From Hydnum rufescens UP504 (taxonomy: Eukaryota > Basidiomycota > Agaricomycetes > Cantharellales > Hydnaceae): DNA of 64,000 nucleotides. Positions 1 to 64,000 of this stretch are shown here, piece by piece (the stretch's first letter is position 1; every line of letters begins with the position of its first letter). The stretch spans positions 41,112-105,111 of the forward strand of contig MU129060.1 in NCBI GenBank assembly GCA_014904985.1, written 5' to 3'. Both the position numbers and the translations under genes were made by a program. The notes under the pieces were generated by a model. The model did not search any database, was not told where the DNA came from, and was given only the letters and a program-made list of their open reading frames with translations.

Positions 1-295
1 TGAAATGAGATGATGGAAGGGTAGAATAATGGTATGAGTGTTGAGATGAATTGAGGAGTGGAATAGTGTATATAGATGAAAGTGAAGTGAGAGTGACTGA
101 ATGAGAATAAAGCTGAGGAGATGGAAAATAGACTTATGATAAGCTGGATGGAGGTAGAAGCTGGGAATGTTGATGAGGGAAGAATGGAATGAAGTAAGGG
201 GAGATGAAGATGGAGTGAGATGGGGGGAAGGCAGGAACATGAAAAAGGGGAAGAATGAATGAATGAAAGAGTGTGGTGTTTTTTTTTTTGTTTTT
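1..295. repeat. Purine-rich low-complexity DNA ending in a T run
   Basis: The plus strand is almost pure G/A with scattered T, built from irregular gaatgaa, gatgagg and gaagtgag words, and ends in a T homopolymer near 279-290. Long ORFs on the other strand here are only the translation of this skewed composition. I see no gene. Confidence 0.6.
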
Positions 296-360
296 GTTCT
301 GAAAATGCACGGGGAATCCAGGGTGTCTGTTGGGGTGGAGACTGGCTGGGTGTGCAGCTG

Positions 361-525
361 TGTGGCCATGCCCTCCTGCAGATACATGTGCGCCACTGCG
401 TGGCGGCAGCAGGTGTGCCACTGCGTGGCCATGGCTGCACACTCGTGGCTGCAGCCACTGTGCATGCTGTGGCTGCGCCACTGCGTGGCCATGCCACTGT
501 GCTGTGGCCGGCCACTGTGTGGCAG
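361..525 (+). repeat. Imperfect tandem gccactgcgtggc repeat
   Basis: The word gccactgcgtggc recurs at about 391, 417, 475 and, with one change, 508, with related tgtggccatg and gtggctgc words between. Three overlapping ORFs run through it, as expected of a short repeat. The stretch from 560 to 1340 that follows shows no recognisable gene. About 60 bases near 1136-1200 resemble 43745-43800 (a gtggaaagcttctcc word followed by gagtttggtgctgcc), so part of it is a dispersed repeat. Confidence 0.5.
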
Positions 526-1340
526 GACCACTTCATGGCCCCCACTCAACATCCCCATGCTCCGAGTTTCAGAGAAGATCCCTTTTCTTCCCAGATCTTC
601 TCTGGCTCTCCTGCCCAAACTACAGAAAGCAATCAACAAAAGACAGTAATCACTGACATTCACTTCAACTTGCTCTGCATCCTCTGCTTGTCTGGATTGC
701 TGTCTGTTGACTGACGATGCCTAGCTTGTTTCAGGACTGTCCTGACTTTCTGGACCATATCCCTGGATTTACTCTATTGTCCAATGACATATACATCTAG
801 TGATGCTAATTTAATCCCAATCTGTCTGCTGTAGGGCCTAGGAGTAAACAAGTGACAGTCATCAATGCTTCAGGCAATCATGTTTGTGGTCTCTGTCTCT
901 CAACCTAGGTTGGTCATCTGATGCTGACTTCATGTTGCATTGTGCCAATGTCAAAGCTTGGGTTGGCGTGGTAGTGGCTTTGATGGGTTGGAGGTTAGTC
1001 CTACCCTCTGCCATGCATCTACTTTGTATCAGCTATACTATGGTCAATCCTGATGTAGATGTTTGTATGTCAAGTATCTGGCTTGTTTGTACTCCCCTAC
1101 ACTTTTCCTGTTCCTCTTTATCTCTTCTGGCCCAACCTGGTGGAAAGCTTCTCCACTGGAGTTTGGTGCTGCCCCAGTTGTAGTTAGCTTCATCGCCTTA
1201 TGTAAATAGACCACCCTGTGTGCAAGAATGTATTGTCTGTGATGGAAAAAATGAGTTTTTGAATGTAAAGCAGAATCTTCTATAGCTAGAGGTAGTTGTT
1301 CCTCTCATGATTATTGTTCTGCAGAGTTTGAAGCTGGTTA

Positions 1341-2102
1341 ATGTATGGCTTTTGCCAAAAGCACATGATGTCTAGACTGAGTGAGCATGTTCATGGAACA
1401 TGCGGCTTTTGCCTAAGTCACGTGATGTCTAGACTGAGTGAGCATGTTCATGGAACATGCGGCTTTTGCCTAAGTCACGTGATGTCTAGACTGAGCGAGC
1501 ATGTTCATGGAACATGCGGCTTTTGCCTAAGTCACGTGATGTCTAGACCAAGCGAGCATGTTCATGGAACATGCGGCTTTTGCCTAAGTCATGTGATGTC
1601 TAGACCAAGCGAGCATGTTCATGGAACATGCGGCTTTTGCCGAAGTCACGTGCTTCTTCAGAGACATACCATGGCGGTACATGTTGAGATGCACCTATCA
1701 TTGGATCAAATCACTCCTGACCCTGAGCAGACTATCTCTGGCCAACTCTGTGATGAACTTGATGCATCTTCCATTCCATGGGCTTTGTTCTCCACCCTAG
1801 AAGTCTACAAACCCACTAATTCTGGTTTAGAACTTGTTCCTGCTGCCTTCAGACATGCTATTCACTGTGGAATCAACATACCCCTTCCTGCTCAGCAGCC
1901 TTTCTTCTCCAATGGTCCCTCTTTGTTCTTGAAGTATGGAGTCAGGCTCTTGGGGGATTACATTGTCATTGAAGATGAAGTGGGTACCATGGCAAAGGAT
2001 GCAATCACTTTGGATGCTTTCAGGCTTCAGCAGTATCCTATGAGGTGTACAGACATCTGCAGGACTCTCCAGAATCCCACCTTTCCCCCAACAACTCTGT
2101 AG
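1341..2102 (+). CDS. Unidentified ORF with an N-terminal 19-residue repeat
   Basis: Open for 253 codons from an ATG. Residues 3-104 are the 19-residue repeat with core CGFCLSHVMSRLSEHVHGT, rich in Cys and His. Residues 105-253 are non-repetitive, acidic to neutral, with phrases such as GDYIVIEDEVGTMAKDAI. I do not recognise the family. The repeat part may be a minisatellite that happens to be open rather than a protein domain, and the true product may start after it, for example at the Met of MAVHVEMHLSL. There is no signal peptide or membrane segment. Many basidiomycete transposon-associated ORFs look like the unique part, but that is only an impression. Confidence 0.35.
   Translation: MYGFCQKHMMSRLSEHVHGTCGFCLSHVMSRLSEHVHGTCGFCLSHVMSRLSEHVHGTCGFCLSHVMSRPSEHVHGTCGFCLSHVMSRPSEHVHGTCGFCRSHVLLQRHTMAVHVEMHLSLDQITPDPEQTISGQLCDELDASSIPWALFSTLEVYKPTNSGLELVPAAFRHAIHCGINIPLPAQQPFFSNGPSLFLKYGVRLLGDYIVIEDEVGTMAKDAITLDAFRLQQYPMRCTDICRTLQNPTFPPTTL
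1347..1652 (+). repeat. 57-bp minisatellite, five units plus a partial
   Basis: Units begin with ggcttttgcc at 1347, 1404, 1461, 1518, 1575 and 1632 (partial), a constant 57-bp period. Because 57 is divisible by three, each unit adds the same 19 residues to the surrounding ORF. Each unit holds a short inverted repeat (catgttc atg gaacatg), most hold CACGTG, and five hold TCTAGA. The units differ at a few positions (the first has aaaagcacatgatg; later units change ctga to ccaa). Confidence 0.9.
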
Positions 2103-2244
2103 TCTTGAGAAAAGCCCATCATCTCCATCATTTTGACCACCTTGATCAGTTGGACTGGAACTTTCAACATTACATTACTGGGCCAATCGAAAATCCCATC
2201 ATATCCCTCATCCATCAAATGTTGCGACCTTTGTCCCAAAAAAA

Positions 2245-2600
2245 AGATGGGGGAAGATGACGGCGATCTAATGCAGTGAATCACTCACCTCTTGGACAGC
2301 TTGCTCTGTGGTGATAGTGATGTGCATACATTGTTCTATCTCAAAAGGATGACGGCATACTTTGGATTTGGTGGTACTAACATGCGTTGCACAGGTGGTA
2401 CCTCATAACTCGTCTATTGCTGCACTGAGATCCACAATGCGGAACACTAGAGACAGCACAAAGTAGGTCAGCAACATCCCTATCGCCCGGTACGAGTGCA
2501 TAAAACACGTGCTTTGGGGGGCAATGCACAACGACAGCCCGGATCATCACTTTACGGGGACTCATGTGGAGAGAGTTGAGAGATGAACAGACAAGGGGTT
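2245..2600 (-). pseudogene. Unidentified gene fragment, duplicated at 23995-24330
   Basis: About 350 bases align with 23995-24330 in the same orientation, including runs such as gatctaatgcag, acagcttgct and atcatcactttacgggg. On the minus strand both contain an open segment with SPRKVMI, AVV.HCP.KH and GDRD.. in the same frame, so this was probably coding on that strand. The family is not recognised. Frames are interrupted, so these are relics. Confidence 0.4.
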
Positions 2601-3773
2601 GGGGATGAAACAGACCTAAGCACATGGACTAGAGTTTGGGTGCTGATCCTGTAGAGACGTTGCCACACCATCGGACTATCACATTCCCTATGACGACGTC
2701 GAACTTACAACTGCGGACGGCAGGGGACTGCATCAAAGTCAAAGCCTATTTCATGAAGCAGCAGAGAGAACTTTTGGGTAGAAATAGCCCCTCACCTCCG
2801 AGTGATCTCAAAAGTCGCAGCAAATGAGAACAGACCAACAAGGTGGGAAGAATTACTGGGGATCTTGAAACGGCCAAGGCCAGAAACGGCTAGTGACATA
2901 GGAGTCGCCGCTTGGAAGAGAAGGTAGTCGTTACAAGGGGTAGTTATGAGGGTGATTAGTCTAGTATAAGCACCATGGTGCATGTACATACACGTTATAC
3001 TTCACATGCCCGACAACCGCGGCCTACTACAAGTACATCTGTCCCTTGATCCCCCCCCAGTGGTTCTGAGGTGCACAAATAATTCAGGCTCACGACGCGC
3101 ACATCACGTCGACCTTGATCTTCTTCGACAAGATCTAATCGATCATTATCCGAAGCTCAAGGCGACACTGCCATTGTTCGTGAGTGAAAAGGCTCCGGCC
3201 GAGGATGAGAGAGGAAGAGAATCAGTTGCTAGAGTCGCGATGGGTGAGGAATATCGGAACGTTGTATAAAATCCCCAAGCTTGATCGGCCAGGTCTGCAA
3301 TGCTCATTAGAAAGTGAACCGCGACGATCAAGTGCACAAGTTTAGATTTCGCAAGACCTACTTGGCTGTAATACAAAGGCGAAGCGTGGAGCCTCGTACC
3401 ATTCGGCGAATTGAATGACTGTGATGGCGTCCATGGGCGAAAGACTCGAGGTTTGACTGACTTGGGATCACGAACCGTCATGCGAAGCCGTGCGCGCGTG
3501 CTGTTGCTCGCCAACTGATCACATCGACGTTCGGGGCCGGGGCCAAGTTTGACACTACAGGAGGTCACGGTTAGGAGTGGAAAGACATGTCGGCGGCGAA
3601 CATGACGTACTTGCCTTCCGGTTCGATCACCATTTTCAACCCATCCGAATCCGCCAGCTGTACATTCGCTGCAATAAGCACAAGAATATGGGATTTGGCG
3701 CAAGAGATGGCACATAGGGATGTTCTGGATCTGACGTTGGATATCATAGGGTTGATCGCGCACTCGCGCACTG

Positions 3774-3798
3774 GGATCTAACGAAACACGTTAGATCC
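3774..3798. repeat. Perfect 10-bp stem hairpin in copy A
   Basis: ggatctaacg, five loop bases, cgttagatcc. The same hairpin lies at 8206-8230 in copy B (perfect) and 12677-12701 in copy C (one stem mismatch). Confidence 0.85.
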
Positions 3799-4298
3799 AT
3801 GAGGAACGAATAGTGACGAATCCGCACTATGGTCACACCAGGTAGATCGACAAGCATCCAGACCGATACCAAATAGTGGGGGACATGATATCCTAACTGC
3901 GTGCTTAGCTTAGGACATGCTACTGGTGTTCCCCAGTCTTAGTTCATTTCGTTCTCCCGTTGTCTGGTGAAGGACTCGATGATGGCTTCGCGACCGTTGA
4001 AGAACGAGTCCTGGTTTCGCCGCGTTGACTCTAGTCGTCTAGGAAGATTGGAGCGAGGGGTGTGCGATGGGCAAACATTGAGCGCAACCTAGCGCAATGT
4101 TCTTGCGAAGTGTCCCTGGGCACTGCCCCTGGGACTGTCGGTGTGATTGTGAGAGCGATAAGGGTTCGGCGGACTATGGGATGAAGAAGCGAGCCGGGGG
4201 TGTCACAGTGGCTGAAGGATATCGGATTACTGGATGAAACCTAAGCCTCGTCAGTAAGGCTTGTGATACTCATCAGGAACAAAATTACCGTGAGCCAC

Positions 4299-4322
4299 CG
4301 AGTCGACTAGCGAGTCGACTAG
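4299..4322. promoter_or_regulatory. Duplicated 12-mer cgagtcgactag (copy A)
   Basis: Two adjacent copies of cgagtcgactag, about 400 bases upstream of the ORF start in copy A. The same doublet is at 8734-8757 (copy B) and 13187-13210 (copy C; first unit has one change). GTCGAC is itself a palindrome. A role as a binding site is inference from position and conservation only. Confidence 0.35.
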
Positions 4323-4690
4323 TTCAAACTTTATGATACCTACACAGTTGTAAATATAAAGGGCGCGAAATTGAACCTGGATTGTCAGTCGTATACCGTC
4401 CATAGGCAAAGGATTCGAGTGCGTACAAGGCAAGCCGCAGATCGACTGGGTTGGGATGACTATCCGCCGTGCATGAAGCACTATTGTATGTTCCTGGCGC
4501 CGAGAGATCATGCTGACATACAGAGTAGGGTACCGAGTAGGTGCTATGGTTGACCGTGCAGAGCGCGAGTGGTCTTTCGGCGGCTTCCGAATGACACAGC
4601 CATAACGAACTTTCGAAGCGACCATGCGTTTGCGTCGTGGCCAGCGATTCTTCTGACTTGTGACTCGTTGCCTCATGCGCGCGAGGCAGA

Positions 4691-5050
4691 GTGAATAAAA
4701 ATATGGTGTTCTTCTCCAAGCTTCTTTCATTCCTCAAGATGTCTGATCCATCACCACCTCGCGACTCCATTCCCCTCTTCTTACTGCCAGGCAATCTAGC
4801 CAAGAGGCCCCTGGGTGTCTGGTACACGCAACTAGTCAATCTAACGCACGATGAGAGTCCTCCCTACACTGCCTTCAAGCTTGCTACGATCTTCCACTGG
4901 GAACGTTTCGAGAAATTCAAGCACGAAGGCTTAACGTTGGTCTTTGAGCGAGACCCTCGCTCACTCGTCTACTTGCGGATTGATCGCATGTCGTTCGAGA
5001 ATGACCCTTGGCACGCAGCCAAGGGATCTTCTGCTAGTCTTGCTCTTTGA
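4691..5050 (+). pseudogene. Truncated copy of the 13592-14735 gene
   Basis: The first 113 or so codons are nearly identical to the start of the intact gene at 13592 (shared PSPPRDSIPLFLLPGNLAKR). After AKGSS the sequence departs from copy C and soon hits a stop. What follows is FunK1 kinase sequence in another frame. This is a recombination or duplication breakpoint inside the gene, leaving a 5' stub that includes the putative upstream control region. Confidence 0.75.
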
Positions 5051-6362
5051 ATTCTCAAGGGGATGCCTCGTCTCTTCTCTCTACACCTTTGCGCCACTCC
5101 ACAGCCGGATCATCAAATCATTCGTCTAATATCAGTCAGGCTGATCTAAAGCTTGCCGTTAGCGACGAATTGCTAGGCAGTATGTCTGAATCCGATCAAC
5201 TCGCCACCTCGAGTCCAGTATCATTGGAAATAATTCAAGACATTAAGAAACGTCTCCCAGCGTGGCTATCTGGCCTGGAGGAGCCCGGTTACTACCCAAT
5301 CATAAAGACAATATTCGATCTAGTCTTCGATGCTTTCAACAAGGACAAGTCATTGTACGATAACCATGAATTATTTATCAACGATCCGCATGACATAAAA
5401 GACTCGGTCGACGGCTCTGCACGTCTGAGGCCTGATCTGGTGTATGTGCCACGGGAGAAAGTGACGGGGAAGGATGAAAGCTTTAGGTGGGAGAGACATA
5501 GACATCATTATTGAGGTGAAGAACGATTGGCCTGACCTGATCAAGCAGGCAGCGACGCATGTTCGAGCCCTTTTTTGCTCGAACTGGACCGCGTCGTTCG
5601 CTCTTGTGATCGGAGTGAATCAGGGGTTAAAGTCGGCTCGTTTCATTCTGCGAAGAGTGGGCCAGGAGCCCATTTCCATGGTCATCGATGTTCTCTCAAG
5701 CTGTACTTGCATACGATGACCTGCTAATCAAGTGGCAATTCTGATGAAGAAGCCGTCGGAATCGGGAATATCGACCCCGCAGCCGAAGATTGCACGCTCT
5801 TGCCATCTACGAGTCTGCAGAGCTCGAGCTCACAGACAGGACGGCTGGCCATGATACTCCTCGTTGTCTCGTATACAAGGACTCTTGGATTTCGGGCAAT
5901 ACAGTCGAGGCTAATGCATATCGCGCCGTGCGTGGCGAGTTTGGTGTCCCGAAGCTTTGGTGAGTTTTGCTTGACTTTAAACAGCACGGGTCTGATACGT
6001 GCGCCAGGGCGACACAACGACTTGGCGATAACTCGGACCTATTGAAGGGCGCGACCGAGTGGAATTCTTCCAAAGACGACACCCGTGGAAGGTAGAACCA
6101 CGTGTGCACATTCGCCAGTACTATTCAACGGTCGGTAATCCATTGAACAGTTGTGACCCGCCTTATGCGTTCTTTCTGAGCATCATCCATGCGATGATTG
6201 GTGCGTGGATGTATTCGCAAGCACCCCTTGTCTGTGCACTCCCATTCGTTTCTGCGATTTATTATTCAGGGCATTGCAACTTGGGAAATATATTAGCTGT
6301 GGATGAGACAGCCATGGAGGATCACAAGAAAGTGTTCGAAACGTTGGTTCTTCGTCCTGTAT
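5047..6362 (+). pseudogene. FunK1-type fungal protein kinase, degenerate
   Basis: FunK1 kinases (Pfam FunK1) are a lineage-expanded kinase-like family of mushrooms. Seen here in order: an N-terminal helical part with ARLRPDLVYVP; DIDIIIEVKNDWPDL and GLKSARFILRR typical of the family's middle region; GNTVEANAYRAV and FGVPKLW before a candidate donor (5960); SDTCAR and VEPRVHIRQYY with STVGNPL; and CNLGNILAVDE where the family has its HRD..xGNIL catalytic loop. Lesions: a one-base gain near 5490 shifts the frame before DIDIIIEVK, another frame change occurs near 5700, and a GT..AG intron (about 6201-6270) joins AMIG directly to HCNLGNIL, so the HRD triad is missing. The C-terminal lobe is absent. 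It follows the truncated stub of copy A directly. Confidence 0.7.
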
Positions 6363-6646
6363 AGGTTGAGTTGAAGAAAGGTGAAGTGCTTAAATGTCGT
6401 GGGAACCTTAACGACAGGGATCTGGCAAAGCCGATTGGTTCTCAGGGGCGCCCGGAGCCAGGGAACACAATCTCGGTGGGTAGAAAGGATCCACTTTCGC
6501 AATTGCCACCTCATCGGTTATGGATAATTTAAGGGTACGGTGCCCTTTATGTCTATTCGCCTCTTGGAGCGTTGGCTCATCGGCAACGATATTTACCACA
6601 ACCCCAACCCAGTGGGTGGCCCTGACTGGCGGACTTAGAGAAAGCC

Positions 6647-7003
6647 GTGGCAAATGACGACAGGAACGTATCTGTGACTGAGAAGGACTGGCTTGCTTCC
6701 CTGAATTCACCTGCTGTTAGAGCTGTCCTGGGTGAGAAGCGAGGGATTCTCTTGTGGGCTAATAGGTCACGATTGGAACCGCATGGTTTTTATGGGTTGA
6801 TAGCCGGATGGTTGTCCCTCCTCGACGACATAGCGGTGGTGGACGAGTTTGGAACTCTGTATGCCGTGTCCGAGGAACGGTATCGTCACAGCTATCAGAC
6901 ATTCGTTCGCGAAGGGCCCACATGGTTAGAGGCTCATGAGAAAGTGCTGTCCATGCGTTGGGGCGACTGTTTTAGATCACAGAAGACACCCAAACATTGG
7001 TAG
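6647..7003 (+). CDS. Unidentified ORF or exon fragment
   Basis: Open for 118 codons but with no ATG at its start; the frame opens at GTG after a possible acceptor (cggacttag). It reads like real protein (aromatic and acidic, WLASLNSPAVRAVLGEKRG, GTLYAVSEERYRHSY). It lies just downstream of the FunK1 remnant and could be a distal exon of it or a separate gene piece. I do not recognise a family. Confidence 0.3.
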   Translation: MANDDRNVSVTEKDWLASLNSPAVRAVLGEKRGILLWANRSRLEPHGFYGLIAGWLSLLDDIAVVDEFGTLYAVSEERYRHSYQTFVREGPTWLEAHEKVLSMRWGDCFRSQKTPKHW

Positions 7004-7307
7004 TCGGATTGGACTGATACCCATGCGGGTCTCCGAGCTTTCAAAAATACATTGTATTGACATAGAGCGAACAGAGTAAAAGTGTCCAGCTGAAGGGACA
7101 ACCAAGAACTGACTGAACATCAATAGGTCTCTGCGTATTTGGATTGGGCTGCCCATGAACGAGCGCGACAGTATCCTTTGTCTCGTGCTAGGTAGAAACT
7201 TGCATGGTCAGGGGGCTGGCTTAAATACATACTCGATAATGAATAGCACGTAGGACTGACTACCCCGAGCGATGATAGACCGGAAGCCTTCTCGTCCGAG
7301 GGGTTGC

Positions 7308-9006
7308 AAGAATTCCTGGGGATGTTGAAACGGCCAAGGCCACAAACGGCTAGTGACATAGGAGTCGCCGCTCGAAAGAGAAGGTAGTCGTTACAAGGGG
7401 TAGTTATGAGTCTAGTATAAGCACCATGGTGCATGTATATACATGTTATACTTCACATGCCGACAACCGCAACCTACTACAAGTACATCTGTCCCTTGAT
7501 CCCCCCAGTGGTTCAGAAGTGCACAAATAATTCAGAGTCAAGACGCGCACATCACGTCGACCTTGATCTTCTTCGACAAGACCTAATCGATCATTATCCG
7601 AAGGTCAAGGCGATGCTGCCATTGTTCATGAGTGAAAAGGCCCCGGCCGAGGATGAGAGAGGAAGAGAATCAGTCGCTAGAGTCGCGATGGGTGAGGAAT
7701 ATCGGAACGTCGTATAAAATCCCCAGGCTTGATCGGCCGGGTCTGTAATGCCCATTAGAAAGTGAACCGCGACGATCAAGTGCACGAGTTTAGATTTCGC
7801 AACACCGTAATACAAAGGCGAAGCGTGGAGCCTAGTACCATTCGGGGAATTGGATGACTGTGATGGTGTCCATGGGCGAAAGATTCGACTGACTTGGGAT
7901 CACTAACCGTCATACGAAGCCGTGCGTGTGTGCTGTTGCTCGCCAACTGATCACGTCGACGGTTGGGGCAGGGGCCAAGTTTAACATTACAGGAGGTAAC
8001 GGTTAGGAGTGGAAAGACATGTCGGCAGTGAACATGACGTACTCACCTTCCGGTTCGATCGCCATTTTCAACCCGTCCGAATCCGCCAGCTGTGCATTCG
8101 CCACAATAACCCCAAGATTATGGGATTTGGCGCAAGATATGGAACATAGGGATGTCCTGGATCCGACGTTGGATATCATAGGGTTGATCGCGCATTCGCG
8201 CACTGGGATCTAACGAAACACGTTAGATCCATGAGGAACGAATAGTGACGAATGCGCACTATGGTCACACCAGGTAGATCGACAAGCATCCAGACCAATA
8301 CCAAACAGGGCGGGACGTGATATCCTAACCGCGTGCTTAGTCTAGGACATGCTACTGGTGTTCCCCAGTTTTAGTTCATTTCCTTCTCCCATTGTCTGGT
8401 GAGGGACTCGATGGCTTCGCGACCGTTGAAGAACGAGTCCTGATTTCGCCGCGTTGACTCTAGTCGTCTAGGAAGATTGGAGCGAGCGAGGGGTGTGCGA
8501 TGGGTAAACCTGGAGCGTAACCCGGCGCAATGTTCTTGCGAAGTGTCCCTTGGCGCCGCCCCTGGGACCGTCGGTGTGATTATGAGAGCGGGAAGGGTAC
8601 GGCGGATCATGGGGATGAAGAAAGCGAGCCGGGGGTGTCACGGTGGCTGAAGGATATCGGATTACCGGATGAAACCTAAGCCTCGTCAGTAAGGCTTGCG
8701 ATACTGACCAGGAGCAAAACTACCGTAGGCCACCGAGTCGACTAGCGAGTCGACTAGTTCAAACTTTATGATACCTACACAGTTGTAAATATAAAGGGCA
8801 CGAAATTAAACCTGGATTGTTCGTCCATAGGCAAGGGATTCGAGTGCGTACAAATCAAGCCGCAGATCGACTGGGTTGGGATCACTACCCGCGATGCATG
8901 AAGCACTATTGTATGTTCCTGGCGCCGAGAGATCATGCTGACATATAGAGTGGGGTACCGAGTAGGTGCTAATGGTTGACGTTGCAGAGCGCGAGTGGTC
9001 TTTCGG
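7308..9006 (+). repeat. Segmental repeat, copy B (truncated)
   Basis: Collinear with A and C from aagaattcctgggg to gtggtctttcgg. It begins about 200 bases later than A and C and ends about 110 bases before their ORF, so the gene start is missing. Its right junction is a cluster of GATGCG palindromes. Hairpin (8206-8230) and duplicated 12-mer (8734-8757) are retained. Confidence 0.85.
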
Positions 9007-9020
9007 GGGCCCGGAGATTT

Positions 9021-9082
9021 GCGCATCATCCGCATCCGCATCCGCATCGCTGCGGCAGCGATGCGGCCTGATGCGCGCATCA
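9021..9082. repeat. GC-rich cluster of gcatcc repeats and palindromes
   Basis: gcatc words at close spacing (three as cgcatc units), then gcatcgctgc g gcagcgatgc (9044-9064, perfect 10-bp stem), then the perfect palindrome tgatgcgcgcatca (9069-9082). It sits exactly where copy B departs from A and C. From 9090 to 9990 I see no gene. Confidence 0.75.
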
Positions 9083-9989
9083 CCGGAAACACTGGAAGTG
9101 GTTTTGGTGGCCAGCCAGCACTCCCTCAGCTATGTATAATGTTCCATTAAGCTTCTTTGGCATGCTAGGTCCCTTGGTGATAACAATTTAAAGGTTTGGA
9201 AATGCCGTTTGGGCTCGTACGACTCAGCGCTTTACCCTGTCTCTTACTCAAAATACCACTCTAAACATTGGACAACACAAATAGAATTTCATGTCCCCGT
9301 GTCGCCCGGGAGTTCCTTAAGCTTACCTTGCTCCCCAGGAGTTTGAGTGTTATGTGCATCCACTTTCCGTGCCAGTGCGCCAGATTTCTGGATTCGCTTA
9401 AGTCACGTTTGAACATCAGTTCTATCATCACTGAGGTTTTGCTGGTTCCCCTAGCCCCCTAGGGTATGGCTTCACATTTCCCTGATGGCTCTCAACCATC
9501 TGAGTATCTACCACTGCGTGGTAGACTGTGTCCTCTAGCTGTGCCTGAATACCCAAGTATTTGCTCCTTCCGTGAGCCCATGCAGCTTCAGACCGCGATG
9601 CCGGGAATGATTGATTCATGCATGAGGGACTCATTTTGCCCAACCCACTATGCTGTCTTGCATCCACACTCATTTCCGCAGTCTATTTCTATTTATCCAG
9701 CCCAATCCTGTTAGACGCAACAACCTGATGGCAATTCCCACCTCTCCCATCAGCCAGCTGTCCCGTCGCATGCACAGTTCATGGTTTCGAATCCGTCTCC
9801 TGCACTTGTGAATCCTCCCACTGGGCTGGCATCTTCATTGCTCTCAACCGATGCATGATAACCGTCGTGCCAATCCACGCACCTTCATTCATAGTTTATC
9901 TGGATGGAATGGTGGAACCGCCATACATTCTTTGACTAATTGAAGAATTGGACAATGCAAGTACTCTTTGCGAACTCTTAAGCTGTGGT

Positions 9990-10290
9990 CCTTACAATTT
10001 CCCCTAGGACGTACGGAAGTGTCTATGGAGTACGCAACACATCATGAGAGACAATCCATGCCAGCGTGCAACATTTGGCCTAACGATCGAAAATACCACG
10101 ACGAGGACACGGTTCTGTTGTCGCTCTTCATTCGTGTTCGCTGATAGGAGATTGCCTGGCTTCGACCCTACCACGACCCGTGTCCCAGGAGATCCGACGC
10201 AATTCACTACTGTTCGCTCCCATGACAATGAGAAACCTAGGAAGTTCTGTCTCGGAAAGAGGACGTCTTTTGATCTTGATCTCTGACCTA
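9990..10290 (+). pseudogene. FunK1 kinase fragment
   Basis: The plus frame from about 10044 reads MRDNPCQRATFGLTIENTTT, the conserved TFGITIE-type block of FunK1. About 130 bases here align with the minus-strand FunK1 copy near 20420-20290 (shared catgccag/cgtgccgc context, acgatcgaaaat, ccacgacgagg). The frame then degrades (DPTQFTTVRSH, FCLGKRTSFDLDL, stop). Only the middle of the gene is present. The stretch 10300-11580 has open frames of up to 133 codons but nothing I can assign. Confidence 0.6.
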
Positions 10291-11585
10291 GCGAGGCTAC
10301 TATTTAGCACGGACGGCTGGCACCGAGGGTTTTACTGTATTTTCGGCTGCACAGAAAATCAACATCGAATGAGGAACCTAAATCAGCTCCCTATCCGGTT
10401 CCCTTCTTTCAGTCGTACCGGCTGTGTATCATGGTTCGTCCAGTATTTGAGATGGTTTAAATTTAATCTGTTATCCTGCTCTCAGACAACTCAGAATTGT
10501 CGATTCGATACCCGATCCTATAGTTGCCAAGAAGATGGACGATTCCAACTTTTGCCACTAGCACTTTCCCAGCAGTATTAAGTACTGTGCTCGTGTTTTG
10601 ACGGCACTGTTTTCTTGGTTGGAAGTACGATCGCATGGGAAGATCTGAAGCAGATTCAGCAAACAGCGGAACGTATCATCTTTACACGAGAATCCTCGCA
10701 TCGAAGTCGTTCTTCACATCTCGCCTACGGATGGCGCATTCGGGCTGAAGCTTGTAAAATGGCGTGGTATCGTAGCATCCAAGCAGGAAGCCTGCGTGTC
10801 CAATGTTCATGCATCGCGGATTCCGAGGAGAGAGAACGTCGCACAAGGAATGGGCTAATGTCTCCAAGGTCATTCAGATCAAATCGGTATGTTTTATGGA
10901 TAACTTGACTGTTCTTCCATTGAAGATTCCGTCACAATACAGCGTCAGCCTCTGGTCACATTCGATTCTCAGATTGCGCCCGGGACGATTTCTGGTGACT
11001 CTACAATCACACTCTAGTCTATCAAATACATGCCTGCCCTTCTGCTGTGGCCGAGTGTCCGTACTGATTTGATGTACTAGAATTGTGCATCAAGGACTTG
11101 CGTCGTGCTGACCGTTGATAGCTTATGGTCTTCACCGGTGGTTGGGGATACGTTACTTCAGGAAATATTCTCCTGGTCGCATCGGCAACGGCAACGGGAA
11201 TTTTGAAGGATCTTGGGTCTCTTTGGTGGCTCACCCACGCGCGGATTTCCAACGGTGTGTATCGCCTCAAGCCTACCCAGGCCAGGGTTATTCTTGTGTT
11301 TTGGTGTCTTTAGGATCATTTCACTCAGCCAGTGTCAAATTAGGCTGGCTATGGGCTAATGCCGTGCAGTTCACCGCAAGCGTATCTGCAGGGGTCTTAG
11401 CCATAAGTAAGCCAGTATTCTAGCGTTGTAATGCGAGTTGTTTGACCTTGGCCTCCAGTGGCTGGTGTGCTATATATTGGTCAAACCTACATGATCTATC
11501 AGTCCTTCGTTCCCCCCGGCTCCCGAGAGAGCGAGTAGCCCTTCGTTCTTGGGTGTGCCCTATCCCGCGCTGGTTTTCCCATTCG

Positions 11586-13932
11586 CAGACGTTGCCACAC
11601 CATCAGACTATCACATTCCCTACAACGACGTCGAACTCACAACTGCGGACGGCAGCGGACTGCATCAAAGTCAAAGCCTATCCCATGAGGCAGCAGAGAG
11701 AACTGGGTAGAAATAGCCCCTCACCCCCGAGTGATCTCAAAGTCGCAGCAAACGAGAAACAGACCGACGAGGTGGCAAGAATTACTGGGGATGTTGAAAC
11801 GGCCAAGGCCAGAAACGGCTAGTGACATAGGAGTCGCCACTCGAAAGAGAAGGTAGTCGTTACAAGGGGTAGTTATGAGGGTGATTAGTCTAGTATAAGC
11901 ACCATGGTGCATGTACATACATGTTATACTTCACATGCCCGACAACCGCGACCTACTACAAGTACATCTGTCCCTTGATCCCCCCAGCGGTTCTGAGGTG
12001 CACAAATAATTCAGGGTCACGACGCACACATCACGTCAACCTTGATCTTCTTCAACAAGATCTAATGGATCATTATCCGAAGGTCAAGGTGACGCTGCCA
12101 TTGTTCGTGAATGAAGAGGCTTGGGCCGAGGATGAGAGAGGAAGGGAATCACTCGCTAGAGTCGCAATGGGTGAGGAATACCGGAACATCGTATAAAATC
12201 CCCAAGCCTGATCGGCCGGGCCTGCAATGCTCATCAGAAAGTGAACCGACAATCAAGTGCACATGTTTATATTTCACAGCACCTACTTGGCCGTAATACA
12301 AAGGCGAAGCATGGAGCCTAGTACCATTCGGCGAATGAGATGACTGTGATGGCGTCCATGGGCGAAAGATTCGAGGTTTGACTGACTTGGGATCACTAAC
12401 CGTCATGCGAAGCCGTGCGTGCGTGCCGTTGCTCGCCAACTGATCACGTCGACGTTTGGGGCCGGGGCTAAGTTTGACGTTACAGGAGGTCACGGTTAGG
12501 AGTGGAAAGACATGTCGGCGGTGAACATGACGTACTCACCTTCCGGTTCGATCGCCATTTTCAACCCATCCGAATCCGCCAGCAACAACCACAAGATTAT
12601 GGGATTTGGCGCAAGATATGGAACATAGGGATGTCCTGGATTTGACGTTGGATATCATGGGGTTGATCGCGCACTGGGATCTAACGAAACACGTCAGATC
12701 CATGAGGAACGAATAGTGACGAATCCGCACTATGGTCACACCAGGTAGATCGACAAGTATCCAGACCAATACCAAATAGTGGGGGACGTGATATCCTCAC
12801 CGCGTGCTTAGCTTAGGACATGCTACGGGTGTTCCCCATTCTTCGTTCATTAGGGACTCGGTGATGGCTTCGCGACCGTTGAAGAACGAGTCCTGGTTTC
12901 GCCGCGTTGACTCTAGTCGTCTAGGAAGATTGGGGCGAGTGAGGGGTGTGCGATGGGCAAACCTTGAGCACAACCTGGTGCAATGTTCTTGCGAAGTGTC
13001 CCTGGGCACTGCCCCTGGGACCGTCGGTGTGATTGTGAGAGCGATAAGGGTTCGGCGGACTATGGGGATGAAGAAAACGAGCCGGGGGTGTCACGGTGGC
13101 TGAAGGATATCAGATTACTGGATGAAACCCAAGCCTCGTCAGTAAGGCTTGTGATACTCATCAGGAACAAAATTACTGTGGGCCACCAAGTCGACTAGCG
13201 AGTCGACTAGTCCAAAGTTTATGATAGCTACACGGTTGTAAATATAAAGGGCACGAAATTGAACCTGGATTGTCAGTCGTATAGCGTCCATAGGCAAAGG
13301 ATTCGAGTGCGTACAAGGCAAGCCGCAGATCGACTGGGTGGGGATGACTATCCGCCGTGCATGAAGCACTATTGTATGTTCCTGGCGCCGAGAGATCATG
13401 CTGACATATAGAGTGGGGTACCGAGTAGGTGCTAATGGTTGACGTTCCAGAGTGCGAGTGGTCTTTCGGTGGCTTCCGAATGACACAGCCATAACGAACT
13501 TTCGAAGCGACCATGCGTTTGCGTCGTGGCCAGCGATTCTTCTGACTTGTGACTCGTTGCCTCATGCACGAGAGGCAGAGTGAATAAAAATATGGTGTTC
13601 TTCTCCAAGCTTCTTTCATTCCTCAAGATGTCTGATCCATCACCACCTCGCGACTCCATTCCCCTCTTCTTACTGCCAGGCAATCTAGCCAAGAGGCCCC
13701 TGGGTGTCTGGTACACGGAACTAGTCAATCTAACGCACGACGAGAGTCCTCCCTACACTGCCTTCAAGCTTGCTACGATCTTCCACTGGGAACGTTTCGA
13801 GAAATTCAAGCACGAAGGCTTGACGTTGGTCTTTGAGCGAGACCCTCGCTCGGTCGTCTATTTGCGTATCGACCGCATGTCGTTCGAGAATGACCCTTGG
13901 CACGCAGCCAAGGGGTCTTCTGATAGTCTTGT
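11586..13932 (+). repeat. Segmental repeat, copy C
   Basis: Full-length partner of copy A, starting at agacgttgccacacca and running into the gene at 13592. It carries the hairpin at 12677-12701 and the duplicated 12-mer at 13187-13210. Compared with A, it has many small in/dels in the non-coding part but very few in the shared first 110 codons of the gene. Confidence 0.85.
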
Positions 13933-14735
13933 CCCCAAGTCTTTCGGGGGCTCTCCACAGGCAGCGAATGATCAGCAGGGTGCGGAGCGCGAAGGCAGGG
14001 CGGCGGATTGGTGCCAGCCGCTCGATGGTGACGCGATCAAAAAGTACTTTATTGCTTCAAAACCAGGATCCTCCGGAAAGAACTCCTCGCTACGAAGCCT
14101 CGGTGTGACACATTTTCGAGCGGTGGATAGTCGTCCAAACGTTGTCGATGTCATCCTCGCGGCGTATGCGGTATCGACGCAGAGACGGAAATATCACTTG
14201 TGGACTGCGAATTGCTGGTGGCTTGCTCGGTCGATCCGGCTTTTCATCCGAACGCAGTGGGGAGGGGAGGATGATGGGGAAATGCCCGAAGGACTGCTTG
14301 TCGATATGCGGGAACGTGATCTTATGGCAGACCAGCCCAAGATTCGCTTGATATATGGGAAGTTTAATACGATAAGAGTCTGTATTTCTTCTTTTACGGA
14401 ATGGATCACTTTATCTCTAATAATCAAGTAAATATTCACAGGAACGAAATCTCAACCTACACACGGCCGAGCTGCGTGCTCAGGCAGCGGAGGAGGCCCA
14501 GCAGGCAGCGGAAGAGGCCCAGCAGGCAGCGGAGGAGGCCCAGCGGGCAGCGGAGGAGGCCCAGCGGGCAGCGGAAGAACTGGCTGCTCACGAGGCGGAA
14601 CGGCGACAGCTCGAGGTAGCTCGCGAGGCAGACCAGCGTCGTGCGGCAGAAGCAAAAGTGGACGCTGCAGAGGTGCAGATTGCGAAACTGCAAGAACAAC
14701 TCCGGCTACTCGCACCCGATGGTGCATGTACGTGA
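13592..14735 (+). CDS. Mushroom-type hypothetical protein with C-terminal coiled coil
   Basis: Two exons: 13592-14377 and 14442-14735. The intron (14378-14441, phase 0) has GTCTGT, a ctaat branch region and CACAG. Exon 1 encodes about 262 residues with no membrane segment; KYHLWTANCWWLARSI contains an N-C-W-W core that recalls the Asn-Cys nucleophile motif of LRAT/NlpC-like folds, a weak resemblance. Exon 2 encodes about 97 residues, mostly a charged heptad-like helix with four near-perfect AAEEAQQ/AAEEAQR units, then QLEVAREAD and AKLQEQL-like sequence, so a coiled coil. I chose the first ATG (13592); a second (13628, MSDPSPPRD) has a good context too. The first 110 codons are duplicated at 4703-5042. 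No function can be assigned. Confidence 0.65.
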
Positions 14736-16800
14736 GGTATGACTTGACTGCTTTCTCAAGCTACTGTCACTAACAACCCCGCCATTCTACCAATGATAAC
14801 GCCAGAGTCCCCCCTTTCAAATCGATATACCCACTTCTGGGTCTGTATTCCTGGATGCACGACCCTCCCCCCCGATCACTCTGCATGACAGGATCATCTA
14901 CCAGTAATACTTTCATACTTTCCGTATTGTCTCATGTCCGTAATCCTTAGCACTCACAATCTATTCCCATGGCTCAAAGTATGGCCTCGGCATATCACTT
15001 CGGATGAGGGACTCATGATAAATGATATATTAAGCAATCGAGCTTCTAGTACACTTTAAATTATCAAGGTAAAGAATCAATTTGTTTTACCTGCTCGCCA
15101 GAGCCTCGCGCTATTACATCGGTCCTTGAAGTCGACGAGGTTGTTGGGGCTGAGAATCCGCCAGAAACTTGTCCACACAGTGGCATCATAGAGGAGTTGG
15201 TCAGGGCCAAAGATAGGTTCGGGCTCTTGACAGGTAATGGCTCATCTCATCTAGAGAGCCACAATTGCATCACGAAGTGGAGTTGGAATCCATGGCGATA
15301 GTGAGAACTCGCCCTGGCGGAAGGGAAAAGGATCTAGCCTGGTCCGGTTGGTGTTTAATTTGAGATCTTGAGGCGCGTCCAATTGCCAGGATGCGCGGAA
15401 ATCGTTGTAAAAGACGATCCAAACTGCCACTCACTACGACGATTCAAGGTCGCGTGAGTGAATATGAACGAATGGGGCAGATCCATTCTTTGGTGTGGTT
15501 TCTTGGATTCGGTGCTGTCTTCGCATGACCGATTAGGCTGCTGATTACTTTCGACCAGCTGACAGCATGGGTTCTCTTCGACATTTGTGCCGACTCCTGA
15601 ACGGCTTTGCCAACAGGAGAGTGTAGATTCAATAAGGACCCACGAGGCGCTCGACCATCCATCTTCATGATATGGGGCTAGAGTAGTGCAGACATGTTGC
15701 GCACATGGGGATTCCAGGATGTATTGCGTACCTACTGGCTATCGAGCGGCATCGAATCCTAGGCTAGTGATGCGCCATCGGTTTCTTGGGTCAGATTCTC
15801 TCGGACGAAAAGCACCCATGCCTTGTCTATTTCGTGATTACACGTTTCTGGAAGACAAGAGCCACCTCTTTGCTGCACACAAGGAAACTACCACGTTGGG
15901 GTCCGGGTGAATATTTTGTTCGCCAGCACCCTCTCGTCGCTTCGAAGACGTGAAGATGCGGCATGACAAGCCAACGGATATGACCTGGATTGCCAAACAA
16001 CGCGACTAAATTACAGTAAAGGGGGTAATCAATGGGAGCATGCCGCCCTTGGCCACTTCAAGGGTCAAGCATATATTTGATTCCTTGTTAACTTAGGGTG
16101 CTTTGGCATCCATTCTCGGCGTCTCGGGGGCCAATATAGGACAATATCCCCCGCGCATTATGACTACTTGCCTTTGATTTGCTGCATTTCCCATCTAGGC
16201 CAGGTAAGCCGTGAATAGCTCAGTCTGTCCTTCCATCGGCGCACTCCAAATGATGATGAAGATAATGGAGTAGTTTACAGAACGTTATCTGCTGCGGCGC
16301 CCCCATTCCCTGCACCACTACCCTTTCCTGAAATGGACGCTAATATCATGCACCTCTCTGAACAGCAGTAGCTCGCCACCCCCAGCGATATCGATGCTGA
16401 CACCGAAGTGCCCGAATTCTAAGCAAGTTATCGAAGAATGGGCCCATGCGTATCCAACATGAGAAAGTACGAAGAGCTTTTTCCCCTGACATTGTCTGAA
16501 ATGCACTCTGGCTCAATTCTTTACCAAGCTTGCGTAGAAAATTCGGGTACTAAGTGTAGACAAGACACTGACATGCAAATTTCAGGAGTTTGTGCTCGCA
16601 GTCAGATGTGTGCAAGGTGACACATCTAAGAACACCGAATAACAAACGGTGCTGGACAGAAAACCACCCTAGGATCAGACTAACGAATCGCCATGCGAAA
16701 TGTCGGCCCCATGACGATACCTAAGGACAGGGGATCAACATAGTTAGTCACCTGTATTGGACGATCCAGTATAGCGGGATCTATCCCACAAATGCGCTCG
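14736..16800. other. Mostly featureless; one possible exon
   Basis: A 132-base open stretch at 15102-15233 is bounded by a good acceptor (gctcgccag) and a donor (gtaatgg) and reads ITSVLEVDEVVGAENPPET in one frame, so it could be an orphan exon. Elsewhere only short ORFs with no recognisable motif. Confidence 0.3.
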
Positions 16801-16808
16801 TACGTTCA

Positions 16809-17600
16809 TTAGCCTGCCGATAGATGTGCATCATCGAGAGGTTGTACGTCTTGAAGATACTGTGCTATTGTGTCCAAGAAACGTCGGGTTTGGAGATGCT
16901 TTGAAGAGGCGCAGCTGTGCGTGAATGTACATTCATTGGTTTCTGTCTGGAAGTGTTCACTAGACAAAGAACCCACATGGATATCGCATCTCTTGATGAT
17001 GTATCCAATCCCAAATCCATCCGATGCGATGGGCCGAATCCAAACAGGCGAAGAGCAGGATTCCCACAATTGGAAGTAGATAAGATGCTAGTGTTGAGCA
17101 GATGCCAACCTGGGTCCGTGAAGAGGGTCGGAGGACCTGTTCCGTTGTTCGACTGGTTTGCACTGCCTCTCATGGCACGCTCATGATCTCGCGCTGGCGA
17201 AGACAGTAGAGTGCGTAGAGATGCCTTTGAGATGTTGAGAATGCGCCAAATTTTGTCATGCGAGTGCACACACACTGGTCTTGTGCTAGGCCTTTGCCGC
17301 ATTCGCGTGTGGGCTTCACATGGGCATCGCAAGCTGTGCGCAGCCCCTTGATCTTATAGGTGGGACTGGCTGTCGGAGAAGAACGTCTACAAAGATCTTC
17401 AGCGTCGTTGTGCCTCAGAATTGGAGAGATAAAAACACCGCACCTTGGTGAACTGCACACTCTCCGGCCGCACAGTTCTCATAGTTTCGGTGTGACCGTG
17501 TAGGAAAGCCTTAGTCATTTCCGGTTCGTATGAGGATTTCGTGACAAGGGATGAGAAGACGACAGCATGTACAGGCATGTACGCGGTCAAGGAACTTTCC
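16809..17600 (-). pseudogene. Carnitine O-acetyltransferase, C-terminal fragment
   Basis: The family transfers acetyl groups between CoA and carnitine in mitochondria and peroxisomes. Reading the minus strand from 17600: EPEMTKAFLHGHTETMR, PESVQFTK and a GTGCGG donor (about 17449); LRTACDAHVKPTRECGKGLA; HLYALYCLRQREIM; LFTDPGWHLL; SILSTSNCGNPALRLFGFG; SDGFGIGYIIK; SSKHLQTRRFLDTI. This is the C-terminal third in the right order, including the STS and GFGP..DGFGI.Y blocks. Lesions: a one-base loss between FGP and IASDG, a stop after IMSVP, and no upstream part with the catalytic His. Introns with plausible sites separate several blocks, so it came from a genomic copy, not a retrocopy. Confidence 0.75.
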
Positions 17601-17758
17601 GAAAGCGCGCGTAATTGTTCATGTCGCGAAATTCACATCTCCTGCAAGCAGCAGGCTCCAGTTGTCCACGAGTCTCCAATTCACGCAAAGAAAGTCCACT
17701 CCAGTCGTTCCTACCAAAATAATGACCTCGAGGAAGCCAGATTGGCCGTCTCGACGAC

Positions 17759-18190
17759 TTGGGTTCCGCCGTGCCCCGAGTAACCTTTCAGGCCTTCATG
17801 GATTTCTTAGCACCGCGCCGACCCGATTTTGATCTTGATGCCACCATGAATACACTCAAGTCGATGGCCGGTGGCGTCCTTTCTCCTTCAGGTCAATGGA
17901 AAGCCTTCAACATAGAGCCTAAAGCCCAATCTGTCCGAAAGGACGTGAAAAACACGAACCCAATCAGTGTAGTGGCGCGCGAGGCGGTCGTACATCGCCG
18001 TGTCTGGCGATTCATCAGATAAACCTTCTCGTACACCTTGGAGATCATCGAGCAAACGAATCGCACTCATAACCCGGTTGAATAAGCAATGTATGCCGAG
18101 AAGACATCCACCTGACTCGCATCGATTCCTTTCCGTAATTGAACAGTATGACCTAGACATCCAGAGAATGACGGAAGTGTTGGCGTGACG
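17759..18190 (+). pseudogene. FunK1 kinase N-terminal fragment
   Basis: TFQAFMDFLAPRRPDFDLD followed by ATMNTLKSMAGGVLSPSGQW matches the family's N-terminal pattern (..FL..l.P....D......l....G.....W..f...P). The next frame has SGDSSDKPSRTPWRSSSKR, the usual charged linker. Frames change near 17990. The long minus-strand ORF over this stretch (17888-18322) is the shadow. It lies head-to-head with the carnitine acetyltransferase piece. Confidence 0.5.
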
Positions 18191-18593
18191 CATACGGCTG
18201 GGCCAAGCAAACAGTCCCGAATGAGGCTGCAGTAAAATTAATCGCGCTGGTTTGAGATCGCGCATGATCAACTTGGCTAACTGGGCGTCTTGTTCCATGA
18301 TTGGAACATAGGTGCTTTTCAACAGGAGGGCCGTAACAGATCATTGAATTTCTCTGTAAACCATCCTTACCACCAAGATCGCCTTCACAACGGCTAACAC
18401 TTACTCCGTCCTCGGCATGCACAAGCCATTCAATCACCTCTTTACTTACTTGGCCGATGTTTCACAAAGGCGATCCAGGAGAGCGGCATACACCTCGCGT
18501 CCTAGTTGCGTGGGAGCTTTGTAAAGAAGCTGAACCACTTTTGGCGAAAAGGCTAACATGGTATCTTCACGTCAGCGGCTTGACTGGCGGTAA

Positions 18594-19160
18594 CTAATAT
18601 CTGGCGAATGAGCAGGCTAATGTCGTGGTTGGCTGGGAAGTGGAGGATGCCGCTTGGGTAGGAGGCATCTGATCGAGGAGTCGCTCCAGCTCAATGATGA
18701 TTTGCTGTGTAGACCGTGACACATAAAGATCTCTTTGCAAATAGGAGCACATAGTACGCACCGCAAATCGCTCCAGCGATTGGTTGTGCCCTAGTAAACC
18801 ATGCGCAGGATGAATCTCTGGCATGGTAGATCCATTGATGTAGGGCAAAGCATGTTGCTCATTACGAGGGAATGGCGCAGGTCCGTGAACACTAGTGCCA
18901 ACGAAGCGGCACGAGTCGACATCTAGCGGGTACTGTGAGCAGACATGTAATCCATCACGTTGAGTTCATGGACACACCGAAATCCCCATATACACGGAAT
19001 TGTTTCGTGAGAAAGTGCACTCGGATGCGGACGAAGGGGTTCTGGGAGGCCAGCAGCAAAGTAGGAAGTGCAACTGCACTGTCCCAGTAAGGGTTGTCCA
19101 GTGCGCTGCTGCTTGAAAAAGTCAACCAACATGCAGACACTAAACAGGCACACTACTGAC
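18594..19160 (-). pseudogene. Unidentified gene fragment with a probable intron
   Basis: Minus strand: NPYWDSAVALPTLLLASQNP and RIRVHFLTKQFRVYGDFG (19130-18960), then after a frame change an open part ending HGLLGHNQSLERF, a GTGCGT donor (about 18765), a CACAG acceptor (about 18711) and an exon with IIIELERLLDQMPPTQAASS. It reads like protein but I do not recognise it. Another open minus stretch (about 19790-19680, TFVIATERSTTNAQLASLIH) ends at a GTTAGT donor and may belong to the same or another relic. Confidence 0.3.
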
Positions 19161-19968
19161 TTCACGGTGCATGCGGTGGTCGTTATGCGCCAGGATGAAC
19201 ACATCATCAACATCAGCGACAGCATGTTCTTTAGCGGCAGTTCTCAATCACTGAACAAGCAATATCGATAGTCTGCCACTATCAGCATGACGACGTATTC
19301 CGAAACAACTTGCTGTATACGATAACCGAAGCATCAAAAGTTGTCCCATTAGATAGAATGAACACCAGAAGAATTCACCTCGGTATATCCTTGTTCAGTC
19401 AAAAGTGACGGGCGTGAGTGACCATATTGCTCCGAAGCGGCTCCTTGCATGGAAATCGAGGTCGCCAGATTTCCAGCAAGTATGCATCATAAGATGCGCT
19501 GCTTGCGCATCTTTTCTCATCCTGCTCTAATGCGAAATCTTTGCAACAAGCTCTCCGTCGAGATCCCTGCAATAGTGGCCAACACTCAACAACCGGAAGT
19601 ATGAGTCTGGATAAGGTATCAAATCAGGATATTTCATTGACGCTGTAAATGGTGGGTAAACCAAACTAACCTCACAAACAGCTCCTCGACGGTCATTTGA
19701 ATTACACGCTTGACTCCAGACTGATGAATCAACGAAGCGAGTTGCGCGTTGGTCGTGGAACGTTCCGTCGCGATGACGAACGTAAGGCCATGTCAAAACT
19801 GTTGTCCCTGGACATTTCATCGAGACCCGAATGGCACCCAATAACGCCTCACAGAGCAGGTGCGCAGGCGAAAGTGACAGCTTCTTATCTTCCTCTCATA
19901 CAATCGGGCAAGAATCGTGCCTTCCCTCATGCGATCATGTCGATCCAAATGTCCTTTAGCACAACGGG

Positions 19969-20451
19969 TCACCCATCTCCTTGCCATGTTCGTCGACTCC
20001 GATGCTCATAGACTGCGAGTCGCTCGACCTCGAGTGGCTCTGCACCAAACGACGATAAGATCTTTCTGTTTAACCTCCTGTCTTTCTTGTCGTCGGAATG
20101 AACAGTAATGATGAACTGGACGGATCTCCGGGGGCACGCATCATAGTAGGGCAAAGCCCAGTGAAGCCCTATCAGCGAACGCAAATGCAGCAAACAACTC
20201 GACGAGTGCTTTCGGTCCTACATACAGTTCGAGTGCACCGAAATAATTGAAATATAAACATACGCACGCAATGAAATCGAACGCTCGCTGACGACGACCG
20301 ATGACCAACAACAGAACCATACCCTCGTCGTGGCATTTTCGATCGTGATCCCATATGTCGCTCTGCGGCACGGATCGTCTTCCATGATACTGTTGCATAC
20401 TCCATAGACCACTTCGCACGTCCTAGGGGGAACGTAAGTATCCCATAGCAT
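19969..20451 (-). pseudogene. FunK1 kinase, middle part
   Basis: Minus strand: CNSIMEDDPCRRATYGITIE and NATTRVWFCCWSS (TFGITIE block), an intron of about 50 bases (GTGCGT..GTAG), then PKALVELFAAFAFADRASLG followed by a frame change and VQFIITVHSDDKKDRRLN with KILSSFGAEPLE. Order and motifs fit FunK1; the kinase lobe proper is missing. Aligns at base level with the plus-strand fragment near 10 kb. Confidence 0.6.
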
Positions 20452-20689
20452 CCCATAGTTTTGCGAAGAATACTTGCGTCGTCCAATTCATCTGATCCTC
20501 CTTCCGCTTGTATTCGCATGAGAGGCGATGTCCGCCCATGATGGAATTTTTCCGTTCACGTCGAATCTGTCCTGACTACCAAATAACCGTCAGCCTAGTG
20601 GCATTATACCTGTCACCCCGACGTCGGTGTCATTGATGATGATCTGCTCGAGTTCAAGTGTGCAGTGGTCCGCAGTTAGCTTCGAGTCT

Positions 20690-22441
20690 GAGTTTTCAAT
20701 TACCGCGGCGACGATGTTCTTGAAGATCTCTGTCATGAGTTTGAACGCGCGAGAATCAACAACTCCGCAAGACAGCAAAAATCCTTTGTTGCGTGGGTTA
20801 CGCAGCTCACTGCTCAAGGTATTCCCAAGGGAGAGGAGATTTCTTCGTTTTTCTACCGAGTATGTGTTGAAGCCAGCGTCGCACTGTGTTCCGAGTTGGT
20901 TGCTAACGGCGAAACTACGAGCGCCTTTCAACCTGCTGACGCTCTGTCTCGCTTGATTGTATTAATGATTAAGTACAATGGGGACGCAGCTGCTACCAAG
21001 GTTCACTATCTCACCAAAATTCTGTATCGCGGTGGTCGTCCTCGCCCATTTCCATGAAGAGGCCGGGAAGAAGCCCTTCCGTTTGTTCTCGAGCCTCTTT
21101 AATGATCTGCACGCGATCGAGGCAACTCTGCATGGCGCCTATTTCCAGTTACTCATAGTGCTGTGGTCAGTACAAAGCCAGATTATGTCACCTATATTAT
21201 TCACTCAAGATTCCTGCATTCGTTCAGTGACACCTTCAATGCCCTCCAACCAACGTAACCAACATATTTTCCCGGATTTGCCTTCCCATGGATCTCTCTC
21301 ATCTCACATCACTTATTCATGCCGAAATTGCTCCTTCCAGAGGGTCGAACTGTGAGGGTACTCCAATAGATTCTGGTTCTCATGCTGATGATGAAGCTTT
21401 AGGGCTGGTCAGCTTTTCACCGCCTCCTCATATCCCTGCTCAAATTCCTTGCACCCTTCATCCGTACCGCTGATCTCCAAAATGCGTCTCGCAGTCTCTT
21501 CTGTGGCGTGCGACGATTATTACTTGTTCTTCTGCATGATTTTCCCGAATTTTTGGCTGAGTACTACTTCACTATTTGTGATGTCCTACCCCCGTGCTGT
21601 ATTCAACTTCGGAATGTGGTGCTTAGCGCCTACCGCCCCAAGTTGATGTTACCAGATCCTCACTTAGTAGACATGAGGGCCGAGATGGGACCTGTTCGCC
21701 CCGTGCTGTCAGACTACGCGATCGCCCTTGGTGATGGTGATTTGCGCGCTGGTCTTGATATTTTTCTCATGGGTGGAGGATCCCCTTCATTCCCTGGATC
21801 GTTGAAGGAACGGGTTTTGCTGCCTGTTCCCTTCAGATCTCATGGCGGATCGTTACAGCTTGCCCTTGATTAACGCCCTGACGCTTTATGTCGGGGCATC
21901 ATCTGTTGTTCAGGCCAAAGCAAGGACAGGCACGAGCATCTTTATATTCACTGATCTGGGGCGAGCGTTGTTCCTTCGGTTGGCAACAGATTTAGATATC
22001 GACGGTATGACACCTTGGCGAAAGCCTGAACTTAACATTGAACCTGGCTCTCTCCATTTAGGTCAACATCATCTAATGAGTGCGATCGTCACGCATCTTC
22101 GGTATCCAAGCGCACATACGCAGTGGTTTGGATCGTTGGCATTATTCTTGTTTGCAGAAGTCAAATCAGAAAATTTTGCGGAAGTCACCACGAAAGTCCT
22201 ACTCGAGCGCTTTATCGTCCACTGTCCTCATCCTTGGGGTGCCTTGGTAACTTTCATCGAACTCCTTCGTAACCCGAAGTATGACTTTTGGTCTCGTGGG
22301 TTTGTGCGCTTGGCGCCCGAGATTACCACCTTACTAGAAAGTGTGAGTATATCCTTGTTTGGCGATTCCCGGAACGCTTGCACCTAACTTTGTCTGTGTC
22401 GCCTGCCCTAGGTATCTCGCTCGATTGTCAGGGGCTTGTAA
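20690..22441 (+). pseudogene. NOT1: NOT1 (CCR4-NOT scaffold), C-terminal third
   Basis: NOT1 scaffolds the CCR4-NOT mRNA deadenylase; its C-terminal domain binds NOT2/NOT3/5. Plus strand in order: DDVLEDLCHEFERARIN, SFVAWVTQLTAQGIPKGEE, ISSFFYRVCVEAS, DALSRLIVLMIKYNGD, VLAHFHEEAGKKPFRLFSSL, TYFPGFAFPWISLISHHLF, LLISLLKFLAPFIRTADLQN, LLVLLHDFPEFLAEYYFTIC, RYSLPLINALTLYVGAS, VLLERFIVHCPHPWGALVTF, IELLRNPKYDFWSR, APEITTLLES. Introns are intact at about 21151-21196, 21348-21398, 22005-22061 (G|GT) and 22343-22411, the last giving the end SVSRSIVRGL-stop. Lesions: two bases lost near 21020, a 9-base duplication that adds TAA near 21258, and a frame change near 21838. The first two thirds of the gene are absent. 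Confidence 0.9.
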
Positions 22442-22660
22442 ATTTTACGGTACTGTATTCCTATATCCACCTCTCTTTGGGGCTATACTCGTTTTGCACT
22501 TGTAATACATATTCTACATAACCCCCTGATGAATATGCTGTCCCTCTTTGCGATGCAGTCTCTGGGATGCACTCCGTGAGACGAACGATGGTGTGCTTCT
22601 TGTGTTATTGGACTCGTATTCATCACCAAGTGTACCCTTGCATTGCTGCGCGACGGCGGC

Positions 22661-23239
22661 TTATACGTAATTCAAAGGGGAACATACTGCCATCCCCAGT
22701 ATAGAAATAAAAAGAGAAAGCGCCACCGACGCCACTTTCTTTTTCTCTTTACTCTTTCCGAACGGGAAATGCAAACTTAATTTGGACGTTGGGGAGGCCG
22801 AGGCAGGCGGTTCAGTAGAATCCTTATGATTTGGCAGTGGAGGGGACGCCGCTGAGGCCTTGGAGTTGAAAACAGGTGATTGTGGATGAGAGGTTGAATG
22901 ACGGAATCCGGAATCCGTGAGTGAGGGAGTTGTCCGTTGTTGTGCTGGGGATTCATGAGGTCGTACCGGGAGGGGGGGCGCAGGAGAAGGGCTCACATCG
23001 GAGGGTGTGGAGGGAGCTTGGTTGCTGCTAACATTGAATGCTGGGAGTGCAGGGGCGGAACCGAATGCATCATCAAAAGAGAGTGGCTGATAGCTCGATG
23101 GGGGGTGAGCGCCAACTTCGTGAGCAGCTGGAGGCATGTTGAATCCAGCATCAAAAGAAGTGGAAACTTCCCGCGTGGTGGGCACACCTGGGAAAGGATT
23201 AGATGGGCGAGGGATTGTGGATGGCGGGGGCGTAGTCAA
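22661..23239 (-). CDS. Pro/Ser-rich ORF, possibly endocytic adaptor remnant
   Basis: Open for 192 codons on the minus strand but without an ATG at its start (TTG), so probably an internal exon. It is rich in Pro, Ser and Ala, with NPFPGVPTT and PLSFDDAFGSAPA, which recalls the NPF/DDAFG linker regions of EH-domain endocytic proteins (Ede1/Eps15-like). A Ser/Lys-rich segment (LHFPFGKSKEKKKV) is near the end. Upstream on the same strand, 23923-23269 has further open pieces with donor/acceptor-like ends (VDLIVTYRGQQHRMDVNLND; DPQALSGLIMCRDGTSPPMA). The family assignment is weak; low-complexity composition alone could explain it. Confidence 0.3.
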   Translation of the reverse strand: MTTPPPSTIPRPSNPFPGVPTTREVSTSFDAGFNMPPAAHEVGAHPPSSYQPLSFDDAFGSAPALPAFNVSSNQAPSTPSDVSPSPAPPLPVRPHESPAQQRTTPSLTDSGFRHSTSHPQSPVFNSKASAASPPLPNHKDSTEPPASASPTSKLSLHFPFGKSKEKKKVASVALSLFISILGMAVCSPLNYV

Positions 23240-23994
23240 GAAGAAACAGGAGGCTAGCGATTTCGCGGTTATGGCATCTTCCGAAGGTGCGCCTCTTGGT
23301 TCATGTCCCTGAATTCAGTCACCTCCAAGACAGCAGGCCTCAGTTGTCCACGAGTCTCCCACAGTCCCCTCAGCGGCTTCGACGCCCACTGCACCTCCGC
23401 GCCTTTGGAGGGTCTGACAAATGCCTCAGCCATATCTGTAATCTGGCTGTGCCCTTCAACCAACATCAGGTGAGGACTAGGAAGGTGTGCTGTAGTTTGG
23501 TGCAAATGAAACGGGAAGGTATTACATATATTGAGTTACATCACCTCAAGCTTATCAGAACGAACGGAAGAGTATTCCTGGCTCCTTGGAGAGCCGTTTG
23601 GCCCCTGCCGTTACCCAAACTCCAGGGGAATATGCTCCAATGTAAGTCGCAAGGGTGAGTAGTAGTGTGATCGTGAGTATTGAACCACCAATATACGGCT
23701 TGCGCTGCCATTGGCGGTGAGGTGCCATCTCTGCACATTATGAGACCAGATAAAGCCTGCGGATCCAAGTGAGAGTTAGTCCAAGAGATCCCGGGTTTGA
23801 AAGCCTTCCCATGGAACTCGAACCAGACTCACCGATAAAATCATTTAAATTCACGTCCATCCGGTGTTGTTGTCCCCTGTAAGTGACTATGAGATCGACT
23901 GTCTGAAACTGCCCTGGCGGCAAGTATCTGTATGACCAAGCATCATGTTACTGTTGCATGTCTCCAATTGCTCAGTGGATCCCAGAAAAGAAAA

Positions 23995-24330
23995 GAGGCG
24001 AGATGCCGGCGATCTAATGCAGCGACTCACATTGAATCACCTCTTGGACAGCTTGCTTTGTGGCGATAGCGATGTGTGCACATTGTTCTATCTCGAAAGG
24101 ACGACAGCGTGCTTCAGATTTGATGGCACTATTGTGCATTGTGTAGGTGGTACCGTATAACTCGTCTATTGCCCACACCAAGATCCATGATGTGGAACAC
24201 TAGAGATAGTACAAAGCAGAGTCAGTAATATCCCTATCGCTCAGTATGAGTGCATGCTTTGAGGGGCAATGCATAACGACTGCCCAGATCATCACTTTAC
24301 GGGGACTCATGTGGAGAGAGTTGAGGTGTA
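23995..24330 (-). pseudogene. Second copy of the 2245-2600 fragment
   Basis: Aligned along its length with 2245-2600, with roughly one difference every 6-8 bases. Minus-strand translation keeps MSPRKVMI.AVV.HCP.KH in frame, then breaks. The parent gene is not recognised. Confidence 0.45.
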
Positions 24331-24875
24331 TCAAGGATAGTGTGATCAGATGCGGCGACAACATACTAGTTAACTGCTCACCATCTGGGTACAATCCACC
24401 GCATAATATCAGGTGCTGAATGTGCAAAAGCTTGGATCTACATAGATCAGGTAGCACACAGCGCAAGGTTTGCAACGGGAATCAGCGTGCCCTAGGACAA
24501 ACCGATTCAGTTATTTTCAATACAGTGTATCTCCAGAGAGACAATAGGACGTCAAGGTGTTGTCACAACGAGGCTTGGGTCAGTGCTACATACTTGCCTT
24601 GGAGCCTGAATCTCCAATCCACTGCTTTCGGCCTAGGTCCTAAGTTTTACCACAGCATGCTTGCAGCATGCCAAGTAGACCTGCAATTGAGCGGAGCACA
24701 TGGCTAAAGCGCACCACTAACATCGGAACAATTGAAAGGGGATGAGCTAGACGTCCAGTAAAAACTTGGGACTAGAGGCATTGACGCTAGCTCACTGCTG
24801 GCACTTGGCTTATTTGTTGCTTTGCGTCAAGACCGGTACTTACCGAGTCATGATTTGTGTCAGATATGGGTTCAC

Positions 24876-25247
24876 ATGGCGAAAGCTAAGAAAGGTGATG
24901 AAAATCACCTGCAGGAAGGTATAAAACCTCGCCATGCAACACCGCAATTTAGCCAATGCATTGTTGCTCTCTTCCACGACCTCAAAATGAACTTGAACGC
25001 CCTCACCCGCAGCTCAATGACCATTATCCCAGCTTTGGTCGAAGCTTCAAATTCTCATCTACTGAAGTACACCAACCCCTGGATGATTGAGCTCTGGCGC
25101 CAGCATGCTTTCAAGTGCCAGAAACTTGTTGAGTCTTATGAGCTTCTCGAGATCCGCCTATTCAAGAATGAGTATAACGTGGAACATGAATTCCTCATTG
25201 GCATGTTCAAATCTCCTGAAGAGGTTCTCTTTATTGCTGTTGAATGA
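24876..25247 (+). CDS. Unidentified small ORF
   Basis: 123 codons from the ATG at 24876 (MAKAKKGDENHLQEGIKPRH); the open frame extends 18 codons further upstream without an ATG. Alpha-helical looking, amphipathic, with no signal peptide, membrane segment or known motif. Contains IVALFHDLKMNLNALTRSS and MIELWRQHAFKCQKLVESYE. It may be the end of a transposon-borne protein. A downstream frame continues after the stop (GLGRAIW), suggesting possible decay. Confidence 0.35.
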   Translation: MAKAKKGDENHLQEGIKPRHATPQFSQCIVALFHDLKMNLNALTRSSMTIIPALVEASNSHLLKYTNPWMIELWRQHAFKCQKLVESYELLEIRLFKNEYNVEHEFLIGMFKSPEEVLFIAVE

Positions 25248-25459
25248 TCGGCGCAGTATTCCAATCTCGACCACAAGGCCACCGCGAATGACATCATCAA
25301 GGCTATGAAGGGATTTTGTGGTTTGGGTCGAGCCATTTGGCTCATTTAAAGGGTTTCAAGAGGTGGACTAGATGAAAATGGCCCCAGTGGTGGGATTTGA
25401 GGATGGGAATGGGCTGTGGGTCGAGCCAGGAGGCTCACCCAGGCACCTAGGTGGAAGTT

Positions 25460-25760
25460 CTAGGACGCATGCTCGAGGGTCACAGGGAACTTCATCTGAG
25501 CATGCACTCTCACAGGGAGTCACAGAAGCATGCGGCTGGGACGCATGCATGGTGTGGTCATGGGTGCATGCACAGATGTGGGCATAGAAAGTGGGGATAG
25601 TAGGCTATGTCATCTTCACAGTCTGCAATACCACTCACTGACGCCTATAGGATGCCAGAGGTGAGGTCAAGAGGTTTAGGGCCACAAAGTTATGATTTGA
25701 GTATAGAGGGGTGTGGGCATAAGAGCATGCATCCAGGAAGCATGCATTTCAGTATGTACT
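25460..25760. repeat. Cluster of GCATGC palindromes
   Basis: GCATGC occurs at least seven times in 300 bases (in acgcatgctc, gagcatgcac, gaagcatgcgg, acgcatgcatgg, gtgcatgcac, gagcatgcatcc, gaagcatgcatt), often inside a longer cacagggag/catgc context. The surroundings to 26190 contain no gene I can support. Confidence 0.65.
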
Positions 25761-26194
25761 CTCTAATTGATGAGGAAGATCAAGGTGATCTCTGATCACT
25801 AGCACATATATCTAAACAAAGTTGGAATACTGAGTAAGTTGTAATTTGATAATGTATAAGCCAAAGCTAGGATTGCATGGTGGTCAAGTGAGCATGCGTC
25901 TCAGATGCATGGTTTTTGAAACAGTTGACTCTGGAAACCAGCAGAGTTGATGTATGTCATCCACAAGGCAGGTGTGGGATCAGGGATAAGGGGAAATGTT
26001 TATAAACAGACAAGGAGTGGGGAAGGGTGATATCCTTATTGGAGTGATAGTGCGGGTGCGAGGCAACATAGAGAGGTTATGTACGGTGATGCAAGGGGTG
26101 ATTCAAGTGTGCCCAGATGATTAATTGAAGTCATCCTCAAATGCATGAGTGTCACTGAATTCTTGACAGGACATTCCAACTTGTGTATAGATGA

Positions 26195-26553
26195 TCATGA
26201 GACACAACTGCCCTGGCAAAGTTGAGGGTGGAGAGTTTCAGAAATGAGTGAGTCTGGTAAGTGACTGGGCCATTTCAGTGTAATCTTGAGTATGGATGTA
26301 TGGAAGTTATTTGCAACAAACTGTCGGGGTCCTGGATGGTCAATGAGGAACAGGGAGGTCCAAAAGGTGTGAATCATGGCTTTCCAAGAGTTATATGGGC
26401 GTACCTCTCTGATCAAAACTGACAGAGTAATTGAATGAACTCTGTTTTCATGCATAGCCATAATTAATTTCGTAATAGGTCACATGATCATTCCAATGGC
26501 TGGGATCAATGGATATTTGCATTTTCTGATACTGGATGTTTTTATCTTCCACA
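26195..26553 (+). mobile_element. 1.6-kb element, 3' fragment (copy 4)
   Basis: Matches the last 350 bases of the full copies (49047-50731 and, inverted, 52072-53666), ending exactly at tatcttccaca. The left end is lost. The flank after it (ccagaacat) differs from all other copies, confirming the terminus. Confidence 0.75.
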
Positions 26554-26672
26554 CCAGAACATACTTTTTTGTGTTCTTTGCTTTTGCTCCCCCTCAAGTA
26601 ATAAGAACATGGGTTGATTGTTCAGGGAACTCGCTTAGTCGACCTCCCTACCCTTGCTCTGTTCTCCTAAGC

Positions 26673-27913
26673 ATGGGAAACTTGAAAACTTACAAGAAAC
26701 CTAGAGGCCCTGGGTCCAATAAATCTCAACACATAGCTGACTTGTCAGAGCAGCTGCCCCTTCCACCCCGTGTTAACTGTGCTGTTGTTGAGCTAGAACT
26801 AAGGTCTTGCCCTCACCAAGCTGCCTTCAAGGAGTGTACTGGCCCCCCTCGTGGTGCAAAGCATCTAGATGAAGTTACACAACAAGGCACAAAAAGCCAA
26901 GCTTCTCGTCATCCTTCACCTCTGGTCCCTATTCCACTATTGTCTTGTGCTTCCAGTCCCCCACCACCCATGTTTTCTTGGGCTCTCACACAAACTAAAT
27001 CACCCTCCCCAATTGTTGCAACATCTTCATCCCTGGCTTGTTTTCCCATGGTCAGTGGCAGAGCTCTGGAGGATGAAATAAATGCCCCTGAGCATCCATT
27101 GTTTTTGTTGGATGATGGGTACAAGTCTGACAGCGATGATCCTGTGGCAGATCAAGACTATGCAGATGATCTTGTTGATGCATCTGCGGCAGATCAAGAG
27201 GACATCAATAATCTCATTAATGGTGATAATGATGACAATGATGATGATCTGGATGAGGAGGTTGTGTCCTCCATGATGACAGGGGGTCGCTTCACCTGGG
27301 AACAAGTGCTAGAGGTCAAGGGTCTCACCAATGACCTGATGGTGGGTCTTAGGCATTGTGCAAAGGCCTGGGAACATCCTCTTGATGCCGTGATGTGGAT
27401 TGCAAATTTGGTCATTGCCACTAAGGAGCAGCAGGCTGGTGGCAATGCATGGAATGCATACCAGAATGCATTTCCTGAAGATCGTGAGAAGGCAACTCAT
27501 AAGTAATACGTTATCTCTCTTCACTCCAGACATCTTTCTAACATTCATAGCCTTTCCAGGACCACATCATGAATATGTGGCAGAGGTGATCAAGCCAATG
27601 TATCTTGCCCTCATTTCCAAACATGGGGGGTCACAATCTGAGGCATGGAAATGAAAGGTGAAGGAGCTGGTAGCAGAGCACATGAAACACAAAGTTGTGA
27701 CTGCCCAGAAGATCTCATTGAATGCAGCTGAGTTAGGGAGCCAGATGAAGAGCCTGAACAAGAGATGGTCTGACAATGTTAAATGGGGTGCCAAGCTCAA
27801 TATGCATATTATGTACATCATCATATCTGGGAACCCCAACATTGCTGCATCCAAACATAACACAATGGTGTGTGGGATGAGTGCCATGCAAAAATGGTGT
27901 AAAGCAGAATTAC
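26673..27913 (+). pseudogene. 5' half of an unidentified gene split by a MULE
   Basis: Begins with MGNLKTYKKPRGPGSNKSQ. Residues 1-160 are Pro/Ser-rich; then a strongly acidic stretch (DDGYKSDSDDPVADQDYADD, and DDNDDDLDEE) and a folded-looking part (WEHPLDAVMWIANLVIATKE). A stop at 27504 sits next to a GTAATA-like donor and the frame resumes after a CCAG acceptor near 27560 (HHEYVAEVIKPMYLALISKH). An in-frame TGA lies near 27653 (EAWK-stop-KVKEL). The open frame then runs to the MULE target site at 27905-27913 and continues in frame at 37292. The upstream Met at 26484 lies in repeat sequence and is not the start. Function unknown. Confidence 0.6.
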
Positions 27914-28017
27914 GAATTATGCAATAAGACCCGCAAAAAAACCTAATCATGTGATGTTTCGGAGACACCCGTGCCTTCGGGGATATCCGGATTGTCCTTT
28001 TCCACTTTGCTTCTATG

Positions 28018-31000
28018 CCTGATCTTCAGCACTGCAGTGAATGCACTTACACAGGCCTACCCGATTCTTTTCCTCTAAAAAAAGGCGGCAACAGTCGCAC
28101 CAAAACTTGTCATAGCTGTCATGAGAAAAATAAGTTAAAAAATGCAAAGGTTTCTCAGCACCGTGAGGAGGAATGACTCTCCAAATCCTCTACCAACCCT
28201 TTGGAGCCTATGAAGCATCACGGTGCTGGCTGTATCCCTTCTGGCACCCAGAAACTTGTTTCATGGGATGAACTTGAGAACGAATTAAGGAATCTTGGCA
28301 TTTCAGTGGTCTCACTTGACCATCTCATTGACATTTCGTCTTTGGATCTAATTGGTACACACAAGGAGATCTCAGATGCACTCCAGAAAGTGATTGGAGG
28401 TGTGTGCGGGTGGAAGTTTAAGTTAGTGTTTCATTTTTCCAAGGCTCGCAAACTACTAATAATTTTTGTGTTGTTCTATTCTCAGTTATCACTGGTGGCT
28501 CATTGTGTCAGGTGGCTCCGACACATTGATCTACCATTGTGCACAGGCTGAGGGCTACCAGACATGAAATCAACTCAATCTGGATCCCAAATGTCATTGA
28601 GACCGCTGGCATATGGATCACTTCAAATGCAATGGAATGCTCAAGCTTACACTATGCGATTCAAATCAAATCATATGTGTGACATTCTCACATGACCTCC
28701 ATCATATTCCATACTGTGCGATCTCTCTCCCCGACAATATAAAGGAATTAATTAGGTGCCAGATGAATTCCATGCCCAAAGAGGTCCGTGGCTATATACT
28801 GTGTCCAGTCACCATCTAATTATTACTCATAGATCTGGAAGGAGATTACACAGTTAGAGCACAATGCAGAGTTTACACAGGCACAAGTGTATGCTGAATG
28901 GGTCCGAATCAATGAAAGCATGTGGCGACGTGATAAAGACCAAGTAAAATCAGCTAGGATCCTCCTCTGGGAGGCAAATGGTGTTGAAGTTGAGGAGATA
29001 AATATCCGTGATGAGCCAGGGGTCAGCGTGCTTGCATTTGCGTTGAAATTTGCCATTGATAATTGGGGGGAACAAACTGTCAAGCTTGCCATTGATGGTA
29101 CATGTGAGAATTATCTTCCTAATTGTATAGTGGTTGAAGGACTAATTCTAGTGCCATAGTTAATACCAATTCTGCTGGTTATGAGTGTAATATAGTGTAT
29201 TACGTAATCAAGTTAGGACTCAAAAGTCATGTATATACGGCAGTTGCCGAGAGGAATCAAGTAACCTTTGCCCGGACCTCTACACCTTGCGAGAACTGTG
29301 ATACTCTGTCTCTACCCTGCTCCTATCTGCCTATCTGGTTGGCCTGCCTAGTAGCCATCAATACTAGCCCTTTCCCTGGCTTTGGGACTGTGCCTTTGGA
29401 CCCTAGCTGGGAAAGCAGTGAGTAGGACAGCCCTTTCCTCTCACTGACCCCCCACTCTCTCCTTAGTTAGTGACTGTGCCACTTGGCCAGTCACTACTTT
29501 ATACCTCTTTTACCATTACCTCCCTTCCCTCACAACCTTTTCTCCTGTGTCCAGGGCAAAGCCAGTGCTTAGCCCTGTTTGCAGCTCCCCCACCTGAAGC
29601 CAGTGCTAAGGGTGGTGTGATTACCCCTTCTCCTATTCTCCCTGTTCCTACTCCCTCCCCAGTCAACTCCACTTTGTCCAAGTATGACAACAGGTGCCCT
29701 CCTGAACTGGGAGGCACTTTGTTACAATGAGGTATTGGCGGTAATGGCGGAAGCTAATGGCCAAGGGATCCCTCTTGGCTTCTTTATCCATACCTCCACC
29801 AATGGTACAGCTAATATAGGGGCAAAGGAGTGAGTCCTAGAGGATTATCTCAGGTATTTCACGAAAGCTTGCCCAAATGTTAGGTTCACACTCTCCGATA
29901 AAGAGTTGAGTGAAATTAAGGCAATGCAGAAGGTATTTCCCAGTGCAACACATATTTCTTGCTTCTGGCATGCCATGAAAACGGTGGAAGAACACCTCTC
30001 AGAGAATCGGCCACCTGCGGCATATGATCCTCATGAAGCAAATCACATGTTCAGCTTTATCGACGGAACGTGGGGCCCTGGGATTCACAACACTGGAAAG
30101 GATGCAGAACTCGACATGACCAGTGGAAGTGTGCAACCACCAACAAATACTAATGAGGAAGTGGATTTCAAGGAGGATACAAAGGTGCAAACCATGACTC
30201 TTTGTCGCCATGCATCCAATATAGTGACTTTTTGTCAGATGATAATACAGTCATGCCAACGCCCAATGGTACTCATTTTACATGGCGGAAAACAATTACC
30301 AATATGGCCTCCACCTCCTGATGCTAGCCCCCTTGTGATGCAGAGTCTTTCTGTCCAAAAGAATATCGCCGAACTATCCTGGACAAATTCCATCGCCATG
30401 CATCCCAACATCCACTAATCCCTCTTAATGATGAAGCAAATACAAGACTTATGGCTGCAGAGATTTATACTGGCGCTGTTAGAGATATGTATACATATTG
30501 CAAAGAGAATGGTTTGTCGCAATCATGGCATACTTATGGAATTGTTGGTATTGTCCAGACAAGTGGTCTTTATGGACTCAGTCATCAGGCTTGACAATAT
30601 CTGTCTTGCACACCACAATGATTGTGGAGGGATTTTGGAATCAACTCAAGCATACTACACTCCATGGATTCAATTGGCCATGACTTGATCTTGTAGTCCA
30701 TCTTGTCTTAACCCAGATTCTACCAGTGGTCCATAACAAATTGGAATATCACCTTAACTGTCGTCGCATCGGAAGACCCAAGTGGCTTGCAAATTGGCAG
30801 GTGGATTTCAAAAAAGCATGGACTGAGTATTCAAAAACTGATGAATTATGCTGAGCCGAAAAGGAAGCCTTGATTATTCATAAGACACAAAAGACTAAGG
30901 CTTGGTGGCAAGAGCGGTTAGATTGGTTATGAGAGGAGGTGGAGCATGAGGCTGGTGGTCGATACCACACATCTATCAATGACTGGACTTGCAGCTGCCT

Positions 31001-31256
31001 GTCATACTTGATCAATCGATTTCTATTGTGCAAGCACCTGGTTCGATGTGCAAACAACATTCTTGGCACTGCAAAGCACAGTCTTCCATTCTTCTACACA
31101 CTCCACTGTCACCATACTACCCCATTCTATTACATACCCGGTACCGGCCAACAGTTTACTTGATATCCTCTCTACGCAATACCTAGGCATCCATTGGTAT
31201 AGTATGCAAGTCGAATTATTGACAATGTCCTCCTCCGAATTACGTAATACCACCTA
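28018..31256 (+). pseudogene. MULE transposase, interrupted
   Basis: Cut-and-paste transposase of the Mutator superfamily. In order: a CxxC..CxxC zinc motif (HCSECTYTGLPDSFP, TCHSCHEKN) at 28030-28125; a DNA-binding-like part (FKCNGMLKLTLCDSNQ, SHDLHHIPYCAISLP) at 28615-28720; VYAEWVRINESMWRRDKDQV at 28885; after the LTR insertion VLAVMAEANGQGIPLGFFIH, FTLSDKELSEIKAMQKVFPS with ATHISCFWHAMK (second catalytic Asp and the CxxH) at 29733-29980; and WTCSCLSYLINRFLLCKHLV at 30985-31045, a SWIM zinc finger. Lesions: the LTR, a TGA after IGAKE, and several frame changes after 30420. Not functional as it stands. Confidence 0.85.
29186..29726. mobile_element. Solo LTR with 5-bp target duplication
   Basis: 541 bases beginning TGTAATATAG and ending TTTGTTACA, flanked by ATGAG at 29181-29185 and 29727-29731. 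TG..CA ends and a 5-bp duplication fit an LTR retrotransposon remnant. Removing it and one ATGAG joins SAGYE to VLAVMAEANG in the transposase frame. There is no internal gag-pol, so a solo LTR. Confidence 0.8.
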
Positions 31257-31269
31257 ATCGCATGATCAG

Positions 31270-34200
31270 CGTTCACCTCCAAACCTAGCAGAACATTGGT
31301 TAATTAATAGCATGAATGCAGCACGACTAGAAATTTCCCTCTGCAAGCAACTTTAGTGCCAACGCTACTATCCGCAGTACACTCAATGCAGCCAATTTCA
31401 CTTTGTACCAGTCGAAGAATGCAAAAGCCACCCCATTGACAGTATGTGTTACACGCGCCCACCTTGTTACATGATTTTGATCAATGGCTAAGTTTCTCAC
31501 AGGTGCAAGATATCCCTCAAATTAGTCTTCAGTCATCAAGCATTCTCACCCCTGGCTCATCTAGGTATTGTACTTCCTCAACGGGACACCATGCTTGACA
31601 AATCCCCAGAGGAGTCTTATCTAGCTGATTTAGCATTGGTACTTTAATGCTGGCACGATAATTCCGATCTACATCTATTAGCTGATATATGATGACTCTC
31701 TATCTAGCCTGACCTGCGCATAACCGATTCGTATTGTTTGACGATCCCAGCGAAGAACGAAACAAAGGCATTGAACGCCATCCTTCGACGACTGCACCAG
31801 AAGTGTTGGATGGGAAAGACCAAGTAAAAACGCTGCTAGAAATCCTACTTGCAAGCGAGATGTTGTTGAAAGGATGAGAGTAAATTGATCCGTGACGAAG
31901 CCAAAGACAATGGTGAAAAAAGACACTTTTGCGTGCGAATTCTTAGTCGTCTACCCAATCTTCTGAAGCACCCATCTTCGATATCATGAATTTGGAGTGG
32001 AACATACACCTCTAGTCAACTGCGGCTATGCCTCAATTTTGATGATACAGCCATTAGTCCGATAAATATATCTTCCTAATTACTTGTCACATTCATCCTA
32101 TATAGTCGGTGAATGGTCTGAATTGTTGATGCCATAGTTATACCAATTGCTCTGTTAGAGTGAATATAGTGTATTACGTAAATCACCTCGACTTGAAATT
32201 CAGTTTCTGTCTCCTGTCTTGACTCCTCATATACAAATGATTCAAGGTTTTTGCGAGTCAGTCTTATTAGCCAAATTCCATATAATACCACATCTCTACC
32301 GCTATCCAGTTAAGCCTACAGAGAGAACTCATAAGCTGAAAATACCTCTGCTTCCGGACCTGTACCATACACATCCTCTTACGCAGAGAGGGAACTCTAA
32401 GTGGAAATAACTCTTGTGCCCCTATACACACAGCCCCTGCAAAGCGCATAGGCCCCACCTGACATGGCTTGTATCCAGCACTGACGATGAGCCATCCGCA
32501 ATGTACTAACGCTAGCCCCTCCCTGCTGATTGGGGTACTATGCATGCCTTTTTGAGGAAATGTGAGGGGAGGGCAGGATGTCCCCATAGCTCTGGATACA
32601 AGTATCCGTGTATGCAGGACAGCATGCATCCCCCCTCTTCCTCTCAATGTAGCCCCATCCACACATCTCCACTACTATCCTGTAGGACGATGCCCACTGC
32701 CCGAGTACCGAATTTCTTTTCCTACCTCTTTTCACCAACTTACTCTCTTTCTCCTTCCTTCCCCAACCTGTTTTGTTGCTTTGGTTTTCCAGCAAAGCCC
32801 AGTGACTGAGAGAGTATGCACGCTCACGCCCCAAGCCATACTACTCACGCAGTGCTCACACAAGGCCAGGTTTTGGGGGGTGTAGCCATAGGTGTTGTTC
32901 ATATAAGAATGGAGGGATCATGCCCCATATGAGTATAAGACCCCCCCCACATCTCTGCCTTTATTCTCGCTCCTGCTACCACTCAAAGCCACTGTGAGCT
33001 CAGTCGTCTTAGCTTCCACCTCCCCGGGTTCCTTGCCTTTCCGACTCTGCCAAAGTGCAATTGTGACAACGAGTCCATCCCTTCTCTTGGGAGCATTTTT
33101 GTCTACAATGAGTGTTGTGCCATTATCCCATGGCTAGCCCGGTCTGTGCAATGATGTACAAATGTAAAGGTTTCAGTGATGTCAATCGGATCTTAGAATG
33201 GCCACATAGGATGCCTCTCCTATCTTGGCTTCCTTTCCATCACAATTTACCTCCACCAGACCCGCAATAAGCAGGAAAACATCTATTATAGCGCGGGCAA
33301 AATCGAGTAGTGATTTAGTCAAGTCTATCACGTCAGAGGATACTATCTCAGGAACGAATCATTTCAACAGAAAGCTTGCCCAGAAATGTTAGGTTCACAC
33401 TCTCCTCAGTAAAGAGTATCGGACTGCACAAATTAAGGCAATGAGCATGACACAAGATGCTAGATATGTATGCCATGCAGTAGGCAAATTTAGTTCACAT
33501 GGCTATTCTACGGTAATGCGGATCTCAATGAAATGAAACTGATGCCGAGAGGGATATAGATAACGAGAGTACGAGCCTAACTCAGAGATGTCAAGGGGCG
33601 AGAACGCGCACCCCTAAGGTCTGTTTTCTCATATTTTTTTGGACCATCGTATCTTACCCCCACTGAAATCAGAAATCTCACCCAATATTTCAGCTTCTAT
33701 GAGACTTCATCAACGGAAACGTTGGGGCCCTGGATTGCGAGTCGAGCGATTCCCACATGAAATGCCAGCGTTGTATGCCAGAATCGTCCTGCTGGGAGAA
33801 ATATAGGTGTGCACCCCAGTGGACAGTCTGGTGCCTGAATAATCCACTCCAACATTCTAGATAAAAGAATCCGTTATATTGAGGAGTGGACCTGCCTAAG
33901 GTTAAAGGATAATCTCAAAGAGTAGCGAAATCAATGTCACATCGCTTGCGACACCGCCATGCATCCCGACAGACAAAATAATATATATAGGATGATTTAT
34001 GTTCATGCATCTGATCAGAATAATTTGATGAGGTAACTCACTTAAGAGCAAAGACCACTGCTCCACAAACAATGCTGCCCACAAATCCGAATAGGACCTT
34101 TCATCCATCTCATTGACGGTGAGTGCCGGATATCACCCCAAGCTCGAACATGCAGCACTTGAGGCTTCTCGCGGATATAGATGCGACTACTGGTCGCTCA

Positions 34201-35600
34201 CTCGGTCGACCTTTCCTGTATCCTCCCTGTCAGCGTCCCTTGGATAGCAGCTGTTCATTGTGGCTTGCCCAAAAAAATATCGCCGAACTGTCAACACTGT
34301 CTCACGATAGGAAATTCATACTCTAGTGCCGGGAGCCCCCAATCCTAACCGCCATGTGCATTCAAAGAAGATCAAATAGAAATACGGAAGACTTGGTATA
34401 GGCTCAGAATGTGACATGTTTGAGGTGATTAAGCTGGACAGAATGGCTGTATATAACATGGATGCTTTGCATGTATTGCACCACAAAAACACAAACAAAC
34501 TCCACAAACGCGCACAGAATGAGCACATATGCTTTACGTCTTCGTATGATTGCTCACATATGGGAAATTATACTATTGTATAGATTGCTTAGTCATGACA
34601 GGAGCGGTGACAAGTTGTCACGCCGAAGATCAAGTCTTGAATAGAGTCGTTTGTGATGATCGATCAGTCCATCAGCCGTTCCGCACATGCTACCTAACTG
34701 ACTCTGCATCTCCAACACAAGTTAACTGATACTCTGGCGAAATGGACTATCTGGCCGACTTCAACATCTGCTCACACGCAAGCCTTATCATTTTTAGTGT
34801 CTTGACCTATCTGCACTAATTGCATATGCAACTTGGCCTTCGCGATGCACTCAGATCTTGATAAAGTTCACTCCAGTTTCTTCTTGATAACCCAGATACT
34901 TCAACCAGTGCTCAGGCTTCTCTATAATCATTATTGATGAAATTACAATCACCCTCTCTAAAACTGCGGCTAAGCCAACTCGGTATGAGGACCTCATTAC
35001 TGCTTCCAAATTGGCACGGTCGAACTTCACAATAGAAGCACTACCACTTTCGTGATGGACGAGCGTCAATTCCTAAAAGAGCTATGGATCGAACTTTATA
35101 TATGCCAGAGAGCCCTAGGAGAAAAGGACTACAAAAGCTCATTGAGTCCATTATGCCTTATCATATATGACAAACCACACACATAGGCTAGAATGGTAGC
35201 TATTTGGAGTTGATTCCACCAAATCACACGAGCGGCTACTAAGATTGGTATATACTGTATTGAGGGTGAGCAGAGCAGATATTGCAAGTCCTGGGTGGAG
35301 CCATGACTGACATAAAAAGACGCCCATCTGCTGTCTAGGTGGGCTCGATGACCACACAATCTTAATTCACCAACAAGTCACTAATGATACTAGAGTGACA
35401 TGACGCCCCTGTCAACTGATCATCAGTGATGCTGTTCTCAATTTACACCAAGCTACTCTCGTTTGCGCAATAGTGTGCAAAACATTCTTGGAGCACGTCA
35501 ACAAGCACTATGTCCTTCTCTCAATTCGCCGCCACACACTCCAAGCGTGATCTACCATAAATCTCTTCAGACCATAATCCTCCCTGTAATTTCTTTCGCT
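31270..35600 (+). mobile_element. Second, highly decayed MULE copy
   Basis: Blocks match the first copy in order: 31825-31900 with 28930-29010 (gaaagaccaagtaaaa), 32130-32180 with 29150-29200, 33380-33450 with 29865-29925 (aaagcttgccc, aggttcacactctcc, aaattaaggcaatg), 34265-34290 with 30355-30385 (atatcgccgaact), and 35475-35505 with 31045-31080 (tgcaaa.aacattcttgg). Between blocks are many short insertions of a few bases. No frame is open for long. Confidence 0.7.
32161..33107. mobile_element. LTR-like insertion in the second MULE copy
   Basis: Starts at tgaatatagtgtattacgta after ..gag and ends gtctaca before atgag, the same position and same ends as the solo LTR at 29186-29726. It is about 400 bases longer, so it carries extra sequence. 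The insertion was therefore present before the MULE was duplicated. Confidence 0.5.
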
Positions 35601-36898
35601 TTCATCTCACTAGAGGCAATCCTAATGTGATGTTGGGATGCGTGATCATGGAAGAGTGATCGCAATTTCTCCATTGTCCGATCCTACGCAGATAGGAGGA
35701 CTAGTTCCGCCACGATGAGCACAGAATATATATGAGCTTTTGATGGGAAACCAGACGAAGACTACCTGCATCAGCAAGGGGCTAGCACAGCACGGACCAC
35801 AGTGCAGCTCATCCCGGGCCATTCTAGAGAGGGCGCACATGATTTGATCTTAATTGTTGGTTCGCGACACACTGTAAAATCGACCAATACCAGTTGGGCG
35901 TTGGCTATGACTGTTTCAAATGGAAGGCCTCTTGAGTCGCAAGAAGTTCTGATGTACTCTTCTCAAGGAGTTTATCTATCAACTTTTCGAGTGCAGCATG
36001 GAGCTCGGACACACAAAGTAAAGATTCTATGTCGTTGTGCTACCTTCTAGGGTGCATCCTCTCTTTCAGATAAACATGCACCTACTCTTTTGCACGATAA
36101 TTATGTATTAATCTTGTTGGTGTTAGCGACACTTGGCCAAATCTTCGAGTCCTGTTCATGATATGTGTAGCATAAATCTACTCAGCTAATTTGCCGGGAA
36201 GATGTCTTAGTTGTACACCCACACGGCACCACACTCACTCCGGCTCAAAGGCAGTGATATTAGAAACGCCACCTTGGTAGTCTCCATCGAAGTCTGGGTA
36301 ATATGAGAGAGGAAGACATATGAGTCTGCTGTCAAAACAATATTGAGAAAGAAAACAACTAGTCGACGTCTTCGCCGACACGCTGTGTCCGCTATCTCAT
36401 TGTCTGTAAGATCCCTCTGCATTCTCTGGTTAGTAATCTCATGCTACGTTTCCCATAGGACATACTTTCACATTCACCTTAATGCCACTAAAGCCGCTAA
36501 ATATCTCGTTGCACTGGGAAATCCTTCTGCATTGCCTTTAATTTCACTCACTTCTTTTTCGGAGAGAGTGTATGCCTACTCATTCTGGGCAAGCTTCGTG
36601 CGATCGACCCTTAGTAAATTCCGCTTATGCGATGTGACTTACCTCCGGTCTCTATTGGCTCTCAACTTACCATCTTATATGTCCCTTCTTCGTCTCTGCG
36701 GAGCTCCACTTAACATACATCATGGCCAACCATCCCAGCAATTTCAGCCAGTCCCACACGACGAGTCTAAAGCTTCTCAACACCCTCTACCTCGAACTCC
36801 CATTCGCTCAAACTCAAGTTAGCTACACAGAGAGACTATATCATAGGAGAATATCCCTATGGCACAATCACTATGACGCTCCCGCCCACAAGTGGATG

Positions 36899-37120
36899 CC
36901 CAGACCGCAATACCTCATTGTAACAAAGTGCCTCCAGTTCAGGAGGGCACCTGTTGTCATACTTGGACAAAGTGAGTTGACTGGGGAGGGAGTAGGAACA
37001 GGGAGAATAGGAAAGGGTAATCACACCACCCTTAGCACTGCTTCAGGTGGGGGAGCTGCAAACAGGGCTAAGCACTGGCTTTGCCCTGGACACAGGAAAA
37101 AAGGTTGTGAAGAAGACAGA
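36899..37120 (-). mobile_element. Inverted fragment of the LTR/MULE junction
   Basis: Reverse complement of about 29530-29745, running across the LTR end, the ATGAG duplication and into the transposase (cgcaatacctcattgtaacaa). So this piece was copied from an already interrupted MULE. The region 35600-36899 has ORFs up to 159 codons (36343-36822) but no motif I recognise. Confidence 0.7.
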
Positions 37121-37282
37121 GGACCTGGCATCTCATTTTAATCAGCTACCTAAATACTTGTCACATTCACCTTACATACTGCTTGTGATGTTGTGCGACG
37201 CTCGACCTTGATTCGTTTCTGTCTCCGGCTTTTGCTGATAATCACATGATTCGGTTTTTTTGCGGGTCTTATTAGGCCAATC

Positions 37283-38259
37283 CAGAATTACCAGTCCAAA
37301 CATTGCTTCTACTGAAAATTCATTTGTACATCATTGCCACAGAGGGGCTAATGGGAATATGGCCAACACAAGCCCCAAAGTGGATGCCCCCTGACATGCA
37401 TGCCAAGCAGACCGCATGTACAGCTGAGCTCACATGGCTTTTTGAGGAATGTAGCAGAGCAACTGTTGGATCAAAGTTTCCTTGGGGCATGATCCCTCCA
37501 TTCCTTATATGACAACACCTATGGATCAAAAACTGGCCTGTGACCTGAGAGTTTCCTGATATGCTTGGATTTACTGTCTCTTCTGTACGAATGGAGCACG
37601 GACCAACCTGTGGAACCAACTGTTCACTGTGGATGATAACAAACATCTCACTGTGAAATGGCTTGAACCACCGGAAGATCAGGCTCTACAGCCAACAACA
37701 ATGCGTGTCCATAATAGTGATGACTTGATGTTATGTGTCACAGATTGGGAGGGCAAGGTTGCTAAGAAGAAACCATCAGCTAAAGATGGGTCTGTTCCAT
37801 CTGAGCAAGGTGGAACTTTGGGGGATCCAAATCCAGATGATGGGGCTGATGGGACTACTAGGCCAAACCCCAAGAGGAGGAGGAAAAATGAGGTCACAGA
37901 TGGGAGTGGAACTAGAAGGGGGGCAAAGAGGAAGAAGGTGGTCTCAAATCCAATCATAGAAGATGAAGATGAGGGCCCTCAGGCCACGTCCACTCACTCA
38001 ATAGGCCCAGCATTGTCATCTACCTCTACTCCACCATCCCCATTGCCCATGTTTGGAGTTGGCACTATGGGCCCCAATGGCTGATGTTGATGTGACCTCA
38101 GTGGTGTCATCTACATATCATTCAACCTTCGAATTTATGCCTATGGACATAAATGACTTTCCAACATCCAATGTTGACATTGATTTCTCACAGTTCCCAG
38201 GCCTGGATATTTTCAAGAATCAGGATCTACTACTGGGCACTCCTGCTGGGCTCTTATGA
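37283..38259 (+). pseudogene. 3' half of the gene split by the MULE
   Basis: Continues the frame broken at 27913: TLLLLKIHLYIIATEGLMGI, APKWMPPDMHAKQTA, TWLFEECSRATVGSKFPWG, stop at 37512. Further open parts follow: 37629-38084 with VKWLEPPEDQALQP and a basic nuclear-signal-like stretch (PNPKRRRKNEV, RRGAKRKKVV), then an acidic C-terminal ORF to 38259 (FMPMDINDFPTSNVDIDFSQ). These may be joined by introns or frameshifts. The acidic plus basic layout suggests a nuclear protein, but no family is recognised. 38260-38480 is AT-rich without features. Confidence 0.5.
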
Positions 38260-38479
38260 GCATGTTGCTCTCATCCAGTCCACCCTTAATTTCCTTTTTG
38301 TTTAATTTCGTTCAATAGATTTTGTTTGGTAGATTTTGTTAAGTACATGATTAGAGCAACCTTAATAAATAATCATTTTTAACTATGGCCTTATAATCCA
38401 CACTATAATTTAGAGATAAGGTATCACTCTATGTAATATTGATTTTGGACAAATCACTAAGGTCAAATTTGATGATTGT

Positions 38480-39930
38480 CAATTGACATCAAAGAAAATT
38501 AGCCCTCATTAGGCCAGTGAAATGACCTCAAATGGTACTCCTTTTGAGGTCAGCCCAAGTGGCTGACCGAGGTGTCCTGGTGGGTGACTTGAAACTGGCC
38601 CACCAAGTGTGAATCTCAACAGGTGCCATTTGCCATAGGGATACTGCAGATACTCATTGTCAGGAAGTTTGATAACTCTTCTAGGGAGCCCCAAAAGGAG
38701 AATGAACAGGATCTGCACCAAAGGAGCATGGGCACCTGCATCTACAATGGAGCCCATCCCCATGGATTGCACCTGGAGTCGATGTGTTGGGAAGCCAACA
38801 AACCCAGACCAAGGTCTCGATTCTATTCATTCAATTAAGCCTTGCCACAACTGGGGAAAATAGATGTTCATCACAGAGTTGTTACCAACAAATAGAAGGG
38901 GACAGCATTGCGCAGCCACCCCCATGACCAAACAAACTCACAAAGCCTCCATACAATGCAACTGGTCCAAGTAATCATTACTGCATTAAAATCAGGAAAC
39001 ACCATTGCCCATTAAGCCTTAGAGCATCCTCACAACCACTGAGTCATACTGAAAATCCTGTGACCAAGCTTCCTGCGGGCCTGAAGTCAGGTCCCATAAC
39101 AGAATACCATTTGGGCCCCCCCATGATCAGGGACCAAGAACACTATGGGGACAGATCCCAAAACGTGATACCTATGGTTTGGTCAGAGCTCAGAGCATCT
39201 TGGAAAACCTTTTGACAAAACAATGGTGGCAGCACTGTACAGCCGCCTATGCAACTGTACAAGCCTGTGGTGCCTCTGTACAACATAATCAAGTTGGCCA
39301 GAACCCCAATGGTCCATGGAGTGAGCATCAACATGGTATTTAGGGATGACATTCCTGAGCCCAAGTCAAACAAGACATTCGACCCATGTGAGACCATGGA
39401 AATCAAGATGGTTGAGGGATCACCACAACTCTTGCATTCAGTCATGATTGCTAGCATTGCCACAGCCAGAAAGAAGAAGTACACTTTGAAAAAAACCCTG
39501 GACATGGCCAAGCTGTCCAAATTACATACAAGGCCTATTCAGCAAGTGACTTCAGAAGGATACCTCAAATCCATCAAAGGATGGCCTAGTTCAGCTGCCC
39601 TTCACCTATGGTCCTTGAATGCCTACCACATGGCTAGTTCCTATAAGATGAGCCTGAGAAGAGTGATTACACTCGCCAACCTTGAGAGTCTTGATACAGA
39701 CCTCTCTAGAGACACAACCTGGATTTTGGAAAACAACATTACCAATCTCATCTTCAAGACTGTCATTGAGTACCATATCTTACATTGGGTATACAAACCA
39801 TTCGACACTTCCATGTCTGGATTTAGCAAGCTTATCCCACAAAAGCATTCCAACATCCTTGACAGGCATTTACTGCGAAACTGCTATCTGTGAAGGGAAG
39901 GGAGTAATGATACAGCACAGCCACCCCCAT
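38480..39930. repeat. Diverged repeat of unknown type, copy 1
   Basis: Shares diverged blocks with 41830-43200: gccataggg..atactgcagatactc versus gccacagggatatcatgaatacc, and a protein-level match (RKKKYTLKK versus RKSKYSLQT after a TT/HH..V..S/T pattern). The longest ORF (39249-39893 plus, 214 codons) starts MQLYKPVVPLYNIIKLARTP and is not recognised. Coding strand uncertain. Confidence 0.4.
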
Positions 39931-39939
39931 TGGTGGGCC

Positions 39940-41280
39940 TGATCCAATGGAACAGTCATCTGGTCCCAGACCCTATGGATGGTGTAAGCAGGAAACAAAA
40001 GGAGGAATCCAGCCACAGTCCACAATATGGAATTGAGAACAAAAAGAAGGGACCACAGGATCAATCTGAATGTTGAGGCTCAAAGGAATGAAGGTCTTTT
40101 GGGATAGAAATCTAATGCTGTAAGCAACACCTGCCCAAGCAATAGAACAAAGGATGAATATGGGTCACAAAACCACACCCTAAGGCTCTCCTCTTGAGGC
40201 CCTCTTGGTGGAATTCACCCAAGGAACCAGTGGCAATACATCAGTGCCTCAAAACTGGGGAGGGGGAAAACTCTAGAAATTTGCATCTCCTGCACTTAAT
40301 ATACATCATAAAAAAATGCTATGGTAACCAGCAGAAAGGTGGGGTTAAGGCAAAAATGATGAAGAACAAATCAAGTCAAAGGCTTCAAAACTGAAGGAGA
40401 TATTCCAAAATCAAGTCAGAATAGGGGAATATGGCTTAACCAAGCTATTCCTCCTCTCCTACTGAACAGAATCCCTCAGGGAATGGTGGAACTGGTCATC
40501 CTAGACGTGACCTTCGTTGGATATAAGAGGGACAGAGAATAATTGCCATTAATAATCAAAAAAGCAGAGGCAATAATGGAATGAGACATGGGGGAGTTAA
40601 ATTGTAGAGAGCTGAGTTCTCATCGGATTGTTTTTCCCTTGGTACCGTTGGATGCAGACTGTTAACAGCTTTCTAGGCGTGCTTGTTGCAAATGAATTGA
40701 ATCAAAACTGATGGAGAAATTCAAAAAATACTGAAGGGAAATATGAAACACATAGTAAAATTGACCTGGAAAGTGCAGTTTTGATTTGTTTGGCTCGTGT
40801 TTGGTATTGTCTGAAAGGTATGAATTGTAGCTTTCTGGTTACTATCTTGCCGAGTCAATATAATCAAAACTGAGGGAGATATTCCACATTTACTCCTTGA
40901 GAGCACTGCATTAGCCCCTATTTGTCATGTGACAGGTCTGCAAGTCAGAATCAAGGCCCAGGTGTGTAATCCATTGAATTACATAATCAAAATTCATTAG
41001 AGTCACCCTTGAGGCAACAGGAAGCATGTATCGGAAGTGGAGACTGATTGAAGATTAAACAAAGCAAGCAAGTTGAATTGCTATTGCCACATTGAGGTAT
41101 GGCATAAAAAGGTGGAATTTAGGGTGGCCTGTTGAAGTGCCACAGATGAATGATAAATTGGCTTGTGTGTAGGTAAAGGAATGATGTGGATTCATTGATT
41201 CTAGGCATATGGGATTTAGGCTTGTTCTCAAATGAATGACAGCATGGGAATTGACATCCAGATTGACATGGAAAAAGGTT
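39940..41280 (-). repeat. Block A of the large repetitive element, inverted copy
   Basis: Reverse complement matches 61052-61990 and 63050-63960 (for example catttttctgtgatgtatat, ctccttcagttttgaagctt, gagaggaggaata.cttggtt). The part 40930-41280 matches 47044-47384. At 40930 the minus strand reads gacttgcagacctgtcacat without interruption, the unoccupied form of the site that copy 1 of the 1.6-kb element occupies at 47385. Confidence 0.85.
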
Positions 41281-41829
41281 CATTTGTTTGAAGAATCATC
41301 CTTGGATAGGGTTTGCATGTAGTAGGGATTTGTCCCTCCAACAACGGTCGAGATATGATGGCCTGAAAATGCTACAGGGACAGACACCAGGATATGATGC
41401 TCATGGGCCTGTCAGAGTGCGAGGCTGCACCTCAGGGTTGTCATCAATGAGTAGAATGGGACCACTTCACACTGCCACCACCATGAATGGAACATGTTGC
41501 CATGATCGTGGGTGTCCTTATCATTAGAAAGGGACCTGGTCCAATGAAATGGGTTCCCATTACTGAACCTGTCCCAAGCCAGACAAAAATCCCCAGAAAA
41601 GGTTCCCAGATCCCATATGAAGCCTATCAGGCGCACAGTCTTAGGAAACATGTCAATCCACCAAAAGTTGTATTGGGATTACACTCACTGACCTTGAGAA
41701 TTACCCCGACAAAATGGTTACTACTGAACTCATGTCAGGTGGCATGAATATATCCTTCACTGAGAAGAATAAAAAGGAATACCGCAAGGTTGGGCTCCTC
41801 ATTGGTGGCATGCCTAATACCAATGTCAA

Positions 41830-43720
41830 TGGCTGGATGAAGTTCATGGATTATTGAGGATATGAAATGAATGATGAGGTCACTCAATGGTCCAGGCAGA
41901 TGATTTGAAACTGGTCTACAAAGTGCAAAACTTGGCTACTGCGATCTGCCACAGGGATATCATGAATACCTGTTGTTGGAAACTTGGATGAATCCAATAG
42001 CCTTTGACCATTAGTACTCAGTTGGATTCCTGTTAAGGGGATGTCAGAACTCCATTGAGGGACCTGAGCTGAGATTCCATCGCACCCTTACTGGACAGCT
42101 CCAACTAGAAATGAGGAATATAATGAGGCTATGGCTCAAAACTTACTGTGGTGATCCTCTCTGGATTATGAGATGATGCCATGGAGCTACCTTCAATCCA
42201 ATACCACCAATACCAAGCTCTCACGGTTGCATGTGACCCAGTCAAGTATCATCACAGCCAGGGGGGGGCAAGTACTCATCATCATACTGCAACAGTGTGC
42301 AGCCTCCACAGTTGAAGGAAGCCATGGGGTCTCTATGTGCCATAACAGAACAGGTTAGGGCCAATATGACTCACAGAGTGATCAACCCATTTGGTACTGC
42401 AAGACTTGGAGAATCCTTGCAACCTGAACATCACATCACGGTTGTAAGCACAACCACAACCAGGAAGAGCAAGTACTCATTACAAACCTGTCCTCTGGAC
42501 TCGAGCTTCATCATAAATGGAAAGGATGAACAAGATCATGACTCACGTCAAGAAATGGATCCAGTTACCTGGCCCAAGCACAAATTAATGGTGCAATACA
42601 GATATGAGGACTTGAGTGGCCCCCTGGGCTTGCATTCACTAGATCCATGACCAGGCGAAACTAAGGAATCTCAGTGCAATGTAATGGGGCCAATTAGAGT
42701 TGATATGACTGACAAAATGACCATAAATCATATAATGCTCGTCCATATGAACTACCCCAAAATGGCTCCCATCATCATACAGCCAAGTGTTCCAGCCTCA
42801 CCTGCAGATCACAGTCCACTGAACATAGATGTCACTGGAAGAAACAAATGCCATAATGACACACCTCCATATGGAACACCTGCAACCCTGCCTAAGCTGG
42901 AGTCAACACCAGGGAACTGCTACCAATGAGCACATTGGAGTAATATTACTTACTTGCCTTTGCAAGCAAACCTGCTACCCTGGAAGAGGTTCCAAGCCTT
43001 GGATCGTATGAGTTCTTGAGATGTGATAGGATGTGTATGACCATGTGGGCTTGGGAACAGCACTGAAAATGATAAGTCTGGTCAAGGAATAGCCTTCACA
43101 GGTCCATGACCAAATGGTTACCAGAAGACAAGACTCACAGTCCCTCATGCAAGTCAACAGCTCTGTAGTACATTGAGGGCACCAGTTTCCCATTTAGAGG
43201 CATTGAGTCTAAAGGCCACTGTTTGAAACCCAGGGATGTTGCCACTAAGGAACCCTGTAAAGAGGAAGGATAAATGAGACTGTTCGGGTGTCCAAAGCAT
43301 GTTTCACAAGATGCTAAAGGACTGGGTAATATGTCACTGGAATGGTGATCTAACACAACTATATTACTGGTTTGATTCATGAGTCAACATGGCAACAACT
43401 AGGTGATCAAAGTTAGGACATGTCCCAAAGGTAGTCTCTGGGCTCAAACCAGTTCATCAGCTGGAATCAGCATGCTTGAGTGCACTGGAATGGACACCAA
43501 GACTCCAGATGGGGACATTATCCAGTTGCCCCATAAGATCAATGGAGAAGTAGACATGTCACAAGTGCCAGTTCTGAACACTGACATCAATGTTTCATCC
43601 TCAGATAACTGGGGTGGATTGAAAAATTACTCCTTCATGGCCAAAGGGACTGGGGGCAATGTTAGTGGTGTTAGGAGTCCCTTAAGCCATGTGGTGACTC
43701 CATTCTCTTAATTGACTTTA
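41830..43720. repeat. Diverged repeat of unknown type, copy 2
   Basis: Partner of 38480-39930. ORFs 42297-42650 (SKYSLQTCPLD) and 43403-43711 are open but unrecognised. 43720-44220 holds one ORF (43831-44205) ending in a Pro-rich stretch; no assignment. Confidence 0.35.
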
Positions 43721-44219
43721 CTATAGCTTTCTAAACCTAAACCAGTGGAAAGCTTCTCCTCATTGAGGAGTTTGGTGCTGCCCTGGGAGTTGCCCTTTCT
43801 TACATAGCCTTTCTTAGTCACATAGCCTGCATGGAAAGAGCCATGGCAATGCCCAGAAATGCATCCTTTCTACCATCACCATCTGTCTGTCTCATGGAGC
43901 CACAGACTTACAGATTATGCACTACACACTGTGCAACCCCCAGCCTAATGGCTAAACCTTCCTATTTTGCCCTTATGGGTATAGAGACACTAACCCTCCA
44001 GGAGCTACTGGCTTGCCAGGCAAGGTGGAAGGGTCTTAGTCCCTCCAACTGGCCTAATCCACTAGAGCCAGAGCCTCCTCCACCTCCTGGCTCCACCCCA
44101 TTCCTTAGTTCAGATACAACAGCACTAACAGTGTGGCTTGGCACTTCACTGTTGGGCATGGGGCACAGGTTGCATTTTGGGTGCTTCAATTTGAATCCTT
44201 GTTAGTAAAAAAAATTTGA

Positions 44220-46110
44220 AATGATGCAAAAGGAGTAGCTTGTGCTACTCCTTTATTGTTGTAGATATAGAAATTTAAAAAAAAAACCCCTTTGTAGTAC
44301 CACACACCCACCTAAGTGGGTATGTGGTACTGTTTTGTACCATGGTCATGCAGTTCATACCCAGTATGGGGCTGGTCATCACTTAGGGCATTGGTGGGTT
44401 TCCATTCTTGTGGGTTTCATTTGGCAGGTGGGTTGCCATTCTTGCAGATGTCTTCAGTGGGGTTCTGGGTCTTGATTTGGGGGTTGATGGGGTGTGTAGG
44501 CTGAGATGAAAGCCTAGGGATAAATAATGTTAGTGAAAGAGAGAAAAAAAAAACAGAAAGCCACACAAAGGAGCAGTGTACACTGCTCCTTTTACATGAT
44601 CATACTTACCTTGAAATTACCACACACCTGCTTCTGCAGGTGTGTGGTTTGTCCAGGGCTTGTGTCATGTCTTTGATTGCTGTTTGCAGGTTTCAGTTGG
44701 TGGTGGTTCTCCGGTGTTTGTTAGGTGGGGTCATGGAGGCATGAGTTCAGATGACAACCTAGAAGCAATATGTTAGTAAAAAAAGATTTGGCAGTTGAAC
44801 AGATCCTAACCTTTAAATTACCACACACCTGCTGAAGTGGGGGTGTGGTTTTGTCTGGGGTTGCTGTGGTCTCACCTTGTGGGTCCCAGGTTTCATCTGT
44901 GTGGGTTGTGTTCATGGCTTTTGTTTGGTGGGTGCAGGGGGCTTCATTCAACAGGTCTTCATTTTCCTCTTAGTGGTTCAGGTGATAATCTAGAATAATA
45001 ATTGTGTTAGTTAAAAAATTAAAACCAGTGCAAAAAGAGCAGCACCTGAGGTGCTGCTCTTCTTGCATGGTCATGGGTACCCAACATTACCTACCTCTCC
45101 CACACATCCGCCATAGCAGGTGTGTGGTTCATCAGGTTTGGTGTCATCTCATGTTTTTGTTTGGTGCATCATCATTTGACTTTGTGGGCAGGCTATTGTT
45201 TTGGGGGGGATTCATTTCACCAATCTTCATTTGTGGCAGCCTAGAATAATGGATGTATTAGTTAAACAGATTAAAACCAGCACAAAAAGAGCAGTGTTTG
45301 CTGCTCTTTTTGTGCTGTTGGGGGTGCACTTACCTTATATAGAACTACACACCCACCACAGTGGGTGTGTGGTTCACATGGCCACTCAGGTGGTGCATGG
45401 CCACCTCTTGTGTTTTTGTTTTGTGGTTTCAGTTTGCATGTTGCCACTAGGGCCCTGGCTGATTGGGCCTCATTGTTTGTGGTTTGGGGGGGTTTCATTT
45501 GATGGCCTAGAATGAATTAAAAAGTAATCAGTAAAGAAATTCAAAGTAGTGCAAAAAGAGCAGCTTTTGCTGCTCTTTTTGTGCCATTGGGGACACATAG
45601 CTTGAATGCAGAACCAGACACATGGCAGGTGTCTGGTTTGCATTGGTTTATTGGGATGTTCATCAGGTTTTCACTTGTTGTCTGTGGTTTCATTTGGTGC
45701 TCATGCAGATGGTGGTTCAAAGCATGACCTAGAATATCAAAATATATGTTAGTTAAGGTTAATAATTTAGTGCAAAAAGACCAGCAAAAGCTGGTCTTTT
45801 TGTGTGACTGTGTCTATTGGGGGGGGGGGGTTGACACTCACCTTAAGTACCACACCCACTGCAGCAGGTGTGGTTCCTGGGGCCACCCATTGGGTGGTCT
45901 GTCATTTCTTTTGGTTTGGCTCTTGCCATTCAGGCCCTCATCATGCACTGGGCTTTTGTCTTGGGCCTTAGACCATACTCTAAAATAATAGAAGCTATGT
46001 TAGTATAAGAATTCAAAGTGGTGCAAAAAGAGTACTCTTTTTGTGCTATTGTATCTACTGACAAAACTCACCTTATGACCACACACCCACAGCAGTGGGT
46101 GTGTGGTTGT
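44220..46110 (-). repeat. Tandem array of hairpin-bearing intron-like modules (minus)
   Basis: Minus-strand modules of about 210-270 bases. Each reads: exon-like part ending in an ACCACACACC..GGTGTGTGGT hairpin, then a donor, then an A-rich hairpin of the AAAAAGAGCAGC..GCTGCTCTTTTT type, then RCTAAC/ACTAAT and CTAG. Predicted introns (plus coordinates): 45980-46071, 45729-45841, 45507-45600, 45241-45333, 44990-45094, 44759-44810 and 44514-44609. Donors are GTGAGT, GTGAGT, lost or GC (GCTATG), GTAAGT, GTAGGT, GTTAGG and GTAAGT. The 44759-44810 intron has no hairpin. An eighth module at 44220-44330 keeps both hairpins and ACTAAC but has no clear donor or acceptor. Exon-like parts have stops in all frames, so a protein product is unlikely. 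Confidence 0.8.
45283..45318. repeat. Intronic hairpin, representative
   Basis: gcacaaaaagagcag / ctgctctttttgtgc, 15 paired bases with a six-base loop, centred in the predicted intron 45241-45333. Equivalents sit near 44228, 44565, 45033, 45549, 45772, 46021, 46803, 62151, 62418, 62690 and 62898. Confidence 0.85.
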
Positions 46111-46160
46111 GGGGTTGTGGGGTCATGGTTGTCTCCTTTCTGTGGCTGTGTAGTTGCAAA

Positions 46161-46678
46161 ATTCAATGCCAGCAATTGCTGATACTCAAGCAGTGCCCAA
46201 GTGCTGATGCTACAAGCACAGTACAGATTAATAGCAAGCATGTAAATGTGTAATAAATATTTGTTTAAAAATGTGAAGAAGAGGATGATAATGAGCCAGA
46301 GCTCAATAAGGGATGATATGCCTCATTGCAAAGTGGATTGGATCACTTCTATGCATCAGAATTCTTCAACTCCCTATTTAGGGAATTGAAGGCATGAAAA
46401 ATTGAAAAATGCCAGAATCATCCAATATAATTGGTCACCCATGTAGGGTGTATATATACCATCACTATATTTAAATTTGGGCCAATTCTGATGCATAGAA
46501 GTGATCCAATCCACTTTGCAATGAAGCATATCATCCCTTATTGAGCTCTGGCTCATTATCATCCTCTTCTTCACATTTTTAAACAAATATTTATTACACA
46601 TTTACATGCTTGCTATTAATGCATGTAGTGCCAGTGCTTGGGCACTTCTTGAGTATTGACACTTGCCAGCATTGAATC
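46161..46678. repeat. Large inverted repeat, centre near 46420
   Basis: 46161-46361 is the near-exact inverse of 46484-46678 (for example aagtggattggatcacttct, aaatatttgtttaaaaatgt), with a spacer of about 120 bases. The symmetry continues outward: the exonic hairpin at 46078 mirrors 46741 and the intronic hairpin at 46021 mirrors 46803. Total arm length about 340-380 bases. Confidence 0.85.
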
Positions 46679-46739
46679 TACATCTTGCTTCCCATCTCCA
46701 AAACCACAAACAACAACCACCTGAAAAGGCAAGCACACA

Positions 46740-47384
46740 ACCACACACCCACCACTGTGGGTGTGTGGTCACAAGGTGAGTGTTTTTTTAGTAGATACAA
46801 CAGTGCAAAAAGAGCAAAAGCTGCTCTTTTTGCACTGCTTTGGAATTTTTTTTACTGATGCACCTTTTTGTAGATTGGGGCTGGTCCAATGCACCACAAT
46901 AACCCACAAAATGACAAGAGCCCAAACAGTGGTGCAACACATGGCAATGCAATGCACAGCAATGCAGTGCACAGCAATATGACATGGCAAAGCAACACAT
47001 GGCAACATGCTGTTGGAGGGATAAAATCCCAATACATACCTCATCTGGGCCCAACTACCTCCTCAAATGAATCCATATTTCTACATTTCTCTCATATCCA
47101 CACTTGTTATTCCTTTGGCCATCAAATAGCATGGATTCCACATCCCAGGAACTGTGGTCCTGTTACTTTTCCTCCACCCTATATACAAGACAATTACTTG
47201 TCTGTCCTTGGCACTTCAACAGGCCATCCAAATTGTACTTATTTCCAAGCTGGTTTAGCCAGGCTATAGCAATTCAACTTGCTTACTTTCATCCACCTAT
47301 TGTATCACTATCAGCATATCCAATTGCCTCAAGGGCAGTATTTGACCTTGGATTATGTAACATGACTCCCACTTTGACTTGCAG
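46740..47384 (+). repeat. Plus-strand hairpin module and left part of block A
   Basis: Exonic hairpin 46741-46770, intron 46776-46873 (GTGAGT, hairpin 46803-46836, ACTGAT, TGTAG), exon-like part to about 47040 with gcaatgcacagcaatgca repeats, then 47044-47384, which matches the inverse of 40930-41280. It is interrupted at 47385 by copy 1 of the 1.6-kb element and the nested hAT, and resumes at 61052 (acttgtcacatg). Confidence 0.8.
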
Positions 47385-48413
47385 TATAGAAGAAGGATTG
47401 GGAGCTCCGATGACTGTCAAATCAAACTCTGGTTCAGCCAGTGTGTAGATGGGAGACTATATTTCTGTTTTTATTCAATGGGCTGGTTTGCTCTGATGGT
47501 TGATCACTCTCTAACAAGTTGTGTATGATATTCAGTGGAGGTTAAGGTTGTGGTATGGACTAGCTATAGTCAATGATATATCATGAGATGCTTGTGAAAG
47601 GCTTATATGTGTTGTATTGAACTGTTTACTGCTATTTGTGTGTACTTATTTGTGTCCTCCTGGTCAAAATGCGGATTCTAAGAGGGTTCTAGACTAGTTT
47701 AAGCTTGATTCAGTGTGTCAATGTGTTTCTTTCTTCTTCTGACTTGACTTTGTTATTACTCACCTTTCCTTGGATGTCCAGCAACTCTAACCTTAGGTCC
47801 TGCAACTATCCTTGGCTTAGTATTTTATGTAGAGGGCTTCCAGTGACTTAGTCTTAACAACCTTGTATATGACTTAGCTCCAGATGGCTTTAGATCAGTA
47901 CTTCTCTTCAGATGCAAGCAGATTTTGTAGACAGTAGTATATTCCAGTAGTGAGGAGATGGGGGGGATGCAGGAAAATCTACCAGCTTTTATACCCTTCT
48001 GAAGGTGGCTGTGTTTAAAGAATATGACTCACTCCTGGGTGAGTCATATGTGAGAACAATAGGGTTGTCAAGGAGGGTGAGTCATTCATAAGGTGGTTGC
48101 ATGATAGGTGAGTCATTCATAAAGTGGTTGCAAGGAAGGTGAGTCATTCATAAACAGAACAAAAGGGTTGCTAAGAAGGTGTTATCTTTCATAAAGGGGT
48201 TGCAAGGTAGGTGAGTCCTTCATAAACAGAACAAAAGGGTTGCTAAGGAGGTGTTATCTTTCTTATCTGTGAAGTTCTAGAAGTTATTTGTGGCAATGGG
48301 GGATGAAATCAAAGGATCTTTCTGAGTTCTTGGAGATTAATTTGTTTGTAGTCCAGTGGTTAAGATGTGTTTTGTTGCTGGTTGATAATGGAGACAAGTG
48401 CATGGGATGGGAT
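47385..48413 (+). mobile_element. 1.6-kb element, copy 1, left part
   Basis: Starts TATAGAAGAAGG and matches copy 2 (49047) and the inverse of copy 3 (53666) down to gcatgggatgggat, where the hAT is inserted. The rest of the copy is at 60479-61047. Flanks are GCAG (left) and GTGG (right), a diverged 4-bp duplication; the empty site at about 40930 reads GCAG once. Contains TGAGTCA repeats (48021-48240). Confidence 0.85.
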
Positions 48414-48639
48414 TATGGATGCTGCAGTTCAGGTTTAAACTGATGGAACCTGGGTTTAAACCTAAACCGGACCTAGGTCCGGTTCCATTGGGGTCTGGTT
48501 CCATGTGGTTTTCCCACAGTCAGGTTTAGGTTTTGCTTCCTTCCTTAATCAGGAAACTGGTCTGGAACCCGGTTTAAACCTGAACCTCAAGTAATAGGGG
48601 GAATCTTATTGGCTTATCTCATGAGCTCAAAATTCTCAT

Positions 48640-48757
48640 CTGTGTCAATGGCTGAGAGCCTTATTAATAAGTTACTGGCTGAATTCTTTGTCTAGCTGGT
48701 ACATTTCTCTGTGACCAGGATCACAACAATTAAGGTAGTATTGCATGTATTAGTAAT
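48640..48757 (-). pseudogene. FAS2: Second FAS2 shard
   Basis: Minus strand reads YMQYYLNCCDPGHREMYQLD and KEFSQ-stop-LINK, a diverged copy of 51200-51045. It directly follows the ketoreductase piece, in the wrong order for the gene, so a separate duplicated fragment of an older copy. Confidence 0.75.
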
Positions 48758-49046
48758 TCACTGGGTCGCAGTAAGGGCAGATCCTCAACTTCTGAACACC
48801 TGGAAGATGCCCTGATAATATTCCACAGACTTGGGGCTATGATGCCTCAAAGTTGTGATGACAACATGAGCACCATGAGAAAGCACACCTTTGATGACCT
48901 TGACACCGATCGAACCTTTCCCACCTCCGGTTAGCAGCACATTCTTGTCCTTGAAGGTCATGCTGGATGTAGCAATTTTATTGAGAACGTTGAAATATAC
49001 ACTGATCAATTTGCTAGAGTACTCCGAGTTTGTACCAGCTTTGCGC

Positions 49047-50731
49047 TATAGAAGAAGGGTTAGGAGCTCCGATGACTGTCAAATCAAAATCTGGTTCAGC
49101 CAGTGTGTAGATAGGAGACTGTGTTTCTGTTTATTCAAATGGGTTGGTTCGCTTCGATGGTTGATCACTCTCTGCAAGATATGTATGTGTTTATTGGAGA
49201 ATGGAATGTGATATGGACTAGCAATAGTCAATGATATATTGTAGATGCTTATAGGAAGGCTTATACGTTGTATGGAATGCTTATAGAAAGGCTTATATGT
49301 GGAGGATGCTTATAGGAAGGCTTATACGTCTGGGATGCTTGTGGAAAGGCTTATACGTGTTCGTGTTGCGTTTATTTGTTTACTGATATTTGTGTGTCCT
49401 CGTTTACGTCCTCCTAGTCAAAATGCGGATATCTGTGGGCTATAGAATGGTCAGTGCTTGGTTAGTTTGGTTAGTATGCTTCAATCTTCTTTCCTGACTC
49501 GTATTTCGTTATGCTTACTTTTTCCTTGAATGTCCAGCAACTCTAACCTTAGGTTCTGCAACTATCCTTGGCTTCAGTATTTCGCGTAGATGGCTTCCAG
49601 TAACTTGGTCTCAACAACCTTGAAGATGACTTAGCTCCAGATGGCTTTAGATAGACAGTTCTTTAGATATTAAGCAGAATGGTAGACAGTAGTTGACAGT
49701 GGTTGATTTCCAGAGTGAGGAGATGGGGGGGAACAAGAAAATCTGCTAGCTTATATACCTATCTGAAGGTGGCTGTGCATGGAGCAAGAACAAAAGAGTA
49801 ATAAAGCTATGAGATCATAGTGATGTCATGGGGGAGTCATAGTGGAGTAGAACAAAAGAGTAATAAAGAAATGATGTCATAATGCGGTCATAGCTGAGTC
49901 ATCCATAGAGTGTGATGTCATAGTGAAGTCATAGTGATGTCATTCATAAAGAGAACAAAAGGATTCATAAAGGGAATGATGTCACTAATTTGCTGAGCTT
50001 GTGGAGTGGTTGGAGCATGATGTCACTGATCTTGTGATGTGTTTTGGGGCTCATGGGAAGCGAAATTAAAGGACATCTCCGGGTTCTGGAGATTAATCTG
50101 AGCATAGTCCAGTGGTTAAGGTGTTTTTGTTACTGGTTAATAAAAGGAACAAGTGCATGGTGTGGGATTCGATGCAGAGACAGCAGTTTGTATCCGTAAT
50201 AGGCGTGCTTGGTATCATTCAATGCGGATTTTTAACAGCTTTCTGGGCGCGGTGGTTCTGAGCAGATCCGGTGTAAACTGACGGAGAAATTCGTTTTTTA
50301 CTGATGGGTGTTAATTCTGATAGTAATATCGTTCTGTAGAGTTCAGTTTTAATCTGTTCTTCGCGTTCTCAGTACCATTGGATGCGGATTTTTTATATCT
50401 TTCTAGGCACGGTTGTTCCGAGAGTATTGAATGCGAACTGACGGAGGTATTCGTTTTTTACTGGAAATCCTGGATTTTAATAATAAAATTGGCCTGGAGA
50501 GTGCAGTTTTGGTCTGTTCAACTTGTGTTTGGTACCGTTCGAAAGGTGTGAATCGTAGCTTTCTAAGTGTTATATGGGCGTACCTCTCCGATCAAAACTG
50601 ACGGAGTTATAAAACGAATTTCGTTTCTGCGCGTAGCCGTAATTAATCTCATAATCGGTCATGTGATCGTCCAATGGCTGGAAGTTGTGTAATTTTGCTT
50701 TTTCTGATACTGGATGTTTTTATCTTCCACA
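49047..50731 (+). mobile_element. 1.6-kb element, copy 2, in FAS2 ketoreductase
   Basis: 1685 bases, TATAGAAGAAGG..TATCTTCCACA, flanked by GCGC at 49043-49046 and 50732-50735. Excision would give CTC AAG CGC AAA GCT (LKRKA) across the junction in the FAS2 frame. No ORF over 80 codons, so non-autonomous. The ends are weakly inverted (TRTRGAAGA). The central repeat is gatgtcat/gaagtcat-rich (49800-50000); the right 500 bases are about three tandem units of ~162 bases. Confidence 0.9.
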
Positions 50732-52071
50732 GCGCTTGAGGTGAAGGAGTGCAATTTAGTCCTCAGGTAGGGCGGTAGGAGGTGTAGATATTTGAGGTCT
50801 GAGGAACTGCATGGAAGATCGAGTCCAATGGGAAGCTCTTGCTATCTCCTCGACGTATGCTTCCAGTTTACGAACGTTCTCACGAATGACCTCCATGTAG
50901 ATGATATCACCTGCAGGTGTCACTTCTGTGTGAGGAGTGATAGGGAACATCACTGAAACCATGCGCAGTGTTAGTTTTATTCACCCATAACAATAAATTG
51001 CACACACCGTCTTTGTACAATGGAGGCTCTCCAAGAGCCTCCTGGCAGTTGTTAATGAGTTGTTGGCTGAATTCTTTGCCCAGCCAGTATGTTTCTCCAC
51101 AACCAGGATTGCAACGGTCAATGTAGTACTGCATATACTCCAAGAGAGACTCGTCAGTGATCCCGCAATTGACAGTAGAGATACAGCCATGCAAGATATC
51201 ATACCACATGATGAGGGCATCCTGTCAAACCCGGTTCCAAGAGGATTGAAATGGCAAGCCTTAAGAGGCTTGAAGACAGGTTGAATCCCATTGATGTAGG
51301 CATCACCATGCTCATGGTTGATGGCATCCAGCTTATCTTGGAGTGCCTGGACGTTGGATTTCTCCTTGTTCGCAGTACGCGCTCCTTTGCGTGGATCCAC
51401 ATCGAGATAGCGCATGTACAATTCGACTTGGCATCTCGCAAACTCGTGTTATGGTCTGAGGGCAGAATTGGGAAAAACATAGGGCTCAAACAGTCAAATA
51501 GTACTGCTTCATTGCAGAATACAGGGGCAGGGGCCGCCACGATTGGTGCTACTGCTGCCGCTGCCGCTGCCACTGAAGTCTGGTTGATAGTTGTAGTTGC
51601 TATTGGGTAAATGTCTTCCTCTTCCTCTAGGTCGAGCCCAATTTCAACACCACTCACAGCGAGATTCCCGAATAACGAACATCCAGCTGTGTGGAAGAAA
51701 ATGAGTTGAGGGCTGCATGCAACATAAATAGTTGAAAACGGAGGGTTGAGCACGCACCTTCTTCCCTAGGTGCAAACATGTCTTTGAGTTACTTGGGTTG
51801 GGACATTGAGGGTGGCCGAGCTGGGACAGCTGCGTCTGCTTGGGGGCTATTGGATCAACTGCCACTGCCACCACCTCCGGAGGTGGCACCAGATGAGAGT
51901 GTTGTGCTTGCTGAGAGCACCGGAATAACCCGTACTGAGTAACGATCTGAGCTCATTGACACAACGTGAAGACCAGGACTGAGGATGACCTAAACCGGAC
52001 ACCTCTCGTAACAGGGTCTGGTTACAAGACTACTTGTCAAGGGACAGTTCTTCTCCCTTCTCCAGGGCGGT

Positions 52072-53666
52072 GTGGAAGATAAAAACATCCAGTATCAGAA
52101 AATGTGAATATCTATTGATCCCAGCCATTGGAATGATCATGTGACCTATTATGAAATTAATTATGGCTATGCATGAAAACAGAGTTTGTTCGATTACTCC
52201 ATCAGTTTTGATTGGAGAGGTACGCCCATATAACTCTTGGAAAGCCACAATTCACACCTTTCGAATGGTACCAAACACAAGTCTAACGGACCAAAAATGC
52301 ACTCTCCAGACCAATATTACTGTCAAAATCCAGGATTTTTAGTAAAAAAAACCGGATTTCTCCATCAGTTCGCATTCAATCCTCCCAGAACAACCGCGCC
52401 TGGAAAGATATAAAAAATCCGCATCCAACGGTACTAAGCACGCGAAGAACAGATCAAAACTGAACTCTACAGAATGATATTACTATCAGAATCAACACCC
52501 ATCAGTAAAAAACAAATTTCTCTGTCAGTTTACACTGGATCTGCTCGGAACCACTGCGCCCAGAAAGCTGTTAAAAATCCGCATCGAATGATACCAAGAA
52601 CGTCTATTACGGATGCAAACTGTTGTTTCTGCATCGAATCCCATCCCATGCACTTGTCCCCATTATCAACCAGCAACAAAAACATCTTAACCACTGGACT
52701 ACAAACAAATTAATCTCCAAGAACTCAGAAAGATCCTTTGATTTCATCTCCCATTGCCACAAATAACTTCTAGAACCTCACAGATAAGAAAGATAGCACC
52801 TCCTTGAGTACCCTTTTGTTCTGTTTATGAATGACTCACCTTCCTTGCAACCACTTTATGAAAGATAACACCTTCTTAGCAACCCTTTTGTTCTGTTTAT
52901 GAATGACTCACCTATCTTGCAACCACTTTATGAATGACTCACCTATCATGCAACCACCTTATGAATGACTCACCTCCTTAACAACCCTATTGTTCTCACA
53001 TATGACTCACCTAGGAGTGAGTCATATTCTTTAAACACAGCCACCTTCAGAAAGGTATAAAAGCTGGTAGATTTTCCTGTATCCCCCCATCATCTTCTCA
53101 CTACTGGAATATACTACTGTCTACAAATCTGCTTGCATCTGAAGAGAGTACTGATCTGAAAGCCATCTGGAGCTAAGTCATATACAAGGTTGTTAAGACT
53201 AAGTCACTGGAAGCCCTCTACATAAAATACTAAGCCAAGGATAGTTGCAGGACCTAAGGTTAGAGTTGCTGGACATCCAAGGAAAGGTGAGTAATAATAA
53301 AAGTCAAGTCAGAAGAAGAAAGAAATACATTGACACACTGAATCAAGCTTAAACTAGTCCAGAACCCTCTTTAGAATCCGCATTTTGACCAGGAGGACAC
53401 AAATAGGTACACACAAATAGCAATAAACAGCTCAATACAACACATATAAGCCTTTCATAAGCATCCCACGATATATCATTGACTATAGCTAGTCCATACC
53501 ATTGCCTTACCATCACTGAATACCATACACAACTTGTTAGAGAGTGATCAACCATCAGAGCGAACCAGCCCATTGAATAAAAACAGAAATACAGCCTCCC
53601 ATCTACACACTGGCTGAACCAGAGTTTGATTTGACAGTCATCGGAGCTCCCAATCCTTCTTCTATA
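52072..53666 (-). mobile_element. 1.6-kb element, copy 3, in FAS2 carrier domain
   Basis: 1595 bases in inverted orientation (TGTGGAAGATAA..CTTCTTCTATA), flanked by GCGG at 52068-52071 and 53667-53670. Excision joins EFVS to ALEKGEE in the carrier-domain frame. ~162-base tandem units start at about 52197, 52360 and 52520. Contains gaatgactcacct tandem repeats (52835-52990) and the near-palindrome tgactcacctaggagtgagtca. Confidence 0.9.
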
Positions 53667-53821
53667 GCGGATACGAACTCAAGATTGAGGTCACCAAGGA
53701 TCTCATTCTGGAGGGTTGACTGACTGCAAGTTGTACTTGGCTGGGGAGTGCAAACATGGAGGCACCTGCTTATTTAGACACCCATCCCCTGCTGGTGTTA
53801 GTGCATTGACAATGGGCAGAA

Positions 53822-54202
53822 GTGAGGCTGCGTCAGACAACAATGAACCCATTATATCGCAGTGCGTCTGCCCAATCTAGGCCCCAACTCTTATCACCCT
53901 ATAGGTGTATGCTTACAGTTGGTGTCTGGTTGACAGCGAAGCTCTGCCCATATTTCTGTGAAGGATCTTGCAGCAGAGGATCAAAATGCACATATATCCA
54001 TGACATATCCCCGAATTCGTCTCTTTCCTTTGCTACTCGGTCTCCGCCCTCATCCTTTGGCGCAGACTCATCAGAAACTGCTGTGCCTTTATCCCGATCG
54101 ATAGGTAGCCCGCGATCTGAACTTGACTATCATGATGACGATGGTGACGATCATGTCATCTATCAAGGTATGTCAACTCGTGTCCCATGGGCTGGCATAT
54201 GA
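53822..54202 (+). pseudogene. CCCH zinc-finger protein fragment
   Basis: One zinc finger with exact C-x7-C-x5-C-x3-H spacing (C42, C50, C56, H60 of the open frame: LCPYFCEGSCSRGSKCTYIH), preceded by a good acceptor (cttacag, about 53920), so the finger begins an exon. Ser-rich sequence and an acidic stretch (YHDDDGDDHV) follow. CCCH fingers usually bind RNA. Only this exon is present, between the FAS2 piece and the LINE piece inside the hAT. Confidence 0.6.
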
Positions 54203-54822
54203 GAGCTAATGCCTCTCTCACTGGCCCCTCAGAGACTGGGGATGGCCAATGCCCAGCGTGCAAAATCGAGTTGAAATGGGTCCCAGGTCACCACAAGATC
54301 AGGGGCAACGAGAAAGCCAACACCCTAGCGAAAAGTGGATCAGTCCTCCCCTCCATATACCCATACTCAGCATCTAACGCGTATGTCAGCAACTTGAACA
54401 ACCAACGCCTGCTCAAAGACTGGCAACTACGATGGGTGAATGATCCCTCACAAAACCGGCCCACAGAGTATTCTATGTGCAATGTCAACCCCCCACTTCT
54501 GCATCTTAGCAAACCATTCAAATCACTCTTGTGAAAATCATTCAGCCAACTAGTCCAATGCCGTACGGGACATGCCTTCACAGGCCAATACTATAGACAT
54601 TTTGTACCAGACGAAAACAAGACATGCTGCTGCAGGGAATGCCTCGAAACATGAACCCACATCCTCCTAGACTGCTCCCTGTATGACGACTGGAGACCCC
54701 TACTCCTGGACTCAGAAGGCATAATTAACATCACTGATCTCTTCGGAACTGACGCAGGATCTGAGCATGCTTCTAAGTTCATTGACCTCAGTGGAGCGTA
54801 CAAGAAAAAGTCATCTGAATAA
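54203..54822 (+). pseudogene. LINE retrotransposon, RNase H and C-terminal zinc knuckle
   Basis: IELKWVPGHHKIRGNEKANT with LAKSGS is the C-terminal core of a LINE RNase H domain (Tad/I-like). Downstream: FSQLVQCRTGHAFTGQYYRH, then CCCRECLET-stop-THILLDC and YDDWRPLLLD, the terminal Cys/His motif of such ORF2 proteins. Stops after FKSLL and CLET break it. It is a 5'-truncated relic as expected for LINEs; no poly-A tail is seen because a MITE lies right after. Confidence 0.8.
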
Positions 54823-54836
54823 CAATTCCCTACGAT

Positions 54837-55621
54837 TAGTGTTGCTGCGATTCAACTTGGCTTGACTTGGACTGACTTTTGGGTGACTCTGTGCGACTGC
54901 TGAAGGACTTGGCTTATCACTGAAGCCAAGCCAAATTTAGGACTGGACTTGGACTTCAAGTCAACTTGAGCCACAACTCACCTATGTATGTAATGAACCT
55001 TTACTAATCAGCCTAAATCAAGTTGTCTTCCTCAGTAAGCTAGTTATGGTGTTCAGAATATCTTGAAGCATCATGTTTGTTGTCCAGATCAACCATCATT
55101 GGTCAGAAATGATAAAAAAAATTTCGCTCCTTCGAGTGACCCAATCAGTACATCCCGAGAAACATGTGTGCTGACTAAGTGTTTGAACAGAACTCACCCA
55201 ACACCAATATCAGGCAAGGCACATATTTTTTTGCCACTCAGAAACATGTTGGGGTCATGCCCCTACTGCAAACAGGTAATCATGAAGAATTCAGAGAAGT
55301 CAAATCACAAACAAACCTACCAGCAAGTATGTACTGGTAGATGCAGGTTTCTGGGGTCTAGAATTGGTTGCCACCAGTGTCCGGGTCATATAGACCTTCA
55401 ATTCTCTGTACTATCCTAGTCTCTATGCAGTATATAATTCTTCTCTTTGTATCAAATACATAATACCAAGTCTTGGCTTGAGTCAACTTCAAGCTCAAGC
55501 CAAGTTGCTGAAAGTCGAGTTGAGTCTTTTGCTTAGTAAGCAAATGACTTGGCTCGACTCGGCTCAAAACAGACTTGGCTTGGACTCAAGCCAGCTCAAG
55601 CCCAAGTCTTTGGCAACACTA
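54837..55621. mobile_element. hAT-type MITE, 785 bp
   Basis: Ends TAGTGTTGC and GCAACACTA; flanks CCTACGAT (54829-54836) and CCTACAAT (55622-55629), an 8-bp duplication with one change. Both ends are followed by cttggcttgact/ggactcaagcc-type repeats in inverted orientation. No coding capacity. TAGTGTTG-like ends and 8-bp duplications fit hATs; its ends differ from those of the surrounding 12-kb hAT. Confidence 0.8.
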
Positions 55622-55629
55622 CCTACAAT

Positions 55630-56600
55630 ACAAGACAACCCGCCGATGAAGGCTGCTTCTGATCTCAGTTATGATCCTGTCGATGAAAGTGTGAAGCGGA
55701 CACCATGTAAATGAGGACTCTGTTTGGTATTGGGTGTGGTATCTCAGGTTGAAGGGTCTGGAGGTCTGCAGTCATGGACGTCTTCTCTATTTTTATTTCC
55801 TCTTCAGTCTATGTACAATACCCCCTGGACCTTCAGTCCCCTACCCTTGGCACCCCTTGGGAGTGCAGGCTAAATATTGAGATATTCATCATCATCATCA
55901 TCCTTGCTTCTGGCAAGCAGCTGTAATACAATTGTGGATGATTTCTTGAAGCATTTCTTTAACCCAATCAACGGAAAAGGTCTTCTTAAGCTGCGACAAA
56001 GCATTAGCTGAAGAGAACAAAACAGACTTGGAAAGAATAGCACCTGGATATCAATATCCCCTTTCTTGAGATAGTTGAGAACATTTATGAGTGATTGAAG
56101 AGCCAGTAAGTCTCTGGCACCAACACATTGAGAGCCTATAAAACCAGTGTATAGCTATGAGGATGGTAGTAGGAGAATGACATTGCACCTCAACATCATA
56201 CTTTGCGATCTCCAAGAGGACTTCACTGCAATGAGCAATGACATCGAAAAATGTTACGAAGAGCTGCTTCATTGAAGGTCTTGGAGATTTGGCTAGGGTT
56301 CACAGCAAACATTGTGTAATTGGAGCTGTTATGAGCATCACATTCCACAGCACGATGCATGGTGATATCACAATGATAGAACACGGGATCAACAATGAAA
56401 CTGAGAGGACATCAGCCATAGATGCAAGGGCAGATGGGATACCCTCAGAGCGAATGAGAGTGAGTGAAGGGGCAATTACTTGATTGTGCACAAAGGCATG
56501 GCCGGTGACTAGTAATCAAGGCTCCAAATGTGTTACAAGATTTGTTCCTAGCCAAAGGCTCTGATAATTGAAATCCTTGCCTGGGAAAAATTCTCTCCTA
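55630..56600. other. Region upstream of the hAT transposase; no gene seen
   Basis: ORFs on both strands up to about 80 codons, none with a motif. A catcatcatcatcat run lies near 55885. It may contain the transposase promoter. Confidence 0.3.
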
Positions 56601-56606
56601 CCCAAC

Positions 56607-59600
56607 ATGTCTGATAACAAGGGCCCTCACATGGACCCTGACCAGCCTGCTGTGGACCATTATGGTAATTTCAAAGATGCTTCCCTCTTAGAATTGGACG
56701 TCAGCCCCGATACACTAGCTGCTAAGGCTCGTCTTGCGGCTGATGCTTTTCCTCGAAATCTGGGGAACAAACCAAATCATGGAATGCTCTCATACAATTC
56801 TGGCAATGAGGATTCTGATGAAGAGCTGCATACCTCTGTAGGCAACCAGCCTAAGTGCCCAATCAAAAAATCTGCACCCAAGAATATTCTATCCTGTAAA
56901 AATATATGCCAAGTGTCTGCAACAAAAAAGCCCGCTGGGGTCCACACTGCCTTTGCTGCATTCAGCATCAACCCAAACAACTTGAAGACTCTCGGGGCTG
57001 GGGAGGCCATCATTCCATGCAGAAATCGTAATGTGAAGGAAAGGGTATCAGGTTCACATCCAGTTCAATGAACCCAAGTGAAGGTTAGTATGTTAAATAT
57101 GTCAAACAACAGAAAGACGCTCACCATAACCATGGCCACTGGAAAGCATGCAGAAATCTCTTGGGCTTTGCAATCTGGGAAGAGGAAGGCCACTGGTCCT
57201 TCCAAATCTAGTAGTGACACCAAGACCCTGTCTGACGAGTCCCATGGTGGTCGACAAGCCACCAAGAAGCAGCGTATCAATGATAGTAATTCAGATGCTG
57301 ACAATGGCTCACATACCCAGGATGATGAGGTAGCAGAATTTTCTGCTGCAGATAAGGCATCAACTGCGTTGATCCTTGCGAACCATCCAAAGAGAACTGA
57401 TGCTACTCGTGATCTTGATGGTGTGTTTGGAAAACCCGAGGTGCACAAAAATCCTGACAAACAAGTAGACGAGCTCATGCGGGCATGCCTCATGTGTATG
57501 TGAGTAGCAGACATATTTTGTTTCATAAAATACTCACCCTAGTAGTGAGTTGAAGAAGGAAGGTTTGAAAAGCACGAGGCTCAAGTGTTACTTTGCTGTG
57601 AAAACAGGGGTGTCAACTCTGAGAAACCATATTGCGGCACATGGGGGACAGCATTGGGAAGCATACAGAGTGCATTGTGAGAGCCTCAAAATCGTTATGA
57701 ACGACTGAGCCATTCCAAGTAATGTCAAAGACTGCAAGGAAACAGATGAGTCGGTTATTTCCATTCTGCTTTGATTACTCACCTTACGAATGTATCTATA
57801 GTGTGATGCAGCCTCGGATCACACAGTTTGGCACCCTCATGCAGTGGCAGGACCAATGGAATGTGGACACACTATGCCAACTTATTGAGAATTTTATTCT
57901 CAAAACAGATCAGGTAAGTCGCTCGAATGGTACTGCATGTGTTTGGTAACAGTAACCTTGTCCAAGGCTCTACACATTACAGAGTCGCCCTCTTTCCGTG
58001 AGATGCTGATGTACCAGACAAAGTGAGGTACCACAAAGGCAAGCGAGAAGGATATCCCGAAACGAACGAAAATCACAATGTCAATTATGGCCCATGCAGG
58101 AAAAATTGAAGAATCCCTTGAGGAACAGATTAAGGTATGGACTTTTTATACCACGAGTTCTGCCTTGGCTCTAAGTCTTGTACAGTCTACTCCTGGGAAG
58201 GTATCCCTTACATTTGATGGGTGGACTTTGTCAACTATGAAGGCGTATATTGCTGTCACTGCCCATTTCATTACTGATAATTGGGAGCTTAAATCTGAGC
58301 TCATTTCATTTGCGGAACTCCCTGGTTCCCACTTGGGTGCCAATATGGCAGCACATCTCTTCAACTTAATGAAATCCATAATAATGCCTGAAAAGGTATC
58401 AGAACGGAGTTGCCTTTTAGGGTGTATAGGACTAACAAGTTTTTGACACCTCATAGCTTGGCCATATCACCTCAGATAATGCAAGTGCAAACAACACAGC
58501 AATGAGGGAGTTGGAAGAACTCTTTGTCATGAGCAGTGTTCATGATTGGGAAGCACTCGAGAACAGAGTCCGGTACGTGGTATTTAGACTCATTACTTCC
58601 TTGTCTAATGATTATTTGTTGCAGCTGTATGTCACATACAGTCAACCTTGTGCAAGGGGCATTCATCAAGGGACTTTCAACTGCGATCTCTAATGCCTCG
58701 TTCAATGCTGATGTCAGTAACCCTGAAGAAGATGAGGATGACATCATTAATTTGATTGATGGCATGGATGAAGCGGATGCTGTGAATCCATTTCCTGCAG
58801 GAAGCTTGCTGTTCAAAATCCGTGCATTTATCATAAAGGTACGTGAATTATTGTAGTTGTTGGACTCATATTAATTCCCAAGTTCCCAATCATGAGGTCT
58901 GCCACTCTCCTCTGGCCAAGAACTTTCTCCACCAGTGTTGCCATGATGTCAGGATCAAGGAACTTGAACTAATCGTGTATGTAGTCATGCACTGGGGGTC
59001 CTGGCTAAATGCCCTGAAGCGAATTGTGGAACAAAAAAAGGCAAGCATCCATTACCATGGGCTTCAAGTTAATACAGGAACTAAGTGAACATGAGCACAC
59101 TAGGCAATTATCCGATTCACCCATTATGCTGACAGAGAAGAAGGGGTTCCCATTCCTGAGAAAGGAACACCCAAATATGCTCAATACGCTCTTAGCGAGA
59201 CCGAATGGGCTCTGACTAGTTTAATTATTGAGATTCTTCAAGTATGAGTCGTCTCATAGGGTAAAGTACCATCAAGTAATGCTTCTTGCCTTCATCCAGG
59301 AGGCCGATTTAGTTCAGCAACAATTCTCAGGCGAAAGTGAGCCCACCATGTGGCAGTTGCTTGTCACCTTTGAGAATTTTATTTCACAGTGGGAAGCCAT
59401 GGCCCAGCAGCCCCAGTTCTCAACTCTCAAACCTGAAATCATTGCGGGAACGGAGCTTATGACTAAGTATTATAAGCTGTCAGACCGATTGCTTGCAGCG
59501 GTTGCAAGTTCATGTATGTTTATATAGACATTGTGACATTTGTATACTGATGTGTCTGCTCTAGTGCTTGACCCTCGCATGAAGGACCTATACATCAGGG

Positions 59601-60231
59601 AGGAATGGGAAGATACATGGGTGGAGCAAGCCCTTGATAAATTTCGAATCGAGGTGGGTTCTTTTCATATCCATCACATGTGCCCATAGAATAACCCCCC
59701 TTGTTGTCAGTTTGACAAGTACAAGTTGCAGTATGATATGAAGTGAGCTCACCTGACCGCTGCAATTCCTACAGCTGAAGTTCCCAACACATATGCTTCA
59801 GGCTATGGAAATGCCCAGCGAATCCATGCAGTAATGGCGCGAAGGTTGAAAGAAGCCTCAGAATCTATGGCTTGCAAAGAATTGGATGGCTATATTGCAG
59901 ATCCCCTTGCACCTGAAGCAAGTTTTAACATGTTGAAATGGTGGAGCATAAGTTCCACTCAATCCTTGGTCTTCTGTTAGGACCTCATTAATACTTGGCA
60001 TGTGATTAGGATCATGCAGGCCAATATCCAGTTCTTGCATCCATGGCACGAGACTACTTGGCCATTCAAGCCTCGTCTGTTCCTTGTGAACAGATGTTCT
60101 CTTCTAGCAAAGACACTGACTCCTATTTATGCACATGGCTGACTTCGGAACATTTTGGTCAAATACAGTTGGCAAAAGCCCACCTCCGAAAGATCCGTAA
60201 ACAAAAAATGGAGGCAAAGGAAGGTTATTAA
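56607..60231 (+). pseudogene. hAT transposase with BED-like zinc finger
   Basis: Multi-exon, plus strand. N-terminal part from the ATG at 56607 (MSDNKGPHMDPDQPAVDHYG), a second part with KKQRINDSNSDADNG (57245-57310); a BED-like finger (LKCYFAVK, VSTLRNHIAAHGGQHW) at 57575-57665; catalytic core VSLTFDGWTLSTMKAYIAVT (first Asp, 58205) and HITSDNASANNTAMREL (second Asp, 58470); LDPRMKDLYIREEWEDTW (59567); and the dimerisation region ARDYLAIQASSVPCEQMFSS (60043) through FGQIQLAKAHLRKIRK. Several introns are plausible (e.g. donors at 58394 and 58838). Stops such as MND-stop-AIPS near 57706 and one before THNS-like sequence suggest decay, though intron placement could remove some. Confidence 0.8.
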
Positions 60232-60299
60232 TGAGATGTGCATAGAGTGCAGAGGTTCAGGAGTCTGTATTAGTGCCCATTAGTTACTAAAAATTTGTG

Positions 60300-60478
60300 G
60301 CTCATTCTTACATGGGGTTCCGGTTTAAACTGGGTTTAAACCCAAACCAAACCACACCAGAACCAAACCTGGGGTCTGGTTACGGTTTTGCATTTATGTG
60401 AGATTTTGGAACCTGGTTAGGTTACAGTTTTGTCCAAATTGGTCAAAACTGAACCAAAACCGAACTGCGGCAACCATA
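60300..60478. repeat. hAT right subterminal repeats
   Basis: Dense GGTTTAAAC, AAACCAAAC and GGTTACGGTT words on both strands, ending gcggcaaccata. The left end (48434-48590) has the same composition with GGTTTAAACCTGAACC and CAGGTTTAAAC in inverted orientation. Confidence 0.6.
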
Positions 60479-61047
60479 GATGGGATTCAATGCAGAAACA
60501 ACAGTTTGCATCTGTAATAGACGTTCTTGGTATCATTTGATGCAGATTTTTAAAAGCTTTCTGGGTGCAGTAGTTCCAAGAAGATCAGATGTGAACTGAT
60601 AGAGAAATTCATAAAATACTGATGGGTGTTGATTCTGATAGTAATATCATTCTGTAGAGTTCAGTTTTGATCTGTTCTTCTCATGCTCAGTACTGTTGTG
60701 AATTTCTTATATCTTTCTAGGTGCAGTTGTTCCAAGAAGATTGGATGCAAACTGATGGAGAAACTCATTTTTTACTGGAAATTCCAGATTTTGATAGTAA
60801 TATTGGTCTGGAGAGTGCAGTTTTGGTCCATTCAACTTGTGTTTGGCACCATTCAAAAGGTGTGAATCGTGACTTTCCAAGCGTTATATGGGCATACCTC
60901 TCCAGTCAAAACTGGTGGAGTTAATCAAATGAATTCTGTTGTCATGTGTAGCTGTAATTAATTTTGTAATTGGTCACATGATTGTTCCATAGGCTGGGAT
61001 CAATGGATATTTGCATTTTCTGATACTGGACGTTTTTATCTTCCACA
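60479..61047 (+). mobile_element. 1.6-kb element, copy 1, right part
   Basis: Resumes exactly where 48413 stopped (gatgggattcaatgcaga) and ends tatcttccaca. Together with 47385-48413 it makes a full copy of about 1.6 kb. It contains the ~162-base tandem units. Confidence 0.85.
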
Positions 61048-61051
61048 GTGG

Positions 61052-61990
61052 ACTTGTCACATGTTAAATAGGGGCTATTCCAATACTTGCAAGGAGTATT
61101 TTGCAATTATCTCCACCAGTTTTGATTGGATTGACTTGACAAAACAGCGCCCAGAAAGCTACGATTAATACCTATCTAATGGTACCACACACATGTTTAT
61201 TGGATATTAACTGCATCCCCCAGGTCAATTTTACCTCATGCTCCACACTATCCTTCAGTATTTTGCAAATATCTCCATCAGTTTTGATTTGATTCATTAG
61301 GAACAACCACCCCTGGAAAGATGCTGAAAATACGCATCAAATGGTATCCACAGAAAAATGAGTGGATTAGAACTCAGCTTTCTGTAATTTAGTCTCCCCA
61401 TGGCTCATTTCACTTTTACCTCTGCTTTTCTGATTACTAAAGGCAATTATGGTTCTGGTACCCTATGCCTGATGGAGGGTACATCTAGGGCGACCAGTTC
61501 CACCTTTCCTCAAGGGATTTTGTTCAGTGGGAGAGGAGGAATACCTTGGTTAAGCCATATTCCCCTATTCTGACTTGTTAATTGAATATCTCCTTCAGTT
61601 TTGAAGCTTTTGACTTGATTCTTTTTCATCATTTTCACCTTAGTTCCACCTTTCCGCCGGTTACCATAGCATTTTTCTGTGATGTATATTAAGTGCAAGA
61701 GATGTGAATTTCTATTGTCTTTTCCCCCATCTCCAGTTGAAAAGCTAGTTGAACTGCTGCTGGTGTCAGGGTAAATTCCACAACTCAACCCCCACTAATC
61801 ACACTTTTGATAGGCTCTCAAGAGGAGGACCTAGAGTGTGATTCCCTGATCTAACAGCCCCTTCATTTATTGTCTGGATAGGCTCAGTCTATACAAGACA
61901 ATTCTACCTGTCCAAAGACCCCTCTTTCCCTCAGACCTTAATGTTTGGATTGGCCCTGTGATCCCCTCTCTTCATCCTCATTTCCATTTC
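61052..61990 (+). repeat. Block A, right part, plus copy
   Basis: Continues 47384 after the nested insertions. Matches 63050-63960 and the inverse of 39940-40930. Begins with further ~160-base units (ctccaccagttttgatt 61110; ctccatcagttttgattt 61270). Confidence 0.85.
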
Positions 61991-62039
61991 ACAGACTGTA
62001 GCTGGATTCAACTCCTGTTTCCTGCTTACAGCACCAACA

Positions 62040-62991
62040 ATGTGACATACAGCACCACACCAAATGAGGCCCCAGAATCACACACCTGCCACAGTGGGTG
62101 TGTGGTTCTATGTAAGGTAAGTCCTGCCCCCCTCAGTAGCAACAGCCATGCAAAAAGAGCAGCAAAAGCTGCTCTTTTTGCATGGTTTTTAATTCTTAAC
62201 TAATTTAAAAGTTTTATTTTGTAGGTCTCAATGTCCCCTGCAAATGTACCAAGGCAAAACCCCCATAACCCCCCTTATAGCCACCCAAATGACAGGTGTC
62301 TGTACAAACTGCTGTACATACAAGCCAGAGTACACAGCCCCAGTACCCCACACTGCTGCAGCAGGTGTGGGGTGCTGCAAGGTATGTCCTCTTTATTTTT
62401 ATTTAGTAAATACAATGGCACAAAAAGAGCAGCAAAAGCTGCTCTTTTTGTGCTGTTTTGAATTTTGTCACTAATGTGTCATTATTATTCTAGATTGAGG
62501 CCTTCTCCAAGGCACACAACATGACATATGGCAATGTGCCAAATGAAGATGCACCACACTGCAATGCAACATACAGCAACACCAAACAAAGATCTGACCA
62601 CACCAAATGAGGGCCCCAGGAACCACACACCTGCCATGGCAGGTGTGTGGTACTATATAAGGTGAGTTCCTGCCCAGTAGCTACACCTGCACAAAAAGAA
62701 CAGCAAAAGCTGCTCTTTTTGTGCTGGTTCGAATATTGGTACTAATATATCTTTTATTACTCTAGATTGTGGCCATGACAAAAACCCACAAAATGAACAA
62801 GGGCCCAAATGGCAATGCACCAAATGAGAACCAAAGTGCCAAACAAGTGGCCTTATATATGGTGAGTCCCCCCCAGTATGTATTTTCCTTAGCTACATTG
62901 TGCAAGAAGAGCAGCCTCTGGCTGCTCTTCTTGGGTGCATGGGTGAGCTGTATATAATAATAATAAATAAATGAATAATCCTAATGGGTAG
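62040..62991 (+). repeat. Tandem array of hairpin-bearing intron-like modules (plus)
   Basis: Four predicted introns: 62117-62224 (GTAAGT..TGTAG), 62382-62493 (GTATGT..TCTAG), 62662-62765 (GTGAGT..TCTAG), 62862-62991 (GTGAGT..GGTAG). Each has a central hairpin (62151, 62418, 62690, 62898) followed by CTAAT or ACTAA 25-40 bases before the AG. Exon-like parts of 96-168 bases end in the CACACACC hairpin just before the donor, except the third, which ends in ttatatatg. Exons contain recurrent ccaaatga, aacatgaca and gcaatg words but no sustained open frame. Confidence 0.8.
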
Positions 62992-63015
62992 GGGCCCCAG
63001 GGGCCCTGGGGCCCC
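62991..63015. repeat. GC-only near-palindrome
   Basis: Twenty-five bases, ggggccccag gggccctggg gcccc, near-symmetrical, directly after an AT-rich run (taataataataaataaa) and at the last predicted acceptor. Confidence 0.75.
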
Positions 63016-63049
63016 TGGGTCTGATATCTAGTTAGAGTATATAAATGCA

Positions 63050-63960
63050 ACCTTTGAAGTATCTAGTTAGATACCAATAATTGGCTGACCAGGCTGTATC
63101 TACCTCAGTTTTGATTGGATCAACTTGGAAAGACATCTCCTAGAAAGCTATGATCCACACCATTCAGACAATACCAAACATGAGCTGAATGAATTAAAAC
63201 TGTGCTCTCCAAGTCACTTTTACTATGTGTCTCATACTTCCAAGCAGTATTTTTTGATTTTCTCTGTCAGTTTTGGGCCAATTAGTTTGCAACAAGCATG
63301 CCCAGAAGGCTGTTTACAGTCCACATCCAATTGTATTAAGGGAAAAACAATTGGATTAAAACTCAGCTCTCCACAATTTAACTCCCCCATGTCAGATTTC
63401 ATTATTGCCTCTGCATTTTTTGATTACTAATGGCAATTATTCTCTGCCCCTCTTATGTCTGATGAAGGGTACATCTAGGGAGACCAGTTCCACCATTCCC
63501 CAAGGGATTCTGCTCAGTAGGAGAGGAGGAATAGCTTGGTTAAGCCATATTCCCCTATTCTGACTTGATATTTGAATATCCCCTTCAGTTTTAAAGCTTT
63601 TGACTTGATTTCTTTTTCATCATTTTGCATTCACCCCACCTTTCTGCCAGTTACCATAGCATTTTTCTGTGATGTATATTAAGTGCAAGAGATGTGAATT
63701 TCCAAAGTCTTCCCCCTCCCCAGTTTTGAGGCACTGAAATTGCTTGAGCAGGTGTTGCTTACAGCATTAGATTTCTATCCAAAAAGACCTTCCTTCCTTT
63801 GAGCCTTAACATTTGGATTGATCCTGTGGTCCCTTCTTTTGTTCTCAATTCCATATTGTGGACTGTGGCTGGATTCCTCCCTTTGTTTCCCACTTACACT
63901 GTACCCACAGGCATAGTGATTGTAGCAAGGCTGCATTCCTACATCTGTATCCTGTTAAAG
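63050..63960 (+). repeat. Block A, second plus copy
   Basis: Direct repeat of 61052-61990 starting around ctacctcagttttgattgga and ending around gctggattcctccctttg, also matching the inverse of 39950-40900. The hairpin array lies between the two direct copies. Confidence 0.8.
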
Positions 63961-64000
63961 AGAACATGCAAGTGAGGCAATGCAAAGAATGCTACATCAT

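Follow-up and report, generated by a model that had tools for sequence, protein, structure and literature searches.

Non-autonomous DNA transposons, be they MITE-like or deletion derivatives, possess terminal inverted repeats (TIRs) and target site duplications (TSDs) and attain high copy numbers without encoding a transposase; their interior is short or decayed. The hairpin element described here, of which hundreds of whole or partial copies reside in the genome of the basidiomycete Hydnum rufescens UP504, likewise has TIRs and TSDs, occurs in high copy number and is devoid of a transposase, but it is large (~5 kb) and carries a conserved, structured cargo. A further analogy is offered by intron-encoded small RNA host genes (snoRNA hosts, mirtrons): like them, the hairpin element would set free a structured RNA with every intron removed from its non-coding transcript; in contrast to these, it gave no Rfam match at the gathering threshold, and the 25 and 21 sub-threshold matches returned by two scans were judged to be chance. 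Fungal introner-like elements, or introners, resemble it in that many structured spliceosomal introns are tied to a transposon, but, in the accounts given in PMC9860276 and PMC8469720, introners make new introns in genes, whereas the hairpin element multiplies exon and intron jointly and is non-coding. The sister stwintrons of Hypoxylaceae, as portrayed in PMC8469720, are also symmetrical introns that spread; their symmetry, however, comprises the whole intron and they lie in the exonic sequence of genes, whereas each Hydnum unit features a short hairpin inside a longer intron. Fungal KDZ (Kyakuja-Dileera-Zisupton) transposons are close as well: elements of this genome that encode a KDZ transposase have the same terminal word and subterminal GGGGCCCC words as the hairpin element, and its 8-bp TSD is of a length reported for some KDZ lineages. 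They differ in that no transposase was found in the hairpin element, whose arms are instead intron-rich and non-coding and meet in a central palindrome. As reported in Kojima 2025 (PMC12730594), 8-bp TSDs are made by Zisupton and by Zisupton-1_PGr of the Dileera lineage, and the Kyakuja families described there have 7-bp duplications and no TIRs. A description of the hairpin element was not found in the literature searched, which does not imply that none exists.

We consider it probable that the hairpin element is a ~5-kb non-autonomous transposon that a KDZ transposase mobilises in trans and that is composed of two divergent, spliced, non-coding units built from hairpin-bearing modules. The analysis covers one genome, from which those loci were picked that matched either the array or the hairpin; they comprise 41 regions with 253,784 bases, 68,889 of which belong to the window (the whole 64,000-nt stretch of DNA that was analysed) and its extension. 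Copies in which both ends were seen begin with a TIR and subterminal GGGGCCCC words, continue with the A/T-rich 3′ terminus of one unit, its modules and the central palindrome, and then, in the opposite direction, have a second row of modules with its own A/T-rich end, subterminal words and TIR. The two rows diverge outward from the central palindrome, and each of their modules is a non-coding exon/intron unit with two hairpins, one in the exon near the donor and one in the intron; among the arms examined, the number of intron hairpins ranges from 3 (the truncated arm in the window) to 9. Across the 63.2-Mb genome, GAGCAGC-N4-GCTGCTC, the core of the intron hairpin, has 4,921 occurrences, as against a single one of a reversed-pattern control. 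The TIR word has 826 matches genome-wide (control: 0), a total that includes the ends of KDZ elements, and the word at the central palindrome, when three mismatches are allowed, has 180 and 188 matches on the two strands, mostly at shared places, corresponding to ~190 centres. One copy has at its centre a perfect palindrome whose arms measure 323 bp and whose loop is 4 nt long (L043:3544-4193), and in another, exon 1 of one arm holds a long CTG/CAG-type trinucleotide run next to the central palindrome (L077:481-600). Matching TIRs and 8-bp TSDs are present in both copies for which the two ends were obtained, the duplicated word being CTCTTTAC in one (C144) and GGTTACCA in the other (C1); in a third copy (C480), the far end was looked for and not found. 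There is also a second end type: when five other copies were aligned to C136, all five alignments stopped at the same base (within 1). Two of these copies, with identities of 97.9% and 98.7% to C136, have alignments that stop at the element end, which suggests recent movement of these near-identical copies (G000 C136, C52, C292).

No transposase was found in the hairpin element. Two other elements (L079 and L080), however, start with its TIR word, share its subterminal GGGGCCCC words and encode a KDZ transposase, as indicated by PF18758 matches in a 721-residue frame of L080 (E 9.4e-56) and in two frames of L079 (E 1.1e-18 and 4.2e-15). Their ends align to those of the hairpin element with 68–79% identity over 73–160 bp, in a comparison of two elements that covers only one end (the TIR) of each, and no hairpin cores occur within the parts of L079 and L080 that were analysed. 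Because its ends are shared with KDZ-encoding elements and its TSDs measure 8 bp, the hairpin element is best classified as the non-autonomous companion of a KDZ element, by which it would be transposed in trans. A hAT identity, first read from the 8-bp duplication and the CA termini, was dropped once a KDZ transposase had been linked to the same ends; the 8-bp duplication alone is equally compatible with hAT, and the positive evidence is the KDZ link.

Two copies of the element lie in the window, with the following features:

62031–63096, plus strand: truncated, CpG-depleted element arm that runs from an interior breakpoint up to the TIR, recognised by homology to other copies
62074–62109, plus strand: exon hairpin 1, stem of 16 including three G-U pairs, loop CACA
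62117–62224, plus strand: predicted intron 1, 108 nt, GTAAGT ... TTAACTAAT ... TTTTGTAG, branch word TTAAC
62146–62185, plus strand: intron hairpin 1, stem of 18, loop AAAA
62342–62376, plus strand: exon hairpin 2, a CCCCACAC variant with a single bulged base
62382–62493, plus strand: predicted intron 2, 112 nt, GTATGT ... CACTAAT ... ATTCTAG, branch word CTAAT
62418–62453, plus strand: intron hairpin 2, stem of 16, loop AAAA
62622–62651, plus strand: exon hairpin 3, stem of 13
62662–62765, plus strand: predicted intron 3, 104 nt, GTGAGT ... TACTAAT ... CTCTAG, read directly
62689–62724, plus strand: intron hairpin 3, one mismatched pair
62862–62991, plus strand: terminal module, a donor-like word, a hairpin at 62903–62933, then an A/T-rich stretch
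62990–63016, no strand assigned: subterminal GGGGCCCC palindrome, a word also present near the end of the KDZ-encoding elements
63017–63096, no strand assigned: terminal inverted repeat region, ending in ...TTGGCTGACCAGGCTG, the element end
~44150–47000, no strand assigned: second, bidirectional, CpG-depleted copy of the element, centre ~46370, limits approximate

Homology of the array to one other copy (L039) begins at L044:142, which is window position 62031, and homology to another (L040) at L044:143. The sequence-only reading of this DNA had recognised four consecutive intron-like modules here, each with a perfect hairpin of 26–36 bases. Three of them stand, with donors GTAAGT, GTATGT and GTGAGT, an internal hairpin, a branch word and a TAG; intron 3 was missed by the automatic intron finder because of the mismatch in its hairpin and was identified by direct reading. 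The fourth is doubtful as an intron: its sole branch-like word, CTAAT at 62981–62985, lies just 3 nt ahead of the TAG. Since its hairpin and A/T-rich stretch also close the arms of other copies (L039 and L012), the terminal module (donor 62862) looks like a 3′ end, and it is probably the end of the transcript rather than an intron. The hairpins do reside inside the introns but measure 31–40 nt, the third being imperfect, and a second class, the exon hairpins just 5′ of the three donors, had gone unmentioned. The joint amplification of exon and intron within a transposable element is borne out. The term satellite is not supported, as Tandem Repeats Finder reported no array at 62040–62991 and the modules of an arm are diverged and enclosed in a dispersed element with TIRs and defined ends. 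Nor is "self-hiding" supported, given that only the introns could be removed and the exons would remain.

The ratio of observed to expected CpG is 0.02 in the array and likewise 0.02 in the second window copy, which is older, carries several modules on the minus strand and has its central palindrome near 46370; the value is 0.57 for the whole window and, elsewhere in the family, 1.15 (L043), 1.02 (L042) and 0.83 (L039). Judged by this depletion, the array is an old and probably dead copy. It is flanked by a direct duplication of ~0.9 kb (61107–62030 and 63097–63900, 61–91% identity in pieces), part of which is also found inverted in the L041 region. Elsewhere in the window, a hAT C-terminal dimerisation fragment at 60010–60228 (PF05699, E 1.3e-8) ends what looks like a broken transposase remnant starting at ~58.5 kb. 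An inverted pair of short tandem arrays, at 48022–48262 and 52788–53027, consists of GGTTGCAAGGAAGGTGAGTCATTCATAAA-type units with a terminal hairpin each, and a 57-bp tandem repeat of about five copies, with a palindrome-like GAGCATGTTCATGGAACATGC word in each, is located at 1347–1652 within an open reading frame of 253 residues.

Throughout the family, a donor, a branch site and an acceptor follow one another in the order and spacing of a spliceosomal intron on one strand. Homology alone gave an orientation for 184 of the 226 AGCAG-type hairpins in the first loci; flanks were complete for 180 (181 when read in reverse), some hairpins being counted twice because their loci overlap. Donor, branch word and AG were jointly present in 137 of these 180 on the intron strand, compared with 1 of 181 on the other strand and 90 of 1,800 shuffles. 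In the merged regions, with modules oriented by T-richness, the corresponding counts were 194 and 2 of 261, and among 60 representatives of divergent clusters (one per cluster, at 75% identity over 200 nt) all splice words were found in 42 on the intron strand versus one on the other and 41 of 1,200 flank shuffles. Genome-wide, AGGTRAGT is located 8–38 nt upstream of the hairpin core in 1,717 cases (opposite-strand control: 0), ACTAAY 8–38 nt downstream of it in 3,886 (opposite-strand control: 40), and the full branch-plus-TAG pattern follows the core in 3,253. These counts lie far above chance and confirm the modules as real. The sequence-only reading had named, as something that would refute it, a lack of correlation between splice sites and hairpins in other genomic copies; in those copies the splice words do track the hairpins, an outcome in its favour. 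Parsing succeeded for 209 of the 261 modules; among these, the median intron length is 105 nt and the median distance from branch A to AG is 21 nt, with the consensus donor AAG/GTRAGT and branch YTRAY (the parser required part of these words). An exon hairpin adjoins 172 of these 209 introns, its GGTGTG word lying a median of 12 nt, and 10–14 nt in the middle 80%, from the donor. Predicted junctions have the boundaries AAG/GTRAGT ... TATTCTAG/; G000:C136 and C142 are among the CpG-intact copies. A simple model of length compensation by the hairpin found no support, the correlation between hairpin length and intron length being −0.15. The best reading of these data is that of two intron-rich non-coding transcripts that would be spliced and in which both hairpins would be under selection.

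Conservation was measured on copies found with the hairpin masked, in the nine of the first 14 clusters for which an intron had been parsed and eight or more additional copies were available. At non-CpG sites, identity to the reference reaches 96% in the hairpin (6949/7223), compared with 69% in the rest of the intron (11488/16745) and 68% in exons (17919/26481). The donor GT is conserved in 679 of 718 cases (95%) and positions +3 to +6 at 77% (1105/1436); the AG is retained in 584 of 718 (81%), with values of only 17% and 56% in two of the nine clusters. The branch core, at 68% (728/1077), is not above background, its position moving between copies. With both hairpins masked (five of the 14 clusters), the exon stems likewise show 96% identity (2632/2752) versus 73% for the rest of the exon (3270/4461). 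Paired changes are evident in both stems: position 8 of the intron stem is A-T in 149, G-C in 47 and otherwise in 3 of 199, position 10 of the exon stem A-T in 84, C-G in 13 and otherwise in 4 of 101, and position 14 of the exon stem A-T in 32, G-C in 15, T-A in 14 and unpaired in 33 of 101. Pairing exceeds every shuffle at intron positions 8, 10, 11, 12, 14, 16 and 17 and at exon positions 9–15; it is not beyond shuffles at intron positions 9, 13, 15 and 18–20 and exon positions 16–20. On the predicted RNA strand of the cluster representatives, G-U pairs outnumber A-C mismatches by 73 to 20. Loops of the GNRA and YNMG types, both stable RNA tetraloop classes, are also strand-biased, with GNRA in 67 of 199 intron loops versus 8 of 199 read on the other strand and YNMG in 21 of 44 exon loops of CpG-intact hairpins versus 3 of 44; in CpG-decayed exon hairpins, the loop classes are uninformative (113 versus 94 of 171). 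The paired changes, the G-U bias and the loop classes favour an RNA role of the hairpins, but as counts they are not independent events, since the module types share ancestry. At CpG-bearing stem positions of old copies, the two arms decay almost independently, so that these copies yield no evidence of continuing selection.

A DNA-level explanation for the same dyads would have GAGCAGC-N4-GCTGCTC and CACACCCGC-N4-GCGGGTGTG serve as arrays of binding sites for dimeric proteins or be cruciforms that template-switch correction keeps perfect, with RNA folding incidental. We regard this as unlikely, although several observations are in its favour: the stem sequence itself, beyond its pairing, hardly varies from one module type to the next at several positions, and the predicted RNA strand is not consistently favoured by folding energy, neither in distinct intron hairpins (48 versus 42 of 129) nor in exon hairpins (38 versus 41 of 100), with cluster representatives leaning in the opposite direction (15 versus 25 of 60). 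Moreover, palindrome correction is probable in this family, the arms of the central palindrome having a median identity of 97.9% within a copy as against 81.5% between copies (17 centres, including two outliers at 57% and 70%; seven too close to a locus end were omitted). As arms are homogenised within copies, perfect stems could partly come from DNA-level correction. Against such a role stand the strand specificity of the donor and branch words around the hairpin, the spacing of 10–14 nt between the GGTGTG word of the exon hairpin and the donor in the middle 80% of 172 modules, the excess of G-U over A-C and the strand-biased loops.

That the modules are passive hitch-hikers, derived from a captured intron-rich fragment of a host gene and amplified by unequal exchange, with splice sites and hairpins as functionless relics, is improbable and already disfavoured. 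The plain interrelatedness of the modules and the public gene models drawn over some copies agree with such an origin; against it stand the conservation of hairpins at 96% and GT at 95% in hairpin-masked copies in which exons and the rest of the intron are at 68–69%, and the retention of all splice words in 42 of 60 divergent representatives. Very little weight is given to protein-coding arrays in which the spliced exons encode repetitive proteins. The T-poor exons (5–24% T in internal ones) are often open, the longest run without a stop amounting to 321 of the 544 codons of one predicted spliced arm and, in a set of 34 chains, to 225 residues, but such runs are the expectation for T-poor sequence. 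Two public hypothetical proteins, P0016 and P0017, derive from gene models over other copies of the element; when P0016 is aligned to a related copy, the hairpin introns are skipped, which shows only that the gene caller treated them as introns. Coding exons were rejected on the grounds of variable phase (many exons are of a length not divisible by three, and the phase of homologous exons differs from copy to copy), frame shifts of exon 1 in several copies and stops in all three frames of several exons, in keeping with the original description of the exon-like parts as non-coding. Equally remote is the notion that the hairpin introns are mobile introns seeding host genes, with the arrays as their reservoir. 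The thousands of intron-like units would suit such a factory, and fungal introner-like elements are also described as structured (in the account of PMC8469720); the TIRs and TSDs that define the mobile unit, however, lie outside the arrays, and most parsed introns have an exon hairpin beside them. No lone hairpin intron was noticed in a coding gene within the 41 regions, which had been chosen by array or hairpin match.

In the preferred reading of a KDZ-mobilised element with two spliced non-coding units, a KDZ-type transposase would recognise the common ends and move the element in trans. Transcription would start inside the central palindrome, a putative promoter, and proceed both ways toward the A/T-rich 3′ ends, each unit forming a row of ~4–9 exons and introns that carries no protein. 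The exon hairpin before the donor, together with the intron hairpin, would leave the 5′ splice site in a short single-stranded stretch flanked on both sides by a stable stem, and the ordinary spliceosome would remove the introns. What selection would keep is the ability to be spliced and the two hairpins, the exon sequence hardly mattering. Since exons drift while hairpins and donor sites are kept, the benefit is expected to come from splicing or from the hairpins. Efficient splicing might spare the transcript from silencing triggered by stalled spliceosomes; in Cryptococcus, transcripts stalled in the spliceosome are turned into siRNA through SCANR (PMC7763443). Alternatively, or alongside, the intron hairpin might be released by the spliceosome as a multi-copy RNA product. 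The most likely benefit, tentatively suggested, would be silencing avoidance, a released hairpin RNA, or both. It is possible, if rather doubtful, that the element represents a class of transposon whose sole cargo is structured, intron-rich non-coding RNA (two transcripts, released intron hairpins and chains of exon hairpins), selected for the spread of the element, which might gain by avoiding or saturating spliceosome-coupled silencing.

If the predicted introns are spliced, well over a thousand, and perhaps several thousand, non-coding spliceosomal introns would belong to a single transposon family. They would be introns under selection in spite of message-free exons, so that splicing itself or the hairpins would constitute the benefit to the element. 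The family would then allow a direct test of whether transposons evade or exploit spliceosome-coupled silencing of the kind known as SCANR in Cryptococcus among basidiomycetes, and its many intron variants would amount to a natural series for the action of hairpins beside a 5′ splice site.
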